NCBI GenBank assembly: GCA_937142855.1
Contig: CAKZQZ010000053.1
Span: 1 to 64,000 of the forward strand
Source: an uncultured Alphaproteobacteria bacterium
Lineage (GTDB): Bacteria > Pseudomonadota > Alphaproteobacteria > Puniceispirillales > Marisalimonadaceae
Length of the DNA: 64,000 bases
Direction: 5' to 3'
A program made the translations under genes and the position numbers. The notes beneath the pieces are model-generated. The model saw only the letters and a list, made by a program, of their open reading frames with translations. It made no database searches and was not told the DNA's origin. Positions within the stretch are counted from its first letter, which is position 1. Every line of letters starts with the position of its first letter. This document shows positions 1 to 64,000 of this stretch, in pieces.

Positions 1-1311
<1,311 letters not shown>

Positions 1312-1314
1312 ATA

Positions 1315-1355
1315 GTGTTGATGTGTTGACGTAATCACGTTGTACACATCAACAC
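1315..1355. repeat. 11-bp inverted repeat after cysS
   Basis: GTGTTGATGTG at 1315-1325 is perfectly complemented by CACATCAACAC at 1345-1355, forming a hairpin right behind the cysS stop codon. There is no T-run after it, so a factor-independent terminator is possible but not clear-cut. Confidence 0.5.
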
Positions 1356-1369
1356 TTCAACACAACAAA

Positions 1370-1860
1370 ATGAGCATACTTTCAAAGTCGGCATATTACG
1401 CCAAAGCAGGCATCAAATTCGTGATGCGAATTGTCTTACCGTTTATCGCAGGTATTTTCTTCAACTGGGTTTTTGCCTTAGTTTTCTTCATCAATTGGCT
1501 GGGCGATGCGACTTGGAAAAGCAGCATTTTCACGATTCTATTAACAGGTTTATTTTTAGTCGGTTTTCCGTTTGCTTACCTCTGGCTCGGGCGTATCAAT
1601 GCACTTCGACAAGGAGCCGCAGGGCTGTATCAATCTGGTCACAATACGATTGAAAAATTAGTCGGAAATGTTACGAAAGCGGCTGTGATCAGTTCTCAAA
1701 CGACTGGTCTGGGGGCAGTCTTTGCAGGTGATAAAGTGAAGAATAAAAAAGGATTTATCAAAAACTTAGAAGAGAAATTACCTCGACCAATCTACTTTAT
1801 TTTATCTTTTGTCTTAGAGGAAATTCCGATTGCTGCAGCACTGAAAGAAGTCAGTGAAAC
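1370..1860 (+). CDS. Unknown membrane protein, 3' end lost at a probable chimeric junction
   Basis: The open frame could start at a TTG at 1340, but ATG at 1370 (MSILSKSAYYAKAG) is more likely. It encodes two to three hydrophobic segments (IVLPFIAGIFFNWVFALVFF and ILLTGLFLVGFPFAYLWLG) followed by a soluble stretch with a glycine-rich part (TTGLGAVFAGDKVKNKKG). I do not recognise the family. Around 1850-1875 the frame runs without a stop into threonylcarbamoyl-AMP synthase, while base composition drops to the AT-rich level of the rest of the window. The two halves have no plausible functional link, so I treat this as the truncated end of the cysS-bearing foreign segment. The end coordinate is approximate. 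Confidence 0.5.
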
Positions 1861-2794
1861 AACCGAATTAAAAAAAGAAAATTTAGTGGCATTCCCTACT
1901 GAAACTGTATATGGACTTGGAGCAATAGGAAATAGCACAAATGCAATAAAAAGTATTTATGCAGCAAAAAAAAGACCTTTGAATAACCCTCTAATTGCTC
2001 ATGCCTACAGCAAAAAACAGGCTGAAAAATATATTGATTTTACTGAAATTGCTGAAGTTTTAGCAAATAAATTTTGGCCAGGCCCTCTTACAATAATTGC
2101 TCAAACGAAAAACAATGAATATTCCAAAATATTATCACAAGGAAAAAGTTCACTAGCAATGAGAGTCCCCTCTCATCCTGTTGCCTTAGATTTGATTAAA
2201 AGAGTTAACGTGCCTATTTTAGCACCTAGTGCGAACTTATCAGGTGGAGTCAGCCCTACTTTAGCAGAACATGTAATAAATGATTTTGGACCAGCGTTTA
2301 AAGGTCACGGATGGGAGCTATCTAAAATTATTAATTATGGTTCATGCACAGTGGGCATTGAATCTACTGTTTTAGATTGCCGTGGTGAAAAACCTATTAT
2401 TTTACGGCATGGCTTTATCACTGCAGAAATGATTTCTGATTTTGTAAAATTAGATGTCTTAGATCTTAAAAATGAAAAAACTGAATTAATTTCACCAGGA
2501 CTTCTAAAAAGTCATTACTCTCCAAAAGCTAATGTTTTTATTAATCAAAACAAAAGTATGGTAAATAGCGGTTGGTTAACATTTGGAAATACGCCAAAAT
2601 CATTGCAGAAAAACAAAAATTTGTTTAATTTAAGCCCTACTAAAAATTTATTCCAAGCCTGTTTTTTATTGTATTCGGGATTAAGATATCTAGACTCACA
2701 AGGTGTTAAAAATATACAAGTTATGCCTATACCCAACGAAGGAGTTGGGGTGGCTATAAATGATCGTTTAAAAAGAGCATCATATAAAAATTAA
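1861..2794 (+). CDS. tsaC: Threonylcarbamoyl-AMP synthase (TsaC/Sua5), N-terminus missing or replaced
   Basis: Makes threonylcarbamoyl-adenylate from threonine, bicarbonate and ATP, the first step of the t6A modification at position 37 of ANN-decoding tRNAs. The YrdC-fold core starts at ENLVAFPTETVYGLGA and continues through KRPLNNPLIAH, WPGPLTII, AMRVPSHP and APSANLSGG. A C-terminal Sua5 extension follows (SPGLLKSHYSPKA to VGVAINDRLKRAS), so this is the long Sua5-type enzyme. The normal 15-20 residues before the core are absent; in their place is the end of an unrelated membrane protein, in frame. The start coordinate is therefore only where recognisable TsaC sequence and AT-rich composition begin. 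The FAD oxidoreductase and lptD follow in the same direction. Confidence 0.85.
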
Positions 2795-2812
2795 ATTATT
2801 TTAGGGAAAATA

Positions 2813-4273
2813 ATGCAGATTAAAGAATTAACTATTGAACTTAAAAACTTAGGGTTAAAAAACCCTCCCTTGTTAAAAGAAGAAGAGCACTTGAAATATA
2901 TCAATGATTGGAGAGGTCAGTATAGTGGTAAAGCGGCAGCTGTATTAAAACCAACCAACACCTTGGAAGTTTCAACTATAGTTAAATTTGCTAATGAAAA
3001 TGGTATTTCTATTGTACCTCAAGGTGGCAACACTAGTTTGTGTGGAGCAGCTACACCTGATAAAAGTGGAAATTCTATTATAGTGTCTTTAGAAAAAATG
3101 AATAATATACGTCAATTTAATAAAGAAGCACAAACAATCACAGTAGAATCAGGGATGATTTTATCGCAAATACACGATTTGGTTGAAAAAGAGGATTTAT
3201 TTTTTCCGTTAAATTTAGGTGCAAAAGGTTCTTGTATGATTGGCGGCAATCTCTCTACAAACGCGGGTGGAGTAAATGTTCTCAAATACGGCAATACCAG
3301 AGAGTTGTGTTTAGGCTTAGAAGTTGTTTTACCTGATGGCAAGATAATGAACCTTCTTTCAGAACTAAAAAAAGATAATACAGGATATGATTTAAAAAAT
3401 CTTTTCATAGGCGCAGAAGGTACATTAGGCATCATAACTGCAGCAACTTTAAAGCTCTTTCGTTTACCTAAATCAATCACTACAATATTTGTAGAGGCTG
3501 ATAAAATTACTAATGCTGTAAAATTACTGAATGTTTTTAATTCTAATTTCCCAGACAGAATAGAATCATTTGAACTCATGCCAAGAGTGTTTTGGGAAGT
3601 TGCACAAAATAATATTGAGAATATCAAACTACCTTTTGAAAATTTACCTGAAATGGGTGTGCTGATTGATATATCAAGTTTTGCGAAAAGTGAGATTACA
3701 CAGAATAAAGATGGAATATTACCAATAACAATAACTATAGAAAACATTCTTGAGGAATGCCTTGAGCTTAATTTAATTTCAAACGCGACTATTTGTACTA
3801 ATAAGGCTCAAAGCCAATCGTTATGGTCAATAAGGGAGGCTGCTGCTGAATCAGAAAAAAAAGAACTTGAAAATTCGAACTTATTAAAGTGTTTAAAGCA
3901 TGATATTTCTCTTCCTGTTGAATCAATTGACAACTTTCATGAAGAAGCTCAAGGCATGATTTCAAACTTTTTGCCAGGTTTAAAAACAATTTATTTTGGT
4001 CACCTAGGCGATGGAAACTTACATTACAATGTTTTTGGCAATGGGTCCTTGCCTGACGGCTTTGAGGGCAAAGGTACTGATTTAACTAGTGAATTATATA
4101 AAATTGTTCATAAGTATAACGGTTCTTTTTCTGCCGAGCATGGTATTGGTCAATTAAAGAAAAACAACTTAAAGTGTCATAAAAATGAAGCTGCGTATTC
4201 ACTAATGACCGTTATTAAAAGTCAGCTAGACCCCAAAGGGATTATGAACCCAGGAAAAGTTTTGTATTTATAG
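2813..4273 (+). CDS. FAD-linked oxidoreductase, GlcD / D-2-hydroxyacid dehydrogenase family
   Basis: A 486-residue flavoprotein of the vanillyl-alcohol-oxidase type that oxidises a D-2-hydroxy acid. The N-terminal PCMH-type FAD-binding domain covers roughly residues 35-215: AAAVLKPTNTLEVS, then the pyrophosphate loop IVPQGGNTSLCGAATPD, then GGNLSTNAGGVNVLKYGNTREL and GAEGTLGIIT. The C-terminal substrate domain holds HDISLPV, FGHLGDGNLHYN and SAEHGIGQLKK, whose histidines normally bind a metal. Length and motifs fit the D-lactate / D-2-hydroxyglutarate dehydrogenase group rather than GlcE or GlcF. The exact substrate cannot be read from sequence. It begins 18 nt after tsaC, suggesting co-transcription. 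Confidence 0.85.
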   Translation: MQIKELTIELKNLGLKNPPLLKEEEHLKYINDWRGQYSGKAAAVLKPTNTLEVSTIVKFANENGISIVPQGGNTSLCGAATPDKSGNSIIVSLEKMNNIRQFNKEAQTITVESGMILSQIHDLVEKEDLFFPLNLGAKGSCMIGGNLSTNAGGVNVLKYGNTRELCLGLEVVLPDGKIMNLLSELKKDNTGYDLKNLFIGAEGTLGIITAATLKLFRLPKSITTIFVEADKITNAVKLLNVFNSNFPDRIESFELMPRVFWEVAQNNIENIKLPFENLPEMGVLIDISSFAKSEITQNKDGILPITITIENILEECLELNLISNATICTNKAQSQSLWSIREAAAESEKKELENSNLLKCLKHDISLPVESIDNFHEEAQGMISNFLPGLKTIYFGHLGDGNLHYNVFGNGSLPDGFEGKGTDLTSELYKIVHKYNGSFSAEHGIGQLKKNNLKCHKNEAAYSLMTVIKSQLDPKGIMNPGKVLYL

Positions 4274-4323
4274 TTTGTACATTTATATTAATCTCAATAT
4301 GATTTTCCAAAACAAGGGCTGAA

Positions 4324-6501
4324 ATGAAATATATAAAAATTTTTTTATTTTTTATTTTCTTTATTAGTGGCAACGCACTAGGGGCAGATAATAAACAAAC
4401 TAATTCGGGTGATATTAATTTTTCAAGCGAAAAACTTAAAGTTGACGAAAAAACTAAAATAATGATTGCTTCTGGCAATGTTATTATTACCAATAACAAT
4501 CGTCAATTAACCGCAGATAAAGTCGAGTATGATCAAAACTCAGACAAAGCAATTGCAACAGGAAACGTAAAATTAAAGGAAAAAGACGGTTCAATTTATG
4601 AATCTGAAAGAGTTATTCTAACTAATGAGTTTAAATCCGTAGTTGCCATTCCTTTGTATGGAGAATTGATAGATAAATCCTTCATTAAATCTAATAATTT
4701 TAAAAAAAATGACCTCGGCGAAAGTTATTTTAAAGAGGGTGTCTATACCGCTTGTGAATGTGATTTCAAGCAAGATGTAAAACCTATATGGAGAGTAGAA
4801 ACTAAAGAAATCAAACATGATCCAGCCACAAAAACTATTTATCTGAAACACCCTGTTATGAGAATATTTTCGATACCAGTCTATTACCTTCCTTACCTCA
4901 GTTTTCCAGATTGGACTGTAAAGAGAAGGTCAGGTTTTTTAACGCCAGTATATGGTTATTCTAAACAAAATAGATTTCATATAAAAGTTCCTTATTATTA
5001 CTCACCTGAAAATGACCCTACCTGGGATATGACCTTCACAAGTCATCAAAATGGTAAAACAGGTCATGCAGATCAATTAAATATTAGAAAAAAATATGAA
5101 AACTCATCACTTGAAACAAATATTTATAAAGGAAACTTAGATACCAATAAATCAGACGGTGACAATGTATTTGGAGTGAATTTTAAAGCCAACTCGAATT
5201 TAGATAACAACTGGAAAATGACAATTGAAGGAAAATATGCTGATCAAGAAACTTTTATGAGAAGATATGGATTTGATAGTAGTGATAGATACAAAAGCTA
5301 TTTAAATTTAGAAAAAATAAAACCAAACTCAATTTCAAAAATAGAAATATATAATATTCAAAACCTTGACGAAACTAGTAGCAATAATGAGCCAGTTTTG
5401 GCCCCTTCAATATCTCATCATATTTTTGATAGTAACAAGAGTTATAATTATGATGTCAAATTAAATGCTCACTCAATTTATAATGATGAGAGTTATGATA
5501 TAAAAAGATGGTCAGGTTTGGCTCAAATTAATAAAAAATTAAATTTAACAAATATTGTATTAGAAGGTGATGCAAATTTTGGTTTAGATTTGTATTCTAT
5601 CCAAGGAAGACCATCTACAGATAGCAATGACAACAAGTATATTGATAGACTTTCTTCAGGTTTTTCTGTAGCAGCAAGTAATCAATACGGCATAATGAGT
5701 GAAGAAATTGGAGTTGTAATTGAACCTAAAATTCAATTTAGCTCCGTGATTTCATCTGATAGAACTGATGAAGTCCCGAACAGGGACTCTTCTGAATTTA
5801 GACTAGACCAAGCTAACTTATTTTTAAATAACCAGTATCAGGGAAGAGATAATATTCAACGAAGTGATAGAATAAACGCAGGTGTTTCGGCTTATGTTAT
5901 GACAGAAGAAATGGGTGATCTCAATTTTTTTATTGGTCAAAGTCAAAAAATAAGTGGAACACAGAAAAATATTTCTTCAGCAAATAATGACAGACAATCT
6001 CACTTGATAAATTCTATAAGTTGGAATCCAAGCTCATTGTATAATTTTTCTTGGTTTTCATTATACAACCATCATAATCTAAAATCAGATACCTCTGATT
6101 TTAATTTTAATGGCTCATTAGACGGGTGGAACTATTCAACAAGGCACCGTTCTGTAGACGGTGCTTTTGTGTCTGACGGTATAGATAGAGAAGAGTTAGC
6201 ATTAGGAATTTCAAAAAACTTTTCAAACTGGAAAACAAGCTATTCAAGGACTTATGACTTAAGTAATGATAAAGAAGAAATGATTTCTGAAACCTTAGGA
6301 CTAGAATATACAGGAAGCGGGTATATGTTTGGTAATTGTTTAACTGTATTATTTCAATATAAGAGCTCAGGTGGAGTGGTTGATAGAGATTTAGTACCAG
6401 AGGATTCTATTTATTTAACTTTTAACTTTAGAAATTTAGGTGCTTATCAGTGGCAACCAAAGGAAATAAATAAATCTCTTAACAAAAATCTAAGGTATTA
6501 A
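4324..6501 (+). CDS. lptD: LPS-assembly protein LptD
   Basis: Outer-membrane beta-barrel that, with LptE, inserts lipopolysaccharide into the outer leaflet. The protein has 725 residues and begins with a signal peptide (MKYIKIFLFFIFFISGNALG). An OstA/LptA-like periplasmic domain follows (VDEKTKIMIASGNVIITNNNRQLTADKVEYD, about residues 40-120), then the LptD barrel with VYYLPYLSFPDWTVKRRSGFLTP and KVPYYYSPENDPTWDMTFTSH. The barrel is rich in alternating aromatic strands and ends in a Tyr-rich tail. It is a little shorter than the E. coli protein, as usual for alphaproteobacteria. The stop codon shares TTAA with the stop of the convergent gene at 6498. Confidence 0.93.
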   Translation: MKYIKIFLFFIFFISGNALGADNKQTNSGDINFSSEKLKVDEKTKIMIASGNVIITNNNRQLTADKVEYDQNSDKAIATGNVKLKEKDGSIYESERVILTNEFKSVVAIPLYGELIDKSFIKSNNFKKNDLGESYFKEGVYTACECDFKQDVKPIWRVETKEIKHDPATKTIYLKHPVMRIFSIPVYYLPYLSFPDWTVKRRSGFLTPVYGYSKQNRFHIKVPYYYSPENDPTWDMTFTSHQNGKTGHADQLNIRKKYENSSLETNIYKGNLDTNKSDGDNVFGVNFKANSNLDNNWKMTIEGKYADQETFMRRYGFDSSDRYKSYLNLEKIKPNSISKIEIYNIQNLDETSSNNEPVLAPSISHHIFDSNKSYNYDVKLNAHSIYNDESYDIKRWSGLAQINKKLNLTNIVLEGDANFGLDLYSIQGRPSTDSNDNKYIDRLSSGFSVAASNQYGIMSEEIGVVIEPKIQFSSVISSDRTDEVPNRDSSEFRLDQANLFLNNQYQGRDNIQRSDRINAGVSAYVMTEEMGDLNFFIGQSQKISGTQKNISSANNDRQSHLINSISWNPSSLYNFSWFSLYNHHNLKSDTSDFNFNGSLDGWNYSTRHRSVDGAFVSDGIDREELALGISKNFSNWKTSYSRTYDLSNDKEEMISETLGLEYTGSGYMFGNCLTVLFQYKSSGGVVDRDLVPEDSIYLTFNFRNLGAYQWQPKEINKSLNKNLRY
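6144..6164 (+). other. GC-rich hairpin inside lptD
   Basis: GCACCGT at 6144-6150 pairs with ACGGTGC at 6158-6164 and is followed by TTTTG. It looks like a factor-independent terminator but lies in the coding sequence of lptD, in a barrel segment reading RHRSVDGAFVSDG. It may be chance or a local RNA structure. Confidence 0.35.
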
Positions 6502-7070
6502 TCAAATACGTATATAAATTTATCTAGTAATTTTTTTGCCAGATTAATATTGAATTGTTTTGGCACTTTGAAAACAGCTTGCCTTCCACATTCATCAAAT
6601 CTAGGTACTATTTCTTCTACTACATGATAGAAGGATCTATTAATATAATCATCAAAAATTATGACACTACCCTCTTCAGCGTTTAACAAGCTATATATAA
6701 AGCAAGCTACTCTAAATCTACCATCTATAAGTATTACATCAGCTTTAAGGTTAAAATGCCAAACCGCGCCTATATAATCTATAAAATTATTTCTATAAGA
6801 ATAGGTCTTAGGTCTTCCCCAATTTTCTAACTCTCCTAAATTAACCCAATTTAATTTAATATCCTTTCTTCTTTTAGAAATATCAATACTTTCTATCCAG
6901 GATTTATCTGTATCAACAGCTATTATTTTTGCTTTTGTATTTTTAATAACATAGCTGGTAGATTTACCAACACCATATTCAAAGTAAATACGACAATTTT
7001 GTAAATTTTTTTTAAATAAATAATCGTGACCATCAAATAGCGTAATTTCGTCTGAGTTGTTATTAGACAT
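6498..7070 (-). CDS. Class I SAM methyltransferase-like protein, unknown substrate
   Basis: A 190-residue protein with a Rossmann methyltransferase pattern. The glycine motif is in YFEYGVGKSTSYVI, the acidic ligand residue in IIAVDTDKSW, and the later strand is LIDGRFRVAC followed by GSVIIFDDYINRSFYH. The VDGRFR-type segment recurs in small methyltransferase-like proteins encoded near surface polysaccharide genes; the role here is unknown. Its ATG overlaps by one nucleotide the stop of a small ORF just upstream (7070-7204), implying translational coupling. It converges on lptD with a 4-nt overlap. Confidence 0.6.
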   Translation of the reverse strand: MSNNNSDEITLFDGHDYLFKKNLQNCRIYFEYGVGKSTSYVIKNTKAKIIAVDTDKSWIESIDISKRRKDIKLNWVNLGELENWGRPKTYSYRNNFIDYIGAVWHFNLKADVILIDGRFRVACFIYSLLNAEEGSVIIFDDYINRSFYHVVEEIVPRFDECGRQAVFKVPKQFNINLAKKLLDKFIYVFD

Positions 7071-7204
7071 TATTTATTAAAATCTCTGATAACAGCAAAA
7101 AATTTGAACCATAATAATCTTAGTTTTCCAAAATAACTTTGATTTTTTTTTAGTTCATTATATTTTTGAATACCGCATTCAGTTTTAATTTTTAAATTAC
7201 TCAT
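7070..7204 (-). CDS. Small hypothetical protein (44 aa), coupled to the methyltransferase
   Basis: An open frame of 44 codons reading MSNLKIKTECGIQKYNELKK and ending in LLWFKFFAVIRDFNK. It has a good Shine-Dalgarno sequence (TAGGAG about nine bases before the ATG), and its TAA overlaps the ATG of the next gene as TAATG, which supports real translation. The C-terminal half is aromatic and basic, possibly an amphipathic helix or short membrane segment. I recognise no family. It may be a short protein or a leader whose translation feeds the downstream methyltransferase. Confidence 0.5.
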   Translation of the reverse strand: MSNLKIKTECGIQKYNELKKNQSYFGKLRLLWFKFFAVIRDFNK

Positions 7205-7254
7205 AATCAAAAACTCCTATCTAATAAACATCTCATACTATATTAAAAGTGAAA

Positions 7255-7893
7255 TTAGTTACTTTTTTTAAAAATCACTACATTTTTTTCAGGATATTCA
7301 GTTACCCAGTTTCTTTCACTGGCAATAATTTCAAATGTTTTTTTATTATAAAAAACAACATGAGTTGGATCTCTCCTATAATACCAACTTTCAAACAAGT
7401 TATCCTTAGGTATAAAAGAAGTCATAATAGCTAGGAACGAATTTCTAGCTAACATATTATCAATTTTCTCAAACTCCTGATTAGGGTTAAAAAAATGCTC
7501 TATTACTTCAGTACAGGTAATATAGTTAAATTTTCTTAAAAAAATAGATTTATTAGGGAAAAAAAAAGGATCATATAATTCAACTTTAAAACCATCTTGT
7601 CTTAATATATGAGCTAGCGCTGGCGCATACCCACACCCATAATCCAAGCCAATATCATCAATTAAAATTTTATTTCTTATTGGATTAATCAACCTTAATA
7701 AGAAATCTTTATAAGCATTATCATCAATATTATTATTGTGCTTTAAATAATGCTTTTTTTCTGATTTAGAAGAAATAAAATGTTTTGGATCAAGTAAAAT
7801 AGCCTCACAAACTTGACACTCCCAATAAAGCAAATTATCTATCTCAGCAAATGACATAATTTTATTATTTTTACAAACAGTGCATATCTTCAT
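7255..7893 (-). CDS. Class I SAM-dependent methyltransferase with N-terminal Cys4 motif
   Basis: A 212-residue protein. The first 35 residues carry two CxxC pairs (CTVC and CQVC) in zinc-ribbon spacing. A Methyltransf_23-type domain follows, with the SAM motif IGLDYGCGYAPALAHIL, ligand acidic residue in VELYDPFFFP, and motif YITCTEVIEHFFNP. In this family the EVIEHF segment is typical of C- or O-methyltransferases acting on sugars or small molecules, but no substrate can be assigned. It is transcribed in the same direction as the small ORF and methyltransferase at 6.5-7.2 kb, about 50 nt away, so these three may form an operon. Confidence 0.75.
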   Translation of the reverse strand: MKICTVCKNNKIMSFAEIDNLLYWECQVCEAILLDPKHFISSKSEKKHYLKHNNNIDDNAYKDFLLRLINPIRNKILIDDIGLDYGCGYAPALAHILRQDGFKVELYDPFFFPNKSIFLRKFNYITCTEVIEHFFNPNQEFEKIDNMLARNSFLAIMTSFIPKDNLFESWYYRRDPTHVVFYNKKTFEIIASERNWVTEYPEKNVVIFKKSN

Positions 7894-7967
7894 TATGAAA
7901 TATTATAAATCCCTAATACTGATTAATGTTTAATTAAAACAAGTTTTCAATTGAAATACACATAAAT

Positions 7968-8447
7968 ATGAACAAATTACTAAATAAATTTTCATTGCTA
8001 GGATATTCAGTAAAAATAATGATTTTAATTGGTGTTTTAGGCTTATTTCCATTTATCTTTGGTCTAGTCGATTTGTGGGTAAACAAAAATGAATTACTCT
8101 TTAAAATTAATTTACCAAAATATTATGGAGCAATTATTTTAACATTTTTAGGTTCAAAATATTGGGGTATAATTCTGAACTTACATGGTAAAAATAAATT
8201 ATCTAATCAATTGGAAGTCAATATTATAATTTGGTCAATTTTGCCTTCAATTATAGGAATAATTGTTTTGTCTATCCAAAATAGTTTTAGCATTATTATT
8301 TTAGCTTTTGGTTTCATCTTATCCCAGATAATTGATGAGCTTTTATATAATAGAATTAATTTGCCTTATTGGTATTTAATGTTAAGACGTGCTTTAACTT
8401 CATTAGTACTTGTGATTTTAATTTGCACCTACATCATAATAAAATAA
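7968..8447 (+). CDS. DUF3429 family integral membrane protein
   Basis: A 159-residue inner-membrane protein with about five hydrophobic segments. The stretch IMILIGVLGLFPFIFGLVDL, then KYYGAIILTFLGSKYWGIIL, matches the DUF3429 pattern (YGA-hydrophobic-FLG-x-x-WG) as I know it. No biochemical function is established for the family. The photolyase-like gene begins three bases after its stop, so the two are probably co-transcribed. In other alphaproteobacteria DUF3429 genes also occur near photolyase or cryptochrome genes, but I state that from memory only. Confidence 0.7.
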   Translation: MNKLLNKFSLLGYSVKIMILIGVLGLFPFIFGLVDLWVNKNELLFKINLPKYYGAIILTFLGSKYWGIILNLHGKNKLSNQLEVNIIIWSILPSIIGIIVLSIQNSFSIIILAFGFILSQIIDELLYNRINLPYWYLMLRRALTSLVLVILICTYIIIK

Positions 8448-8449
8448 AA

Positions 8450-9583
8450 ATGAATGATTTTCCGACTAATAAAATAAATTTACTAAAACATTTAAATAAT
8501 TTTAGCAAAAATGAAATTTTAAATTATTCATCTAATCGAAATTATGACTTAGGTAAACCACATCATAATGTATCAAAACTTTCACCTTTTTTGAGAAGGC
8601 GATATATAAGTGAAGAAGAAGTTTTAAGGATCATTTTAAAAAACCACAAAGTTGAAAATATTCAAAAATTTATTGAAGAAGTTTTTTGGAGAACTTATTG
8701 GAGGGGATGGCTTGAAACACACCCATGGGTTTATGATGATTATAAAAAATATAAAGAGAATGTGTTTACTCCTCCTAAAACAGGTATAGGATGTTTTGAT
8801 CATTGGTGTGATGAGTTAATAGAAACTGGTTATCTTCACAACCACTCAAGAATGTGGTTTGCAAGCATATGGATTTTTACTTTAGGGTTAAGTTGGCAAT
8901 CTGGAGCTAAATTTTTTGAGGATAATTTATTAGATTTTTGTCCTGCATCAAACACTCTTGGCTGGAGATGGGTTGCAGGCATCCAAACAATAGGCAAACC
9001 TTATATAGCAAGAGCTGAAAATATTAAAGAATTTACAAAAAACAGATTTTATCCACAAAATCAATTAAATGAGACACCTAATTTAGATTTTAAAAATTTA
9101 TCAAATGGCAAAGCCCTAAATTTTAATGGTAAAAAATTTCAATTATCAGAAAAACAGAAAAATTTAGGCTTGCTCTTAAATCAAAATGATCTTTCTTTCA
9201 ATGAAGCCTTTGATAAGCAAAATATTCAATATAGCTGTTGTCTATATTCAACAAAACATAAAAATAAATTGATCGATAATTTCCAAAAACAATTAAATGA
9301 GGATATTTGTAATGAAGTCAAAGACATTACTTTAACCAATAGTTTTGAGCAAATTTATCAATGGTTAATAGATAAAAGAATTAAAAATTTAATTATTCCA
9401 TACCAAACTACTGGTAATCATGTTTTTTCTGCTACTTTTTTAAACAAGATAAATCTACTTGGCATTAATTATAACTTTTATTTAAGGGACTGGGATCACA
9501 ATGCTTTTCCTTATTGTAATAAAGGTTTTTTTCACTTTAAAAAAATGATTAATGAATTATTAAATCTTGCTAGTATTAGTTAG
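8450..9583 (+). CDS. Photolyase/cryptochrome-related FAD-binding protein with FAD domain first
   Basis: A frame extending upstream overlaps the DUF3429 gene, but ATG at 8450 is the sensible start and gives 377 residues. Residues about 15-210 form the all-helical photolyase FAD-binding domain: YDLGKPHHNVSKLSPFLRRR, EEVFWRTYWRGWLETHP, HNHSRMWFASIWIFTLGLSWQSGAKFF and NTLGWRWVAGIQTIGKPY. Canonical photolyases carry an alpha/beta antenna domain before this; here the protein starts almost directly in the FAD domain and a 120-residue alpha/beta-like part follows (NLIIPYQTTGNHVFSATF, DWDHNAFPYCNKGFFHFKK). It could be a DNA-repair enzyme or a photoreceptor; I cannot distinguish these. Confidence 0.75.
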   Translation: MNDFPTNKINLLKHLNNFSKNEILNYSSNRNYDLGKPHHNVSKLSPFLRRRYISEEEVLRIILKNHKVENIQKFIEEVFWRTYWRGWLETHPWVYDDYKKYKENVFTPPKTGIGCFDHWCDELIETGYLHNHSRMWFASIWIFTLGLSWQSGAKFFEDNLLDFCPASNTLGWRWVAGIQTIGKPYIARAENIKEFTKNRFYPQNQLNETPNLDFKNLSNGKALNFNGKKFQLSEKQKNLGLLLNQNDLSFNEAFDKQNIQYSCCLYSTKHKNKLIDNFQKQLNEDICNEVKDITLTNSFEQIYQWLIDKRIKNLIIPYQTTGNHVFSATFLNKINLLGINYNFYLRDWDHNAFPYCNKGFFHFKKMINELLNLASIS

Positions 9584-9634
9584 GCACCATTAAGTCATAT
9601 TATTAATTAGATAAAGAGAAGTTAAAGAATAAAA

Positions 9635-9919
9635 TTACAAACTTTCTAAGTTAGGTCGATAAAGAACAATAATAAAACCAATTTTATGTATTATTTCAGC
9701 ACTTAACTGTTTTTTAATCTCCATAAATTGCTTACTTCGTTTATTCTTATCTGCTTCTCTCAAACGAACTTTTATTAGTTCGTGTGCTTTAAGTGCAACA
9801 TTGATTTCAGCAATTACAGCCTCAGTAAGACCATGCTGTCCAACTATAACAAAGGGTTTTAGAGAGTATGCTTTTTTTCGTAGCTCTTTTTTAAAGCTAT
9901 TAGAAAGTTTTTTATACAT
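9635..9919 (-). CDS. yhbY: YhbY/CRM-domain RNA-binding protein
   Basis: A 94-residue single CRM domain. FKKELRKKAYSLKPFVIVGQHGLTEAVIAEINVALKAHELIKVRLR contains the GxxG-type loop (GQHGLT) and helix pattern of the family; E. coli YhbY binds pre-50S particles. It probably acts in large-subunit assembly. It is monocistronic here, with the photolyase gene converging from one side and the XRE gene diverging on the other. Confidence 0.9.
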   Translation of the reverse strand: MYKKLSNSFKKELRKKAYSLKPFVIVGQHGLTEAVIAEINVALKAHELIKVRLREADKNKRSKQFMEIKKQLSAEIIHKIGFIIVLYRPNLESL

Positions 9920-10029
9920 AACAATGCCAAATTCAAAAATTATATTTTATAAAATAAAATTAAGACCAAGTCGTTTTGTATAGAAAAAATATGATATTAC
10001 AAATTTAAAATTTTATTAAATTCTAGAAT

Positions 10030-10084
10030 TATAACCTATTTAATATATTGACTTAAGGTTATAAATACATAATATGTATTTATA
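10030..10084. promoter_or_regulatory. Two palindromes overlapping the XRE promoter, probable operators
   Basis: A perfect 25-bp palindrome (10060-10084; core ATACATAATATGTAT) covers the -10 box and reaches the start codon. Just upstream, TATAACCT and AGGTTATA form an 8-bp inverted repeat flanking the -35 box. This is the layout expected of an autoregulated repressor. Confidence 0.55.
10048..10075 (+). promoter_or_regulatory. Promoter of the XRE gene, likely leaderless transcript
   Basis: TTGACT (10048-10053) and TAATAT (10070-10075), 16 bp apart, resemble a sigma-70 promoter. The expected transcription start falls within a few bases of the ATG at 10084, and no Shine-Dalgarno sequence is visible, so the mRNA may be leaderless. 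Confidence 0.55.
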
Positions 10085-10500
10085 TGAAAAATTTAAACAA
10101 TATTACCAATCCACTTGAAAGAAGAAGAGTTCAATTAGGTTATAGTCAACAAGACATATCTATTCTTCTTGGTATTACCCAATCTCAGTATTCTAGAATT
10201 GAAAAGGGTAATTCAGACCCTAATAAACATTTAAAAAAATTATCAGAGATTTTTAACTGTAAACCAAATGAGGTCTTGCAAGGTAAAATTTTAAGAGAAA
10301 TTGACGATGATTTTTTAAACAATCAAACTAATAGTTTTCAAAGGGTTTTTCATGAAAGGAAACCTGGGTATGTAAATTTGAATATAAATGGTTGGTTCAC
10401 CAAGACACAAATAATAAATAATTATGAAATGTTGTTACAGGAACTAGATGAATGGAAAACTTCTGAAAATGGTATTAGATGGAAACACAAATCTGACTAA
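10084..10500 (+). CDS. XRE-family HTH transcriptional regulator
   Basis: A 138-residue protein. Residues about 10-65 form a Cro/CI helix-turn-helix: PLERRRVQLGYSQQDISILL, then GITQSQYSRIEKGNSDPNKH, then the fourth helix LKKLSEIFNCKPNEVLQG. The remaining 70 residues are not a recognised sensor domain and end in two WK-containing segments (LQELDEWKTSENGIRWKHKSD). It is probably a dimeric repressor. Palindromes over its own promoter suggest autoregulation. The target genes are unknown; the secreted protease gene converges on it. Confidence 0.85.
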   Translation: MKNLNNITNPLERRRVQLGYSQQDISILLGITQSQYSRIEKGNSDPNKHLKKLSEIFNCKPNEVLQGKILREIDDDFLNNQTNSFQRVFHERKPGYVNLNINGWFTKTQIINNYEMLLQELDEWKTSENGIRWKHKSD

Positions 10501-10555
10501 ACCTATCTTTTAGATAAGTTAAAGTTAATATTTCAATTGTTATATTAATCAACTT

Positions 10556-12034
10556 CTAAAATTTATTATAAATAACTTTTTGAGACTTCATCTTTTTTAT
10601 TTGAGCATAGTTCATCCAGCATGATAGATAAAATGTGGAATTAGTTATTTTTTTTCCTAACTCAATTTTTGAAATTGGTTTGTCATTAGAAGCAATTATT
10701 TTGATATTTTCACCTTCTAATATACTTTTAATTACACTAGATTTAATACCAAAATTTGTATTTTCTGGAATAACTCCAAAGTTCCTACTTGCGTATTTTA
10801 AGTCTAATTTGGCTACGGCTACACCAATTACGTTTCCTTTATCATTTAAAATTGGTCCACCACTATTACCTGGCTGGATTGCAGCATCAATCTGAAAATT
10901 TGAATAGTTATTTCCAACTCCTGTCAGCGAACTTACTATTCCTTTTGTAATTTTAATTGAAGTGCTTATTCTTTTTCCAAAAGGGAAACCTGCTACATAA
11001 ATATCTTGTAATAAGTTTGTTTGGTCATTGCTAATTGATAAAACTTGGTTTGGTATAAAATTACCTTTAATTAAAGCAAGATCGTTTTGGGGATCAAAGT
11101 TAATCACATTTGCCTCAATTACAGTGCTTTTATTATGAATTCTAACTTTTTGACAGCCTTTAATAACATGATAATTTGTAATTAAATGCCCTTTTTTAGA
11201 AATTGCAAAACCAGTACCAGATGATGCGTTGATCATCTTATTTTCAGGTATAACAGATTTTTCAAGGTTTTTACTTTGAGAAATATATTTATCATTTCTC
11301 CAAATACCTTTTTCTATTTTTCCATCATTATATGAATTGGTACCAGCACCATCACGTTTATCGTTCTTCCATTCCCCTATATATTTTTCTCCGTTCCCCC
11401 ATACATTTATACCCATTCCATTTCTTTTGCCATAAAGCCATTCACCTGTATAAACCTGACCAGAAAAATTTCCCTTTGGACTGAAAGTATAAGTTCCATT
11501 TCCATGATACTGGCCCTTTTTAAAATCACCAACATACAAATCACCATTTTGGTTTTTGAATGTACCAAAACAATTATCCCAATTTGTTGGGTTAATATTT
11601 ATATTACAGTCTGGAAGCTTAAATTTGTTTATATTATTTACACTTTGGTTTTTACAAACATAATCGGAGACCATTTTATTCATTGATTTTTTAGAATTAA
11701 TCTTCCAAGTTTTGTCAGAGGCAGAAACTTTTTTTTCTAAATTAGTTCCCATTGAACCATAATAAAACTCAAAGGAAAGAATTCTAAATAGATTCCTTCT
11801 ACAATCTAATTGTTTGTTAACTATTGTTGATAAAGAACCCCATTTATCTGGCTTCTTTTTATTTTGTAATTGTCTAATAATTAATTTCTCTTTTATAGGT
11901 TTTATACTTGTGTCATCCACATAAAATGAAGTGCCTGTTGTATTGACGCCAACATATTTCCACTCTGCATTAGAAGAGAAAGACATTGTTAAAGTTATAA
12001 GCAAGGCCAAAATTAAATTATAGATTATATTCAT
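10556..12034 (-). CDS. Secreted MORN-repeat protein with trypsin-like protease domain
   Basis: A 492-residue protein with an unusual domain order. Residues 1-23 are a signal peptide ending SSNA. Residues 24-110 (EWKYVGVNTTGTSFYVDDTSI) resemble the surface-adhesin E fold. Residues 155-245 hold three or more MORN repeats (YVGDFKKGQYHGNGTYTF, YTGEWLYGKRNGMGINVW, YIGEWKNDKRDGAGTNSY). From about 270 there is a DegP/trypsin-like domain with an intact triad: His289 (TNYHVI), Asp318 (NDLALIKG) and Ser391 (QPGNSGGP). No PDZ domain follows. It is probably periplasmic or surface-exposed; substrate unknown. It lies between the glmS-linked insert and the XRE gene. Confidence 0.85.
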   Translation of the reverse strand: MNIIYNLILALLITLTMSFSSNAEWKYVGVNTTGTSFYVDDTSIKPIKEKLIIRQLQNKKKPDKWGSLSTIVNKQLDCRRNLFRILSFEFYYGSMGTNLEKKVSASDKTWKINSKKSMNKMVSDYVCKNQSVNNINKFKLPDCNININPTNWDNCFGTFKNQNGDLYVGDFKKGQYHGNGTYTFSPKGNFSGQVYTGEWLYGKRNGMGINVWGNGEKYIGEWKNDKRDGAGTNSYNDGKIEKGIWRNDKYISQSKNLEKSVIPENKMINASSGTGFAISKKGHLITNYHVIKGCQKVRIHNKSTVIEANVINFDPQNDLALIKGNFIPNQVLSISNDQTNLLQDIYVAGFPFGKRISTSIKITKGIVSSLTGVGNNYSNFQIDAAIQPGNSGGPILNDKGNVIGVAVAKLDLKYASRNFGVIPENTNFGIKSSVIKSILEGENIKIIASNDKPISKIELGKKITNSTFYLSCWMNYAQIKKMKSQKVIYNKF

Positions 12035-12105
12035 AATTCAAATATTAACAAAATGCTTAAGTTTAGGATATAACATTTTACTTTTTTAGAAGAGTGTCTT
12101 GGAGT

Positions 12106-12147
12106 TTATTCTACGGTCACAGTTATAGGCAAGTTGCGACGCTGGTC
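12106..12147 (-). pseudogene. Diverged duplicate of the glmS 3' end
   Basis: Read on the minus strand, these 42 bases give DQRRNLPITVTVE and a stop. The authentic glmS end at 13094 reads DQPRNLAKSVTVE and a stop. Orientation and frame match, but many synonymous positions differ and the copy is more GC-rich, so it is not a recent duplication of the resident gene. It marks the left edge of the foreign insert. Confidence 0.75.
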
Positions 12148-12227
12148 GTTTATTATTTTAGACAGTTAACCCACCACGCTTTGCCTTGCCGTTTATGATA
12201 TGGAGCATTCTTTATTTGAACTGACCG

Positions 12228-12761
12228 CTACCACAAATCTGGTTTGGATAGTGCAGAAACACACTCAAACTGGATTGGTTGTTCTGGAACAGGAGTGTCA
12301 TTCAACATCATACCTGTCCAACCGAATGGATATTGCAATGTGTGTGGCGGCACAAATGAGTGTCCAATCTCTTCCGTGAACCCAAATCTTCCATAGTAGG
12401 CAGGGTCACCATAAACCAGAAAAACACCAACACCATCTTTTGTGAGCATATCCATTCCAGCGTTTATGAGATTTGAACCAATACCCTGTTTTTGATGTTC
12501 AGGAGACACAGCAAGTGGAGCAAGAATGTATCCAGAGATAGAAGAGTCAGATTTCAAGGAGATTGGACTGTAGGACACATAACCAATTACCTGATTATCA
12601 ACTTCAGCAACTAATGACTTAATTGATGGACTAGCAGTCTCTGTAGAGAGTTCTAGGACAAGGTTCTTGATGACTTTGTTCTCTTCATCAGAGAAAGCAG
12701 TTTCAACAACCTTTAGGATTGAGTCCAGATCTGCGTTTTGAGCAAGTCTAATTGTCATCAT
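12228..12761 (-). CDS. GNAT-family N-acetyltransferase (YhbS-like)
   Basis: A 177-residue acetyltransferase. The GNAT fold is clear: TIRLAQNADLDSILKVVETAF at the N-terminus, VIGYVSYSPISL for the central strands, and the acetyl-CoA pyrophosphate loop in LAPLAVSPEHQKQGIGSNLI (Q/RxxGxG/A type). FLVYGDPAYYGRFGF and a C-terminal extension are typical of the YhbS subgroup. The substrate is unknown. Composition is more GC-rich than the flanks, and the gene lies inside the insert at the glmS 3' end, so it was probably acquired. It starts seven bases after the recombinase remnant. Confidence 0.85.
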   Translation of the reverse strand: MMTIRLAQNADLDSILKVVETAFSDEENKVIKNLVLELSTETASPSIKSLVAEVDNQVIGYVSYSPISLKSDSSISGYILAPLAVSPEHQKQGIGSNLINAGMDMLTKDGVGVFLVYGDPAYYGRFGFTEEIGHSFVPPHTLQYPFGWTGMMLNDTPVPEQPIQFECVSALSKPDLW

Positions 12762-12768
12762 TTTTTAA

Positions 12769-13062
12769 CTATTCCGGCATATTTATACGACATATTCTCA
12801 AATTATCTATCTCAAATTTGTAACGCTTGTTCAAGCGCGTGTCTCTGATTAGTTTCTTTTTCAAAATAGAAAAGACATGAGTGTTCTTGAACTCATGTCC
12901 TCTTGGTGTGGTGTATCCATGTTCATTCAACCAGTATGCAATCCTACGATAACCTATGCCTGAATCATGCATTGTCTTGATTAAATGGTGCAGTGATTCT
13001 TGGTAATCAGAATAGTGTGAATGCCAAAGGTGAGATGCTCTGAAAGTGACTGTGAAACACAA
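12769..13062 (-). pseudogene. Recombinase-domain remnant
   Basis: 97 residues from a TTG start; upstream the same frame stays open into the end of glmS without an ATG. DSGIGYRRIAYWLNEHGYTTPRGHEFKNTHVFSILKKK matches the Recombinase domain (PF07508-like: IA-x2-LN-x2-G-x-x-TPRG-x-x-W/F) of large serine recombinases, which binds DNA next to the catalytic domain. The catalytic N-terminal domain with its serine and the zinc ribbon are absent. It is probably the stub of the enzyme that carried this insert into the glmS 3' end. A short functional DNA-binding protein cannot be excluded. Confidence 0.65.
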
Positions 13063-13093
13063 ATAACCTTCAACAAAGTGCGTCCGTTGGGAA

Positions 13094-14941
13094 CTACTCC
13101 ACCGTGACAGACTTAGCTAGATTTCTTGGTTGATCAACATCAGTACCTCTCTCTTTAGCTACATGATAAGCCAATAATTGTGCTGGGATTGACATTAATA
13201 ATGGAGATAACAATGATTTAAATCCAGATTCAAACTCTGGTATTTCTAATTTCAAATGAGCAAAATCAGCTTTTTCAATACATTTTTTATCAGATATTAA
13301 AATTGTATTTGCCCCTCTGGAGTGTGCTTCTTGTAAATTGCTAATTGATTTGTCTTCATTACCATCCGAAACTAAAAACATTATAACAGGAACATCATCT
13401 TCAATTAATGCAATAGGGCCATGCTTCATTTCACCAGCGGCAAAGCCTTCCGCATGAATATAACTTATCTCTTTTAACTTCAAGGCCCCTTCTAACGCTA
13501 ATGGATAAAGTAGACCTCTACCTAAGAAAATCATATTTTTAGCATTTTTAATTTTGTTTGCGATTAATTTTATTTCTTCTTCTATTTCCAGCATTCTGGC
13601 AATAGCTGTGGGCAACATGTTTAAATACTGAGTCTTTTCATTGATTTCTTGTAAATTCATTTCATTAAATTTTTTACCTAATGCTAGTGCAATCATAAAT
13701 AAGACACTTAGTTGGGAAGTAAATGACTTGGTACTTGCAACTCCAACCTCAGGACCTACTTTAGTATACAAACTGTAATCAGCTTCTCTATCTATAGTAC
13801 TACCTTCTACATTTACAATTGCATTTGTTTTTAAGCCTAACGTCTTTCCATGTCTTAGAGCCATGAGAGTGTCTAAACTTTCACCAGATTGAGAAATTAC
13901 AAGGATTGAGTTCTGACCATAAATAGAAGGATTTCGATATCTGAATTCTGAAGCTAAATCAATAATAACAGGTATATTTGCTATTTGTTCAATCCAGTAT
14001 TTTCCTACCATTGCAGCATAATAGCTTGTTCCAGCTGCACAAATAACTAATGAGCCCTTTTTTTCAAAACCAAGCTTATCAATATCTATTATAATTTTGG
14101 AATCTTCTTTTAAATAATTCGAAATAGTTTGAGGAATAACTGATGGTTGCTCAAAAATCTCTTTTTCCATAAAATGGCTATAACCTGCTTTAGTTATCAA
14201 GCCAAATTCTGCTTGTATGTTAATAATTTTTCTATCTACTTTATTTGTATTTTTATCAAAAATTTGAATGTTTTTTGTTTCTACTAACCCATGATCACCA
14301 TCTTCTAGGTAAATTATTCTTTTAGTAAGATGATCAATCGAATGCGCGTCCGAGCCCACAAAATTACCATCTTCTCCAAGACCTATGGCAAGAGGAGAGG
14401 AATTTCTTGAAATAAATAATTGATCAGGGAAATCTGTGCTTACGGCAACAAATGCAAATGCACCTTTGATTTCATTTAAAACTAGTCTACCTGCTTCTAG
14501 CAAATTATTTCCTAGCTTTAGGTATTTACTGAACAAGTGAGGAAGCACTTCAGTATCTGTCTTACTTTGAAAAGAATAACCCTCTGCAATCAGTTGTTCT
14601 TTTAGAGCCAAATAATTTTCAATAATACCGTTATGAACAACCGCTACTTTGTTTTCACTTATTAATGGATGAGCATTCTCAACACTAATATTACCATGAG
14701 TAGCCCACCTAGTATGCCCTAAGGCAATTGAAGTATCAAAATAACTTTTATCACTTGATAAGTTTTCTAGTTTATCTATGAGCTTAATAAGCTTGCCTTC
14801 AGATTTTATCGTTTGAAGGGAACCTTGAAAAATAGAAGCTATACCAGCAGAGTCATACCCACGATACTCAAGCTTTTTTAAACCTTCTATTACTAGTTTA
14901 CTTGCATTTTCTCTACCTAGAACCGCAACAACACCGCACAT
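13094..14941 (-). CDS. glmS: Glutamine-fructose-6-phosphate aminotransferase (isomerizing)
   Basis: Converts fructose-6-phosphate and glutamine to glucosamine-6-phosphate, the committed step toward UDP-GlcNAc for peptidoglycan and LPS. Cys2 of the mature N-terminus (MCGVVAVLG) is the glutaminase nucleophile; GHTRWATHG and HNGIIENY complete that domain. Two SIS isomerase domains follow from about residue 290 (CAAGTSYYAAMVGKYWIE, SQSGESLDTLMALR, STKSFTSQ), and the C-terminus is DVDQPRNLAKSVTVE. The length of 615 is standard. It is divergent from glmU, the other UDP-GlcNAc gene. Foreign DNA begins right after its stop. Confidence 0.97.
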   Translation of the reverse strand: MCGVVAVLGRENASKLVIEGLKKLEYRGYDSAGIASIFQGSLQTIKSEGKLIKLIDKLENLSSDKSYFDTSIALGHTRWATHGNISVENAHPLISENKVAVVHNGIIENYLALKEQLIAEGYSFQSKTDTEVLPHLFSKYLKLGNNLLEAGRLVLNEIKGAFAFVAVSTDFPDQLFISRNSSPLAIGLGEDGNFVGSDAHSIDHLTKRIIYLEDGDHGLVETKNIQIFDKNTNKVDRKIINIQAEFGLITKAGYSHFMEKEIFEQPSVIPQTISNYLKEDSKIIIDIDKLGFEKKGSLVICAAGTSYYAAMVGKYWIEQIANIPVIIDLASEFRYRNPSIYGQNSILVISQSGESLDTLMALRHGKTLGLKTNAIVNVEGSTIDREADYSLYTKVGPEVGVASTKSFTSQLSVLFMIALALGKKFNEMNLQEINEKTQYLNMLPTAIARMLEIEEEIKLIANKIKNAKNMIFLGRGLLYPLALEGALKLKEISYIHAEGFAAGEMKHGPIALIEDDVPVIMFLVSDGNEDKSISNLQEAHSRGANTILISDKKCIEKADFAHLKLEIPEFESGFKSLLSPLLMSIPAQLLAYHVAKERGTDVDQPRNLAKSVTVE

Positions 14942-15027
14942 ATCAAGACCTTTTAACTAAATAAATATCTGTGTTAGAATATATTTTTGACCTTTTTATT
15001 TATAACTTTAAGAGATATAACATTTTT

Positions 15028-16320
15028 ATGGAAATTTGTTCAATAATATTAAGTGCTGGTAAAGGAAGTAGAATGCATTCCGATACCGCTAAGCCATTAC
15101 ATACTATTTCTGGCAAACCAATGATTGATTGGGTAATAGACGCAGCAGAAACAGCTGGAATCCAGAATAAAATTATTGTAATTCCAGAAAATAATAAAGA
15201 TTTCAAAGAAATATCTAAAACAAACAAAACTGTCATCCAAAAACATCCATTAGGTACAGGTGATGCTGTTAAAAAAGCTACTACTTCATTACAAAATTTT
15301 GATGGTTTAATTTTAGTTTGTTTTGCTGATACCCCTTTTATTAAAACTGAAAGCTTAACAAAGATTTTAAATACTTTTGATGATAAAACAAAATTAGTGA
15401 TCACAGGTTTCAGAAAAATTGAAAAAAATAATTATGGCAAAATATTTTTTGCCAACAAACTTGAACCAAAAGAAATTGTTGAACAAAAAGATTGTGAAGA
15501 AAAAAATATTCACTCAGAATTTTGTAATGGTGGAATAATGTGCTTTCATAGTTCTGTCATCACCGATTTAGATAAAATTAAAAAAAATAAAATTACTGGA
15601 GAATTTTACTTAACCGATTTAGTTAATATTTTATTTAAATCTGAAAAGAAAATTTCTTTTGTCGAAATAGAAGAAGAAGAAATTTTAGGAATAAACAACC
15701 AAATTGATTTATCTATTGCAGAAAAAATTGCTCAAAATTCACTTAGAAAAAAAGCAATGTTAAATGGAGTTAAGATGATAGATCCTAATTCTGTTTTTTT
15801 AAACTTTGATACGAAATTACAAAAAAATGTTGTTATACACCCTAACGTTGTATTTGGGAAAAATGTTACCATAGAAGAAAATGTAGAAATAAAGTCTTTT
15901 TCACATATAGAAGAATGTAAAATTAATGAAGGCGCAGTGATTGGCCCTTTTGCTAGAATAAGAGGCGAAAGCATATTAGGTAAAAATACAAAGATTGGAA
16001 ATTTTGTAGAAATAAAGAAGAGCAAACTTTCTGAAAATGTCAAAGTAAATCATTTATCCTATATTGGTGACGCTGAAATTGGTTCATCTACAAACATTGG
16101 TGCTGGTACAATAACATGTAACTACGATGGTAGTAATAAAAACAAAACAGTAATTGGAAATAATAGTTTTATTGGATCTAATTCAACAATTATTGCACCT
16201 ATTCAAATTGGCAATGATGTAGTATTGGGTGCAGGAAGCACATTTAATAAAAAAATACCTGATAAGACCTTGTCGATAGGAAGGGCTCATCAAGTCAACA
16301 AACCAAGAAAAGAAAATTAA
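15028..16320 (+). CDS. glmU: Bifunctional UDP-GlcNAc pyrophosphorylase / glucosamine-1-P acetyltransferase
   Basis: Acetylates glucosamine-1-phosphate and then uridylylates it to UDP-GlcNAc. I place the start at ATG 15028, because the protein then begins EICSIILSAGKGSRMHS, the nucleotidyltransferase loop expected near residue 10; the frame upstream is hydrophobic filler. The uridyltransferase domain includes IQKHPLGTGDAV and LVCFADTPFI. The C-terminal half is a left-handed beta-helix with hexapeptide repeats and the acetyltransferase motifs GPFARIRGES and NHLSYIGDAEIGSSTNIGAGTITCNYDG. At 430 residues it is near the family size. It is divergent from glmS with 86 bp between, so both may share a control region. 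Confidence 0.95.
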   Translation: MEICSIILSAGKGSRMHSDTAKPLHTISGKPMIDWVIDAAETAGIQNKIIVIPENNKDFKEISKTNKTVIQKHPLGTGDAVKKATTSLQNFDGLILVCFADTPFIKTESLTKILNTFDDKTKLVITGFRKIEKNNYGKIFFANKLEPKEIVEQKDCEEKNIHSEFCNGGIMCFHSSVITDLDKIKKNKITGEFYLTDLVNILFKSEKKISFVEIEEEEILGINNQIDLSIAEKIAQNSLRKKAMLNGVKMIDPNSVFLNFDTKLQKNVVIHPNVVFGKNVTIEENVEIKSFSHIEECKINEGAVIGPFARIRGESILGKNTKIGNFVEIKKSKLSENVKVNHLSYIGDAEIGSSTNIGAGTITCNYDGSNKNKTVIGNNSFIGSNSTIIAPIQIGNDVVLGAGSTFNKKIPDKTLSIGRAHQVNKPRKEN

Positions 16321-17120
16321 TAGCCTCTATGAGATAACCGTTTGTGGGTGAATAGTCCAGGTGTTACTAAAATTTTAAAATTCTGTTTTCTCCACCAAAA
16401 ACTATTCAACTCAATCTCTATATTTTTAAAACCATTAATATGTTTTTTTACCTTCGTTTTCTCTGCTCTTTCTATAATAGTGTTGAGATATTTGTCTCGG
16501 TCAACCAATATTGCTAGGTTAGCCCAATTCATAATAGATGAAGGCAACAAAAAAAATCCCTCATGCAATTTTTCAATTTTATGCGGGTGTCGTATTTCAG
16601 GATTATCTAGAAAGTAAGTAGCTGTTCCTATTAATTTCTCTGCTTTATAAGGTCGAAGAAACCTTAATAATTTTGAAAAATAGTTATCAGACCAATATTT
16701 TTTATATTTTTTTAGAGCCACAAAAGGTTCTCCTGGCTTCGACTTACTTCTTAATCTAACTTGTATCAAATCATATTTTAATAAATACTCGATAGATTTT
16801 TTTAATTGACTAAATGTTGTTTCAGCAGATTCCACTAATTCTAAATCATTTTCTAAGAGCAAAATAGGGCCTTCAGGCATTGCCTCGGCTAATTCTTTAA
16901 ACCCACTGAGAATACCAATATTTTTTTCAATTAAAATAGGTTCATAACCAAATCTTTTTGCTATCTTTATCCCTTCATCGTTATATTCAGGAAGACAAAT
17001 AAATTTGTTTTTAGTTAATTTTGAAAGTCCATTTTTCTGGTATGAAACAAGAGAATTAGTTAAGCTGTCATATCCTTTCCAGCTTAAAATACCTATAGAG
17101 AACTGTAATTTATCTACCAT
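16317..17120 (-). CDS. Glycosyltransferase-like protein (GT-A fold suspected)
   Basis: 267 residues from ATG 17120 (MVDKLQFSIGILSWKGYDSL); an earlier ATG at 17153 would overlap the upstream gene by 23 nt. The N-terminus FSIGILSWKGYDSLTNSLVSY and the acidic segment GPILLLENDLELVE resemble a family-2-type sugar-nucleotide domain with an N-D-x-E in place of DxD. LHEGFFLLPSSIMNWANLAIL could form part of an acceptor site. No membrane segment is obvious. It is the last gene of the run that starts at mreB, which hints at an envelope sugar role but does not prove it. The stop overlaps that of glmU. Confidence 0.5.
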   Translation of the reverse strand: MVDKLQFSIGILSWKGYDSLTNSLVSYQKNGLSKLTKNKFICLPEYNDEGIKIAKRFGYEPILIEKNIGILSGFKELAEAMPEGPILLLENDLELVESAETTFSQLKKSIEYLLKYDLIQVRLRSKSKPGEPFVALKKYKKYWSDNYFSKLLRFLRPYKAEKLIGTATYFLDNPEIRHPHKIEKLHEGFFLLPSSIMNWANLAILVDRDKYLNTIIERAEKTKVKKHINGFKNIEIELNSFWWRKQNFKILVTPGLFTHKRLSHRGY

Positions 17121-17130
17121 AATTTTTAAA

Positions 17131-18117
17131 TTAGGTTTTAATTTTATCTTCAACTAGTATACTTGCTTCGAACTCTCTTAAACGCTTATAAACACTAGCT
17201 AATTCAATAATTGTAGGCCAAGCTTTTAATAAATATTGCATTGAACCTTCAACACGTCCAAAAGCTCTAATAATTTGTTGCATTACACCAAGAGTAACAA
17301 CCCCAGCAACTATAGCTGGAGCAAGAAAAACATAGGCTGACAAGACATTAGCCTGTAGATAAGCCATGCGACCAACATTAAAATACAAATATCTTATATA
17401 ACTTAGAAAATGTATGGATCTAACATCATTGAATAGTTCTTCAATTTTCTTAGGGCGGACAGTTCCATCATCTTCTGCTATAACTAATAATTTTCTGTAA
17501 GCAGCTTCTTTCTTTTGCAAATCATACTCAACTCCAACTAGTCTAAGGATCCAACCAAGGCCAATTAAAAAAATTGTACCTCCCAATGTCCATAACAAAG
17601 CACCTGTAATTAGACCATATTGCCAATCTCCAAAGAAATATATTGGAATGCCAACAGATAATCCTAAAAGAATTGGGATAAACTGGAATAAAACCATTAA
17701 AGACTCTATTAAACTAGTACCAAGAGATTCCATGATACGAGAAAACTTTATAGTGTCCTCTTGAACTCTTTGCGCCGCTCCTTCAATTTTACGAGCCTTG
17801 TCATAAACAGAATGATACCATTCAACCATTGCTGCTCTCCACCTAAATAGGTAATGCGCTGTAAAGAAACTAATAATGACATAAACTGCTACATATAAGC
17901 CAGCAAGAGAAATAAAAGAGAATAAACTTTCCCAATATTCACTCATAGTAATTGCGTTAGGTTTGGCTAGAGCTTTTTGGATCATATCATAAAACTTACC
18001 AAACCATTCGTTAATCTTTACGTCAATTTTAACTTGAATCCACAAAGATGACAAAATCACAAAAGATCCTAACCAAGACCATATAAACCATTTTCTAATA
18101 ACAAAAAATCTAAACAT
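17131..18117 (-). CDS. SbmA/BacA-family peptide transporter
   Basis: 329 residues from ATG 18117 (MFRFFVIRKWFIWSWLGSF); a TTG 15 nt upstream is less likely. It is an inner-membrane protein of the SbmA/BacA family, which uses the proton gradient to import peptides and affects very-long-chain-fatty-acid lipid A in rhizobia. Characteristic segments include KINEWFGKFYDMIQKAL, FRWRAAMVEWYHSVYDKAR, GAAQRVQEDTIKFSRIMESLG and YLLKAWPTIIELASVYKRLREFE. About seven membrane helices are visible and there is no ATPase domain. It follows rodA by 34 nt, so it is probably in the rod-shape operon. Confidence 0.88.
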   Translation of the reverse strand: MFRFFVIRKWFIWSWLGSFVILSSLWIQVKIDVKINEWFGKFYDMIQKALAKPNAITMSEYWESLFSFISLAGLYVAVYVIISFFTAHYLFRWRAAMVEWYHSVYDKARKIEGAAQRVQEDTIKFSRIMESLGTSLIESLMVLFQFIPILLGLSVGIPIYFFGDWQYGLITGALLWTLGGTIFLIGLGWILRLVGVEYDLQKKEAAYRKLLVIAEDDGTVRPKKIEELFNDVRSIHFLSYIRYLYFNVGRMAYLQANVLSAYVFLAPAIVAGVVTLGVMQQIIRAFGRVEGSMQYLLKAWPTIIELASVYKRLREFEASILVEDKIKT

Positions 18118-18151
18118 TATATCTACTTTCAAAGATAAGCTTTAAAGTTAA

Positions 18152-19273
18152 TTATATTTTCTTTTCGTGAACATTTATACTTAAAACAAGACCAACACCA
18201 ATTAAAACAGTTAACAAAGAAGTTCCACCATAACTTATTAAAGGTAATGGTGCACCTACTACTGGCAACAACCCACAAACCATTCCAATATTTAAACTTA
18301 AATAAAGGAACAGTAAAAAAGCTACACCAAAAGCAACTAGTTTTGAAAAAATCGCAGTAGTATTAAGAGAAACTCTTATAATTAATCCAATCAACAAACA
18401 AAAAATTAAAATGATAGACATAGAACCTAAAAAACCAAATTCTTCAGAAATTAGAGTGAAAATAAAATCTGTATGTTTTTCTGGTAAATAATTTAATCTA
18501 CTTTGACTTCCTAATAAAAAACCTTTTCCAAAAACACCACCTGAACCTATTGCTATTTTTGATTGTATAATCTGATAACCACTTCCTAATTTATCCATCT
18601 CAGGGTTTAAAAAAACTAAAATTCTATTTTTTTGATATTCATATAACTGTTGCCATATAAAAGGAATCGAAGATACAATTAAAAGGGAACTAATAATTAT
18701 AAATTTCATCGATATCCCAACAAAAAAAAGGATTGCTAGACCAAGTAAAATTATAGTCAAACCAGTGCCTAAATCTGGTTGAGAAATAACTAAAAGCCCT
18801 GGAACAAGTATTATAAACAAAGGTATTATGTATGTTGAAAGGCTTTCAAGATGAACTGTTGGCAAATAGTCAAAATATCTGGCTAAAATTAGAATTAAAC
18901 CTAACTTCATAAACTCAGAGGGTTGAAAGCTAATCCCTCCAATCATAATCCATCTTGCAACGTCACCCGTACCAAAAAATTTTACCCAAACCAAAGCTAT
19001 TAAACCTAAAAAAAAGGATAATATGCTAAATTTATTAAAAATATAAGTTGGTGTTAAGGCTATACAAATCATCAAAATACCACCAAATAGTAACCTAATT
19101 AAATGATTTTTTGCCCATGGATCCCAACTTCCTCCAGCTGCAGAATATAAAGAAATAACACCAACAAACCCTAAGAATGCTAAACAAAAAATAATTAACC
19201 AATTAATTTTTAAAAATTTTAGCAATAATGAAAGCACAACAGTTTCTGATGAGAATTTATTTTTATAATTCAT
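18152..19273 (-). CDS. rodA: SEDS peptidoglycan glycosyltransferase RodA
   Basis: Polymerises lipid II into glycan strands during cell elongation, working with PBP2. The 373-residue protein has about ten membrane helices. Family signatures are QPSEFMKLGLILILARYF, QPDLGTGLTIILLGLAILFF, GSGGVFGKGFLLGSQSRLNYLPEKHTDFIFTLI (containing the catalytic-site aspartate region) and PLISYGGTSLLTVLIGVGLVLSI. It starts three bases after the end of mrdA, in the usual mreBCD-mrdA-rodA order. The N-terminus carries about 25 extra polar and hydrophobic residues, as in many alphaproteobacteria. Confidence 0.95.
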   Translation of the reverse strand: MNYKNKFSSETVVLSLLLKFLKINWLIIFCLAFLGFVGVISLYSAAGGSWDPWAKNHLIRLLFGGILMICIALTPTYIFNKFSILSFFLGLIALVWVKFFGTGDVARWIMIGGISFQPSEFMKLGLILILARYFDYLPTVHLESLSTYIIPLFIILVPGLLVISQPDLGTGLTIILLGLAILFFVGISMKFIIISSLLIVSSIPFIWQQLYEYQKNRILVFLNPEMDKLGSGYQIIQSKIAIGSGGVFGKGFLLGSQSRLNYLPEKHTDFIFTLISEEFGFLGSMSIILIFCLLIGLIIRVSLNTTAIFSKLVAFGVAFLLFLYLSLNIGMVCGLLPVVGAPLPLISYGGTSLLTVLIGVGLVLSINVHEKKI

Positions 19274-19275
19274 TA

Positions 19276-21213
19276 TTAACCTGTTTGTTTAAAACCAAAT
19301 AAATGTTTAAAAACATCTCTTGCAATTGGAGCAGCTACTGATGAACCACTACCACCATGCTCAACGACAACTGATATTGCATATTTAGGTTTGGAAGAAG
19401 GAGCATATCCAATAAAAAGGGCATGATCTCTTTTTTCCCATGGCCTGTCTTCATTTTTTACAACTCCGTCCTCTCTTTCAGTTTCAGAAATCCTGACCAC
19501 TTGAACCGTTCCAGTTTTACCAGCCATCTCAATATTTTTGTTTCCAATTTTATAGTTTTTTGCAGTTCCATTTTCTCCAATTACAACTCTTTCCATAGCT
19601 CTTTTAATATAATTAAGATGCTCATTATTTATTTTTAAAGATTCAAATCCATTTTTATTTTTTCCTATTAAAAAAGTTGGTGTTATTTTGAGTCCATTGC
19701 TTGCTAACCTTGACGTCATTGTTACAAGTTGGAGTGGTGTCGTTAGGATATATCCTTGCCCAATTGAAGCGTTAAGTGTCTCTCCAAGTGACCACCTTAA
19801 TCCATCTCTCTTCAATTTCCATTCTTTGTTTGGCACAACACCCTTTGCCCTATCATCAATTTCTAAGTCATAATATTGCCCTAGACCAAGTTTTTTCATC
19901 ATAAGAGAAATTTTATTAATGCCAACTTTCAAACCGAGTTCATAGAAATAAACGTCACAAGACCTTTCTATTGCCTCTATTAAGTTAAGTTTGCCATGAC
20001 CATCCTTTGACCAGCAATGAAACTCACTGTCACCTAATTTTCTTGAACCTGAGCAAAAAAATTTAGTTTTATAATCTATTAACCCGCTTTCTAAAGCTGC
20101 CAAAGCTACAGCCATTTTTATTGTAGAGCCGGGAGGATATACACCAGATATACTTCTATTCAAAAAGGGAGATCTAGGGTTTTTTTTCAAATACTCCCAC
20201 TCCTTTGTTCCTAATTCATTTGAGAAAATATTCGGATCAAAACCTGGAGAAGAAACACTACAAAGTATTTCACCATTTTCAATATCCATAACTACTAGGG
20301 ATCCAGAATTCGGATCAACAATATTATTATTTTTATCTTTATAGATATGATTGTTATCATCTAAATAAAAAAAGGAATTATTATTTTTTTTGTTATTTAC
20401 AGAATTTATATTTTGAATTTTTAGGTTCCCTCTTTTTAACCTCTCAATTGCAAATGCTTGTAATTCCATATCTAGTGAAATTTGAATATCTTTACCTGGT
20501 ATAGTGTTTTCATAAACATGTGATTCAATCACAAAGCCTTTAGATGTGACCTCATTTCTTTTTCTACCAAACTTACCTGTCAATTCTTTTTCAAAAAATT
20601 TTTCTAATCCACTTTTTCCTATTTTTAAGTCAGTGCTTAGAATATTATTGTAATTCTTAGTATTTTTATTTGTTATTCCACCAACATAACCAGTAATATG
20701 CCCCACTATGTTTCCTTGAGGATAAATTCGTCTCTTTGACATAAAAAAAGTAATTTCAGGAAATTCAACACTCCTTACCACTAGCTTAGATAAATCTTTT
20801 TTTGAGAGATTTTTTGTGATTACGATTTTTTTAGAAAAATTATTATCAATGTTTTTTATTTTATTTTTAAAACTAACAATATCTTTTTCTTCTAAATTAA
20901 TAACCTTAGATATTCTTTTAATAATATTGTCTGTATTTAAATTTTGATTCCAATTTAAAACAAGATGGAAGGCATCTTCATTTCCTGCTATCAGACGCAT
21001 TCTCCTATCTAATATTCTTCCTCTATCAGGAGAAATCAAATGATAATCAAATTGATTATTATCAGATAATTTTTCATATTTTTGGTTTTCAATTAATTGT
21101 AAATCAAAAAGTCTCCAACTTATTGCTCCAACGATAGAGCCTTTAATTAAAGATAAAAAAATGAATCTTCTAGAAATTTTTTTATTCAATTTTATTATAT
21201 TTTTATTTTTCAT
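19276..21213 (-). CDS. mrdA: Penicillin-binding protein 2 (transpeptidase)
   Basis: Cross-links peptidoglycan in the elongasome. 645 residues: a short cytoplasmic tail, one membrane anchor (FIFLSLIKGSIVGAISWRL), a dimerisation/pedestal domain (SPDRGRILDRR to SKGFVIESHV), then the transpeptidase. The catalytic SxxK is Ser363-Thr-Ile-Lys366 in YPPGSTIKMA, the second motif is ERSCDVYFYELG and the third is GKTGTVQV. An Asn/Lys-rich insertion (about residues 266-300) in front of the catalytic domain is low-complexity and probably a loop. Its start overlaps the mreD stop by 4 nt, indicating coupled translation. Confidence 0.96.
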   Translation of the reverse strand: MKNKNIIKLNKKISRRFIFLSLIKGSIVGAISWRLFDLQLIENQKYEKLSDNNQFDYHLISPDRGRILDRRMRLIAGNEDAFHLVLNWNQNLNTDNIIKRISKVINLEEKDIVSFKNKIKNIDNNFSKKIVITKNLSKKDLSKLVVRSVEFPEITFFMSKRRIYPQGNIVGHITGYVGGITNKNTKNYNNILSTDLKIGKSGLEKFFEKELTGKFGRKRNEVTSKGFVIESHVYENTIPGKDIQISLDMELQAFAIERLKRGNLKIQNINSVNNKKNNNSFFYLDDNNHIYKDKNNNIVDPNSGSLVVMDIENGEILCSVSSPGFDPNIFSNELGTKEWEYLKKNPRSPFLNRSISGVYPPGSTIKMAVALAALESGLIDYKTKFFCSGSRKLGDSEFHCWSKDGHGKLNLIEAIERSCDVYFYELGLKVGINKISLMMKKLGLGQYYDLEIDDRAKGVVPNKEWKLKRDGLRWSLGETLNASIGQGYILTTPLQLVTMTSRLASNGLKITPTFLIGKNKNGFESLKINNEHLNYIKRAMERVVIGENGTAKNYKIGNKNIEMAGKTGTVQVVRISETEREDGVVKNEDRPWEKRDHALFIGYAPSSKPKYAISVVVEHGGSGSSVAAPIARDVFKHLFGFKQTG

Positions 21214-21740
21214 GGATTAGTTTTTATTAATTTAGATATAAAAAATATGAGATCTATCGCCAAATTTATAATTGGAAAAAGTATTAATGTAGTTCCAATA
21301 TGAAACAATAATGGGTTTATATCAGGTATGGACAAATTAATTACAATGTTGATTAAAACAATAGCGAAAATTGATAAGCTAAAGATAATAGTAAATGAGA
21401 ACCATGACTGTTGACTATTATTATCTAAGTTAAGAGATGACAAATTTTCAGTTAGTAATTTTATTAACAAAAAGAAAATTGAAGAAACACCTAAATTAAC
21501 ACTAGCCATGATGTCATTTAATATACCTAAAATTAGCATTAACGTATTTGATGGTGTGAAGTTTAATTTTCTTATACATAAATAAATTACAATAGAAACA
21601 AGACTTGGGGTTGAACTATTAAAAATTGAAAAAAAACCAAGAGCTTTTTCAAAATTTATTAAGAGAAATAATAAAATAAAAAAAAAGAAACTAGTCGACA
21701 AGCTATAAAAAAAATAAATTAAATTATTATATTTGGTCAA
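21210..21740 (-). CDS. mreD: Rod-shape-determining membrane protein MreD
   Basis: 176 residues, almost entirely hydrophobic, with about five membrane segments. It contains TPSNTLMLILGILNDIMASVNLGVSSIFFLL, the moderately conserved D-x4-LG-type segment of MreD. Sequence conservation is weak in this family; position between mreC and mrdA with 4-nt overlaps on both sides is the stronger evidence. It probably helps anchor the MreB-MreC-RodA-PBP2 complex in the inner membrane. Confidence 0.88.
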   Translation of the reverse strand: MTKYNNLIYFFYSLSTSFFFFILLFLLINFEKALGFFSIFNSSTPSLVSIVIYLCIRKLNFTPSNTLMLILGILNDIMASVNLGVSSIFFLLIKLLTENLSSLNLDNNSQQSWFSFTIIFSLSIFAIVLINIVINLSIPDINPLLFHIGTTLILFPIINLAIDLIFFISKLIKTNP

Positions 21741-22669
21741 TTTTCTGACCCCTTTTGCCTTGTTCCACTTGAATCCAAACCTTTAAACACAAATGAGGGT
21801 TTTGGTTTTTGTAAAGGGGCAAACCCTTGAAATGTTTTGTAATTACCTGATATTTTTTCTTTATTGGTTATTATAGATAGGTATGTCATTCTTTGAAAAT
21901 CCACAGAGGGTTTTATATAAAATTCGCCAGAAAAACCTTTAACGACTTTCCCAACATTAATACCTGGGGGCAACCTGCCTCCATGCCCTGAAGTTTCTAC
22001 TGTTTCACCTTCAATTAGAAGAGCGTCGGATGACAAAAATTTAATTTCTAATAACTCACCGTTGTTACCTTTTGCAACTGCTGGCCAATTACTTTCATTA
22101 AAATATACTGGTATCATAGAATTAATATCTATGGTTAAAAGTATTCTACTAGTCTTTAGACCAACGTTTACTACATAACCAACTAAACCAAGAGATGAAA
22201 TGGCAGGTTGACCAATTTGAATTCCATAATCTCTACCAGCATTTATTAAAACTGTATTAGCAAAAACTCCACCAGGAGCTGTAACGGCTCTGCCAGTTAC
22301 TATTTTATTTTTAAATTTTGGCAAAAGGTTTAGAAGTTCTCTTAGTTCTAATAATTCCTTTTCTTGATTTTTAGCCTTTATATTAAGAGCTTTCAGTTTT
22401 CTATTTTCATTTTTTAATTTTAGGTTTTGCTCTCTTAATGATCCTGTAGATTTTACATCTTCAAATATAACAGCAATATCTTTTATAGGTTTATTAACTA
22501 CATCAGTAACTGGAGCCCAGAAATCAAATAGAAAAGCTTTAATGTTTCTCATAGCAATGAGATCGAGCTTTCCAAGGAAGACTAAAAGCAAACACAATAA
22601 AATTAAAATAAAATTAAAGTTTCTATTTTCTTTAAACGCCTTTTTGTTTGACGGCTTAGATGAAACCAA
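21737..22669 (-). CDS. mreC: Rod-shape-determining protein MreC
   Basis: 310-residue periplasmic scaffold of the elongasome. One N-terminal membrane helix (FILILLCLLLVFLGKLDLI) is followed by a coiled coil (about residues 75-110, LREQNLKLKNENRKLKALNI) and the two-lobed beta domain (VTGRAVTAPGGVFANTVLINAGRDYGIQIGQPAI, GLVGYVVNVGLKTSRILLTIDINSMIPV). The C-terminal 35 residues are a short Pro/Lys/Ser tail. It overlaps mreD by 4 nt. Confidence 0.94.
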   Translation of the reverse strand: MVSSKPSNKKAFKENRNFNFILILLCLLLVFLGKLDLIAMRNIKAFLFDFWAPVTDVVNKPIKDIAVIFEDVKSTGSLREQNLKLKNENRKLKALNIKAKNQEKELLELRELLNLLPKFKNKIVTGRAVTAPGGVFANTVLINAGRDYGIQIGQPAISSLGLVGYVVNVGLKTSRILLTIDINSMIPVYFNESNWPAVAKGNNGELLEIKFLSSDALLIEGETVETSGHGGRLPPGINVGKVVKGFSGEFYIKPSVDFQRMTYLSIITNKEKISGNYKTFQGFAPLQKPKPSFVFKGLDSSGTRQKGSEN

Positions 22670-22704
22670 TTTAAATCACTCATAGAATAGTAGTTAGACT
22701 ATCA

Positions 22705-23787
<1,083 letters not shown>

Positions 23788-23838
23788 TTAATAATTAATA
23801 AGTTTAATTAGTATCCTAATTCATAGAATTAATAAATA

Positions 23839-24858
<1,020 letters not shown>

Positions 24859-24910
24859 TTAAAAAAACTCCCTTACGTAAAACATTAATTAATTAATTAT
24901 GAATTTATTA

Positions 24911-25471
24911 TCAGTTAACTTCAATTTGATCTAGTAGTTTTGTCTCTGTTTTGTTTCCCCTTGAAATAGCTGAGACACCAGTTCTTGAAATTTCTGTATC
25001 TCCAAGAGATTGCATTAATTCTATAAAAGCATCAATCTTACTTGGCTTACCTGTCAATTCAAATATAAAACTTGATAAGGTCACATCTAATGTTCTTGCC
25101 CTAAACGTCTCAGCTATTCTTAATGCTTCAACCCTATTAGCACCTTCTACAACTAATTTAACAAGAGCTAACTCACTTTTAATAAAAGGGCCTTCTAAAG
25201 TTAAATCTCTTACTATTCTAACAGGAACAATTCTTAATAGTTGAGATTTAATTTGTTCAATCGTCATTGATGTCCCTCTCGTAACTAAAGAAATTCTTGA
25301 TAAGTTTTTTGTGTTATCTATTTCAGTTACGTTAAGACTTTCAATGTTGTAACCTCTTCCAGAAAACAAACCTATTACTCTGGCCAAAGTCCCAGGTTGG
25401 TTATCTACAATCAGAGATAATGTTCTAGATGTTTCTTCTTCTTTGATTTCATTATTTTGATAAACTGACAT
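24911..25471 (-). CDS. ilvH: Acetolactate synthase small (regulatory) subunit
   Basis: Regulatory partner of IlvB; its ACT domain binds valine for feedback inhibition. Residues about 15-90 are the ACT domain (RTLSLIVDNQPGTLARVIGLFSGRGYNIESLNV), followed by the second conserved domain (ALVKLVVEGANRVEALRIAETFRARTLDVTLSSFIFELTG). 186 residues. It lies 12 nt after ilvB, so the subunits are co-translated. Confidence 0.96.
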   Translation of the reverse strand: MSVYQNNEIKEEETSRTLSLIVDNQPGTLARVIGLFSGRGYNIESLNVTEIDNTKNLSRISLVTRGTSMTIEQIKSQLLRIVPVRIVRDLTLEGPFIKSELALVKLVVEGANRVEALRIAETFRARTLDVTLSSFIFELTGKPSKIDAFIELMQSLGDTEISRTGVSAISRGNKTETKLLDQIEVN

Positions 25472-25483
25472 AAATTTTTTTAC

Positions 25484-27244
25484 CTATACTAATGCCAATC
25501 CAGCTTCAGATGTGTCATTATTTTTATCATTCACTCCCAAGATCATCTCATTATGAGCAGCTCCTGACGGTATCATTGGAAAACAATTTTCTTCTTTCAC
25601 AACTCTAATATCAGCTATAACTGGTCCTTGATGATTAATCATCTCATCAATAGTGGATTCAAGTTTATTAAACTCTTCAACTCTTAAACCTTTTATACCA
25701 AAACTCTCAGCAAGCAATACAAAATCTGGCAGTGAATCCGTATAACTTTCACTATATCTTGAGCCATGATTTAGTTCTTGCCACTGCCTAACCATACCCA
25801 TCCATTGATTATTCAATATGAATATTTTTACAGGTAACTTATATTGAACAATCGTAGAAAGTTCTTGCATATTCATTAAAAAAGAAGCCTCACCAGAAAT
25901 ATCAATTACTAGTGATTTTGGATGAGCAATTTGAACACCTACAGATGATGGTAAACCATAACCCATTGTACCTAGCCCCCCAGAGGTCATCCAATGATTT
26001 GGCTTGGAAAAACCAAAATACTGGGCTGCCCACATTTGATGTTGTCCAACCTCAGTGGTAACAAAAGTATCAAAATTTAAAGTTTTTTCATACAAACTCT
26101 TAATAGCTTGTTGTGGTTTAATGATATTGCCAACTTGCCTAAAACCAAGTGAGTCTTTCTTTCTCCATTCATTAATTTGTGACCACCATGATTGTTTAGA
26201 TGCCAATTTTTTTTGATTGTGAAGTTTCTTTAATTCATCAACTAACAACCTCAAAGTTTCTGAACAGTCACCAACAATCCCATAATCAACCGAAACAACC
26301 TTATTTATAGATGATTTATCAATGTCTATATGAATCTTTTTTGAATTTGGTGAAAAAGCATTTAATCTTCCAGTAACTCTATCATCAAACCGAGCACCTA
26401 CATTTATCATAACGTCACAATGATGCATTGCTAAGTTAGCTTCGTATGTTCCATGCATACCAAGCATACCTAAAAAGTTTTTGTGATTATTGGGAACAGC
26501 ACCTAAACCCATTAGTGTGAGAGTAACTGGCGCGTCAATCAGATCAACCAATTCTGTCATAAGTTTAGAGGCTTCAGGGCCAGAATTAATTAATCCACCA
26601 CCACCATATATGATAGGTTTTTCTGAATTAATTAGTAAATTGGCAACTTTATTAATTACATTAGGATCAACAGACAATGAATTAGAGCTAACTTTGTATG
26701 ATTTATTTATTTTTTGTTTATATTTTACCTTAGTTAGCTGAATATCCTTTGGAAGATCAACCAGAACTGGTCCAGGCCTTCCTGTTGATGCAATATCAAA
26801 CGCCTCATGAATAACGTCACATAAAATATCTGCGTTTTTTACTAGATAATTATGTTTTGTACATGGCCTTGAGATCCCAGTAGTGTCAGCTTCTTGAAAT
26901 GCATCTGTTCCAATTAGGTGTGTCGGTACTTGCCCACTTAAACAGACAATGGGAATAGAATCCATTAAAGCATCCGTTAAACCTGTAATAGCATTTGTGG
27001 CACCAGGGCCAGATGTAACCAATACACAACCAACCTTTCCAGTTGATCTGGCATAACCTTCGGCTGCATGAACAGCTGCCTGCTCATGCCTTACTAAAAT
27101 GTGTTTAAGTGACTTATTTTGAAAAATAGCATCGTATAAAGGCAAAACAGCGCCGCCAGGATAACCAAAAATTACTTCTACACCGTTTTCCACCAACGCT
27201 TTTATAACAGCCTCGGCGCCTACAATAAGTTCATCATTACTCAT
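25484..27244 (-). CDS. ilvB: Acetolactate synthase large (catalytic) subunit
   Basis: Thiamine-diphosphate enzyme condensing pyruvate with pyruvate or 2-oxobutyrate. The start is either ATG 27256 or ATG 27244; [19 protein letters not shown] from 27244 fits the family start best. The catalytic glutamate lies in [18 protein letters not shown], the FAD/central domain in [20 protein letters not shown], and the ThDP-Mg motif runs from [15 protein letters not shown] to [12 protein letters not shown]. First gene of ilvBHC. I see no leader peptide or attenuator hairpin in the 94 bp before miaA. Confidence 0.96.
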
Positions 27245-27350
27245 AAAAAATTCCATTAAATAATTGTAAGCAACCTTGTTAACAAGATTCTAATTAGCCG
27301 TCAACTTTATAATATAAAATTACAATTAGCATGCTAATAATGAAATAATA

Positions 27351-28274
27351 TTAGATATATAACGTTTTATTTGGAATATAATTATGAGAAAACCATGTAA
27401 ATTGTCTTTTTACATAGCGCCTTGTATCTCTTTTACTTAAATTTACAGCGTCTTCATAAGATATTAGACTATCTAGATATTGAAGTAACCATTTAACTCC
27501 TAGAGATTTTGAGATAGGAAGAGAACGATCAATCTTATTTTTCCATAAAGTCTCAACTTCACCCAGAGCTCCACTTGCGAGCATTTTATCAAACCTAATA
27601 TCACAATTTCTATAAATTGCGCTCCTTTCAGATTTCACCATAAGGGAGAAGATTTTCTTTTCTAATTTACCTTCGCGTGGTTGGTTATGCCAAAATGTCA
27701 TATTTTTTTTTGTTTCCAGAAAGACACTATAAGCTCTTATTAATCTTTGTTTATCATAATTAACATTGACAAAATCAGGATCTATTTGACCATTTAATTG
27801 CTTAAACTTTTCAATACCAATCTCATTATACTTATTTAAAGATATTTTTTTATTTTTTTCAGAAATGTTTGGTATTTTAGCTATGCCATTTATAACAGCA
27901 TTAATATACAAGCCAGAACCGCCAACTATAATGGGTACTTTTTTAATTTGTTTTGCTTTATTTAGGGTTAATTTTAAATCTGCTAACCAATCAGCAACCG
28001 AGTAATTTGTAAATGCATCAACATACCCGTATAAAAAATGCGGTATACCTTGTTGATCTTCTTCAGATGGTCTTGCAGACAACAATTTTAAATCACTATA
28101 TACTTGGACAGAATCTGCATTTAAAATAACACCATCAATTTTTTGAGCTAATTCTATAGCAATCGCAGATTTACCAACACAAGTAGGACCTGCAATTACT
28201 ATGGCATCGTATTCCCAAGAAACTTTATTTGGAAATATATCAAGAATTTGTTCAAAATTTAAGGTGCTAGACAT
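27351..28274 (-). CDS. miaA: tRNA dimethylallyltransferase
   Basis: Adds a dimethylallyl group to A37 of tRNAs reading UNN codons. The P-loop is AGPTCVGKSAIAIELA (Cys replaces the more common Ala/Ser). DSVQVYSDLKLLSARPSEED carries the catalytic Asp and the substrate loop, and VGGSGLYINAVI and RDTRRYVKRQFTWFSH complete the core. The 307-residue length is typical. It is probably transcribed separately from ilvB, with serB divergent. Confidence 0.95.
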   Translation of the reverse strand: MSSTLNFEQILDIFPNKVSWEYDAIVIAGPTCVGKSAIAIELAQKIDGVILNADSVQVYSDLKLLSARPSEEDQQGIPHFLYGYVDAFTNYSVADWLADLKLTLNKAKQIKKVPIIVGGSGLYINAVINGIAKIPNISEKNKKISLNKYNEIGIEKFKQLNGQIDPDFVNVNYDKQRLIRAYSVFLETKKNMTFWHNQPREGKLEKKIFSLMVKSERSAIYRNCDIRFDKMLASGALGEVETLWKNKIDRSLPISKSLGVKWLLQYLDSLISYEDAVNLSKRDTRRYVKRQFTWFSHNYIPNKTLYI

Positions 28275-28303
28275 GACAATAACATTAATATATGTAAAAA
28301 TTT

Positions 28304-29215
28304 ATGAGTTATTTATTAATATCAAATACCACAGATAAAAAAATAAATTTAAATGATTTAAATTTAATTTCTCAACATATCAAAAAAATAGTTAAAGCCG
28401 ATATTAACTTTAAAGAATTAAGTAACAACAAAGCATATGAGTGTTATTTACCAAAAAATGAAACATATTATGAGTTATTAGATTTTATTACAAAATTAAA
28501 AACTCAAAAAAAATTAGACGTAAATATTATAAAATCAGAAAGCATAAGAAGAAAAAAATTACTCTTAGCAGATATGGATAGCACCATTATCAAAGAAGAG
28601 AGCTTAGATGAGCTGGCAAAGTTAATTGGGAAAGAAAAAGAAATAATTCAAATTACTAAAGAAGCCATGGAAGGAAAAATAGATTTTAAAAAGGCATTAT
28701 TTGATAGAGTATCAATACTAAAGGGGGTTTCTTTTGATATTTTGGAGAATTTAAAGTCTAAAGTCGAAATTAATGAAGGTGCAAGCGAACTAATTAAAAC
28801 TATGAAATATAATAAAGCAACTACAGTCTTAGTATCTGGTGGATTTACTTTTTTAACAAATTATTTAAAAATCAAATTAGGCTTTGATTTTGTTCACGCT
28901 AATTCACTTCAACACAGTATTGATACATATGGCAAAAAGGTACTTACAGGCATGGTTGCTGAGCCAATTCTAGATAAAGAGGCTAAGCTTAAATATCTAA
29001 ATCAATATTTAAATAAGTATAGTTTAGAACCAGAAGATTCAATGTGTGTAGGTGACGGAGCTAATGACATTGATATGATAGTAAATTCTGGAATGGGGGT
29101 TTCTTTTAATGGCAAAAAAGCACTGAAAGATGTTGCTGATTTACACTTTGATTACACCAACCTTCTTGGTTTACTATATGCCCAAGGTTACTCCGACAAG
29201 GAAATCATTTCTTAA
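28304..29215 (+). CDS. serB: Phosphoserine phosphatase
   Basis: Last step of serine synthesis. 303 residues; the first 85 are a divergent regulatory-type N-terminal domain. The HAD catalytic domain begins with the nucleophile motif LLADMDSTIIKEESLDELA (first Asp nucleophile, second Asp general acid). TVLVSGGFTFLTNYL supplies the Ser of motif II, and MCVGDGANDIDMIVNSGMGVSFNGK is motif IV. It is divergent from miaA and convergent with degP. Confidence 0.95.
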   Translation: MSYLLISNTTDKKINLNDLNLISQHIKKIVKADINFKELSNNKAYECYLPKNETYYELLDFITKLKTQKKLDVNIIKSESIRRKKLLLADMDSTIIKEESLDELAKLIGKEKEIIQITKEAMEGKIDFKKALFDRVSILKGVSFDILENLKSKVEINEGASELIKTMKYNKATTVLVSGGFTFLTNYLKIKLGFDFVHANSLQHSIDTYGKKVLTGMVAEPILDKEAKLKYLNQYLNKYSLEPEDSMCVGDGANDIDMIVNSGMGVSFNGKKALKDVADLHFDYTNLLGLLYAQGYSDKEIIS

Positions 29216-29223
29216 ATAAAAAG

Positions 29224-30654
29224 TTATTTTAGCTCTATAGCTACAAACCTTGTTCCATTTTCAATCTTAACCAAGAATAGTAAGGCCTTTCTTTTTTGCT
29301 TAAGAGCATTCTTCAAAGATTGGTCAATTATATCTAGCGAATTAACTTCTACTTGCCCAACTCTAATTATAACCATTCCAGGCACAAGACCAGCAGATTG
29401 CGCAGGGCTTTCGTCTTTTACAGAAGTAATTACAACTCCTTTATCTATATTTTTAAGATTGAATTTTGATTTGTTTTTAGGATTTAATTCTTCTGCTACA
29501 AAACCTAATTTGTCATATTCTTTTTTATCACCAACTGAATTACTTGATTGACCAATTAGATTTTCTTTTTCAGCTAATTCTAATTCACCCAAAACGACAT
29601 TAAGAGATAACTCTTTACCATTTCTAAGAATAACTAAAGGAACAGATTTACCAACAGGAGTACCTGCGACTACTTTTGGAAGTTCTTTCATATTTTCAAT
29701 ATCTATATTATTAAACTTTAATATAACGTCACCAGTTTTAACTCCTGCCTTCTCAGCTGGACCTCCTTCAGTTGCTGAAGAAACTAAAGCGCCCTTTGCA
29801 GATTTCATTCCCAAACTATCAGCTATTTCTTGCGATATCTCTTGTATTAAAACGCCAAGCCATCCCCTTTTAGTTCTTCCATATTGTTTGAGTTGGTCTG
29901 TTACTTGCTTTGCAAGGTTAGATGAAACAGCAAACCCAATGCCAACAGACCCTCCAGATTGAGAAAATATTGCTGTATTAATTCCAACCACATTACCTTT
30001 CATATCAAACAAAGGACCACCAGAGTTACCTCTGTTAATAGAAGCATCTGTTTGAATATAGTCATCATAAGATCCTGATAGGTTTCTTCCCCTAGCAGAC
30101 ACAATGCCCGCTGTAACTGTTCCACCGAAACCAAATGGATTTCCTATTGCCATAACCCAATCACCAACTCTTAGATCATTAGAATCACCAAATTTTACAG
30201 CTTTTAATTTAGTTTTCTTAGGATCAATTTTTAAAAGTGCTACGTCTGTTTTTGGGTCTTTTCCAACAACTGTGGCTTCAAAAGAGGTATCGTCATATAA
30301 TATAACCATGATTTTCTCAGCATTATCTATGACATGATTATTAGTTATAACGTATCCGGTATCATCAATAATAAAACCTGACCCTAATGATTGAGCCTTT
30401 CTCTTTTTACCGCCTGGTTGATCAAATTGTTTGAAAAAATCTTCAAATGGTGAACCAGGAGGAAAGGAAGGCATTTGCCTTGATCTTTCTTCAATTACAG
30501 TAGTAGTTGAAATATTTACTACTGAAGGGCTAAGTTTTTCGGCAAGATCAGCAAAACTATCGGGTGCGCTTTTAGCATGAGATATATTAACTGCAAAAAA
30601 TATAATAAAAATATTAATTGAAAAAGCACAACTAAGTTTTTTAATTAAGGACAT
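29224..30654 (-). CDS. degP: Periplasmic Do/DegP-family serine protease
   Basis: ATP-independent periplasmic protease/chaperone. The signal peptide spans about residues 1-27. The trypsin-like domain has the triad His (ITNNHVIDNAEKI), Asp (KTDVALLKID) and Ser (NRGNSGGPLFD). Two PDZ domains follow, at about 255-345 (RGWLGVLIQEISQEIADSLG) and 375-470 (VVITSVKDESPAQSAGLVPGMVIIRVG). 476 residues fit DegP/DegQ/MucD; I use degP loosely. It lies directly after hflC on the same strand, as in many alphaproteobacteria, which groups membrane-protein quality control genes. Confidence 0.93.
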   Translation of the reverse strand: MSLIKKLSCAFSINIFIIFFAVNISHAKSAPDSFADLAEKLSPSVVNISTTTVIEERSRQMPSFPPGSPFEDFFKQFDQPGGKKRKAQSLGSGFIIDDTGYVITNNHVIDNAEKIMVILYDDTSFEATVVGKDPKTDVALLKIDPKKTKLKAVKFGDSNDLRVGDWVMAIGNPFGFGGTVTAGIVSARGRNLSGSYDDYIQTDASINRGNSGGPLFDMKGNVVGINTAIFSQSGGSVGIGFAVSSNLAKQVTDQLKQYGRTKRGWLGVLIQEISQEIADSLGMKSAKGALVSSATEGGPAEKAGVKTGDVILKFNNIDIENMKELPKVVAGTPVGKSVPLVILRNGKELSLNVVLGELELAEKENLIGQSSNSVGDKKEYDKLGFVAEELNPKNKSKFNLKNIDKGVVITSVKDESPAQSAGLVPGMVIIRVGQVEVNSLDIIDQSLKNALKQKRKALLFLVKIENGTRFVAIELK

Positions 30655-30745
30655 AACAACACCATCAAAATAATTTAATTATTATTAATACTCGAAAAAA
30701 AGGCAGTTTTATGGCTCATAGAAATAATATCCAATTTAATAGAAC

Positions 30746-31615
30746 TTATTTTCCGCTTTGATTGCCAAAAAAGCTGAAGAAATCACTGTCTGGACTAAGC
30801 AACATTGTAGTGCCATCATCAGAAAAAGTGTTCTCATAAGCAAGCATAGAACGATAAAATTTAAAAAAGTTTTCATCTTGACCAAAAGCATCAGAATAAA
30901 TTTTGATAGCTTCACCATCGCCATTACCCCTTAATGCCTCAGCTAATCTCTTACTTTCCGCTACAAGTACAACTTTTTGTTTTTCAGCATCAGCCCTAAT
31001 TTTTTGTGCTTCTTCAGCACCTTCCGCTCTAAACTCTTTTGCTTCTTGTTGTCTTTCAGTTTTCATTCTATTGAAAATATTCTGACTTGTTGCTTCAGGA
31101 TAATCAGCTCTTCTAATTCTGACATCGATTATTTCCATTCCAAGTCTCTTTATTATATCATTAACCTCATCGGAAATATCATTAACAATTTCAGTTCTTG
31201 CATCTGACAAAATAGCAGTAAGCTCGTAACTTCCAAAAACTCTCCTAACAGAAGAATCGATAATTGAGTCTAATCTCTGACGAGCGCCAAACTCGCTTCT
31301 AACTGTCTGAAAAAATAATAATGGATCAATGATCTTAAATCTGGAATAAGTATCCACTTCTAATCTCTTTTGATCAGCCAATATCACTTCTTCAGAATCT
31401 TGAGAAACAAGAGATAAAACTCTTTTCTCAAAAAAAGTAACTTCTTGTATAAATGGAATTTTAAAGTTTAGACCAGGTTTATTAACTAACCTCTTTGGCT
31501 CTCCAAATTGAAGCACTAAGGCCTGTTGAGTTTGATCAACAATAAAAAAAGAACTTAACAAACCAAAGAGAACTACAAGAACACTCGCGCCTGATAGGAT
31601 TTTATAAGAAGACAT
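30746..31615 (-). CDS. hflC: HflC, modulator of the FtsH protease
   Basis: Band-7/SPFH membrane protein that forms the HflKC cage around FtsH. The N-terminal membrane helix SGASVLVVLFGLLSSFFIV is followed by TQQALVLQFGEPKRLVNKPGLNFKIPFIQEV and the SPFH domain. An Ala/Glu/Lys-rich helix follows (TERQQEAKEFRAEGAEEAQK). The C-terminal region IYSDAFGQDENFFKFYRSMLAYE is diagnostic for HflC. The ATG overlaps the hflK stop by one base (TAATG). Confidence 0.95.
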   Translation of the reverse strand: MSSYKILSGASVLVVLFGLLSSFFIVDQTQQALVLQFGEPKRLVNKPGLNFKIPFIQEVTFFEKRVLSLVSQDSEEVILADQKRLEVDTYSRFKIIDPLLFFQTVRSEFGARQRLDSIIDSSVRRVFGSYELTAILSDARTEIVNDISDEVNDIIKRLGMEIIDVRIRRADYPEATSQNIFNRMKTERQQEAKEFRAEGAEEAQKIRADAEKQKVVLVAESKRLAEALRGNGDGEAIKIYSDAFGQDENFFKFYRSMLAYENTFSDDGTTMLLSPDSDFFSFFGNQSGK

Positions 31616-32712
31616 TATTGGTTACCCTTTTGATTTAATTGATTTAGAGGAAGATAAGGAACAACACCTGAAGTACTAGCAGATTTATCCATTATAATTT
31701 TTTTTACATTAGAAAAGACTTTTTCCATAGTTTCCAAATAAATTCGAGATTTGGTAACTTCAGGATTAAGCTTATAACTTGTATAAATTGAGTTAAACCT
31801 GTCAGCGTCACCCTTTGCTCTATTAACAACTTCACTAGCGTATGCTTCTGCTTCTGAAATTAATTGAGCTGCCTCACCTCTTGCTCTTGGAACAATATCG
31901 TTTCTAAATGCTTCGGCTTCGTTGATTAATGTGTCTCTATCCTGTCTTGCTCTTTGAACATCATTAAAAGCATCAATAACTTCAGCTGGAGGATTTACTG
32001 ATAACAATTGAACATTTCGAATTTCAACACCAGCCTGATACTCATTTAAAAGTTCTTGAAGCATATTTTTGGCTTTAACTTGAATTTCTTGCCTACCACC
32101 AGTAAGAGCTGTTTGGATATTTGTTTGACCAATTATATCTCTCATAACTGATTGAGCGGCCACCTTAACGGTTTCTGGAGGATCTTGTATATTAAACAAA
32201 TATGCACCTGCATCTGCAATTTTCCAAAACACAACAAAATCAATATCTATATTATTTTCATCACCTGTAATCATTTTGGACTCATCAGGGACATCTCTCC
32301 TATTTGAAGTACCTGCTCCAAAGGATCTGTAACCTATTTCAATTCTATTATCTCTTGTAACATCAGGGGTAAATACCTTTTCTATTGGTGTTGGGAGATG
32401 ATAGTGTAAACCAGGTGGAGTAGTTCTAACCCATTCACCAAACCTCATGACAACACCTTGTTCTTGTGGGTTAACTCTGTAAATACCTGTCATTAACCAT
32501 AAACCCAAAAGAATAAACAAAAGAATAGTTATGCCTTTTCCTCCACCAAAACCCGTTGGCATCATTTTCTTAAATTTTTCCTTACCTTCTTTAAGCATCT
32601 GATCAACGTCAGGTGGTGTACCATTTGAGTTAGGCTTCTTTCCCCATGGGTTGTTACCCCCACCACTTCCCCAAGGACCAGAGCCATTATCATTAATCTT
32701 ATTTATAATCAT
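31615..32712 (-). CDS. hflK: HflK, modulator of the FtsH protease
   Basis: Partner of HflC. A Gly/Asn/Pro-rich cytoplasmic N-terminus (GSGPWGSGGGNNPWGKKP) is typical of HflK. One membrane helix follows (GITILLFILLGLWLMTGI), then the SPFH domain with NPQEQGVVMRFGEW and FNDVQRARQDRDTLINEAEAF. 365 residues. First gene of hflK-hflC-degP, divergent from mrp. Confidence 0.95.
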   Translation of the reverse strand: MIINKINDNGSGPWGSGGGNNPWGKKPNSNGTPPDVDQMLKEGKEKFKKMMPTGFGGGKGITILLFILLGLWLMTGIYRVNPQEQGVVMRFGEWVRTTPPGLHYHLPTPIEKVFTPDVTRDNRIEIGYRSFGAGTSNRRDVPDESKMITGDENNIDIDFVVFWKIADAGAYLFNIQDPPETVKVAAQSVMRDIIGQTNIQTALTGGRQEIQVKAKNMLQELLNEYQAGVEIRNVQLLSVNPPAEVIDAFNDVQRARQDRDTLINEAEAFRNDIVPRARGEAAQLISEAEAYASEVVNRAKGDADRFNSIYTSYKLNPEVTKSRIYLETMEKVFSNVKKIIMDKSASTSGVVPYLPLNQLNQKGNQ

Positions 32713-32835
32713 TTGAGAAACTCCAATGGTTTACATAATTTAATTAGAATTGAAATACTTTATGTATTGTATATGATATTTGCATTATGTTAGTACATTT
32801 CAACCTCTCTTAAAAATTATTTCTAGGTAAACTTA

Positions 32836-33906
32836 ATGAGTGAAAAAAAATTAGATGAAATTAGAAAAGTTTTAAGTTCAATTACACTTTCAAATAGATC
32901 AACTAACATCGTTGATTCCAAGATGGTTAGTGGATTAGAACTAAAAAAAAATATAATTACATTTGCACTTGAACTCGCACCAGAAGAGCTCAAAGATTCA
33001 AGAGAAATTAAAAAAACTATAGAAGATAAATTATTATTAATTTCTCAAATTGACAAAGTCTCAGTTGTTATTACGACACACAACAACACAAAAGAGAAAA
33101 ATGGGCAACAGAACAAACCTCTTAAACCAGCTTCTAACATTATAGCAATTGCAAGTGGCAAAGGCGGAGTTGGTAAATCAACAACTGCAATAAACCTAGC
33201 TTTATCATTATTGAAACTAAATTTTAAAGTTGGAATTCTAGATGCAGATATTTATGGTCCTAGTCTACCCAAACTAACTGGGATAAATATCAAACCAAAA
33301 AGTAATGGAAAGAAAATTATTCCACACAATGCTTTTGGGTTACAAGCTATGTCAATTGGATATTTGGTTCCTGAAGATGCCGCCACTATATGGAGAGGAC
33401 CCATGGTAATGAGTGCTATTGAGCAATTACTTAGGGATGTTGATTGGCAAAATCTAGATATACTAATTATTGACATGCCCCCAGGAACTGGAGATGCACA
33501 ATTAACATTATCTCAAAGAGTTCAGCTTGCAGGAGCAATAATCGTTTCAACACCTCAAGATTTATCATTAATTGATGCTAGAAAGGGACTAAACATGTTT
33601 AAAAAAGTTAACGTTCCTATTTTAGGAATTATAGAAAATATGAGCTATTTTCTTTGTGAGAAATGTGAAACTCAACATAATATTTTTGGAAATGGTGGTG
33701 CCAAAGCTGAAGCAGATAAACTAGGAGTACCATTTCTAGATGAAATCCCATTAGACATATCCTTAAGAACAAGTTCAGATGAAGGTAAGCCAATTGTCTT
33801 TCAAGAACCAGACAATCTGATTTCAAAAAAATATCTAGAAATTGCTAACTTAATTGCTGAAAGCCTTGAAAAACAAAAAAAACCAATGCCAACAATAATA
33901 CAGTAA
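32836..33906 (+). CDS. mrp: Mrp/NBP35-family Fe-S cluster carrier ATPase
   Basis: P-loop ATPase that carries [4Fe-4S] clusters to apo-proteins. A short N-terminal MIP18-like domain is followed by the deviant Walker A loop IASGKGGVGKSTTAINLALS. LDADIYGPSLPKL, IDMPPGTGDAQLTL and IENMSYFLCEKCETQHNIFG follow; the last contains the CxxC that binds the cluster at the dimer interface. 356 residues. It is convergent with folA, divergent from hflK. Confidence 0.94.
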   Translation: MSEKKLDEIRKVLSSITLSNRSTNIVDSKMVSGLELKKNIITFALELAPEELKDSREIKKTIEDKLLLISQIDKVSVVITTHNNTKEKNGQQNKPLKPASNIIAIASGKGGVGKSTTAINLALSLLKLNFKVGILDADIYGPSLPKLTGINIKPKSNGKKIIPHNAFGLQAMSIGYLVPEDAATIWRGPMVMSAIEQLLRDVDWQNLDILIIDMPPGTGDAQLTLSQRVQLAGAIIVSTPQDLSLIDARKGLNMFKKVNVPILGIIENMSYFLCEKCETQHNIFGNGGAKAEADKLGVPFLDEIPLDISLRTSSDEGKPIVFQEPDNLISKKYLEIANLIAESLEKQKKPMPTIIQ

Positions 33907-33910
33907 ATCT

Positions 33911-34459
33911 TTAATTTACTCTTTGGTAATGCCAATAACTAAATTCAGGAGAATTAATATTTTTATGAAATTCCTGTAATTTCGTTTTTTTCCAATCTTT
34001 ATCATTTAATTTTGGAAACTTAGCTCCTTTAGTTATATTTATTTGAACCTTTGTCATTTGAATTACATCACAAAAATCTATACCCAAATTATAAATTTCT
34101 GATCCTCCAAATAGAAATATTTTTTTTTGGACAGTTACTTCTGGGTTGTGCTTTTCATTTTTAATCCATTTATCTGCTTCTTGTATTGCTTCATCAAAAG
34201 AATTAACTACTATCGCTCCATTGAAATTAGTAAGATTTGAGCGTGTTAAAACTATATTTGCCCTGCCAGGAAGAGGCCTTCCTATAGATTCCCATGTTTT
34301 TCTTCCCATTATCAAAGGGGCACCCATTGTCATAGATTTCAACCTTTTTAAATCACCAGGTAAATGCCATAACAATTTATTTCCATCGCCAATAATTCTA
34401 TCTTCGTTCATGGCTACAACACATTCCATAGGGTATTTTAAATTATTCTTATTGAGCAT
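33911..34459 (-). CDS. folA: Dihydrofolate reductase
   Basis: Regenerates tetrahydrofolate with NADPH. ECVVAMNEDRIIGDGNKLLWHLPGDLKRLKSMTMGAPLIMGRKTWESIGRPLPGR is the classic N-terminal half, with the W-H-L-P-x-D active site (Asp in GDLK). IFLFGGSEIYNLGI is the nucleotide-binding loop. 182 residues is slightly long because of an insertion near KNEKHNPEVTVQ. It starts two bases after thyA, so the dihydrofolate made by ThyA is recycled by the adjacent gene's product. Confidence 0.95.
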   Translation of the reverse strand: MLNKNNLKYPMECVVAMNEDRIIGDGNKLLWHLPGDLKRLKSMTMGAPLIMGRKTWESIGRPLPGRANIVLTRSNLTNFNGAIVVNSFDEAIQEADKWIKNEKHNPEVTVQKKIFLFGGSEIYNLGIDFCDVIQMTKVQINITKGAKFPKLNDKDWKKTKLQEFHKNINSPEFSYWHYQRVN

Positions 34460-34461
34460 TT

Positions 34462-35256
34462 TTAAACAGCTACGGGAGCAGAAATATTAGGATGAGGGTC
34501 ATAATCTAAAATTTCAAAATCTTCATATTTAAAATCATTTATGCTATCAAATTTTTTCCTAAATTTTAAATTTGGCAACGTTTTAATGGACCTTGATAAC
34601 TGTACCTTTGCCTGATTAAAATGGTTTTTATAAATATGGGCATCTCCTAAGGTATGTACAAAGTCGCCAACTGAAAGGCCTGTTACATTTGCAATCATAT
34701 GAGTTAAAATTGAATATGAAGCTATATTAAAAGGAACTCCTAAAAAAATATCTGCACTTCTTTGATATAATTGACAAGATAATTTATTATCTGAAACATA
34801 AAATTGAAAAAGGCAATGGCAAGGTGGCAAAGCCATGGATTCCACATCTGATGGGTTCCATGCAGAAATAATTAGCCTTCTTGAGTCAGGGTTTTTTTTG
34901 ATCTGATTAATTATATTATTTAATTGGTCAATTTTTTTCCCATCTGGCGTATCCCAACTTCTCCATTGCTTTCCATAAACTGGTCCAAGGTCACCTTTTT
35001 CATCAGCCCATTCATCCCATATTGATACATTATTTTCTTTTAAATAAGAAATATTAGTATCACCCTTAATAAACCACAATAATTCATGTATAATAGATTT
35101 TAAGTGAAGTTTTTTTGTTGTGAGTAAAGGCAATCCATCCATTAAATTAAATCTCATTTGCCACCCAAAAACAGAATGGGTTCCCGTTCCTGTTCTATCA
35201 TTTTTGATGTTACCTTCATCAAGAACGTGACTTAATAAATCTAAATATTGCTTCAT
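34462..35256 (-). CDS. thyA: Thymidylate synthase (ThyA type)
   Basis: Methylates dUMP to dTMP with methylene-tetrahydrofolate. Start at ATG 35256 ([15 protein letters not shown]) with GGAG about eight bases upstream; an alternative start 12 nt earlier sits on top of that site. [18 protein letters not shown] and [19 protein letters not shown] are present. The catalytic Cys is in [13 protein letters not shown], and [17 protein letters not shown] and HIYKNH complete the signature. 264 residues, the short E. coli-like form. The organism thus uses ThyA rather than ThyX, at least from this locus. Confidence 0.96.
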
Positions 35257-35340
35257 CAATAACTCCAATAGAAATAATTAGTTTAATTCTATCATTATGT
35301 GTTCTTTAATAAAAATAATAAATGATGTATACTAAAAAGG

Positions 35341-35631
35341 TCATTTCTATGACTATGGTGATAAACGTTTTTTAGAATAAGCTTAGCGGACCCGGGGGCG
35401 GTACCCGGCGCCTCCACCATGATATGGGGGCGAAATAGGATCGACGCGTGTAGTAAAAATTAAATTTTCACTCGGTATTGTACCACCGTTATCGGGCTAT
35501 TTTAGTAGTTGCAAACGACAACTATGCTCCGGTAGCTGCAGCAGCGTAAGCAGCCAAAGCAACCGAAACTTAGTCCAATTTTATAGCTAAAATTGGCGGG
35601 GTTAAGTTTACCTGGCAACAGAAATACTTAG
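35341..35631 (+). ncRNA. ssrA: tmRNA (SsrA), circularly permuted two-piece alphaproteobacterial type
   Basis: Rescues stalled ribosomes. The acceptor piece comes first: a T-arm CCGGG-loop-CCCGG, then the 3' acceptor strand CGCCTCC and ACCA ending at 35419. After a six-base spacer the 5' acceptor strand GGGGGCG starts at 35426; it pairs with CGCCTCC (one G-U), which proves the permuted order. The tag frame lies at 35511-35549 and encodes ANDNYAPVAAAA and a stop. ATTTCT near 35343 and AGAAAT near 35620 may pair to close the permuted ends. The exact ends are estimates. Confidence 0.95.
35511..35549 (+). other. SsrA proteolysis-tag reading frame
   Basis: Twelve codons, ANDNYAPVAAAA, then TAA, preceded by TAGTAGTT as in other tmRNAs. 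The ANDNYA start is the usual alphaproteobacterial form recognised by SspB; the C-terminal alanines are what ClpX recognises. The middle (PV) is short compared with tags such as the longer Caulobacter one. Confidence 0.9.
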
Positions 35632-35661
35632 ATGGCGAGAATTTAATTCTCGCCATTTTTT
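35632..35661 (+). terminator. Factor-independent terminator of ssrA
   Basis: A perfect 12-bp stem, ATGGCGAGAATT against AATTCTCGCCAT (35632-35656), is followed by a run of T. It is the clearest intrinsic terminator in the window. Confidence 0.9.
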
Positions 35662-35740
35662 CTAATTATATCTTGTAAAAATTATATTAAAAAATATAGA
35701 ATAGATAAATTAATTAATAAATTTAGGGGAATTAGTTTTA

Positions 35741-36253
35741 GTGGATAATAGCAATAATGGTGGACTAGAAAATAAAGGTTTTGATTACGACTCTTTGGTT
35801 GAAGAAAGTCTAAAAAATGTTGTTAAAAAAGTTTTAAAAATTACATCAGAAACTGGCCTTGAGGGTGAAAGTCATTTTTTTATTTCATTTAATGGTAATG
35901 ATCCAGACGTAATTGTTCCCCCTGAGTTAAAAAATAATGATAATGCAGAAATAAAAATAATTATACAGCATCAATTTTGGGACTTAAAAACAACCGATGA
36001 CCATTTTGAGGTAACATTATCTTTCAATGGGCAGAAAAAGAATATTTTTATCCCTTTTAGAGCTGTTACCTCTTTTACAGATCCATCAGTAGGGTTTGGT
36101 CTCCAATTTAAAGTTGAAAATGAATTAAAACTTCTTCCAGATGATGTTAATGCTAAAAAAAATCTATCTCCCAAAATTCCTACTATTGAATTAGATCAAG
36201 AAACTAAGTCAGGTGAAATAGTTTCTTTAGACGAATTCAGAGATAAAAAATAA
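35741..36253 (+). CDS. sspB: ClpXP adaptor SspB (alphaproteobacterial type)
   Basis: Delivers SsrA-tagged proteins to ClpXP. 170 residues from a GTG start. The tag-binding domain ([81 protein letters not shown]) matches SspB-alpha. After an acidic linker, the C-terminal [13 protein letters not shown] is the ClpX-docking tail. It lies about 80 bp after the tmRNA terminator, so the tag and its adaptor are encoded next to each other. Confidence 0.92.
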
Positions 36254-36281
36254 AATCAATCACTTCATTAAGGAGAGTTAC

Positions 36282-37895
36282 TTGAGCGAATTTAATTATT
36301 CACCAATGTTCCCAGTTTTAGAAGACAAAACTGATTATATCAAAATTTCTGATTCCTATGTTAGCAAATTAACACTTAATGGAATTGAAATTTTAAAGAT
36401 TGAACCCAAAGCGCTAACTTTACTAACTCAAAGAGCTTTTAAAGACGTGTCTCATTTATTAAGAACTTCTCATCTTGAACAACTAAAAAATATATTAGAT
36501 GACAAGGAAGCCTCACAAAACGACCATTTTGTTGCTCTAACCATGCTCAAAAATGCAAACATCTCTTCTGCGGGGATTCTCCCAATGTGTCAGGACACTG
36601 GGACTGCTATAGTTATGGGTTATAAAGGAGAAAAAGTTTTCACTAACTGTGATGATGGCAAACATATATCTTTAGGTGTTTATAATACTTATAAAGAAAA
36701 TAACTTAAGATTTTCACAACTTGCACCATTATCTATGTTTAATGAAAAAAATACAGCTAATAACCTTCCTGCTGAAATCACTTTATTTGCGTCAGAAGGA
36801 GCAGAATACAAGTTTGCATTTGTACAAAAAGGTGGTGGCTCAGCTAATAAAAGTTTTTTATTTCAAGCTACCCCTGCAAGTTTGAATTACGAAGGTTTAA
36901 AAGATTTTTTATATGAAAAAATAATATCCTTAGGAACAGCAGCATGCCCTCCCTATCATCTTTCAATTGTTATTGGAGGAACTTCAGCAGAACTAAATCT
37001 AAAAACTGTTAAGCTTGGTTCAATGCGTTACTTAGATAATTTACCTACCGAAGGCGACCATAAAAGTGGTCATGCTTACAGAGATTTAGAGTGGGAAAAA
37101 ATCATACTAGATATGACTCGGGAGATGGGAATTGGCGCTCAATTTGGAGGTAAATATTTTTGTCATGACGTTAGGGTTATTAGATTACCTAGACATGGTG
37201 CTTCATTACCAATAGGTATCGGTGTGTCTTGTTCAGCAGATCGTCAAGTATTAGGTAAGATAAATGAAAATGGAATTTTTATTGAAAAATTAGAAACTGA
37301 TCCTGCACAATTCTTACCTGAAATTGATCCCCAAAATATATCATCAGATAAAGTAATTAATATAGATCTTAACAAACCAATGACACATATTTTAGAACAA
37401 TTAAATGAATGTGAAGTTAAAACAAGAGTTAGCCTAACTGGACCTTTAATTGTAGCTAGGGACATAGCCCACGCAAAACTTTTAGAAAGGTTAGATAAAG
37501 AAGGATCACTTCCAGATTATATAAAAAATCATCCTGTCTATTATGCAGGACCTGCAAAAACGCCTGAAGGAATGGCATCAGGTTCGTTTGGCCCCACAAC
37601 TGCGGGCAGAATGGATGCATATGTAGATAAATTTCAACAAAACGGCGGCTCGATGGTTATGCTTGCAAAAGGTAACAGGTCTTCACAAGTCAGAGAAGCT
37701 TGCAGTAAATATGGAGGTTTTTATCTTGGTACTATTGGAGGAACAGCTGCTAAAGTTGCACTTGATTGTATCAAAAAAATTGAGGTTTTAGAATACCCTG
37801 AGTTAGGAATGGAAGCCGTTTGGAAAATAGAGGTGGAGAATTTTCCTGCATTTGTTGTTATTGATAATAAAGGTAATGACTTTTTTAAAAATTAA
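36282..37895 (+). CDS. fumA: Class I (4Fe-4S) fumarate hydratase
   Basis: Interconverts fumarate and malate. 537 residues, single-chain class I form. The start is TTG 36282, supported by AAGGAGAG just upstream. Cluster and active-site segments include [56 protein letters not shown] and [15 protein letters not shown]. The C-terminal beta domain has [26 protein letters not shown]. No FumC-type signature is present. It is convergent with the tartrate-dehydratase-like gene, and their stop codons overlap. Confidence 0.94.
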
Positions 37896-39058
37896 TCAGT
37901 CATTTTTTTCATTACAGCAAAGAGATCAGACTTTCCTTCAAACCCAATTCCATTGATTTCAGGTAGATTAACAAAACTATTTTCCACCTTAACGCCATCT
38001 GGGAAGCCCCCATACGGTTGAAAAAGATCTGGATAACTTTCATTACCTCCTAAACCTAATCCAGCAGCTATAGCTAAAGACATTTGGTGACCACCATGAG
38101 GAATACATCTCGAAATATCCCAATCATGTTTTTTAAGCATTTCAATTATTTTTAAATACTCAACCAAACCATAACTCAAGGCACAATCAAACTGAAGCCA
38201 GTCTTTTTCTTTTCTCATACCAGCATATCTAATGAGGTTTCTAGCATCTTGAACTGAGAATAAATTTTCTCCGGTTGCTATTGATCCCATATAATTTTGG
38301 CTTAATTGTTTATGAAGTTCAAAGTCAAGTGGATCACCTGGCTCTTCGTACCAAAATAAATTATATTGAGATAAAGCTTTTCCATAATTGATAGCTGTTT
38401 CTAAATCAAACCTCCCATTAGCGTCAACTGCAAGCTGATCGTCAGGTCCCAAAATATCAAGTATTGCTTCTATTCTTTTACAATCTTCTGACAAAGAAGC
38501 TCCGCCAATCTTTTTTTTGACTACTGAGTATCCAAGATCTAAATATTTTTTTATTTCATCAGTTAACCCACTTAAACCTTGATCAGGCCAATAATATCCC
38601 CCAGCGGCATAAACAAAAACTTTTCTATTTGGTTGGCCGTCCCCATACCTTTCTGCAAGAACTTGATATAGAGGCTTTTCTTCAATTTTTGAAACAAGGT
38701 CCCAAATTGCCATATCAATAGTTCCAACAGCAACAGACCTTTCTCCGTGTCCTCCAGGTTTTTCGTTTTTCATCATAATGTCCCACATTTTGTGAGGATC
38801 GAAGTTGTTGCCTTCTTCGTTTATAATATCTTCTGGCGAAGCTTCTAATAACCTAGGCCTAAATCTTTCCCTTATCAGGTGACCTTGTCCATATCTACCA
38901 TTGGAATTAAAGCCATATCCGATAACAGGCTTCCCATTTTTTTTAATATCACTACATACAGCGACTAAACTGATTGTCATTTTAGAAAAATCAATGTAAG
39001 CGTTTTTAATATTAGAACTAATAGACTTAGTATCTTCAATTATATTTGTAATTTTCAT
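37892..39058 (-). CDS. tarD: Enolase-superfamily dehydratase, probable D-tartrate dehydratase
   Basis: 388-residue mandelate-racemase/muconate-lactonizing-type barrel. The acid/base KxK is in [14 protein letters not shown]. Metal ligands are expected in [17 protein letters not shown] and IATGENLFS, and the opposing His in [13 protein letters not shown]. From memory, the stretches [29 protein letters not shown] and [22 protein letters not shown] resemble Bradyrhizobium D-tartrate dehydratase closely. It would turn D-tartrate into oxaloacetate. The superfamily has many substrates, so this is family-level assignment. Confidence 0.75.
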
Positions 39059-39125
39059 ATTTTTTGTGGGCTATAGCTTAAGTTAATTAACAAAAAAACT
39101 AACTACCAAATCACAATAATGTGAA

Positions 39126-39251
39126 TTAGCCTTGACGTGCTTTAAATCGAGGATTTCTTTTGTTAATTACATAAAGACGGCCTCTTCTTTTCACTATTTG
39201 ACAGTGTCTATCTCTGGCCTTTAATGTTTTTAAAGAACTAACGACTTTCAT
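39126..39251 (-). CDS. rpmJ: 50S ribosomal protein L36
   Basis: A 41-residue ribosomal protein: [20 protein letters not shown], followed by [21 protein letters not shown]. The ending and the basic middle are diagnostic of the longer bacterial L36 form. Only one cysteine is present, so this is the zinc-free (C-minus) type. It stands alone between the tartrate-dehydratase-like gene and msrA, which is common for this paralogue in proteobacteria. Confidence 0.93.
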
Positions 39252-39332
39252 TTTAATTTCCACATTTTGAATTTGTTATCTAATTATATTAACAATTTAT
39301 TTTGGTCAATATTTATCTTATAAATATATTTA

Positions 39333-39962
39333 TTACTTAAATCTTACCCCACCACCACCTAAACCACAATAACCATTAGGATTCTTATATAAATATTGTT
39401 GATGATAAGCTTCGGCAAAATAAAATTCTACATCATATTTTATTTCAGTTGTGATTTTTTTAAATCCATTAAGATCAAGTAAGTTTTGAAATTCTAGCAT
39501 TGTTTTTTCTACTTCTTTAATATCTTGATTTTCTTCTATATAAATTGCCGATCTATATTGAGTTCCAATATCGTTCCCCTGTCTCATACCTTGTGTAGGA
39601 TCATGACCTTCCCAAAAAGCAATCAGAATTTTTCTTAAGCTTATTTTTTTTGGGTTATAAACCACCCTGACAACCTCTGTGTGTCCAGTTAAACCACTAC
39701 AAACTTCTTCATATGTAGGGTTTTTTGTATGGCCACCTGCATATCCAACTGATGTATGATATACACCCTCAAGTTGCCAAAAAATTCTTTCTGCTCCCCA
39801 AAAGCAACCCATGCCAATAATTATAGTTTTAAAATTTTCAGGGATTTCTCTGAAATCAATGCCATTAATCTCATTTCTTAAATCTATATTAATTTGATTT
39901 TCTCTACCTACTAAAGCTTTACTCTTTTTGACTATTTCTTCTTTATTATTAAAAAAAAACAT
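39333..39962 (-). CDS. msrA: Peptide methionine-(S)-S-oxide reductase
   Basis: Repairs oxidised methionine. The catalytic Cys is residue 53 in IIGMGCFWGAERIFWQL. VGYAGGHTKNPTYEEVCSG, GHTEVVRVVYNPKKIS and FWEGHDPTQGMRQGNDIGTQYRSAIY are family hallmarks. The C-terminus GYCGLGGGGVRFK carries a possible recycling Cys. 209 residues, with about 45 extra N-terminal residues and no signal peptide, so probably cytoplasmic. Confidence 0.95.
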   Translation of the reverse strand: MFFFNNKEEIVKKSKALVGRENQINIDLRNEINGIDFREIPENFKTIIIGMGCFWGAERIFWQLEGVYHTSVGYAGGHTKNPTYEEVCSGLTGHTEVVRVVYNPKKISLRKILIAFWEGHDPTQGMRQGNDIGTQYRSAIYIEENQDIKEVEKTMLEFQNLLDLNGFKKITTEIKYDVEFYFAEAYHQQYLYKNPNGYCGLGGGGVRFK

Positions 39963-40021
39963 TAGATCCTCTAATTACGAAAAGTTATCAGATAAGAGTT
40001 TAAATTAAATCAAACCAGAAC

Positions 40022-40048
40022 TTGACCAATATATAAGTACAATATAAT
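40022..40048 (+). promoter_or_regulatory. Possible promoter of the spermidine operon
   Basis: TTGACC (40022-40027) and TATAAT (40043-40048) lie 15 bp apart, about 35 bp before the speA ATG. The boxes are near consensus but the spacing is short; a 16-bp spacing to ATAATG is also possible. Confidence 0.4.
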
Positions 40049-40081
40049 GAAATTGTTTGATTAATTAAAGGATTAGTTACA

Positions 40082-41959
40082 ATGAATGAGGACATTTATG
40101 GCATAAAAAAATGGGGGGATGATATACTTGATGTACTCGAAAATGGAAATATTGGGCTTAAAAATCCATTTTTTCCTCAAAATCCTCCTGTCGACCTCAT
40201 CAAAATTATTAAAAGTCTTAATGAAAGAGGTATAAATTGTCCAGTTTTGTTAAGAGTTACAGATTATTTAGCTTTTAGAATCAACCAAATAAATAAATCT
40301 TTTTCAAATGCTATAAAAGAAATAGGTTATAAAGGTGACTATAGAGGTGTATTTCCAGTAAAAGTTAATCAACAAGCTCAAGTAATTGATAGGATAGTTG
40401 AATATGGTAAAGAGTTTGATTTTGGCCTGGAAGTTGGCTCTAAACCTGAACTTTTAATTGCTTTAGCTCATGATCTTTCAAGTAAATCCACAATTATTTG
40501 TAATGGAATTAAAGATAGAGAATTTATCAATTTAGCCCTTTTGTCTCAAAAAATAGGTTTTAAAACTATATTAGTTTTAGAAAGCCCAAGAGAACTTGAC
40601 TTAATAATAGAAATTTCTAGAGAACTAGGAATACTTCCACTTCTAGGAATTAGAATTAAGTTAACAAATAAAGTGAGTGGTAACTGGTCTCAATCAAGTG
40701 GTGACAGAAGCGCGTTTGGTCTATCTGTCGAACAGGTAATGAATGTGATTAAAAAGTTGAAAGCTAATGACTATCTTGATTGTTTAATTCTTCAACATTC
40801 TCATCTTGGTAGCCAGATCCCTGACATAATCGAAATTAGAAGAGCTACTCAAGAAGCATGCAGATTTTTTGCAGAAATAACAAGACAAGGCGCCCCCTTA
40901 AAGTTCTTAGATCTTGGTGGTGGATTGGGAGTAGATTATACTGGCGAACAAAAATCTGCTATTAATTCTATTAATTACTCCCTAGATGAATATTGTATTA
41001 ACATAGTTGAAACAGTAAAATATGAGCTAGATCAATCAAGTTTAAAACATCCTACCATTATAACTGAATCGGGAAGAGCTTGTATAGCCTCAAGCTCAAT
41101 GTTAATTTTTAATATATTAGAAACTACTAATTTCGATGGTCAAAAAACAGAACCAGTCAGCAACAAAGATCATCCTTTGTTAAAAAATATGATGCAAATC
41201 CCTGAATATCTTAACTTAGAGAGAGTTCAAGAGTGCTTAAATGATTTAAATTATTATAGGGATGAAATACGCACCCTTTTTAGAAGTGGACAAATTGATT
41301 TACCAAATATGGCTAAAACTGAAGAAACCTATTTATATGTTATCAATAAAATAAAAAAGGTTTTATCTTCATCAACTGAAATAACAGATGAACTCCAAGT
41401 TTCTATTGATAACATGGCAGATATTTATCACGGTAATTTTTCATTATTTCAAAGTTTACCCGATGTTTGGGCAATAGATCAACTTCACCCAATTGCGCCA
41501 ATACAAAGATTGAACGAATATCCGGACAGAAGAGCTGTCTTAAATGATATTACTTGTGATAGTGACGGAATGATAAATAAGTTTGTTCTAAAAGATGGTA
41601 TATCAAACACCCTTCCTCTTCATAATATTGAAGAAAATGAAGATTATTTTCTAGGTGTTTTTTATATTGGTGCATACCAAGAAACGTTAGGTGACCTTCA
41701 TAACTTATTTGGAGATACAAACGTCGTAACTATTAAGTTAAAAGATGATGGAGGCTATCAACTCCTTCATGAACAAGAAGGAGATACTATATCAGAAGTC
41801 CTGTCATATGTTGAATATGAACCTAAAGACATTATCAATAGATTCAAGCGTATTGTAGAAGACGCAGTAAGAAGCAGAGATTTATCATTATCAGAAAGAA
41901 AAGAGTTAACTCTTTCATTCAAAGAATCTATTTCCGGATACACCTATTTTGAAAAATAG
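40082..41959 (+). CDS. speA: Biosynthetic arginine decarboxylase
   Basis: PLP enzyme converting arginine to agmatine. 625 residues. The PLP lysine is K94 in RGVFPVKVNQQ. DFGLEVGSKPELLIALA, LDLGGGLGVDYTG and TESGRACIASSSML complete the alanine-racemase-type barrel and beta domain. The GSHLGSQ-like segment is HSHLGSQIPDI. The Cys of the second active site is in LNDITCDSDGMINKF. First gene of the polyamine operon; agmatinase at the end of the operon uses its product. Confidence 0.95.
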   Translation: MNEDIYGIKKWGDDILDVLENGNIGLKNPFFPQNPPVDLIKIIKSLNERGINCPVLLRVTDYLAFRINQINKSFSNAIKEIGYKGDYRGVFPVKVNQQAQVIDRIVEYGKEFDFGLEVGSKPELLIALAHDLSSKSTIICNGIKDREFINLALLSQKIGFKTILVLESPRELDLIIEISRELGILPLLGIRIKLTNKVSGNWSQSSGDRSAFGLSVEQVMNVIKKLKANDYLDCLILQHSHLGSQIPDIIEIRRATQEACRFFAEITRQGAPLKFLDLGGGLGVDYTGEQKSAINSINYSLDEYCINIVETVKYELDQSSLKHPTIITESGRACIASSSMLIFNILETTNFDGQKTEPVSNKDHPLLKNMMQIPEYLNLERVQECLNDLNYYRDEIRTLFRSGQIDLPNMAKTEETYLYVINKIKKVLSSSTEITDELQVSIDNMADIYHGNFSLFQSLPDVWAIDQLHPIAPIQRLNEYPDRRAVLNDITCDSDGMINKFVLKDGISNTLPLHNIEENEDYFLGVFYIGAYQETLGDLHNLFGDTNVVTIKLKDDGGYQLLHEQEGDTISEVLSYVEYEPKDIINRFKRIVEDAVRSRDLSLSERKELTLSFKESISGYTYFEK

Positions 41960-41984
41960 CTTACTAAATATAAAGGAGATTGAA

Positions 41985-43190
41985 ATGAATACAGTATTAG
42001 TAATCGGTGCGGGAGGCGTGAGCCACGTTACAATCCATAAAATGGCTTCAGTTTCAATTACTTTTAACAAAATAGTTTTGGCAAGCCGAACAATAGATAA
42101 ATGTGAAGCAATCAAAAAAAGTGTCAAAAATAAATATAATGTTGATATTGAAATAGTTTCTTTGGATGCAGACAATATAAATGAAACAATTTCAGTAATA
42201 AAAAAATATAATCCATTTGTGGTAGTTAACCTAGCCCTTCCATATCAAGATCTTAATATAATGGAGGCATGTCTCTCTACGAATACTCATTATTTAGATA
42301 CAGCAAATTATGAACCAAAAGATGATGCAAATTTCGAATATAAATGGCAGTGGGACTTCCAACAAAAATTCAAGAAAAAAGGTATAATGGCTCTCTTAGG
42401 TTCAGGGTTTGATCCAGGAGTAACAAATGTTTTTACCGCACATACAAAAAAACACTATTTAGATAATATTGAATTTTTAGATATTTTAGATTGCAACGAT
42501 GGTGACCATGGACATCCATTTGCCACTAACTTTAATCCTGAAATTAATATAAGAGAAGTTACATCAGACAGTAAGCATTGGGAGAATAATGAATGGAAAA
42601 TAGGACCTGCTTTAAAAAATAAAGTATCTTTTGATTTTCCTGAAATTGGATCAAAAAATATGTATTTAATGTATCATGAAGAATTAGAAAGTTTGGTAAA
42701 ACATTTTCCTGAAATTAAAAGAGCAAGATTTTGGATGACATTTGGTGATAATTATTTGAAACATTTAGAAGTTCTTGAAAATATTGGCATGACATCTATT
42801 AAACCGATTAATTATAATGGAACTGAGATAGTACCCTTACAATTTTTAAAAAGTATACTTCCTGACCCAGGGAGCCTTGGTAGTAGAACAAAAGGTAAAA
42901 CTTGTATTGGAACCATAATTACAGGTACAAAAAACAATATAGAAAAGACTTTTTACACTTATAACATATGTGACCACGAAAAATGTTTTGAAGAGGTTGG
43001 AAGTCAAGCAATTTCTTATACAACTGGGGTACCAGCAATGATTGGAACAATGTTGATGTTAGAAAAAAAATGGTTCCAACCAGGTGTATGGAATATGGAA
43101 CAATTTAACCCTGATCCATTTATGAAACTATTAAATCAATATGGATTACCAACCAAAACTATTGAGCTAAGTAATCGTATCACTTTCTAG
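41985..43190 (+). CDS. Carboxynorspermidine/carboxyspermidine synthase
   Basis: A saccharopine-dehydrogenase-fold enzyme that reductively joins putrescine (or diaminopropane) and aspartate semialdehyde. Start at ATG 41985 with AAAGGAG upstream; the frame open from 41949 overlaps speA and is not used. The Rossmann start is NTVLVIGAGGVSHVTIHKMA. DTANYEPKDDANFEYKWQWDF, GSGFDPGVTNVFTAHTKK and ILDCNDGDHGHPFATNFNPEINIREV match the carboxynorspermidine synthase (CANSDH) group. 401 residues. The adjacent nspC-type decarboxylase supports this role over lysine metabolism. Confidence 0.92.
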   Translation: MNTVLVIGAGGVSHVTIHKMASVSITFNKIVLASRTIDKCEAIKKSVKNKYNVDIEIVSLDADNINETISVIKKYNPFVVVNLALPYQDLNIMEACLSTNTHYLDTANYEPKDDANFEYKWQWDFQQKFKKKGIMALLGSGFDPGVTNVFTAHTKKHYLDNIEFLDILDCNDGDHGHPFATNFNPEINIREVTSDSKHWENNEWKIGPALKNKVSFDFPEIGSKNMYLMYHEELESLVKHFPEIKRARFWMTFGDNYLKHLEVLENIGMTSIKPINYNGTEIVPLQFLKSILPDPGSLGSRTKGKTCIGTIITGTKNNIEKTFYTYNICDHEKCFEEVGSQAISYTTGVPAMIGTMLMLEKKWFQPGVWNMEQFNPDPFMKLLNQYGLPTKTIELSNRITF

Positions 43191-43198
43191 GAAAAAAA

Positions 43199-44371
43199 AT
43201 GTTCCAAACGATGGGTGGCAACCCTAGAAATTTTAACAAACTAGATTTGTATTCATTACCCAGTCCATGTTTTGTTATAGATAAAAAAGCGTTGCAAGAT
43301 AATTTAGAAATACTATATGAATTAAAAGAAGATACTAATGTAAAAATTCTTCTTGCTTTAAAAGCATTTTCAACATTTTCACTTGCTCCATTAATATCAA
43401 ATTATTTAGATGGTTGTTGTAGCTCTGGTTTATACGAAACAAGATTAGCTAAAAAGTATTTCAAAGGAGAAATAAGTACTTTTTCTCCAGCTTACAAAAC
43501 AGATGAATTTAATGAAATTGCACAAAAGTCTAATCATATAATCTTTAATTCATTAAACCAGATGAACGATTTTTATGATGTTGCAAAAAAATTTAATAAT
43601 GAGATTGGTATAAGGATTAACCCTCTATATTCCGAAGTTGTTAATGAGAAATATAGCGCTGCAAGCCTTAATTCAAGGTTGGGTATACATTTAGAAGATT
43701 TAAAAAATATTGATTATAAAAAGCTCTCAGGTATTCATTTTCACACATTATGCGAGCAAAATTTTAAGCCTTTAGAAAATACCTGGAACCACATTAGAAA
43801 AACTATTATTCCTCTATCAAAAGAACTTAAGTGGATTAATTTAGGTGGTGGTCATCATATCACAAGAAAAGATTATCAAATCAATAAATTAAAAAAATTC
43901 TTAAAACAGATTTCTTATGAAACTAGCAGTCAAATTTATATTGAACCAGGAGAAGCTGTAGTTTTAGATGCTGGGATATTAGTAGGTGAAATCATAGACT
44001 ATTTTAAACCTAATAATAAATTCTCATCAGAAATGGCTATCACAGACATAAGTGCAACATCACATATTCCAGACGTAATTGAGGCTCCTTATAGACCTGC
44101 ATTACTTAATGAACCCAAAACAGGTCATAGAGTACAATTAGGAGGTCCTAGTTGTTTAGCTGGAGATAATATAGGTGTCTATAATTTCAACCTACCTCCT
44201 AAAATTGGACAAAGAATAGCTTTACTAGATCAGGCACATTATACCATGGTAAAAACAAATTTTTTTAATGGCGTAAGAATGCCATCTATAGCTATTTGGG
44301 ATAGTCGAACAAATGACCTTAATATTATAAAAGAATTTTCATACGAGGATTTTGAAAATAAATTATCGTAA
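43199..44371 (+). CDS. nspC: Carboxynorspermidine/carboxyspermidine decarboxylase
   Basis: PLP decarboxylase that releases spermidine (or norspermidine). The PLP lysine is K55 in ILLALKAFSTF. LDGCCSSGLYETRLAKKYF, GIRINPLYSEVVNEKYSAASLNSRLGI, GIHFHTLCEQ and WINLGGGHHITRKDY are typical. The catalytic Cys of the partner subunit is in LGGPSCLAGDNIGVY. 390 residues. It starts eight bases after the synthase. The operon also makes putrescine via agmatine, so spermidine is the likely product. Confidence 0.94.
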   Translation: MFQTMGGNPRNFNKLDLYSLPSPCFVIDKKALQDNLEILYELKEDTNVKILLALKAFSTFSLAPLISNYLDGCCSSGLYETRLAKKYFKGEISTFSPAYKTDEFNEIAQKSNHIIFNSLNQMNDFYDVAKKFNNEIGIRINPLYSEVVNEKYSAASLNSRLGIHLEDLKNIDYKKLSGIHFHTLCEQNFKPLENTWNHIRKTIIPLSKELKWINLGGGHHITRKDYQINKLKKFLKQISYETSSQIYIEPGEAVVLDAGILVGEIIDYFKPNNKFSSEMAITDISATSHIPDVIEAPYRPALLNEPKTGHRVQLGGPSCLAGDNIGVYNFNLPPKIGQRIALLDQAHYTMVKTNFFNGVRMPSIAIWDSRTNDLNIIKEFSYEDFENKLS

Positions 44372-44386
44372 TAATTTCTAAAGTGG

Positions 44387-45271
44387 GTGAATATGAATAA
44401 TAATTTTTTTCTTAAATCTGAACTAACTAAAACTGAAAAAAATAAAGATTTTTCTAAATTTCATATTATACCAGTTCCTTTAGAAAGAACAGTTTCATAT
44501 GGTAAAGGAACACATATGGGACCTCAAGCAATAATAGACGCTAGTAATGAACTTGAAAGATTTACAGGTAAAAGTGAACCCTGTCTTGTGGGTATCTACA
44601 CTCACCCTTTTTTGGACTGTAACAAACCCATAAATAAAATAATTAAAGAAGTCGAAGAAATCACAAAATATGTAAGCTCAAAAAGTAAAATACCAATTAC
44701 CTTAGGAGGTGAACATAGTATAACCTATGGCGCAGTCAATGGTATTTTCAAAGGGTTGCAGATATCAAACAAAACTGAAATAGGTATAATTCAAATTGAT
44801 GCCCATGCTGACTTAAGAGAAAAATATGACGATGAAATTCATTCACACGCTAGTGTAATGTATTTACTCGGTCAGGAGAAATACAAAATTGCTCAATGTG
44901 GAGTTCGAGCGCTAAGTCTAGAAGAAGTAAATAATCAAATTAAATTTCAAATCATTTCTTTTAGTGTAGAGGAAATTCGAAAAAATAATAAAATAAAATT
45001 ACCAGAAAATTTTCCTAAAAAAATCTACGTTTCTTTTGATTTAGATGGACTTGACCCATCAGTTATGCCTGCAACAGGAACACCTGTACCTGGTGGTTTA
45101 GGTTTTTATGATAGTTTACAATTAATTGAAAATCTAATTAGAGATAGAGAAGTAGTTGGCTTTGACGTTGTTGAACTATCACCAATTGAAGGGTTTTTAG
45201 CTTACGATTTTACAGCAGCCACAATAGTTTATAAGATAATGGAATTAATTAACTTAAATGAAAAATTATAA
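44387..45271 (+). CDS. speB: Agmatinase
   Basis: Mn-dependent ureohydrolase turning agmatine into putrescine and urea. 294 residues. Metal ligands are in TLGGEHSITYGAV, IIQIDAHADLREKYDDEIHSHASVMY and VSFDLDGLDPSVMPATGTPVPGG. The C-terminal GFDVVELSPIEG is also diagnostic. Placed last after speA, the synthase and nspC, it supplies the putrescine that the synthase consumes. Confidence 0.93.
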   Translation: MNMNNNFFLKSELTKTEKNKDFSKFHIIPVPLERTVSYGKGTHMGPQAIIDASNELERFTGKSEPCLVGIYTHPFLDCNKPINKIIKEVEEITKYVSSKSKIPITLGGEHSITYGAVNGIFKGLQISNKTEIGIIQIDAHADLREKYDDEIHSHASVMYLLGQEKYKIAQCGVRALSLEEVNNQIKFQIISFSVEEIRKNNKIKLPENFPKKIYVSFDLDGLDPSVMPATGTPVPGGLGFYDSLQLIENLIRDREVVGFDVVELSPIEGFLAYDFTAATIVYKIMELINLNEKL

Positions 45272-45272
45272 A

Positions 45273-46208
45273 TTACTGATTTTGAATCCATTTTTCAGCA
45301 TCTAAAGCTGCCATACATCCCATACCTGCAGCAGTAACGGCCTGTCTATAAACCTTATCAACACAATCTCCTGCAGCAAAAACCCCGTCTATATTTGTTA
45401 GACATGTTCCTGGTTTTTGAGCAATAATGTAACCTTCATCATCCATATCAAGAACATTAGCAAACGCTTCGGTAGATGGGCTATGACCAATGGCTACAAA
45501 AACACCATCTACATTTATTATTTCAGTTCTTTTTGAAACTGTAGATGATAATTCTATTGCGTTAACGCCATTTTCGTTTCCCTTTATTTCACTTACAACA
45601 TTATTCCAGATTATTTTTATATTATCTTTATCAAATAATCTTTTTTGTAAAATTTTCTCAGATCTCAATTCATTTCTTCTATGAATTAGAGTAACTTTAG
45701 AACATATATTAGAGAGGTATAAGGCCTCTTCAACTGCAGTGTTCCCGCCCCCTACTACTGCAACCTCTTTGTTTTTATAAAAGAAACCGTCACAAGTAGC
45801 ACAAGCAGAGACGCCCTTGCCATTGAAATCATTTTCACTTTTAAGACCAAGCCATTTTGCTTGAGCACCAGTTGTAATAATAACTGTTTGAGTTTCTAAA
45901 GTTTTACCTGAATCTAAATTGATTATTTTATTATTTTTTTTAAAGTCAACACTTGTAACAATATCACTTATTATTCTGGCTCCAACTTTTTCTGCTTGTA
46001 ATCTCATTTGCTCCATCATCCATGGACCTTGAACTACATCAGCATAACCAGGATAATTTTCAACATCAGTAGTAATTGTAAGTTGCCCACCAGGTTGTAT
46101 ACCTTCAATCACTAAAGGTTTTAAATTTGCTCTAGCTGCATAAATAGCTGCTGTAAGCCCTGCAGCACCAGAACCGATTATAATGACTTTTTCTTTACTA
46201 TCTATCAT
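45273..46208 (-). CDS. trxB: Thioredoxin-disulfide reductase
   Basis: NADPH-dependent flavoenzyme reducing thioredoxin. FAD loop VIIGSGAAGLTAAIYAARA, redox-active CxxC in GVSACATCDGFF, NADPH loop VAVVGGGNTAVEEALYLS, and C-terminal GVFAAGDCVDKVYRQAVTAAGMGCMAALDAE. 311 residues, the low-molecular-weight class. Its ATG overlaps the purU stop. Confidence 0.96.
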   Translation of the reverse strand: MIDSKEKVIIIGSGAAGLTAAIYAARANLKPLVIEGIQPGGQLTITTDVENYPGYADVVQGPWMMEQMRLQAEKVGARIISDIVTSVDFKKNNKIINLDSGKTLETQTVIITTGAQAKWLGLKSENDFNGKGVSACATCDGFFYKNKEVAVVGGGNTAVEEALYLSNICSKVTLIHRRNELRSEKILQKRLFDKDNIKIIWNNVVSEIKGNENGVNAIELSSTVSKRTEIINVDGVFVAIGHSPSTEAFANVLDMDDEGYIIAQKPGTCLTNIDGVFAAGDCVDKVYRQAVTAAGMGCMAALDAEKWIQNQ

Positions 46209-47083
46209 CCTACTTTTCTATGCCCTTTAAAAACAATTGTTCTCTTACCATTCAAAAATACCCTTTTTTCAGAGTGAGCTTTTAGAGCCCTGTATAAAAC
46301 TCTGGATTCTATATCTCTGCCTATAGAAACCAAATCATTTGGCATCATTTCGTGATCTACTTCTTGTGTATCCTGCTCAATGATAGGCCCTTCATCTAAG
46401 TCTTTTGTAACATAATGAGCAGTAGCTCCAATAACTTTTACTCCTCTTTCAAAAGCTTGATGATAAGGTTTAGCTCCCTTAAAACTTGGCAAGAAGCTAT
46501 GATGTATATTAATGATTTTGCCTTCAAATTCGTTAGTGAAATCTTCAGACAAAACTTGCATGTACCTTGCCAAAACAATTAGCTGAACATTATCTTCCTT
46601 AATAATCCTCTTAATTTCTTGTTCTTGCGATACTTTATTATCCTTAGCAACTGGCAAATAGTAAAAAGGTATATTAGAAAAATTAGCAATTTCTTCAGCT
46701 ACTCTGTGATTAGAAACGATAGCTTTGATATTTAAATTTAACGATTTATTTCTAACTCTAAATAAAAGGTCATTTAAACAATGATCAAACTTTGATACGA
46801 GTAAAATAGTGTTCATTTCATTTTCAATCTCAGATAACAAAAAATCTCCATTTAACTCAGATGATAAGTTTTTGAGGCCAATCTCTAAACTTTCTAATTC
46901 TTTATTATCACCAAGAGTAAAACTCTGTCTTATAAAAAAATTTCCATTTAATGTGTCCGTAAATTGTTTAGATTCAACAATGTTACATTTAAACTTCGCT
47001 AAAAGAGAAGAGATTTTAGCAACTATGCCAATCTGATCTTCACAAGAAAATGTTAGTATATGAGTTTCGATTTTTTTTGACAT
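46205..47083 (-). CDS. purU: Formyltetrahydrofolate deformylase
   Basis: Hydrolyses 10-formyl-THF to formate and THF, balancing one-carbon pools. An N-terminal ACT domain (ILTFSCEDQIGIVAKISSLLAKFKCNIVES) precedes a formyltransferase-fold domain with IVLARYMQVLSEDF, NIHHSFLPSFKGAKPYHQAFERGVKVIGATAHYV and DLDEGPIIEQD. The Asn-His-Asp set expected for catalysis is visible in these. I take ATG 47083 (MSKKIETH); another ATG lies six bases upstream. Confidence 0.94.
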   Translation of the reverse strand: MSKKIETHILTFSCEDQIGIVAKISSLLAKFKCNIVESKQFTDTLNGNFFIRQSFTLGDNKELESLEIGLKNLSSELNGDFLLSEIENEMNTILLVSKFDHCLNDLLFRVRNKSLNLNIKAIVSNHRVAEEIANFSNIPFYYLPVAKDNKVSQEQEIKRIIKEDNVQLIVLARYMQVLSEDFTNEFEGKIINIHHSFLPSFKGAKPYHQAFERGVKVIGATAHYVTKDLDEGPIIEQDTQEVDHEMMPNDLVSIGRDIESRVLYRALKAHSEKRVFLNGKRTIVFKGHRKVG

Positions 47084-47127
47084 GAACATCTAATACATTT
47101 TTTTAAATAATCAAACAATAACATAAG

Positions 47128-47949
47128 TTAATTTTTAAAAAAATTTAAAGATATTTCATAAAATTCACTTGCCTTTTCAACATGTAAAAAATGTCCAGCA
47201 TCTTTAATTTTTTTGAAGGACACATTGGAGAAATAATGTTTAAAATTATTAAAATATTCACCCTTAACATAGTCACTATCTTCACCATATATACATAAAA
47301 TTTTATTTTCTATTAATTTTATATGATCAAAATCAGGGAAAGATCTAAGGTCTATCATTGATTTTTTGATTACTTCCAAATTAATCGACCATTTGTATTT
47401 ATCTTCTTCAAATTCTAAGTTTTGTAATAGAAAGGTTCGCAAAAATTTTTCATCAATGTAATTGGATAAAACTTCATCAGCATGAGCTCTATTATTTATA
47501 GAAGAAAGATCCAAACCCAATAATATATCAATAATATTTTGGTTATCCTCACCATAATTTACTGGGGCTATATCTGTTACAACAACCTTGTCAATGTAAG
47601 ATTCATCTAACAAGGTAATAACCATAGCTAGTTTTCCTCCCATTGAATGGCCTAACAAATCAACTTTACTGAGGCCTAAATAGTTTATTATTTCAGTAAC
47701 ATCTTCTGCCATCAATAAATAGGATTGTTCTTTTTTAAATTCATTTCCTCCATGATTTCGTAAATTGACCGTAATAACAAATTGATCTCTATCAGAACTA
47801 TATTTCTTGGCAAACGTTTGCCAATTTTTACCTCGTCCATAAAGACCATGTAAAATAAATAAAACTTTATTTTGTTTGGTTTTCAACAAATCTTTACTTA
47901 TGTCGGATGATAATAATTTTCCATTTTTGAAAACATTAAAACTGATCAT
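47128..47949 (-). CDS. Alpha/beta-hydrolase, YbfF-type esterase
   Basis: 273 residues. Start at ATG 47949 because GGAAAG sits six bases before it and abuts the alternative ATG at 47955. The oxyanion segment is VLFILHGLYGRGKNWQTFAKK, the nucleophile elbow VDLLGHSMGGKLAMVI (Ser), the acid in LCIYGEDSDYV, and the His in IKDAGHFLHVEKA. It resembles E. coli YbfF, an acyl-CoA/short ester hydrolase. Physiological substrate unknown. Confidence 0.85.
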   Translation of the reverse strand: MISFNVFKNGKLLSSDISKDLLKTKQNKVLFILHGLYGRGKNWQTFAKKYSSDRDQFVITVNLRNHGGNEFKKEQSYLLMAEDVTEIINYLGLSKVDLLGHSMGGKLAMVITLLDESYIDKVVVTDIAPVNYGEDNQNIIDILLGLDLSSINNRAHADEVLSNYIDEKFLRTFLLQNLEFEEDKYKWSINLEVIKKSMIDLRSFPDFDHIKLIENKILCIYGEDSDYVKGEYFNNFKHYFSNVSFKKIKDAGHFLHVEKASEFYEISLNFFKN

Positions 47950-48049
47950 GACCATCTTTCCGTTTGTTAAGTTTTTTAAATTTTTTTAAAATTATAATAA
48001 ATAAGACGTAAAGTATATTAGATACAAAATTTGATTAAGGTTATTATAA

Positions 48050-48310
48050 ATGGGTCAAGTCATTAATGTGAATTTCAAATCACCCATAGATGAAGAATAT
48101 TCTAATTATAAAGACAAATTAATTAGAATAAGAGATGACATTGAAGATTATCTGGAAAATGAAACAGTAAAAGAAAATGATGAACTAGCCATTGCTCTTG
48201 CTGCAGGAAGATACGCCACTATGAAACTAGTACAATTAACAGGACAAAACGAAACTATTGATTTTGTTAATGATTGTATAAAGACTTCTTTAAAAAATAA
48301 ATTAATTTAG
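48050..48310 (+). CDS. Small hypothetical protein (86 aa)
   Basis: MGQVINVNFKSPIDEEYSNY, then a helical acidic region and GRYATMKLVQLTGQNETIDF. No signal peptide or membrane segment. The first eight residues (GQVINVNF) look like a short conserved peptide found at the start of several small alphaproteobacterial proteins, but I cannot name a family. It faces away from the esterase and converges on the bactofilin cluster. Confidence 0.7.
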   Translation: MGQVINVNFKSPIDEEYSNYKDKLIRIRDDIEDYLENETVKENDELAIALAAGRYATMKLVQLTGQNETIDFVNDCIKTSLKNKLI

Positions 48311-48311
48311 T

Positions 48312-48629
48312 CTATTTAGAAATTCTGGTTATACTTCCAGAAACCTCTGCTCCTAAGTCAATAGAAAGAGCATTAGTTTTAAGGTTTCCTTCCACTTTTG
48401 CACTACTGGCAACATTTAATGTGTTAGCTGAAACCTCGCCTTTCACCAACCCACCAAGCGTAACTTTATCTGCTACTAAATTTCCATCAAAAATACTATT
48501 AGCCTCCAAAAGAACATCTTTAGCTCTTAATTCTCCTTTAAATCTACCTGCCACTACAACGCTAGAACCAGCTGAGTCTAAATTACCTTCCATTACTAAT
48601 TCTTCAGAAATATATGTTATTTCGGTCAT
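48312..48629 (-). CDS. Bactofilin (third of three)
   Basis: 105-residue polymer-forming cytoskeletal protein. The beta-helix repeats are evident: ISEELVMEGNLDSAGSSVVVAGRFKGELRAKDVLLEANSIFDGNLVADKVTLGG, each turn with a buried valine/leucine and a glycine. It has almost no N- or C-terminal tails, so it is probably a polymer core subunit rather than a membrane-targeting one. Last gene in a tandem set of three on the minus strand. Confidence 0.9.
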   Translation of the reverse strand: MTEITYISEELVMEGNLDSAGSSVVVAGRFKGELRAKDVLLEANSIFDGNLVADKVTLGGLVKGEVSANTLNVASSAKVEGNLKTNALSIDLGAEVSGSITRISK

Positions 48630-48657
48630 AATTTATACCTTTTTAAAAAATGTTGAA

Positions 48658-49050
48658 TTACTTTGTGTCTTTTTGTTCATCTGAAACTTCACTAGTTTCT
48701 TTTTCCGTTTCATCTACTTTTGTACTAGCGTTTTCATTCCAATTATGAACAACTCTACAATTTAAAGCGGCCCCTCTATCCATTTGTAAGGACTTATAAT
48801 GGACTTCTCCACTTATACGAGATGTTTCAGTAAGCCAAACGCTCTCAGCCTGCATCTTGCCCTCATATTCACCAGCAATTACAACTAAATCAGAATCAAC
48901 TGCTCCAATAAATTTTCCTGTAGAACCAATAGTTACTTTTTCAGTAACTAAATCAGCTTCGACAAATCCATTAATTTCAATTGATTTAGCATTAGAAATT
49001 TTTCCACTAAACCGGGCTCCAGATCCTAAAACTGCCTGTTTATTAGCCAT
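48658..49050 (-). CDS. Bactofilin (second of three)
   Basis: 130 residues. The beta-helix core (GARFSGKISNAKSIEINGFVEADLVTEKVTIGSTGKFIGAV to RISGEVHYKSLQMDRGAALNC) is followed by a charged, Glu/Lys-rich C-terminal tail of about 25 residues that may bind partners. Together with its neighbours it could form mixed filaments beneath the membrane. Confidence 0.9.
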   Translation of the reverse strand: MANKQAVLGSGARFSGKISNAKSIEINGFVEADLVTEKVTIGSTGKFIGAVDSDLVVIAGEYEGKMQAESVWLTETSRISGEVHYKSLQMDRGAALNCRVVHNWNENASTKVDETEKETSEVSDEQKDTK

Positions 49051-49062
49051 TTATAATCTCCT

Positions 49063-49407
49063 CTATTTTTTATTTTGTCTTTTGCCAATTTGTGCTTCTA
49101 TAACTGCACCTTCTTCAATTGAAATGTTCTCATAAAAAACTTCACCAGAAATTTTCCCAGTAGACTTAACTGAGACAAAATCACCAGAAACTTGACCATC
49201 ACATTTACCAGATACAGTTATAACTTCAGCTTCAATGCTTCCTTTTAATGAACCAGAGCCCTCTACTGACAAACTGTTACATTTAATATCTCCTACTACA
49301 GAACCCAATAAAACCAAGCTACCTTCAGCAGAAATTTTACCTTTAATTTTCATATCACTTGAAATAATAGATTTTTCAGTATCAGTTTCGTTTGTTCTTC
49401 CTAACAT
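49063..49407 (-). CDS. Bactofilin (first of three)
   Basis: 114 residues. A polar N-terminal tail (MLGRTNETDTEKSIISSDMK) leads into the beta-helix (IKGKISAEGSLVLLGSVVGDIKCNSLSVEGSGSLKG to GEVFYENISIEEGAVIEAQIG). First gene of the minus-strand bactofilin operon. A sigma-54-like site (49529-49544, minus) lies 120 bp upstream. Divergent from the coiled-coil/M23 pair, the usual association in bactofilin systems where the filament recruits an M23 endopeptidase. Confidence 0.9.
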   Translation of the reverse strand: MLGRTNETDTEKSIISSDMKIKGKISAEGSLVLLGSVVGDIKCNSLSVEGSGSLKGSIEAEVITVSGKCDGQVSGDFVSVKSTGKISGEVFYENISIEEGAVIEAQIGKRQNKK

Positions 49408-49515
49408 TATGGAAATCCCTTTTCCTACTAGTTATATTCAATTAGAATCTATTTAATAATAAACATTAGTCATTATAATTAAACTAATTAAAAAAATTAT
49501 TCAAAATACATTTAT

Positions 49516-49532
49516 TTGGTATAAATGATGCA
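49516..49532 (+). promoter_or_regulatory. Sigma-54-like promoter of the coiled-coil/M23 operon
   Basis: TTGGTATAAATGATGCA: GG at 49518-49519 and GC at 49530-49531 have the invariant -24/-12 spacing. The site lies about 50 bp before the ATG at 49582. Its TGCA is shared with the opposing site on the minus strand. Confidence 0.6.
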
Positions 49533-49544
49533 ATTAACTTGCCA
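49529..49544 (-). promoter_or_regulatory. Sigma-54-like promoter of the bactofilin operon
   Basis: On the minus strand TGGCAAGTTAATTGCA is close to the sigma-54 consensus (TGGCACG, four bases, TTGCA). It uses the same TGCA as the plus-strand site, so polymerase could occupy only one at a time. Confidence 0.65.
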
Positions 49545-49581
49545 TAATAGTCACCGATAAAAAAAATTAGAGAATTTCAAA

Positions 49582-49956
49582 ATGGCTGAAGAAATAATTG
49601 ATTTGAGAGACCGCATAGAGAAGATGCGAGTCCAGATAGAAAATGAAGGCACAGAACAAATTAGAGAAAATTTTTCTAATGAAGTTTACCAAAAAACTAA
49701 AACTTCAAACATAACTTTATCTATGCAGCCTAAGAAAGTCGATGCGAATCAAAATCATGGAAAGATGATTAATAGCAAAGAGCTAAAGATAAAAGACAAT
49801 ACCACAAATGAAAATCAGAAAAAAAATGAGACTTTTCCTGCAGTTAGTTTGTCGGTTAAAAACCCTATTTCTAACAAGATTTTAGTTTCTATGTTTGTAG
49901 TACAAATTTTGTCCAATTTTGGCATCCTTTTCTTTCTTTTTTTAGGACTGGAGTAA
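49582..49956 (+). CDS. Membrane-anchored protein with N-terminal LRxRIxKMR helix
   Basis: 124 residues. The N-terminus AEEIIDLRDRIEKMRVQIE is a short amphipathic helix; a Lys/Asn-rich spacer follows and the C-terminus is a single membrane segment (KILVSMFVVQILSNFGILFFLFLG). The same N-terminal pattern recurs in the protein at 61054-61620 (LELRNRINKMRS), which also ends in a membrane helix. Three bases separate it from the M23 peptidase, so it is probably part of the bactofilin/M23 assembly. No known family recognised. Confidence 0.7.
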   Translation: MAEEIIDLRDRIEKMRVQIENEGTEQIRENFSNEVYQKTKTSNITLSMQPKKVDANQNHGKMINSKELKIKDNTTNENQKKNETFPAVSLSVKNPISNKILVSMFVVQILSNFGILFFLFLGLE

Positions 49957-49959
49957 CTA

Positions 49960-51300
49960 GTGGTTAATTCCACATTTAATAAATTTGGAAAAAACCTTCC
50001 ACCTGTAAAAACTGGTCAACGGTTTGGAGATGAAATCCAAAAAAACAAAAAATTAGGATTGTTTTCTGAAAGACGTTTTCTGATTTTTACTAGAAAAGGT
50101 CCAATTGAAATTGCTTTTAAACCAATACATTATACTGGTGCTATAATTTCTACTTTTGTAGGTTTAACAAGTATTATTTATTGGTCAGCACAAGGGTTAT
50201 TTTCAGCAATAGATGTTGCAAAAAAAAATGATATAATTACCGAAGCTTCAGCAAACATTCCTAGTCCTATTGAAAATGACTCCGACACTGTAGTGAATAT
50301 AGATGTTCAAGATCAATCTAATATTACACTTCCAACCTCAAGAAAAATATTAGATGATGATTATAATAATCAAAATGAAATTTATGAAATAATAAAAAAC
50401 AGCCAAATACCAAATAGTAATTCGAAATTTAATAATAAAACTAATTCTAATTTTACAGCAGCTAAAATAAATACTTTTAAATATAGTCTTTTTAAAAGTA
50501 CTAGAAGAAATCAAGACATTCCTGTTTTGTCTTCACAAGAAATTTATAATGAAAGTAACATTATCACATCAAAACTTTTAAACAACGAAACAGATACAGA
50601 ATTTAAAGTACCACAACCTCCTAAATTAAACGCTAAAGCAAAAAGTCTACGTTTTTTAGCCTCTGTTAATAATGAATTAATACAAATGGAAAATGTATTT
50701 AGGAAGATTAAAGTAAGAATAAATAATACAGACTTAGTTAGCGTTGATTCAATAATAAACAATGGTCAAGATATTGATCCGGAAAGTGATGACTTTTTTA
50801 GAAACTTAAGCAATCGTCTTAATTTATTAGCAATTTACAAAGAAGCTCTTCAAAACATACCTCTTAAACCTCCTATGGAACATTATTACGTTTCAAGCTC
50901 TTATGGACCAAGAAAACACCCAGTGACTGGCAAATATAGAATGCACCATGGTATTGATTTAGCAGGAACATGGCAAGAAAATGTCACAGTTTCAGCGGAT
51001 GGCAATGTTGTTTTTGCTGGCTATCATGGGTCATTTGGAAAAGTCATTAGAATTAAACACAATTATGGCATAATGACTACATATGGCCATTTAGCAAAAA
51101 TTAATGTTAAAAGGGGTGACATTGTAAGTGAAGGACAAGTTATTGGAAAAATGGGCAGGACAGGAAGAGTCAAAGGTGCTCACCTTCATTATGAAATATC
51201 TGTCAATGGAAAGTCTCAAAACCCAGCTAAATATATAAAAATAGGTAGAAATCTTCTCAGTAGATCAAGCTTAAAAGGATACGTTAATAAATCAAATTAA
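49960..51300 (+). CDS. M23-family peptidoglycan endopeptidase, bactofilin-associated
   Basis: 446 residues, GTG start. A cytoplasmic N-terminus (about 50 residues, ERRFLIFTRKGPIEIAFKPIHYTG) is followed by one membrane helix (AIISTFVGLTSIIYWSAQGLF) and a long Asn/Ser-rich periplasmic spacer. The LytM domain runs from about residue 308 (VSSSYGPRKHPVTGKYRMHHGIDLAG). Zinc ligands are in HHGID and HLHYE, with YGHLAK also present, so the enzyme looks active. This layout matches the LmdC-type peptidases encoded next to bactofilins in other alphaproteobacteria. It would cut cross-links where the filament sits. Confidence 0.9.
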   Translation: MVNSTFNKFGKNLPPVKTGQRFGDEIQKNKKLGLFSERRFLIFTRKGPIEIAFKPIHYTGAIISTFVGLTSIIYWSAQGLFSAIDVAKKNDIITEASANIPSPIENDSDTVVNIDVQDQSNITLPTSRKILDDDYNNQNEIYEIIKNSQIPNSNSKFNNKTNSNFTAAKINTFKYSLFKSTRRNQDIPVLSSQEIYNESNIITSKLLNNETDTEFKVPQPPKLNAKAKSLRFLASVNNELIQMENVFRKIKVRINNTDLVSVDSIINNGQDIDPESDDFFRNLSNRLNLLAIYKEALQNIPLKPPMEHYYVSSSYGPRKHPVTGKYRMHHGIDLAGTWQENVTVSADGNVVFAGYHGSFGKVIRIKHNYGIMTTYGHLAKINVKRGDIVSEGQVIGKMGRTGRVKGAHLHYEISVNGKSQNPAKYIKIGRNLLSRSSLKGYVNKSN

Positions 51301-51309
51301 AAATAGAGT

Positions 51310-51326
51310 TTGGCATAACTAATGCA
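51310..51326 (+). promoter_or_regulatory. Sigma-54-like promoter of the 63-residue orphan
   Basis: TTGGCATAACTAATGCA with GG at 51312 and GC at 51324, the same spacing as the other sites. It lacks the opposing CC, so it is one-directional, matching the single plus-strand gene that follows at 51357. Confidence 0.55.
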
Positions 51327-51356
51327 TTTAATTTCTAGCTATGGAGATTAAAAAAA

Positions 51357-51548
51357 ATGTTAAAAAAATTAAATCTACAAAATAACAATCAAGAAAAAAT
51401 TCTATTTAACAATATAAATGATTATGTAATAAAAATTGATTATTATGATGATAAAGGTTCTAAAAAGAAAAAATATAATGTTCCATTAAAATATATTTTG
51501 AATAATAGTTATCATATGTCAAATAAGCCTGAGTTTTGTGTTAATTAA
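51357..51548 (+). CDS. Small hypothetical protein (63 aa)
   Basis: MLKKLNLQNNNQEKILFNNI followed by VIKIDYYDDKGSKKKKYNVP and a short tail. Preceded by GGAG about a dozen bases before the ATG and by a sigma-54-like site, which supports expression. Lys/Asn/Tyr-rich, no membrane segment. It ends two bases before the stop of the convergent rpoN. Function unknown. Confidence 0.55.
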   Translation: MLKKLNLQNNNQEKILFNNINDYVIKIDYYDDKGSKKKKYNVPLKYILNNSYHMSNKPEFCVN

Positions 51549-51550
51549 AA

Positions 51551-53041
51551 TTAATTAGATACCATCTTCTGTAACCTTGATGCTCTTCTTCTTTGAGCAC
51601 TTGATGGAATTTTAAGCATATCCCTATACTTAGCTACTGTTCTTCTGGCCACATTCATTCCATCTTTATTCAAAATTCTAGCTAATTTATCGTCACTAAG
51701 AGGTTTGTTAGATATCTCTGAAGATATCAAGCTTTTTATGGTTTCTCTTACAGCTGAAGCCGCATGCATTTCAGAATTTTCTGAACTAGAAATAGACGCT
51801 GAAAAAAATTGTTTTAGTGGGAATACTCCCCACTCTGTTAACATAAGTTTACTATTAGTCACCCTGGACACTGTGCTTTCATGCATTCCAATTGCGTCCG
51901 AAATATCCTTCAATATCATTGGTTTCATATGATTAAGCCCATGCCTAAAAAAACCTACTTGTTTTCTAACTATTTCAGATGATACTTTTAATATAGTTTT
52001 ATTTCTCTGTTCTACTGCTTTTTTAAGCCAACGTGCTTCACCTATTTTTTCAAAAGTAAAATTATTGGCTTTCTCATCTAATTTATATTTTTCAATTTCA
52101 TTTATATATTCTTCATCAATTGAAACAGTTGGTAAAGTTGATCCGTTCAAATCAATTCTCCAACCTTTTTCTGATCTCTTGACAATTATATCTGGTTGAT
52201 CAACTAAAATTTTTTCTTGTGAAAAATTTTCGGCAGGTTTTGGGTTCAAAGTTTTAATAACTTTTATCATTTCAAATAAAGAATTTTCTGAAACTTTGCA
52301 TAGCTTGCTAATTTGTTTAAACTTTCCCGAAGGTAAATGCGGTAGGTTATCTAATAGAATATTATAATGTTCATTAAAAAGGTTTTTATCAATTAATTGT
52401 AGTTTTAAACATTCAGATAAATTTTCAGAAAATATACCAACAGGTTCTAATCTTTTTAATCTATCTAATATTTGCGAAATTTTTTGTTCATTAATATTTA
52501 AATCCTTTTCAATCTCACTTTTAGAATGCGTAAACCAACCGCTTGGATGCAAATAATCAATCATGGCTATCGCAATGGACTTATTATCCTTTTCACTAAA
52601 TTCAATATTAATTTGATTTACAAGACTTTCTTTAAGAGAGATTTTATTTTCTAGCGTTTTCTCAATTACTTCACCAGCAGATACATTATTACCAGTTCTT
52701 AGTATTTCTTTGTCATATAGTTTTTTATTTTCTTGGTTATTATTTGATGACAAATGTGAATCAAAAGTATTTTGCATATCTAATTCACTATTCTTTTTTA
52801 AAGGATCTGAGGTGTTATTCATATTTTGATATACGTCAGGACTTTCAGTTCCTTTGTTTGTATTATTTATTTCCAAGTATTCCTTTTGATCTTGAATAAA
52901 AGGGTTTTCTAATTGCGCTTTTTCAACAAACTCAGCTAATTCTAAATTAGTCAACTGCAATAATTTTATTGCCTGTTGCAATTGAGGTGTCATAATTAAA
53001 GACTGGTTTTGTTTGATTTTAAGCTGTTGACCCAATTTCAT
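51551..53041 (-). CDS. rpoN: RNA polymerase sigma-54 factor
   Basis: Directs polymerase to -24/-12 promoters that need an AAA+ activator. Start at ATG 53041, placed by GGAG just upstream. 496 residues. Region I is Gln/Leu-rich (LKIKQNQSLIMTPQLQQAIKLLQLTNLELAEFV). An acidic, Asn-rich linker follows to about residue 130. The core-binding domain contains DYLHPSGWFTHS and RLKRLEPVGIFSENLSECL. HTH: LKDISDAIGMHESTVSRVTN. The RpoN box ARRTVAKYRDML is intact. It lies between the bactofilin and motAB regions, in which I see five matching promoter sites. Confidence 0.96.
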   Translation of the reverse strand: MKLGQQLKIKQNQSLIMTPQLQQAIKLLQLTNLELAEFVEKAQLENPFIQDQKEYLEINNTNKGTESPDVYQNMNNTSDPLKKNSELDMQNTFDSHLSSNNNQENKKLYDKEILRTGNNVSAGEVIEKTLENKISLKESLVNQINIEFSEKDNKSIAIAMIDYLHPSGWFTHSKSEIEKDLNINEQKISQILDRLKRLEPVGIFSENLSECLKLQLIDKNLFNEHYNILLDNLPHLPSGKFKQISKLCKVSENSLFEMIKVIKTLNPKPAENFSQEKILVDQPDIIVKRSEKGWRIDLNGSTLPTVSIDEEYINEIEKYKLDEKANNFTFEKIGEARWLKKAVEQRNKTILKVSSEIVRKQVGFFRHGLNHMKPMILKDISDAIGMHESTVSRVTNSKLMLTEWGVFPLKQFFSASISSSENSEMHAASAVRETIKSLISSEISNKPLSDDKLARILNKDGMNVARRTVAKYRDMLKIPSSAQRRRASRLQKMVSN

Positions 53042-53325
53042 TTTAATCTCCATAAAGTAAATTTGTTACTTAACGATCAAAGGAAAACAGTAAAATTAAA
53101 ACAAATCAAAATCTTAATTTGACGAATAAATAAAACAAAAAAATGACTGATGTAATATTCAAATTCAAAAAATAAAACGAATAAAAACAGTTACTTATAT
53201 AATTTATAGAAAAAAGACACTTTTTAGTTTATAAATTTTATTTTTTATATATAAAAAAGAAGAGTCAATTATTTGGCAAAATAACAACTGATTTATTTTA
53301 CTGAGATAAAATTAAAACTTTGATT

Positions 53326-53553
53326 ATGCCTAATGAACCAAATACGAAACCAAAATGCAAAAATTGCCAGATAATTCGTATTTTCTTACTAAGTGTCGCT
53401 TTTATTATACTATTAAGCCTAATACAAAGTGACAAATTACATTATCTTAAAATAATTACTCCATATAATGCTGCTTTTTTAATAATATTCTTAGGGTTAA
53501 TTATGTTTTGTATAAAATTATTAAAATATTTGGCAGAAAAGAAAAAAAATTAG
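53326..53553 (+). CDS. Small two-helix membrane protein (75 aa)
   Basis: Starts at ATG 53326 (MPNEPNTKPKCKNCQIIRIF). A short N-terminus with a CxxC pair is followed by two membrane segments (IFLLSVAFIILLSLIQ and AAFLIIFLGLIMFCIKLL) and a basic tail. No family recognised. It ends three bases before the stop of the convergent DUF1566 gene. The 270 bp before it (53054-53319) are very AT-rich; I see only a weak half-site there. Confidence 0.6.
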   Translation: MPNEPNTKPKCKNCQIIRIFLLSVAFIILLSLIQSDKLHYLKIITPYNAAFLIIFLGLIMFCIKLLKYLAEKKKN

Positions 53554-53555
53554 AA

Positions 53556-54050
53556 CTATCTATCTCGAACCAACCTTACATAATTAGGGATAAATTCAGG
53601 AAACCTTCCAAACGTATGTCCTGTGAAAAAGTTAACTGTCCACATAAATTTGGGCTGCCAAGCATTTATTTCATTTGTCCAAAATGAATCAGCAGGAGTG
53701 TTAGGAAAAAGTTTTGTATCAATTTTAACAGCGCCACATGATTTACAGACAATTCGTTCTAACTCTTTCCTATTAGGCAAACGCCACTTTCCTCCTAGTT
53801 GTTCACTAGCTTGTTCAATGGCAAATTTTATTTGTTTATATTTCAATTTTAAAGGTGTACCTACACAAGTTTTATCTTGCCATACCATTCCAACTGGGCA
53901 CGTTAACCATTCAATTTTTTGTCCAAGGTCAATAACATAATGTCCCCTAGTGATAAAATTACTAGCCCAAACATTGTTGAAATTCGAATAAATTAATAAT
54001 AGTATAATTATAGCTTTAACACTAATTAGTGGTATTTTGAAAAATAACAT
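53556..54050 (-). CDS. Secreted DUF1566 (Lcl-type) domain protein
   Basis: 164 residues. Signal peptide about 1-29 (ends NNVWA). The mature part is a DUF1566 domain: DLGQKIEWLTCPVGMVWQDKTCVGTP, AIEQASEQLGGKWRLPNRKELERIVC and DSFWTNEINAWQPKFMWTVNFFTG. The LGGKWRLPNRKEL segment is the domain's hallmark. Four cysteines may form disulfides. Such domains resemble C-type-lectin folds and bind surface ligands in a few studied cases. Divergent from motA, with which it shares an overlapping sigma-54-like site. Confidence 0.8.
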   Translation of the reverse strand: MLFFKIPLISVKAIIILLLIYSNFNNVWASNFITRGHYVIDLGQKIEWLTCPVGMVWQDKTCVGTPLKLKYKQIKFAIEQASEQLGGKWRLPNRKELERIVCKSCGAVKIDTKLFPNTPADSFWTNEINAWQPKFMWTVNFFTGHTFGRFPEFIPNYVRLVRDR

Positions 54051-54082
54051 AAAACCTCTGTGTTTTTTTATAAATTCTTATT

Positions 54083-54099
54083 TTGGTCTTATTCTTGCA
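54083..54099 (+). promoter_or_regulatory. Sigma-54-like promoter of motA
   Basis: TTGGTCTTATTCTTGCA: GG at 54085-54086, GC at 54097-54098, 48 bp before the motA ATG. The -12 half is perfect (TTGCA); the -24 half keeps only TTGG. Confidence 0.55.
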
Positions 54100-54112
54100 G
54101 TAATTGTGCCTA
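54096..54112 (-). promoter_or_regulatory. Sigma-54-like promoter of the DUF1566 gene
   Basis: Minus-strand TAGGCACAATTACTGCA keeps GGCAC and TGCA at the correct spacing. Its TGCA (54096-54099) is the same as that of the motA site, repeating the geometry seen at 49.5 kb. Confidence 0.6.
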
Positions 54113-54146
54113 ATATCACTATTTTATACATAAAAAAGGCAAAAAA

Positions 54147-54911
54147 ATGGATATAGCATCTTTAATTGGACTAATAGGTACTCTAGGAATGATAGCTGGG
54201 GCCATGGTTTCTTCAGGAGGCATTGGAGCCTTTATAGACACACCATCAATGTTGATTGTTATCGGGGGAACATTCTTTGCAGTTATGTACCGATCAACCT
54301 TGCCAATGTTCTTAGCCTCATTTGGTGCTATGGTCAAAGTTTTCATGCCTGGAGCAAAAAAACATGATGAATTAATTACTAGACTTACTGAACTAGCGGG
54401 AATTGCAAGGAAAGATGGAATGATGGCGTTAGAAGGCCAAGAAGTTCCTGATAAATTTTTTGAAAAAGGTTTGCAAATGCTTGTTGATGGAGCTGATGAA
54501 TCTAAATTAACAGATCAATTAAACAGAGAATTAAAAGCTATGAAAGTTAGGCACGAAAATATGACAGGAGTTTTCCAAGCTTGGGTTGATTTAGCGCCAG
54601 CCATGGGAATGATTGGAACACTTATTGGGCTTGTTGCAATGTTGGGTAATATGGCTGACCCAAAGGCTATTGGTCCTGCTATGGCTGTTGCGTTATTAAC
54701 AACCTTGTATGGTGCTATGATAGCTAACTGTATATTTATGCCAATTGTAACAAAATTGGAGGGCTATTCGGCGCATGAAGTGCTTTATAGAGAAATGGTT
54801 GTTATGGGCCTAAAATTTATCTCTAGAGGAGAAAGTCCAAGAAATATTACTGATCAGTTAGTTGCAAACTTACCACCAAAAATCCAAGCCCAAATTGAAG
54901 AAGCTGCATAA
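54147..54911 (+). CDS. motA: Flagellar motor stator protein MotA/PomA-like
   Basis: Ion-channel half of the stator that powers flagellar rotation. 254 residues, four membrane helices: IASLIGLIGTLGMIAGAMV, MLIVIGGTFFAVMYRST, then the cytoplasmic loop with the charged RKDGMMALEGQEV segment, then FQAWVDLAPAMGMIGTLIGLVAML and GPAMAVALLTTLYGAMIANCIFMPI. The last two are the MotA/TolQ/ExbB signature. It resembles sodium-type PomA more than E. coli MotA. No flagellar structural genes are in the window, so use in another stator-like machine is possible. Confidence 0.9.
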   Translation: MDIASLIGLIGTLGMIAGAMVSSGGIGAFIDTPSMLIVIGGTFFAVMYRSTLPMFLASFGAMVKVFMPGAKKHDELITRLTELAGIARKDGMMALEGQEVPDKFFEKGLQMLVDGADESKLTDQLNRELKAMKVRHENMTGVFQAWVDLAPAMGMIGTLIGLVAMLGNMADPKAIGPAMAVALLTTLYGAMIANCIFMPIVTKLEGYSAHEVLYREMVVMGLKFISRGESPRNITDQLVANLPPKIQAQIEEAA

Positions 54912-54935
54912 TTTTTTAGTAACTAGGGGTTAAAA

Positions 54936-56111
54936 ATGGCTGAAGCTCAAGTAGTAGAAGAACAAGAAGAAGAAGAATGTCCCAAATGCCCACCAGCAGG
55001 AGCACCTGCTTGGATGGCTACATTTGCCGATATGGCCACCTTATTAATGGCATTTTTTGTTCTAATCTTATCTTTCGCAGAATTTAATGTTCCAAAGTTT
55101 AAACAAATAAGTGGTAGTTTAAAAAATGCTTTTGGCGTTCAAAAAGTTGTTCCGGTAGTTGAACAACCAAAAGGTACTACAGTATTATCATTAAATTTTA
55201 GTCCATCACCTGCTCCTTCAGTCACAAAAAATCTCAGACAACAAACTTCAGATTCAGAGCAAAAAAACTTAGATCTAAAATCTGAAATTGATGAAGGTGA
55301 TAGTGCTAAAAGTAATTCAAAAGAAGTTATGGATGCAAAGGAATTAAGCGAACAAATAAAATCTGAAGTTTCCTCAGAAGACGTTAAAGTTGAAACAGTA
55401 AACGACAAAGTTTTAGTTAGCTTAAACACAGAAAACAAAACAGCAGACGAAATTTCTAATTTAATAAAAGATACTGTTGATGCTGTTGAAAATGCTAGAG
55501 AAAGTACAGGCGCTAATGAGACAGACGTTCTTATTGGTGGGATAGATAAAGACATTAAATCTATGGCTTCTGCAGAAATAGAAAATAAATCATTAAAAGA
55601 ACAAATGAATAACCTAGAAAAGCAGAATTCCAATGATAAAAAGGATTTACAGGAAAAGACAAAAAAAGCTGAATTTAGTGAAGATCAACTAAAAGTCGCT
55701 CTTAAACAAGAAATTGGTAAAGGTTTGGCTGAAGTTCAAAGAGAAAAAGATAGAGTTATAGTAACAGTTGGATCAGCAGGAGCTTTTAGTTCTGGATCTG
55801 CAAGGCTTACAAAGCAAGCAAGAGCCATAATGCAAAAAATAGCTAAAGTTAGTGGCAAAGGTGCAGGCCAGGTTAATGTTTCTGGACATACAGATAACGT
55901 ACCACTAATTTTTGGAGGTCAATATAGAGATAATTGGGATCTTGCCGCTGCTAGAGCATCAAGCGTTGTTCAAGAGCTAGCAAAAGCAAACACTATACCT
56001 TCTGAAAAGTTAAAAGCTATTAGTTTTGGAGAAACCAAACCCATAGAACAAAATGACACACGTGACGGTAGAGAAAAAAATAGACGAATTGAAATTGAAA
56101 TCAAATATTGA
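54936..56111 (+). CDS. motB: Stator protein MotB/PomB-like with long linker and OmpA domain
   Basis: 391 residues. The N-terminus CPKCPPAGAPAWMATFADMATLLMAFFVLILSFAEF contains the ion-carrying Asp in TFADMATLL and the plug/linker start. From about residue 85 to 255 there is an acidic, Ser/Glu/Lys-rich region with coiled-coil character, much longer than the usual MotB linker. The OmpA-like peptidoglycan-binding domain follows (SGSARLTKQARAIMQKIAKV, NVSGHTDNVPLIFGGQYRDNWDLAAARASSVVQEL, ISFGETKPIEQNDTRDGREKNRRIEIEI). It follows motA by 24 nt. Confidence 0.9.
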   Translation: MAEAQVVEEQEEEECPKCPPAGAPAWMATFADMATLLMAFFVLILSFAEFNVPKFKQISGSLKNAFGVQKVVPVVEQPKGTTVLSLNFSPSPAPSVTKNLRQQTSDSEQKNLDLKSEIDEGDSAKSNSKEVMDAKELSEQIKSEVSSEDVKVETVNDKVLVSLNTENKTADEISNLIKDTVDAVENARESTGANETDVLIGGIDKDIKSMASAEIENKSLKEQMNNLEKQNSNDKKDLQEKTKKAEFSEDQLKVALKQEIGKGLAEVQREKDRVIVTVGSAGAFSSGSARLTKQARAIMQKIAKVSGKGAGQVNVSGHTDNVPLIFGGQYRDNWDLAAARASSVVQELAKANTIPSEKLKAISFGETKPIEQNDTRDGREKNRRIEIEIKY

Positions 56112-56129
56112 TAATATTAATTAAAGTTT

Positions 56130-56903
56130 ATGGTAGCAAATATGGAAGATGGAAATAATAACTTAAACAATACAGAAGGATATTCACCTGAAGCTATTTC
56201 AAATTTTGAATTAGCCATTGAAGAATTTGCAGAATCCCTTTTAGCTATAAAATCTGAAGACGCTAATATAGCTGTTTTTAGGAGCCTTCAAATTATAATG
56301 AATGGTCGTAAAAGAAGAATAGGTGATTTAGGAAACGTAGAATCTCCCGATGATCCGATGAAAATTCAGTTAATGATTTATAATAAAGAGCATGTTCAAG
56401 AAGTTTGTGATTTTATTAGAGAAAGTGGCTTCCCTGCAAAAAATGAGGAAGGATCTCAGTTTATTCACATTAGAGTTCCTAAGCCATCAAGAATGCAATT
56501 AGAAGAAATAGGAGATGACATAGGTAGACGAACAAATTCAGTTTGTACTAGGCTAACAAAAATGAAAACTAATACAGGACTTAGAATTAGAGCTGCTATG
56601 GAAAAAGAATTTATTGACCAACGAATTGCTAATTTAGCGACAAAGCGAATTAATGATAATTTAGATAGATGTACCCAAGAAGTTCGCATTATTGGTCTGA
56701 TGAAGAGAAAAAAAATTCTTGGTAGTTTTTTTAAGACAGTTGAAAGAGATGACAATGACTTACTAAAAATTATAAATAAAAGAGTTAAATTAGAGCAAAG
56801 AAGAATTGAAAATCAGAACCAAATGAAAATACAAACAGAGGCGTTAGCAAAGCAACAAGAAGAAACAAAAGAAATAATCCACGAGGGTGTTGTTGCTAGT
56901 TAA
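56130..56903 (+). CDS. Ribosome-recycling-factor-like protein of unknown function
   Basis: 257 residues. Residues about 70-165 resemble the core of ribosome recycling factor: VESPDDPMKIQLMIYNKEHVQEVCDFIRESG, then IHIRVPKPSRMQLEEIGDD, a helical Arg/Lys-rich stretch and LTKMKTNTGLRIRAAMEKEF. In RRF the equivalent reads DIRVPLPPLTEERRK and so on. N-terminal and C-terminal parts differ (acidic N-terminus, C-terminal coiled coil EQRRIENQNQMKIQTEALAKQ). It follows motB by 18 nt, an unexpected place for an RRF, so it is a paralogue of unknown role rather than frr. The similarity is by eye. Confidence 0.5.
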   Translation: MVANMEDGNNNLNNTEGYSPEAISNFELAIEEFAESLLAIKSEDANIAVFRSLQIIMNGRKRRIGDLGNVESPDDPMKIQLMIYNKEHVQEVCDFIRESGFPAKNEEGSQFIHIRVPKPSRMQLEEIGDDIGRRTNSVCTRLTKMKTNTGLRIRAAMEKEFIDQRIANLATKRINDNLDRCTQEVRIIGLMKRKKILGSFFKTVERDDNDLLKIINKRVKLEQRRIENQNQMKIQTEALAKQQEETKEIIHEGVVAS

Positions 56904-56924
56904 ACATTTTTTAATCTATTTTGA

Positions 56925-58280
56925 TTAAGTTTCTATGTATGGATTTTTTCCTTTTCGGGCCATAAGCCTCAAAGGCAAACCAAATAATCCAAAGCTTTCC
57001 ATTAATGATGAAATTAAAAATCTTTTATAACTAGTAGGCAAATTTTCTGGACTAGACATGAAGATTGCAAAAGTTGGGGGTCTAATATTAACCTGGGTAA
57101 TATACCTTATGCTATTCTTTCTTCCTTTATAAAGAGGTGGTGGGTTACTTTCTATAATTGGAGTTAACCATCTATTTAATTTACCCGTTGAAATTCTAAA
57201 ATTTAACTTTTTCTCAACTTCTAAAATCATGTCTAGTAAGCTTTCTATTCCATGACCATAAAGTCCAGACATGAAAACAACTGGAATTTTTTTTATTTGA
57301 GAAAGAGAAATTTGTAATTGATGATAAATCATGTCTTTTACTTTAGTTTTATTATCAACTTTATCCCACATATTTGCAGCGATTATTAACCCTCTTCCCT
57401 CACCTGCTATCATTCTTGCAATAGTTAAATCTTGCTTATCTAAACCTTTTGTTCCATCAACAAGTAAAACACATACATTACTATATTTTACTGTTTTTAG
57501 AGTATCACTAACCATTTCTATTTCTAATGGTTTGACTATTTTTGATTTTTTTCTAAGACCTGCAGTATCAACAATACAAATAGATCTATCTTTATAAGAC
57601 CATAAAATTTCAATAGAGTCTCTTGTAACTCCAGCTTCAGAACCAGTTACCAACCTATTTTGACCAATAATATTATTTACTAAAGTAGATTTGCCTGTAT
57701 TCGGGCGACCTATAAACCCAACTCTTACTGGAGTAAGTTTTGCTTCTTTGTTAACATCATCTTTTTTATTTGAAAAATTTATTTCATCTTTTTCTAAATT
57801 CATCCTTAATACATCATAAAGGTCTGATAACCCTTCACCATGTTCTGCAGAAAATGGAATTATACTACTAAAACCAAGAGACGCGCTTTCACTTAAACCT
57901 ACAAGTCCTGCAGAACCTTCACTTTTATTCAGTAAAAGTATAACTGGTTTATTAAGTTTTATTAATTTTTTAGAAAAAGTTTTCTCCACAGGGAGCACAC
58001 CTGCCCTAGCATCAATAACAAATATTATAATATCTGAATCTTCAATAGCTAATTCAGTTTGATGTCTAATCTCAGTATCAGTCTTACCAGCAAGAGTTTC
58101 ATCTATTCCAGCAGTATCTATTAAAGTAAAATTGAGATCAACAAGTGATGCTTGACCATATTTTCTATCCCTAGTAACTCCAGGAATATTATTAACTATT
58201 GCTTTGTTTAAACGAACTAAGCGGTTGAACAAAGTTGATTTTCCAACATTTGGTCTTCCAACTAAAGCAATTTTTAACAT
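56925..58280 (-). CDS. der: Ribosome-assembly GTPase Der (EngA)
   Basis: Tandem GTPase for 50S maturation. First G domain: GRPNVGKSTLFNRLV, DTAGIDE, LNKSEG. Second G domain: VGFIGRPNTGKSTLVNNIIGQ, VDTAGLRKKSK, NMWDKVD. The C-terminal KH-like domain includes NPPPLYKGRKNSIRYITQVNIRPPTFAIF. 451 residues. It lies with bamB and yfgM, the same neighbours as in many proteobacteria. Confidence 0.97.
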   Translation of the reverse strand: MLKIALVGRPNVGKSTLFNRLVRLNKAIVNNIPGVTRDRKYGQASLVDLNFTLIDTAGIDETLAGKTDTEIRHQTELAIEDSDIIIFVIDARAGVLPVEKTFSKKLIKLNKPVILLLNKSEGSAGLVGLSESASLGFSSIIPFSAEHGEGLSDLYDVLRMNLEKDEINFSNKKDDVNKEAKLTPVRVGFIGRPNTGKSTLVNNIIGQNRLVTGSEAGVTRDSIEILWSYKDRSICIVDTAGLRKKSKIVKPLEIEMVSDTLKTVKYSNVCVLLVDGTKGLDKQDLTIARMIAGEGRGLIIAANMWDKVDNKTKVKDMIYHQLQISLSQIKKIPVVFMSGLYGHGIESLLDMILEVEKKLNFRISTGKLNRWLTPIIESNPPPLYKGRKNSIRYITQVNIRPPTFAIFMSSPENLPTSYKRFLISSLMESFGLFGLPLRLMARKGKNPYIET

Positions 58281-58307
58281 TTTTAGCCCTGAAATATTAA
58301 ATTTAGC

Positions 58308-59618
58308 TTATTCATAAGCTATTAATTTACCATTTACAGTAAGAAAAAGAACTTTCTTTTCTGCTGGCATAGGAGAAGTTGCTAATCTTCCAACTTTAAT
58401 AGAGTCTTTTTCTTCACCTGTATTTGCATCAATAATCATAATTCTACCATTCTGATTTGAAAATAAGATATGGGAATTAACAAGGGTAGGCCCTTTATAT
58501 AAAGCTAACTCCTTTTCGGCAAAATAAGAGTCCTCGTTAAGATATTTAGGAAATTGATTTTTCCATCTTAAATTGCCAGTTTTAGTATCTACAGCTACTA
58601 AAAGCCCCATATTACCATTTATAAAAAGACTTTCTCCAGAAAAAGATGGAGTTTCAAACCCACCTACAGGAATATTCCATAGCTCTTCACCTGTATTAAT
58701 ATTAAATGCTGCTGTAACACCAGATTGCGAAACTATATAACCTACTTTATTGTCATAAATAGGGTTAGCAATTATGTCTCCTGAATGAAATAGTTTTGGT
58801 AATTGTTTATTAGATGAGATGTTTTCTGTCCATAAAACTTCACCTTTATCTTTAGAAATAACAAAGAAAGACCCACCCGTTCCTGGGATAATAATTTTGT
58901 CATCTGCCAAAATTGGTCTTGCACTTGTATATATAGAATCAGGATCATTCCCTAAAAAGGTAGACCACTTAACTTTTCCATTTTCATTATTTATAGAATA
59001 AAAGTTACCTTCAAAATCACTTAAGAACAATGAGTTTTCTGATACTGTAATACCTCCCCTAAAGGGAAGATTAGTTTTATTACTCCATATTTTAGTACCA
59101 TTAGCTTCATTGAATGCTACTAATTCATCAAATCCATTGTGCAAATATAAAATAATATTTTTGTCCTGAGATAATCTCGCAGATAACGAAGGGGTTCCAA
59201 TAACCGTATTTTCTAATTCTTCGAAAACTGTTTTCTGCCAGATAACTTTTCCTGAACTACCGTTGATTTTAAATAATGTGCCTTTATTATTTAAAATATA
59301 AACATTTGATAAAATGAATATGGGTTTAGGTAACAACGGGTTTTCATCATTAATTTCTTGATTAGTGTTAATTTCCCATAATTTTTTTAAAGGAAAATTT
59401 ATTATAGCATTTGATGACTGATAATCTTCAGGGTTATAAATATTTTTAATATTTGTAACGGCTGCTAGTTGTGAATTATTTTTATCTTTTTCATCCACAA
59501 AATTAAAACTTACAGAGTTCTCATAAACAGAAACATATTTAGTAGTGTCTATTTCCTTATCAGAGGAACATCCTAAAAGAAGAGATAAAATAATAATGGG
59601 AAAAATTTTACTTTGCAT
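58308..59618 (-). CDS. bamB: Outer-membrane assembly lipoprotein BamB
   Basis: Part of the BAM complex. Start at ATG 59618 gives MQSKIFPIIILSLLLGC, a lipoprotein signal with Cys17; a TTG 21 nt upstream is unlikely. The rest is an eight-bladed beta-propeller of PQQ-type repeats (NGTLFKINGSSGKVIWQKT, DELVAFNEANGTKIWSNKT, GNFYSINNENGKVKWSTF, AFNINTGEELWNIPVGG, LLVAVDTKTGNLRWKNQF). 436 residues. The start overlaps the end of the yfgM-like gene. Confidence 0.93.
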   Translation of the reverse strand: MQSKIFPIIILSLLLGCSSDKEIDTTKYVSVYENSVSFNFVDEKDKNNSQLAAVTNIKNIYNPEDYQSSNAIINFPLKKLWEINTNQEINDENPLLPKPIFILSNVYILNNKGTLFKINGSSGKVIWQKTVFEELENTVIGTPSLSARLSQDKNIILYLHNGFDELVAFNEANGTKIWSNKTNLPFRGGITVSENSLFLSDFEGNFYSINNENGKVKWSTFLGNDPDSIYTSARPILADDKIIIPGTGGSFFVISKDKGEVLWTENISSNKQLPKLFHSGDIIANPIYDNKVGYIVSQSGVTAAFNINTGEELWNIPVGGFETPSFSGESLFINGNMGLLVAVDTKTGNLRWKNQFPKYLNEDSYFAEKELALYKGPTLVNSHILFSNQNGRIMIIDANTGEEKDSIKVGRLATSPMPAEKKVLFLTVNGKLIAYE

Positions 59619-60258
59619 TTGAATTATAAACTTTATCAATTAAATCAAGTCTATTTTTTTGTTCAAAGGTGATATCGGTTCTTTTCAATAATTTTGAAAT
59701 AGATAGTTTTGCTTCATCTATTTTATTAAATCTTATCAAAAGCATAATTTCTAATTCAGCTGCTAATAATTGTAATTTGCTAGGACTATTTAAAATTGGG
59801 TCTAAGATTTTTTTTTGTATTTCAAAAGAACTAACATTATCTTTCATAACACTGAGTAAGCGAGCTAAATCTCTGTAATATACATCAATATTCTGATTTT
59901 CGTATATGGATTTATAATTTAAAATCATTTCATCAACTTTGCCAATTTTAAAATTAGCTTCCGCAATACCAAAAAGAGAAAGAGTTTTATACCCTTGGTG
60001 TGCTTGATCAACATTTTTAGAAAAAATTTCTATACTTGATAAAAACTCTTTTTTTTCTAATTTTTCAATTCCAGAAAAAAACTGTGATGAACTAACTTCT
60101 ATTTTTTCAAGCCTCCACTTGTCGTAAAAAAAATAGCCTAGTACAGATATAAAAAGTATAAAAGCAACAGAAATGATATATTTAGAATATTTATTCCAAA
60201 TCTGCTTAAGCTGATCTTGCTTGAGTTCTTCAGAAACTTCGTCAAAAATATCAGCCAT
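59608..60258 (-). CDS. YfgM-like membrane-anchored TPR protein
   Basis: 216 residues. Cytoplasmic start MADIFDEVSEELKQDQLKQIWNKYSKYI, then a membrane helix (ISVAFILFISVLGYFFYDKW), then helical TPR-like repeats (ALFGIAEANFKIGKVDEMILNYKS type). The N-terminal sequence is typical of the YfgM/TPR_21 family, which in E. coli works with the Sec translocon and periplasmic chaperones. Order yfgM-bamB-der is conserved. The stop codon lies inside bamB. Confidence 0.85.
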   Translation of the reverse strand: MADIFDEVSEELKQDQLKQIWNKYSKYIISVAFILFISVLGYFFYDKWRLEKIEVSSSQFFSGIEKLEKKEFLSSIEIFSKNVDQAHQGYKTLSLFGIAEANFKIGKVDEMILNYKSIYENQNIDVYYRDLARLLSVMKDNVSSFEIQKKILDPILNSPSKLQLLAAELEIMLLIRFNKIDEAKLSISKLLKRTDITFEQKNRLDLIDKVYNSNAK

Positions 60259-60412
60259 TTAATAACCCATTTAACATAATAAAAGTTGAAAATTTTTTTG
60301 TATTCAAGATAATCATATACTATTAAAATAGTATAATTCAAAGTTAAAAGAATATTGGTGATATGATAATACGCAATAAAAACATATTAAATTTGAAGAA
60401 AATTAAAAAATT

Positions 60413-60796
60413 ATGACTATTCTTAATTTTAAATTGAATAATTCTAAAATTTCTAATGTTTTAAAATTAGGTAATAATAATCATAAGAAAACAATATTTT
60501 TTTCTAAATTAGAATTAACATCTATTCTTAGTTTGTATAGCAAGCAAGTATCAAGAGGTTTTTGGAAAGATTATGCACTAGATAGCCAAAATGGAACTGC
60601 AATTTTTTCAATTTTCAGACACACACATGACAAACCAATTTACCAAATTATAAAAAAAAGATTAAAAGGCCTAAAAAACATAAATGAATTTTATATTTTA
60701 AAAGATTCTGAATTGATTAGCAAAAGTACTGACTTGTTAATGATTTTAAATAAATTTGAAAAAAAGCTTAGTATTAGAAAATATCAGATTCATTAA
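60413..60796 (+). CDS. DUF2794 family protein
   Basis: 127 residues. IFFSKLELTSILSLYSKQVSRGFWKDYALDSQNGTAIFSIFRHTHDKPIYQIIKK matches the DUF2794 core (F-x-R-x-EL-x-x-ILSLYG-x-x-V-x-x-G-x-W-x-DYA), a family essentially restricted to alphaproteobacteria. Function unknown. It stands in front of the DUF3126 gene in the same direction. Confidence 0.88.
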   Translation: MTILNFKLNNSKISNVLKLGNNNHKKTIFFSKLELTSILSLYSKQVSRGFWKDYALDSQNGTAIFSIFRHTHDKPIYQIIKKRLKGLKNINEFYILKDSELISKSTDLLMILNKFEKKLSIRKYQIH

Positions 60797-60837
60797 AATT
60801 ATATTACAAATCAATTTAAAAAAATAAGGAAAGCATT

Positions 60838-61047
60838 ATGGACAGAAACACAACAAGTAAAATTCAAGAATATCTCAGAAAATCTTTGGGTTCTAAATCT
60901 ATTAAAATAGAAGGAAGAGAAAATAAAAACGACTCTGCAGATGTTACTAATAATGGCGAGTTTCTAGGAGTTTTATTTGAAGATAACGAAGATGGGGAGA
61001 CATGCTATCATTTTAATATGACAATATTAGATATTGACTTAAAATAA
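60838..61047 (+). CDS. DUF3126 family protein
   Basis: 69 residues. KIQEYLRKSLGSKSIKIEGR, then DDSADV-like NDSADVTNNGEFLGVLFEDNEDGETCYHFNMTILDIDLK, a clear DUF3126 ending (EFIGVLFVDDEDG...ILDIDL in relatives). Alphaproteobacterial signature family of unknown function. An AAGGAAAG Shine-Dalgarno sequence precedes the ATG. Confidence 0.9.
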   Translation: MDRNTTSKIQEYLRKSLGSKSIKIEGRENKNDSADVTNNGEFLGVLFEDNEDGETCYHFNMTILDIDLK

Positions 61048-61053
61048 ATAATT

Positions 61054-61620
61054 CTAAATTGCAGAAAATATATCATTTAATATTTGATTAATCGCAGATG
61101 TATCCATGGGCATTAATAAAAAAACGTAACCTACTATAAAAATACTAATCACAATGGAAATAAGTTTTAAATTAAAAAAAAACAATAAGTTTCGTGATTT
61201 TTTGTTTTTTGGATGATTGTAAATTAAATTTTCAAGATTATTAACTTTTTCTGAAAGTTCTAAAATAACCTCAACTGATTCATTAAATTTATTTGCCAAC
61301 AATCTAAATTGAGCTTCATTATCGTTATTAAAATTTTTATTTTTATTTAAAGATAATTGTTGATCTTTAAATACATCTTTTCTGTGGATTTGTTTTGTTT
61401 GGAAATTATCTAAAGCATTGTTTATTTTAGGAAATTTTTTTAACTCTGGGTTAGAAACAACTTTTTTTTTCGAGTCATCTATAATTTTTTTTTTGTCTAC
61501 CTTTTGCGTATTTACCAGTTTATTTTTTTCATTGTTTAAGAATTTTTCATCACTTATCTCAAGATTATTAATTGATCTCATCTTGTTAATTCTATTTCTT
61601 AATTCTAAGCTTTCATTCAT
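61054..61620 (-). CDS. Coiled-coil membrane protein, paralogue of the M23-linked one
   Basis: 188 residues. N-terminal helix MNESLELRNRINKMRSINNL, long Lys/Asn-rich spacer, a helix (FRLLANKFNESVEVILELSEKVNNLENLIYN) and a C-terminal membrane segment (LISIVISIFIVGYVFLLMP). Same layout and same LR-x-RI-x-KMR start as the protein at 49582, so they may bind a common partner. No known domain. Confidence 0.65.
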   Translation of the reverse strand: MNESLELRNRINKMRSINNLEISDEKFLNNEKNKLVNTQKVDKKKIIDDSKKKVVSNPELKKFPKINNALDNFQTKQIHRKDVFKDQQLSLNKNKNFNNDNEAQFRLLANKFNESVEVILELSEKVNNLENLIYNHPKNKKSRNLLFFFNLKLISIVISIFIVGYVFLLMPMDTSAINQILNDIFSAI

Positions 61621-61684
61621 GATAGAGACCTAATTTTTTTTTTAATTCAATAATAAAAAACGACCTAATTTAGTAACTTTTTAA

Positions 61685-61972
61685 TTAATTTATTTTAAAA
61701 TCTGAATATCCTTCAGAAATTAATAATTCCTGCTTTGTTTTGATTCCACCCACGCCACTATATCCACCTAAGAAACCATCAGATCTTATTACTCTATGAC
61801 AAGGTATTTTAGGTGGATATGGATTCTTTCCACATGCGTTCGCTACAGCTCTTGATGACTTTGGTTTGTTTAAGATCAACGCTATTTCTTTATAGGTCTT
61901 AACACTTCCCTTTGGTATTTTTTTAATTTCATTCCAGACTTCTATTTGAAATTTTGTTCCATTTAATATCAT
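61685..61972 (-). CDS. ogt: Short methylated-DNA-cysteine methyltransferase (MGMT/Ogt)
   Basis: 95 residues: only the C-terminal DNA-binding/active-site domain. KGSVKTYKEIALILNKPKSSRAVANACGKNP is the HTH with the Arg finger, and the alkyl-acceptor is Cys58 in KIPCHRVIRSDGFLGGYSGV. The Cys distinguishes it from ATL proteins (which have Trp). Without the usual N-terminal ribonuclease-H-like domain it is about half the normal size, though such short forms exist. It would remove alkyl groups from O6 of guanine. Confidence 0.9.
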   Translation of the reverse strand: MILNGTKFQIEVWNEIKKIPKGSVKTYKEIALILNKPKSSRAVANACGKNPYPPKIPCHRVIRSDGFLGGYSGVGGIKTKQELLISEGYSDFKIN

Positions 61973-62023
61973 TTTGAACCTTTATTTAATTTTATTAGTA
62001 TTTGAGAGCCAATAATAATTAAC

Positions 62024-62557
62024 TTAATCTTCAATCTCAACAATTGGATTTTTTGTTTCTAATTTCATTTTTTTCCATCTAATTCTTTGTTTGCTAATAT
62101 ATTTTAGATATAATTCTTCTTTTTTACCATATTCAAAGCCTGAAGTTTTATTTAAAAAATACCCACCTTCTATTGGCACATTCATGTAAAAATATTCTTC
62201 TTTATCCTTCTCAGCACGAGTAATTAGATGGGTTTTTTCATTTTCATCAATAACATTCCAAAATTCTTTCATTGGAACTTTTCTTTTGATAATTTCATCT
62301 AAAGTTTCACTAAATGAAATAAATTGATATCTAACAAATCTCTTGTTAACTCTTTTAAATTTAGTAACTTTTTTAAAGTTATTTTTTTTATATTCTTCAT
62401 AACACTGCTTGGATATACTTGTTATTCTCATCAAACAATATTCACCTGTAAATAGAGACTTTAAGAGAACTTTTTTTTTCTCTACAGGAAAATTACTATC
62501 ATAAATATTTGTATATATTTTGTAAAATTCGTCAGATTTATAATTCCAAAATCGCAT
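62024..62557 (-). CDS. Hypothetical protein (177 aa)
   Basis: Basic, aromatic, no signal peptide or membrane segment: MRFWNYKSDEFYKIYTNIYD and later FVRYQFISFSETLDEIIKRK, with KKEELYLKYISKQRIRWKKM near the end. No motif I can name. Codon use is as AT-rich as neighbours. It stands in the gene-poor stretch between ogt and guaA. A DNA- or RNA-binding role is possible from charge alone, but unsupported. Confidence 0.5.
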   Translation of the reverse strand: MRFWNYKSDEFYKIYTNIYDSNFPVEKKKVLLKSLFTGEYCLMRITSISKQCYEEYKKNNFKKVTKFKRVNKRFVRYQFISFSETLDEIIKRKVPMKEFWNVIDENEKTHLITRAEKDKEEYFYMNVPIEGGYFLNKTSGFEYGKKEELYLKYISKQRIRWKKMKLETKNPIVEIED

Positions 62558-62884
62558 TTAAATATCTAAACTAAATTTTTCATTTTAAAGCATCATTATT
62601 ACTTAAAAAATTATTGTAAGCATTAAATTATATTAATTTTGTAATTAACAACCATTCTTTATGTACAACTTCACGTTTAAGTTCTTTATATAGTTTGTGT
62701 TCACTCTGGTTTTTTATTTCAAAATTCTATAAACACTCATTCTTTTATTTCTTATATCATCTTGCATAACTTGATTGATAAGTTCTCTTTTTAAAAACAT
62801 AAATATCTTTTTACAAATAGTCTAAACAAGTCTATTTTTTTATAAATGATCATTATTTTAATTAAGTATGTAACATGCTGTTCA
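62558..62884. other. Gene-free stretch
   Basis: About 330 bases, very AT-rich. No open frame with a plausible start, no tRNA, no clear hairpin. I see nothing specific here. Confidence 0.5.
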
Positions 62885-63472
62885 TTAGCTCACAAATTCT
62901 AATAGATTGCTATTATTAAATCTAAGTTTAATGTCTACAATTGTATCTTTTTTAAAATTTAATATGATCGCTGGGTATACTTGGTTTGGAACAACTACTT
63001 CTGTCTTTTGAGCAAAAGAAGTTAAAACTATCTTATGTGGTCCATCTGCTAATTTAAAAGAATTAATTTTTCCATTTTCTATAATACCTTTATCTTCATC
63101 ATCTATTTTAATGCCAATTGCATAATACATTAATCCAGTCCATCTTTTTACATTTTCTATACGTAAGCTAAAATTTTCATTACCTTTTTTTTGATATGGA
63201 GTTAATTTCTCTAAAGTCTCTATAAAAGTTTCAGATTGAGAAGCTCTTTTATAAAACGCAAAACCACCACCAAAAGTAAATAATCCAACCACAAAAAACA
63301 ATCCAACCACAAAATAATGGCTATTTAATTCATTTTTCATAGACTTTGCTAGAAAAGCGTTATAAGGATTTGCAAGTGCTTCATCTAATTCTGTAACTTC
63401 AATCCAATACACGTAACTTAAAACAAGTCCAATGATACCCAAAACCATTAAAGTTACACCTAAAATTTTCAT
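62885..63472 (-). CDS. Hypothetical membrane protein (195 aa)
   Basis: Two membrane segments (LGVTLMVLGIIGLVLSYVYW and YFVVGLFFVVGLFTFGGGFAFY) separated by a short loop, then a soluble C-terminal part of about 115 residues rich in beta strands (MYYAIGIKIDDEDKGIIENG, HKIVLTSFAQKTEVVVPNQV). The second half resembles PEGA-like or carbohydrate-binding beta sandwiches only in general appearance. A GGAG lies about 8 bases before its ATG. Function unknown. Confidence 0.55.
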   Translation of the reverse strand: MKILGVTLMVLGIIGLVLSYVYWIEVTELDEALANPYNAFLAKSMKNELNSHYFVVGLFFVVGLFTFGGGFAFYKRASQSETFIETLEKLTPYQKKGNENFSLRIENVKRWTGLMYYAIGIKIDDEDKGIIENGKINSFKLADGPHKIVLTSFAQKTEVVVPNQVYPAIILNFKKDTIVDIKLRFNNSNLLEFVS

Positions 63473-63890
63473 GTCTAAACTCCATAATTTTTATGTATTA
63501 ATTAATTAATTGTTGTTTATGTTAAGTGATTTGTAAATTATGTAACTAAAATTCATTAATACCTTTATAATAACATCAAACAAAACTTAATATACACCCA
63601 AAATCCTACAAATATTTGTTACAAATAGGTCTGTTCAAAAATAAGGTAACAATTAAAAATTAAACCTAAGAGATGATGTTACCCTTTTCATTGTATAACG
63701 GCAAAAGGAAACTAGAGCAAAAAAGCAGCTAGCACTTATTATCTGTCATAGTTTAAAAATCTTGTAACTTTTCTTGTAACAAGATTTGGAATTTGTTGGA
63801 AAACTGCGGTTATAGTTGAGACTTTGTAACTACTTTGTAACTACAAAAATTGAAAAAACTTAATAAAAACAATGGTTTAGAAAAGAGGAA
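63473..63890. other. Gene-free stretch downstream of guaA with TTGTAAC repeats
   Basis: About 420 bases without a plausible gene. The part nearest guaA is studded with TTGTAAC: at 63762-63768, 63774-63780, 63824-63830 and 63835-63841, with TGTAAC again near 63541. The 3' end of guaA is a known integration site for genomic islands, so this could be a decayed attachment region. Confidence 0.5.
63823..63844 (+). repeat. Exact tandem repeat TTTGTAACTAC x2
   Basis: Two adjacent copies of TTTGTAACTAC (63823-63833 and 63834-63844). Together with CTTGTAACAAG at 63773-63783, which is an 11-bp palindrome around a central A, they look like protein-binding sites. Confidence 0.55.
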
Positions 63891-64000
63891 CTACTCCCAC
63901 TCAATTGTACCAGGCGGTTTAGACGTTATATCATAAGTAACTCTATTAATACCATCCACATTATTAATAATTTTAGTCGCTGTTTCACTAAGAAAGTCAT
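63891..64000 (-). CDS. guaA: GMP synthase (glutamine-hydrolysing), C-terminal end only
   Basis: The minus strand reads [21 protein letters not shown] and a stop (TAG at 63893-63891), the invariant GuaA C-terminus that forms the dimer and binds XMP. The rest lies beyond the window edge. GuaA aminates XMP to GMP. Confidence 0.93.

Follow-up and report, generated by a model that had tools for sequence, protein, structure and literature searches.

Predicted sigma-54 promoters, among them two interlocked divergent pairs, in a bactofilin, rpoN and motAB gene cluster of an uncultured alphaproteobacterium

Genes and predicted promoters of the cluster

The window, that is, the whole stretch of 64,000 nucleotides analysed here, belongs to the genome (2.32 Mb in 122 contigs) of an alphaproteobacterium of the SAR116 type, and relatives of its MotA protein at 89–96% identity were found nearly all in SAR116 cluster bacteria. 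The genes and other features of the locus are listed in Table 1. Three bactofilin genes lie divergent from the genes for a 124-aa protein (cc124) and an M23 peptidase, and a DUF1566 gene lies divergent from motAB; a gene for a 63-aa protein, rpoN and a small ORF are found in between. In relatives belonging to the family of the window (f1), the gene order 86-aa gene–bactofilins–M23–rpoN–DUF1566–motAB was kept up to the contig ends, and it was partly kept in other families of the same order (those compared below are f2–f4). The rpoN gene was present as given in a preliminary description of the locus, and its start codon could be at 53053 as well as at 53041, the position given there. The 63-aa protein, which had been called an orphan, is instead conserved in the family. 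No Pfam match could be obtained for it or for the 124-aa protein; possible distant relatives of the 63-aa protein, around a PL motif, were seen in family f4 (L081–L083).

Table 1. Positions in the window of genes, predicted sigma-54 promoters and interlocked elements
Feature	Position	Strand	Basis or remark
Bactofilin 3	48312..48629	-	PF04519, 1.1e-18
Bactofilin 2	48658..49050	-	PF04519, 1.2e-20
Bactofilin 1, gene nearest the shared element	49063..49407	-	PF04519, 1.2e-20
Predicted sigma-54 promoter, coiled-coil/M23 operon, TTTGGTATAAATGATGCA	49515..49532 (GG-N9-TGCA 49518-49532)	+	32/32 family members
Interlocked element GG-N9-TGCA-N9-CC, bactofilin/M23 gap	49518..49543	.	shared TGCA 49529-49532
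Predicted sigma-54 promoter, bactofilin operon	49529..49546 (GG-N9-TGCA 49529-49543)	-	CC arm invariant 32/32
124-aa protein (cc124), C-terminal hydrophobic stretch	49582..49956	+	conserved in family
M23 peptidase, probably membrane-anchored (inspection)	49960..51300	+	PF01551, 6.8e-30
Predicted single sigma-54 promoter, 63-aa gene, TTTGGCATAACTAATGCA	51309..51326 (GG-N9-TGCA 51312-51326)	+	32/32 rows
63-aa protein	51357..51548	+	ORF and family conservation
rpoN (sigma-54), all three domains	51551..53053	-	PF00309, PF04963, PF04552
Small ORF between rpoN and DUF1566, hydrophobic (inspection)	53320-53553	+	no Pfam match
Lcl_C/DUF1566-type protein, probably exported (inspection)	53556..54050	-	PF07603, 1.5e-20
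Predicted sigma-54 promoter, motAB, TTTGGTCTTATTCTTGCA	54082..54099 (GG-N9-TGCA 54085-54099)	+	pattern match, conservation
Interlocked element GG-N9-TGCA-N9-CC, DUF1566/motA gap	54085..54110	.	shared TGCA 54096-54099
Predicted sigma-54 promoter, DUF1566 gene	54096..54113 (GG-N9-TGCA 54096-54110)	-	CC arm invariant 28/28
motA, stator gene	54147..54911	+	PF01618, PF20560
motB, stator gene	54936..56111	+	PF13677, PF00691
Ribosome-recycling-factor-like gene, 3' of motB	56130..56903	+	PF01765, 32.9 bits, cut-off 29.7

Several further observations were made on these genes. The DUF1566 protein is rare: in a class-wide sample of 289 genomes, 7 had a match. The small ORF next to its gene is kept in most SAR116 families and in HIMB59-like genomes (a clade label taken from one member, L176). 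The ribosome-recycling-factor-like gene, a weak match above the cut-off, is kept in the family and has a HIMB59-like relative near motB on the opposite strand; a full Frr is also encoded in the genome (G000:C36), and a paralogue of this factor within a stator operon is odd. Two relatives (loci L069 and L072 in genomes G041 and G044) carry a second, partly decayed C-terminal fragment of rpoN just downstream of the intact gene.

The preliminary description had listed five GG-N9-TGCA sites with the spacing of sigma-54 promoters, each aimed at a gene, and all five were found in place. The distance from GG to GC is N10 in every one of them, the context is TGG/TTGC-like, and each site is intergenic and is followed on its own strand by a gene. 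After removal of ORFs of at least 60 aa, the intergenic DNA of the window amounted to 37 segments with 4,647 bp, in which GG-N9-TGCA was matched exactly at these five sites and nowhere else, as had also been claimed; 2,000 shuffles gave a mean of 0.28 matches (maximum 3), so that the sites are far commoner than chance would give. In the three focal gaps taken alone, five matches compared with 0.013 expected. Over the whole window there were 26 matches versus 14.8 expected, mostly inside genes. The start codon of the first bactofilin gene is 121 bp from its site, the usual distance in this genome being 28–50 bp, and another promoter may lie between the two.

In both divergent regions the opposing sites share their central TGCA, as first described, and together form an exact 26-bp GG-N9-TGCA-N9-CC element. 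Two such interlocked patterns occur in all intergenic DNA of the window, compared with 0.002 expected from shuffles.

Conservation and distribution of the interlocked elements

Conservation was counted among related genomes with the complete region. In family f1 the interlocked pattern was kept in all 32 bactofilin/M23 gaps and in all 28 DUF1566/motA gaps, GG and TGCA being invariant in every family row, and across all family members no other stretch of 26 columns in either gap was as well conserved as the element. The single site before the 63-aa gene serves as an internal control: here GG-N9-TGCA was likewise present in 32/32 rows, whereas the CC arrangement was found in only one of them. 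Mean identity over the nine bases 3' of TGCA was 0.56 at this site, compared with 0.93 and 0.92 for the two interlocked elements; in the two columns of the CC position it was 0.45, compared with 1.0 and 1.0. Since the downstream half of the single site is unconserved, these comparisons indicate that the reverse half of the interlocked elements is under a constraint of its own and is not simply carried along by a conserved neighbourhood. Interlocking was also kept in loci L122–L161, mostly from SAR116 and partly from the same genomes as the family set.

Outside this family the gap between DUF1566 and motA mostly contained two separate opposed sites (families f2–f4), with their -12 GCs about 50–100 bp apart; one f2 genome (L086) had the forward site only. 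The separate reverse site in these families is an argument for regarding the reverse half as an independent promoter. Among the HIMB59-like loci, 14 of 19 had the interlocked form at motA and the other five (L171, L172, L176, L185 and L187) had the forward site only. The DUF1566 gene is present in four of these five, the fifth locus ending at a contig end; reverse activity would therefore be dispensable in those four genomes. One locus of Rhodobacteraceae (L198) also fits the interlocked form, possibly by chance. On a tree of MotA and MotB (58 rows, quick method), in which A+T-rich lineages may have been pulled together, the interlocked state required four changes, of which the starred branches force at least three, and the tree appears to fit gain and loss of this state alike.

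It should be noted that bare GG-N9-TGCA-N9-CC, which occurs at 24 places in the genome when coding and intergenic DNA are taken together, is too weak alone to be a genome-wide marker. A stricter symmetric pattern gave scattered matches of unclassified position in 190 genomes across the class, many of them in G+C-rich genomes, and the control, the pattern read backwards, is imperfect for this comparison; no obvious wide use of the symmetric pattern could be recognized.

Flagellar sigma-54 sites and candidate activators

When the genome was scanned for TTTGGYMTN6TGCA with one mismatch allowed, 88 matches were obtained versus 27 for the reversed pattern, and the surroundings of all matches were inspected for ORFs. 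Intergenic matches 30–50 bp before a start codon preceded the cc124, 63-aa and motA genes in the window and, elsewhere, genes for flagellin and FliD as well as FlgB-like, FlgF/G-like and FlgH-like genes (the '-like' names were assigned by inspection). At L224 an unrelated gene is preceded at 18 bp by a further intergenic match, which may be due to chance. A looser pattern applied to the flagellar contigs, in which Pfam confirmed flagellins, FliD and FliS, added sites before a FleT-like bacterial enhancer-binding protein (bEBP) gene and two flagellar operons, and overall the same motif was found 28–50 bp before flagellar operons elsewhere in the genome. A divergent sigma-54 pair of the separated kind was also seen in this genome, at L205:11100-11210 between FlgH-like and FlhA-like genes, with the reverse GC at 11108 and the forward GC at 11202.

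In conservation, orientation, spacing from the start codon and resemblance to the flagellar promoters, the five sites of the window look like sigma-54 promoters. As the same promoter type precedes the flagellar operons of the genome, the cluster seems to belong to the sigma-54 regulon of the flagellum, which would appear to be extended to bactofilins, an M23 peptidase, the 63-aa protein and the DUF1566 gene. The envelope and motility regulon proposed earlier thus stands with respect to its sites, rpoN and activators, and its scope has to be widened from the cluster to the whole flagellar system. Control of exterior functions, including motility, by sigma-54 has been described (PMC3162934); no mention of bactofilin or motA was found in that article. 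Control of rpoN itself by sigma-54 was considered and dropped, no sigma-54 site upstream of this gene being found in the window; among the matches listed, some f4 genomes have such a site. A conserved stretch with spaced TGAC repeats, AATTTGAC, lies upstream of rpoN at 53054–53150 and recurs across several families; it is possibly the site of a regulator.

The preliminary description had proposed a search for an AAA+ activator gene. Above the cut-off, six genes of the genome matched PF00158. Two of them form a divergent pair within the flagellar cluster, two lie beside NtrB/NtrC- and NtrY/NtrX-looking genes, and two are weak matches. The first flagellar bEBP (398 aa) has an AAA+ domain and lid and is preceded by a sigma-54 site, and no Fis-type HTH could be identified in its Pfam domains and sequence; the second (375 aa) has an HTH_8 domain and is without an N-terminal regulatory domain. 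GAFTGA and GSFTGA loops were seen in these sequences. In Rhodobacter sphaeroides, FleT is not known to have an HTH, nor FleQ an N-terminal regulatory domain, and by domain make-up, compared without a tree, the flagellar pair found here may be described as resembling FleQ/FleT. In that species FleQ drives the operon containing fleT, and motA and motB are among the class III genes that a FleQ–FleT heterodimer activates (PMC7277832); two flagellar bEBPs are likewise present here with motA and motB among their putative targets, whereas bactofilins, an M23 peptidase and the 63-aa gene appear to join the regulon in the present genome. No activator binding site was identified at the locus. A TACTAYAGTA-like candidate, which many relatives have in the 5' region of their bactofilin genes, was rejected since it is degenerate in the genome of the window.

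Use of the two directions and comparison with known systems

Transcription from sigma-54 promoters usually starts about 12 nt after the GC. Starts predicted at this distance are ~54110 for motA and ~54085 for DUF1566, that is, the outer ends of the element, and each falls on the -24 GG of the partner; the same is the case for 49543 and 49518 at the bactofilin/M23 element. Given the predicted starts on the partner's -24 and the shared TGCA, it is impossible by geometry that two holoenzymes occupy one element together. On this basis, sigma-54 RNA polymerase, whose RpoN subunit is encoded in the middle of the cluster, would bind the -24/-12 sites, and the complex would be opened by AAA+ enhancer-binding proteins of the flagellar system, probably the FleQ/FleT-like pair. 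With two opposed promoters interlocked in 26 bp and both -12 GCs carried by one TGCA, each element would accept only one polymerase at once, and an open complex formed one way would melt into the opposite promoter. Such a compact bidirectional promoter might fire in alternate directions under the same activator, and the two operons would be co-expressed in a roughly fixed ratio, without an on/off switch at the level of the cell. We infer transcription both ways, the identity of the activator, the alternation and its effect; the sites themselves, their orientation, their conservation and their likeness to flagellar promoters can be read from the sequence. Membership of the flagellar regulon together with a bidirectional sigma-54 promoter of this alternating kind is, in our opinion, the probable explanation.

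The mutual exclusion of the opposing promoters suggested previously appears to hold in so far as no two polymerases could occupy one DNA molecule at the element. A bound polymerase might in addition shut the opposite operon and produce alternative cell states, for example, motile cells versus cells remodelling their envelope. Simultaneous occupancy is precluded by the overlap, which is strictly conserved at both loci while the third divergent pair (L205) is separate, and this would agree with such an either/or switch. However, bactofilins and the M23 peptidase look like partners in one function, as do DUF1566 and the stator; both directions depend on one sigma factor and probably on one activator, and f2–f4 mostly use separate sites for DUF1566 and motA, so that exclusion is not required. 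The apparent co-function of the partners and the separate sites in relatives led us to prefer alternating co-expression and to regard such a switch as unlikely, alternating or coordinated expression being at least as likely as a switch.

It might also be supposed that only the forward promoters (M23 and motA) are used and that the reverse half is kept for some need of the activator, of IHF or of the early transcribed sequence. The reverse arm is indeed absent in some HIMB59-like genomes, and the bactofilin and DUF1566 genes could be transcribed from promoters elsewhere, but the conserved reverse bases form a correctly spaced sigma-54 site, which at each of the two loci faces a gene, and in f2–f4 the motA gap mostly has a reverse sigma-54 site of its own, which makes this explanation quite improbable. 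A reading of the 26-bp dyad as an operator for a dimeric regulator, with no promoter pair in it, which the two-fold symmetry of GG, TGCA and CC might suggest, was rejected as exceedingly improbable because the arms are asymmetric, matching at ~8–9 of 15 positions that are mostly those of the sigma-54 consensus, and because the 63-aa gene and many flagellar operons have a lone GG-N10-GC half before them, in the orientation of the gene.

If both directions of the bidirectional promoter fire, a very small and long-conserved DNA device would couple two operons through one activator-dependent promoter, a natural test would be available of how sigma-54 polymerase chooses its direction on a near-symmetric site, and in uncultured marine bacteria the flagellar programme would include a conserved small protein as well as the bactofilin/M23 genes for cell shape. 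More tentatively, and with somewhat less than even confidence, the SAR116 family and the HIMB59-like clade may possess a distinct class of core promoter, a single bidirectional sigma-54 element of 26 bp in which the -12 is common to both directions and which, opened by an activator, sets fixed ratios of stator to DUF1566 and, in the SAR116 family, of bactofilin to peptidase.

No divergent sigma-54 pair sharing one -12 element was found in a limited search of the open-access literature, and several known systems are similar in part. Bactofilins likewise stand beside an M23 peptidase in known cell-shape modules, for example, those of the LmdC and Csd1 type; the present module differs in its predicted sigma-54 control and in adjoining rpoN and motAB. 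Bidirectional sigma-70 promoters with symmetric -10 elements are known, in which one symmetric core likewise serves both directions, but they depend on another class of sigma factor, whereas at sigma-54 promoters an activator has to drive the opening with ATP. Divergent sigma-54 promoters occur in the E. coli hydrogenase-3 cluster (Lutz 1990, cited in PMC3844500) and in the Desulfovibrio orp operons, which are under one activator and were called synchronised (PMC3897727). Two sigma-54 promoters fire apart in both systems, as would be the case here. IHF sites lie between the two orp promoters (PMC3897727), and their core promoters therefore share no bases, whereas in the elements described here the -12 TGCA is common to both directions.
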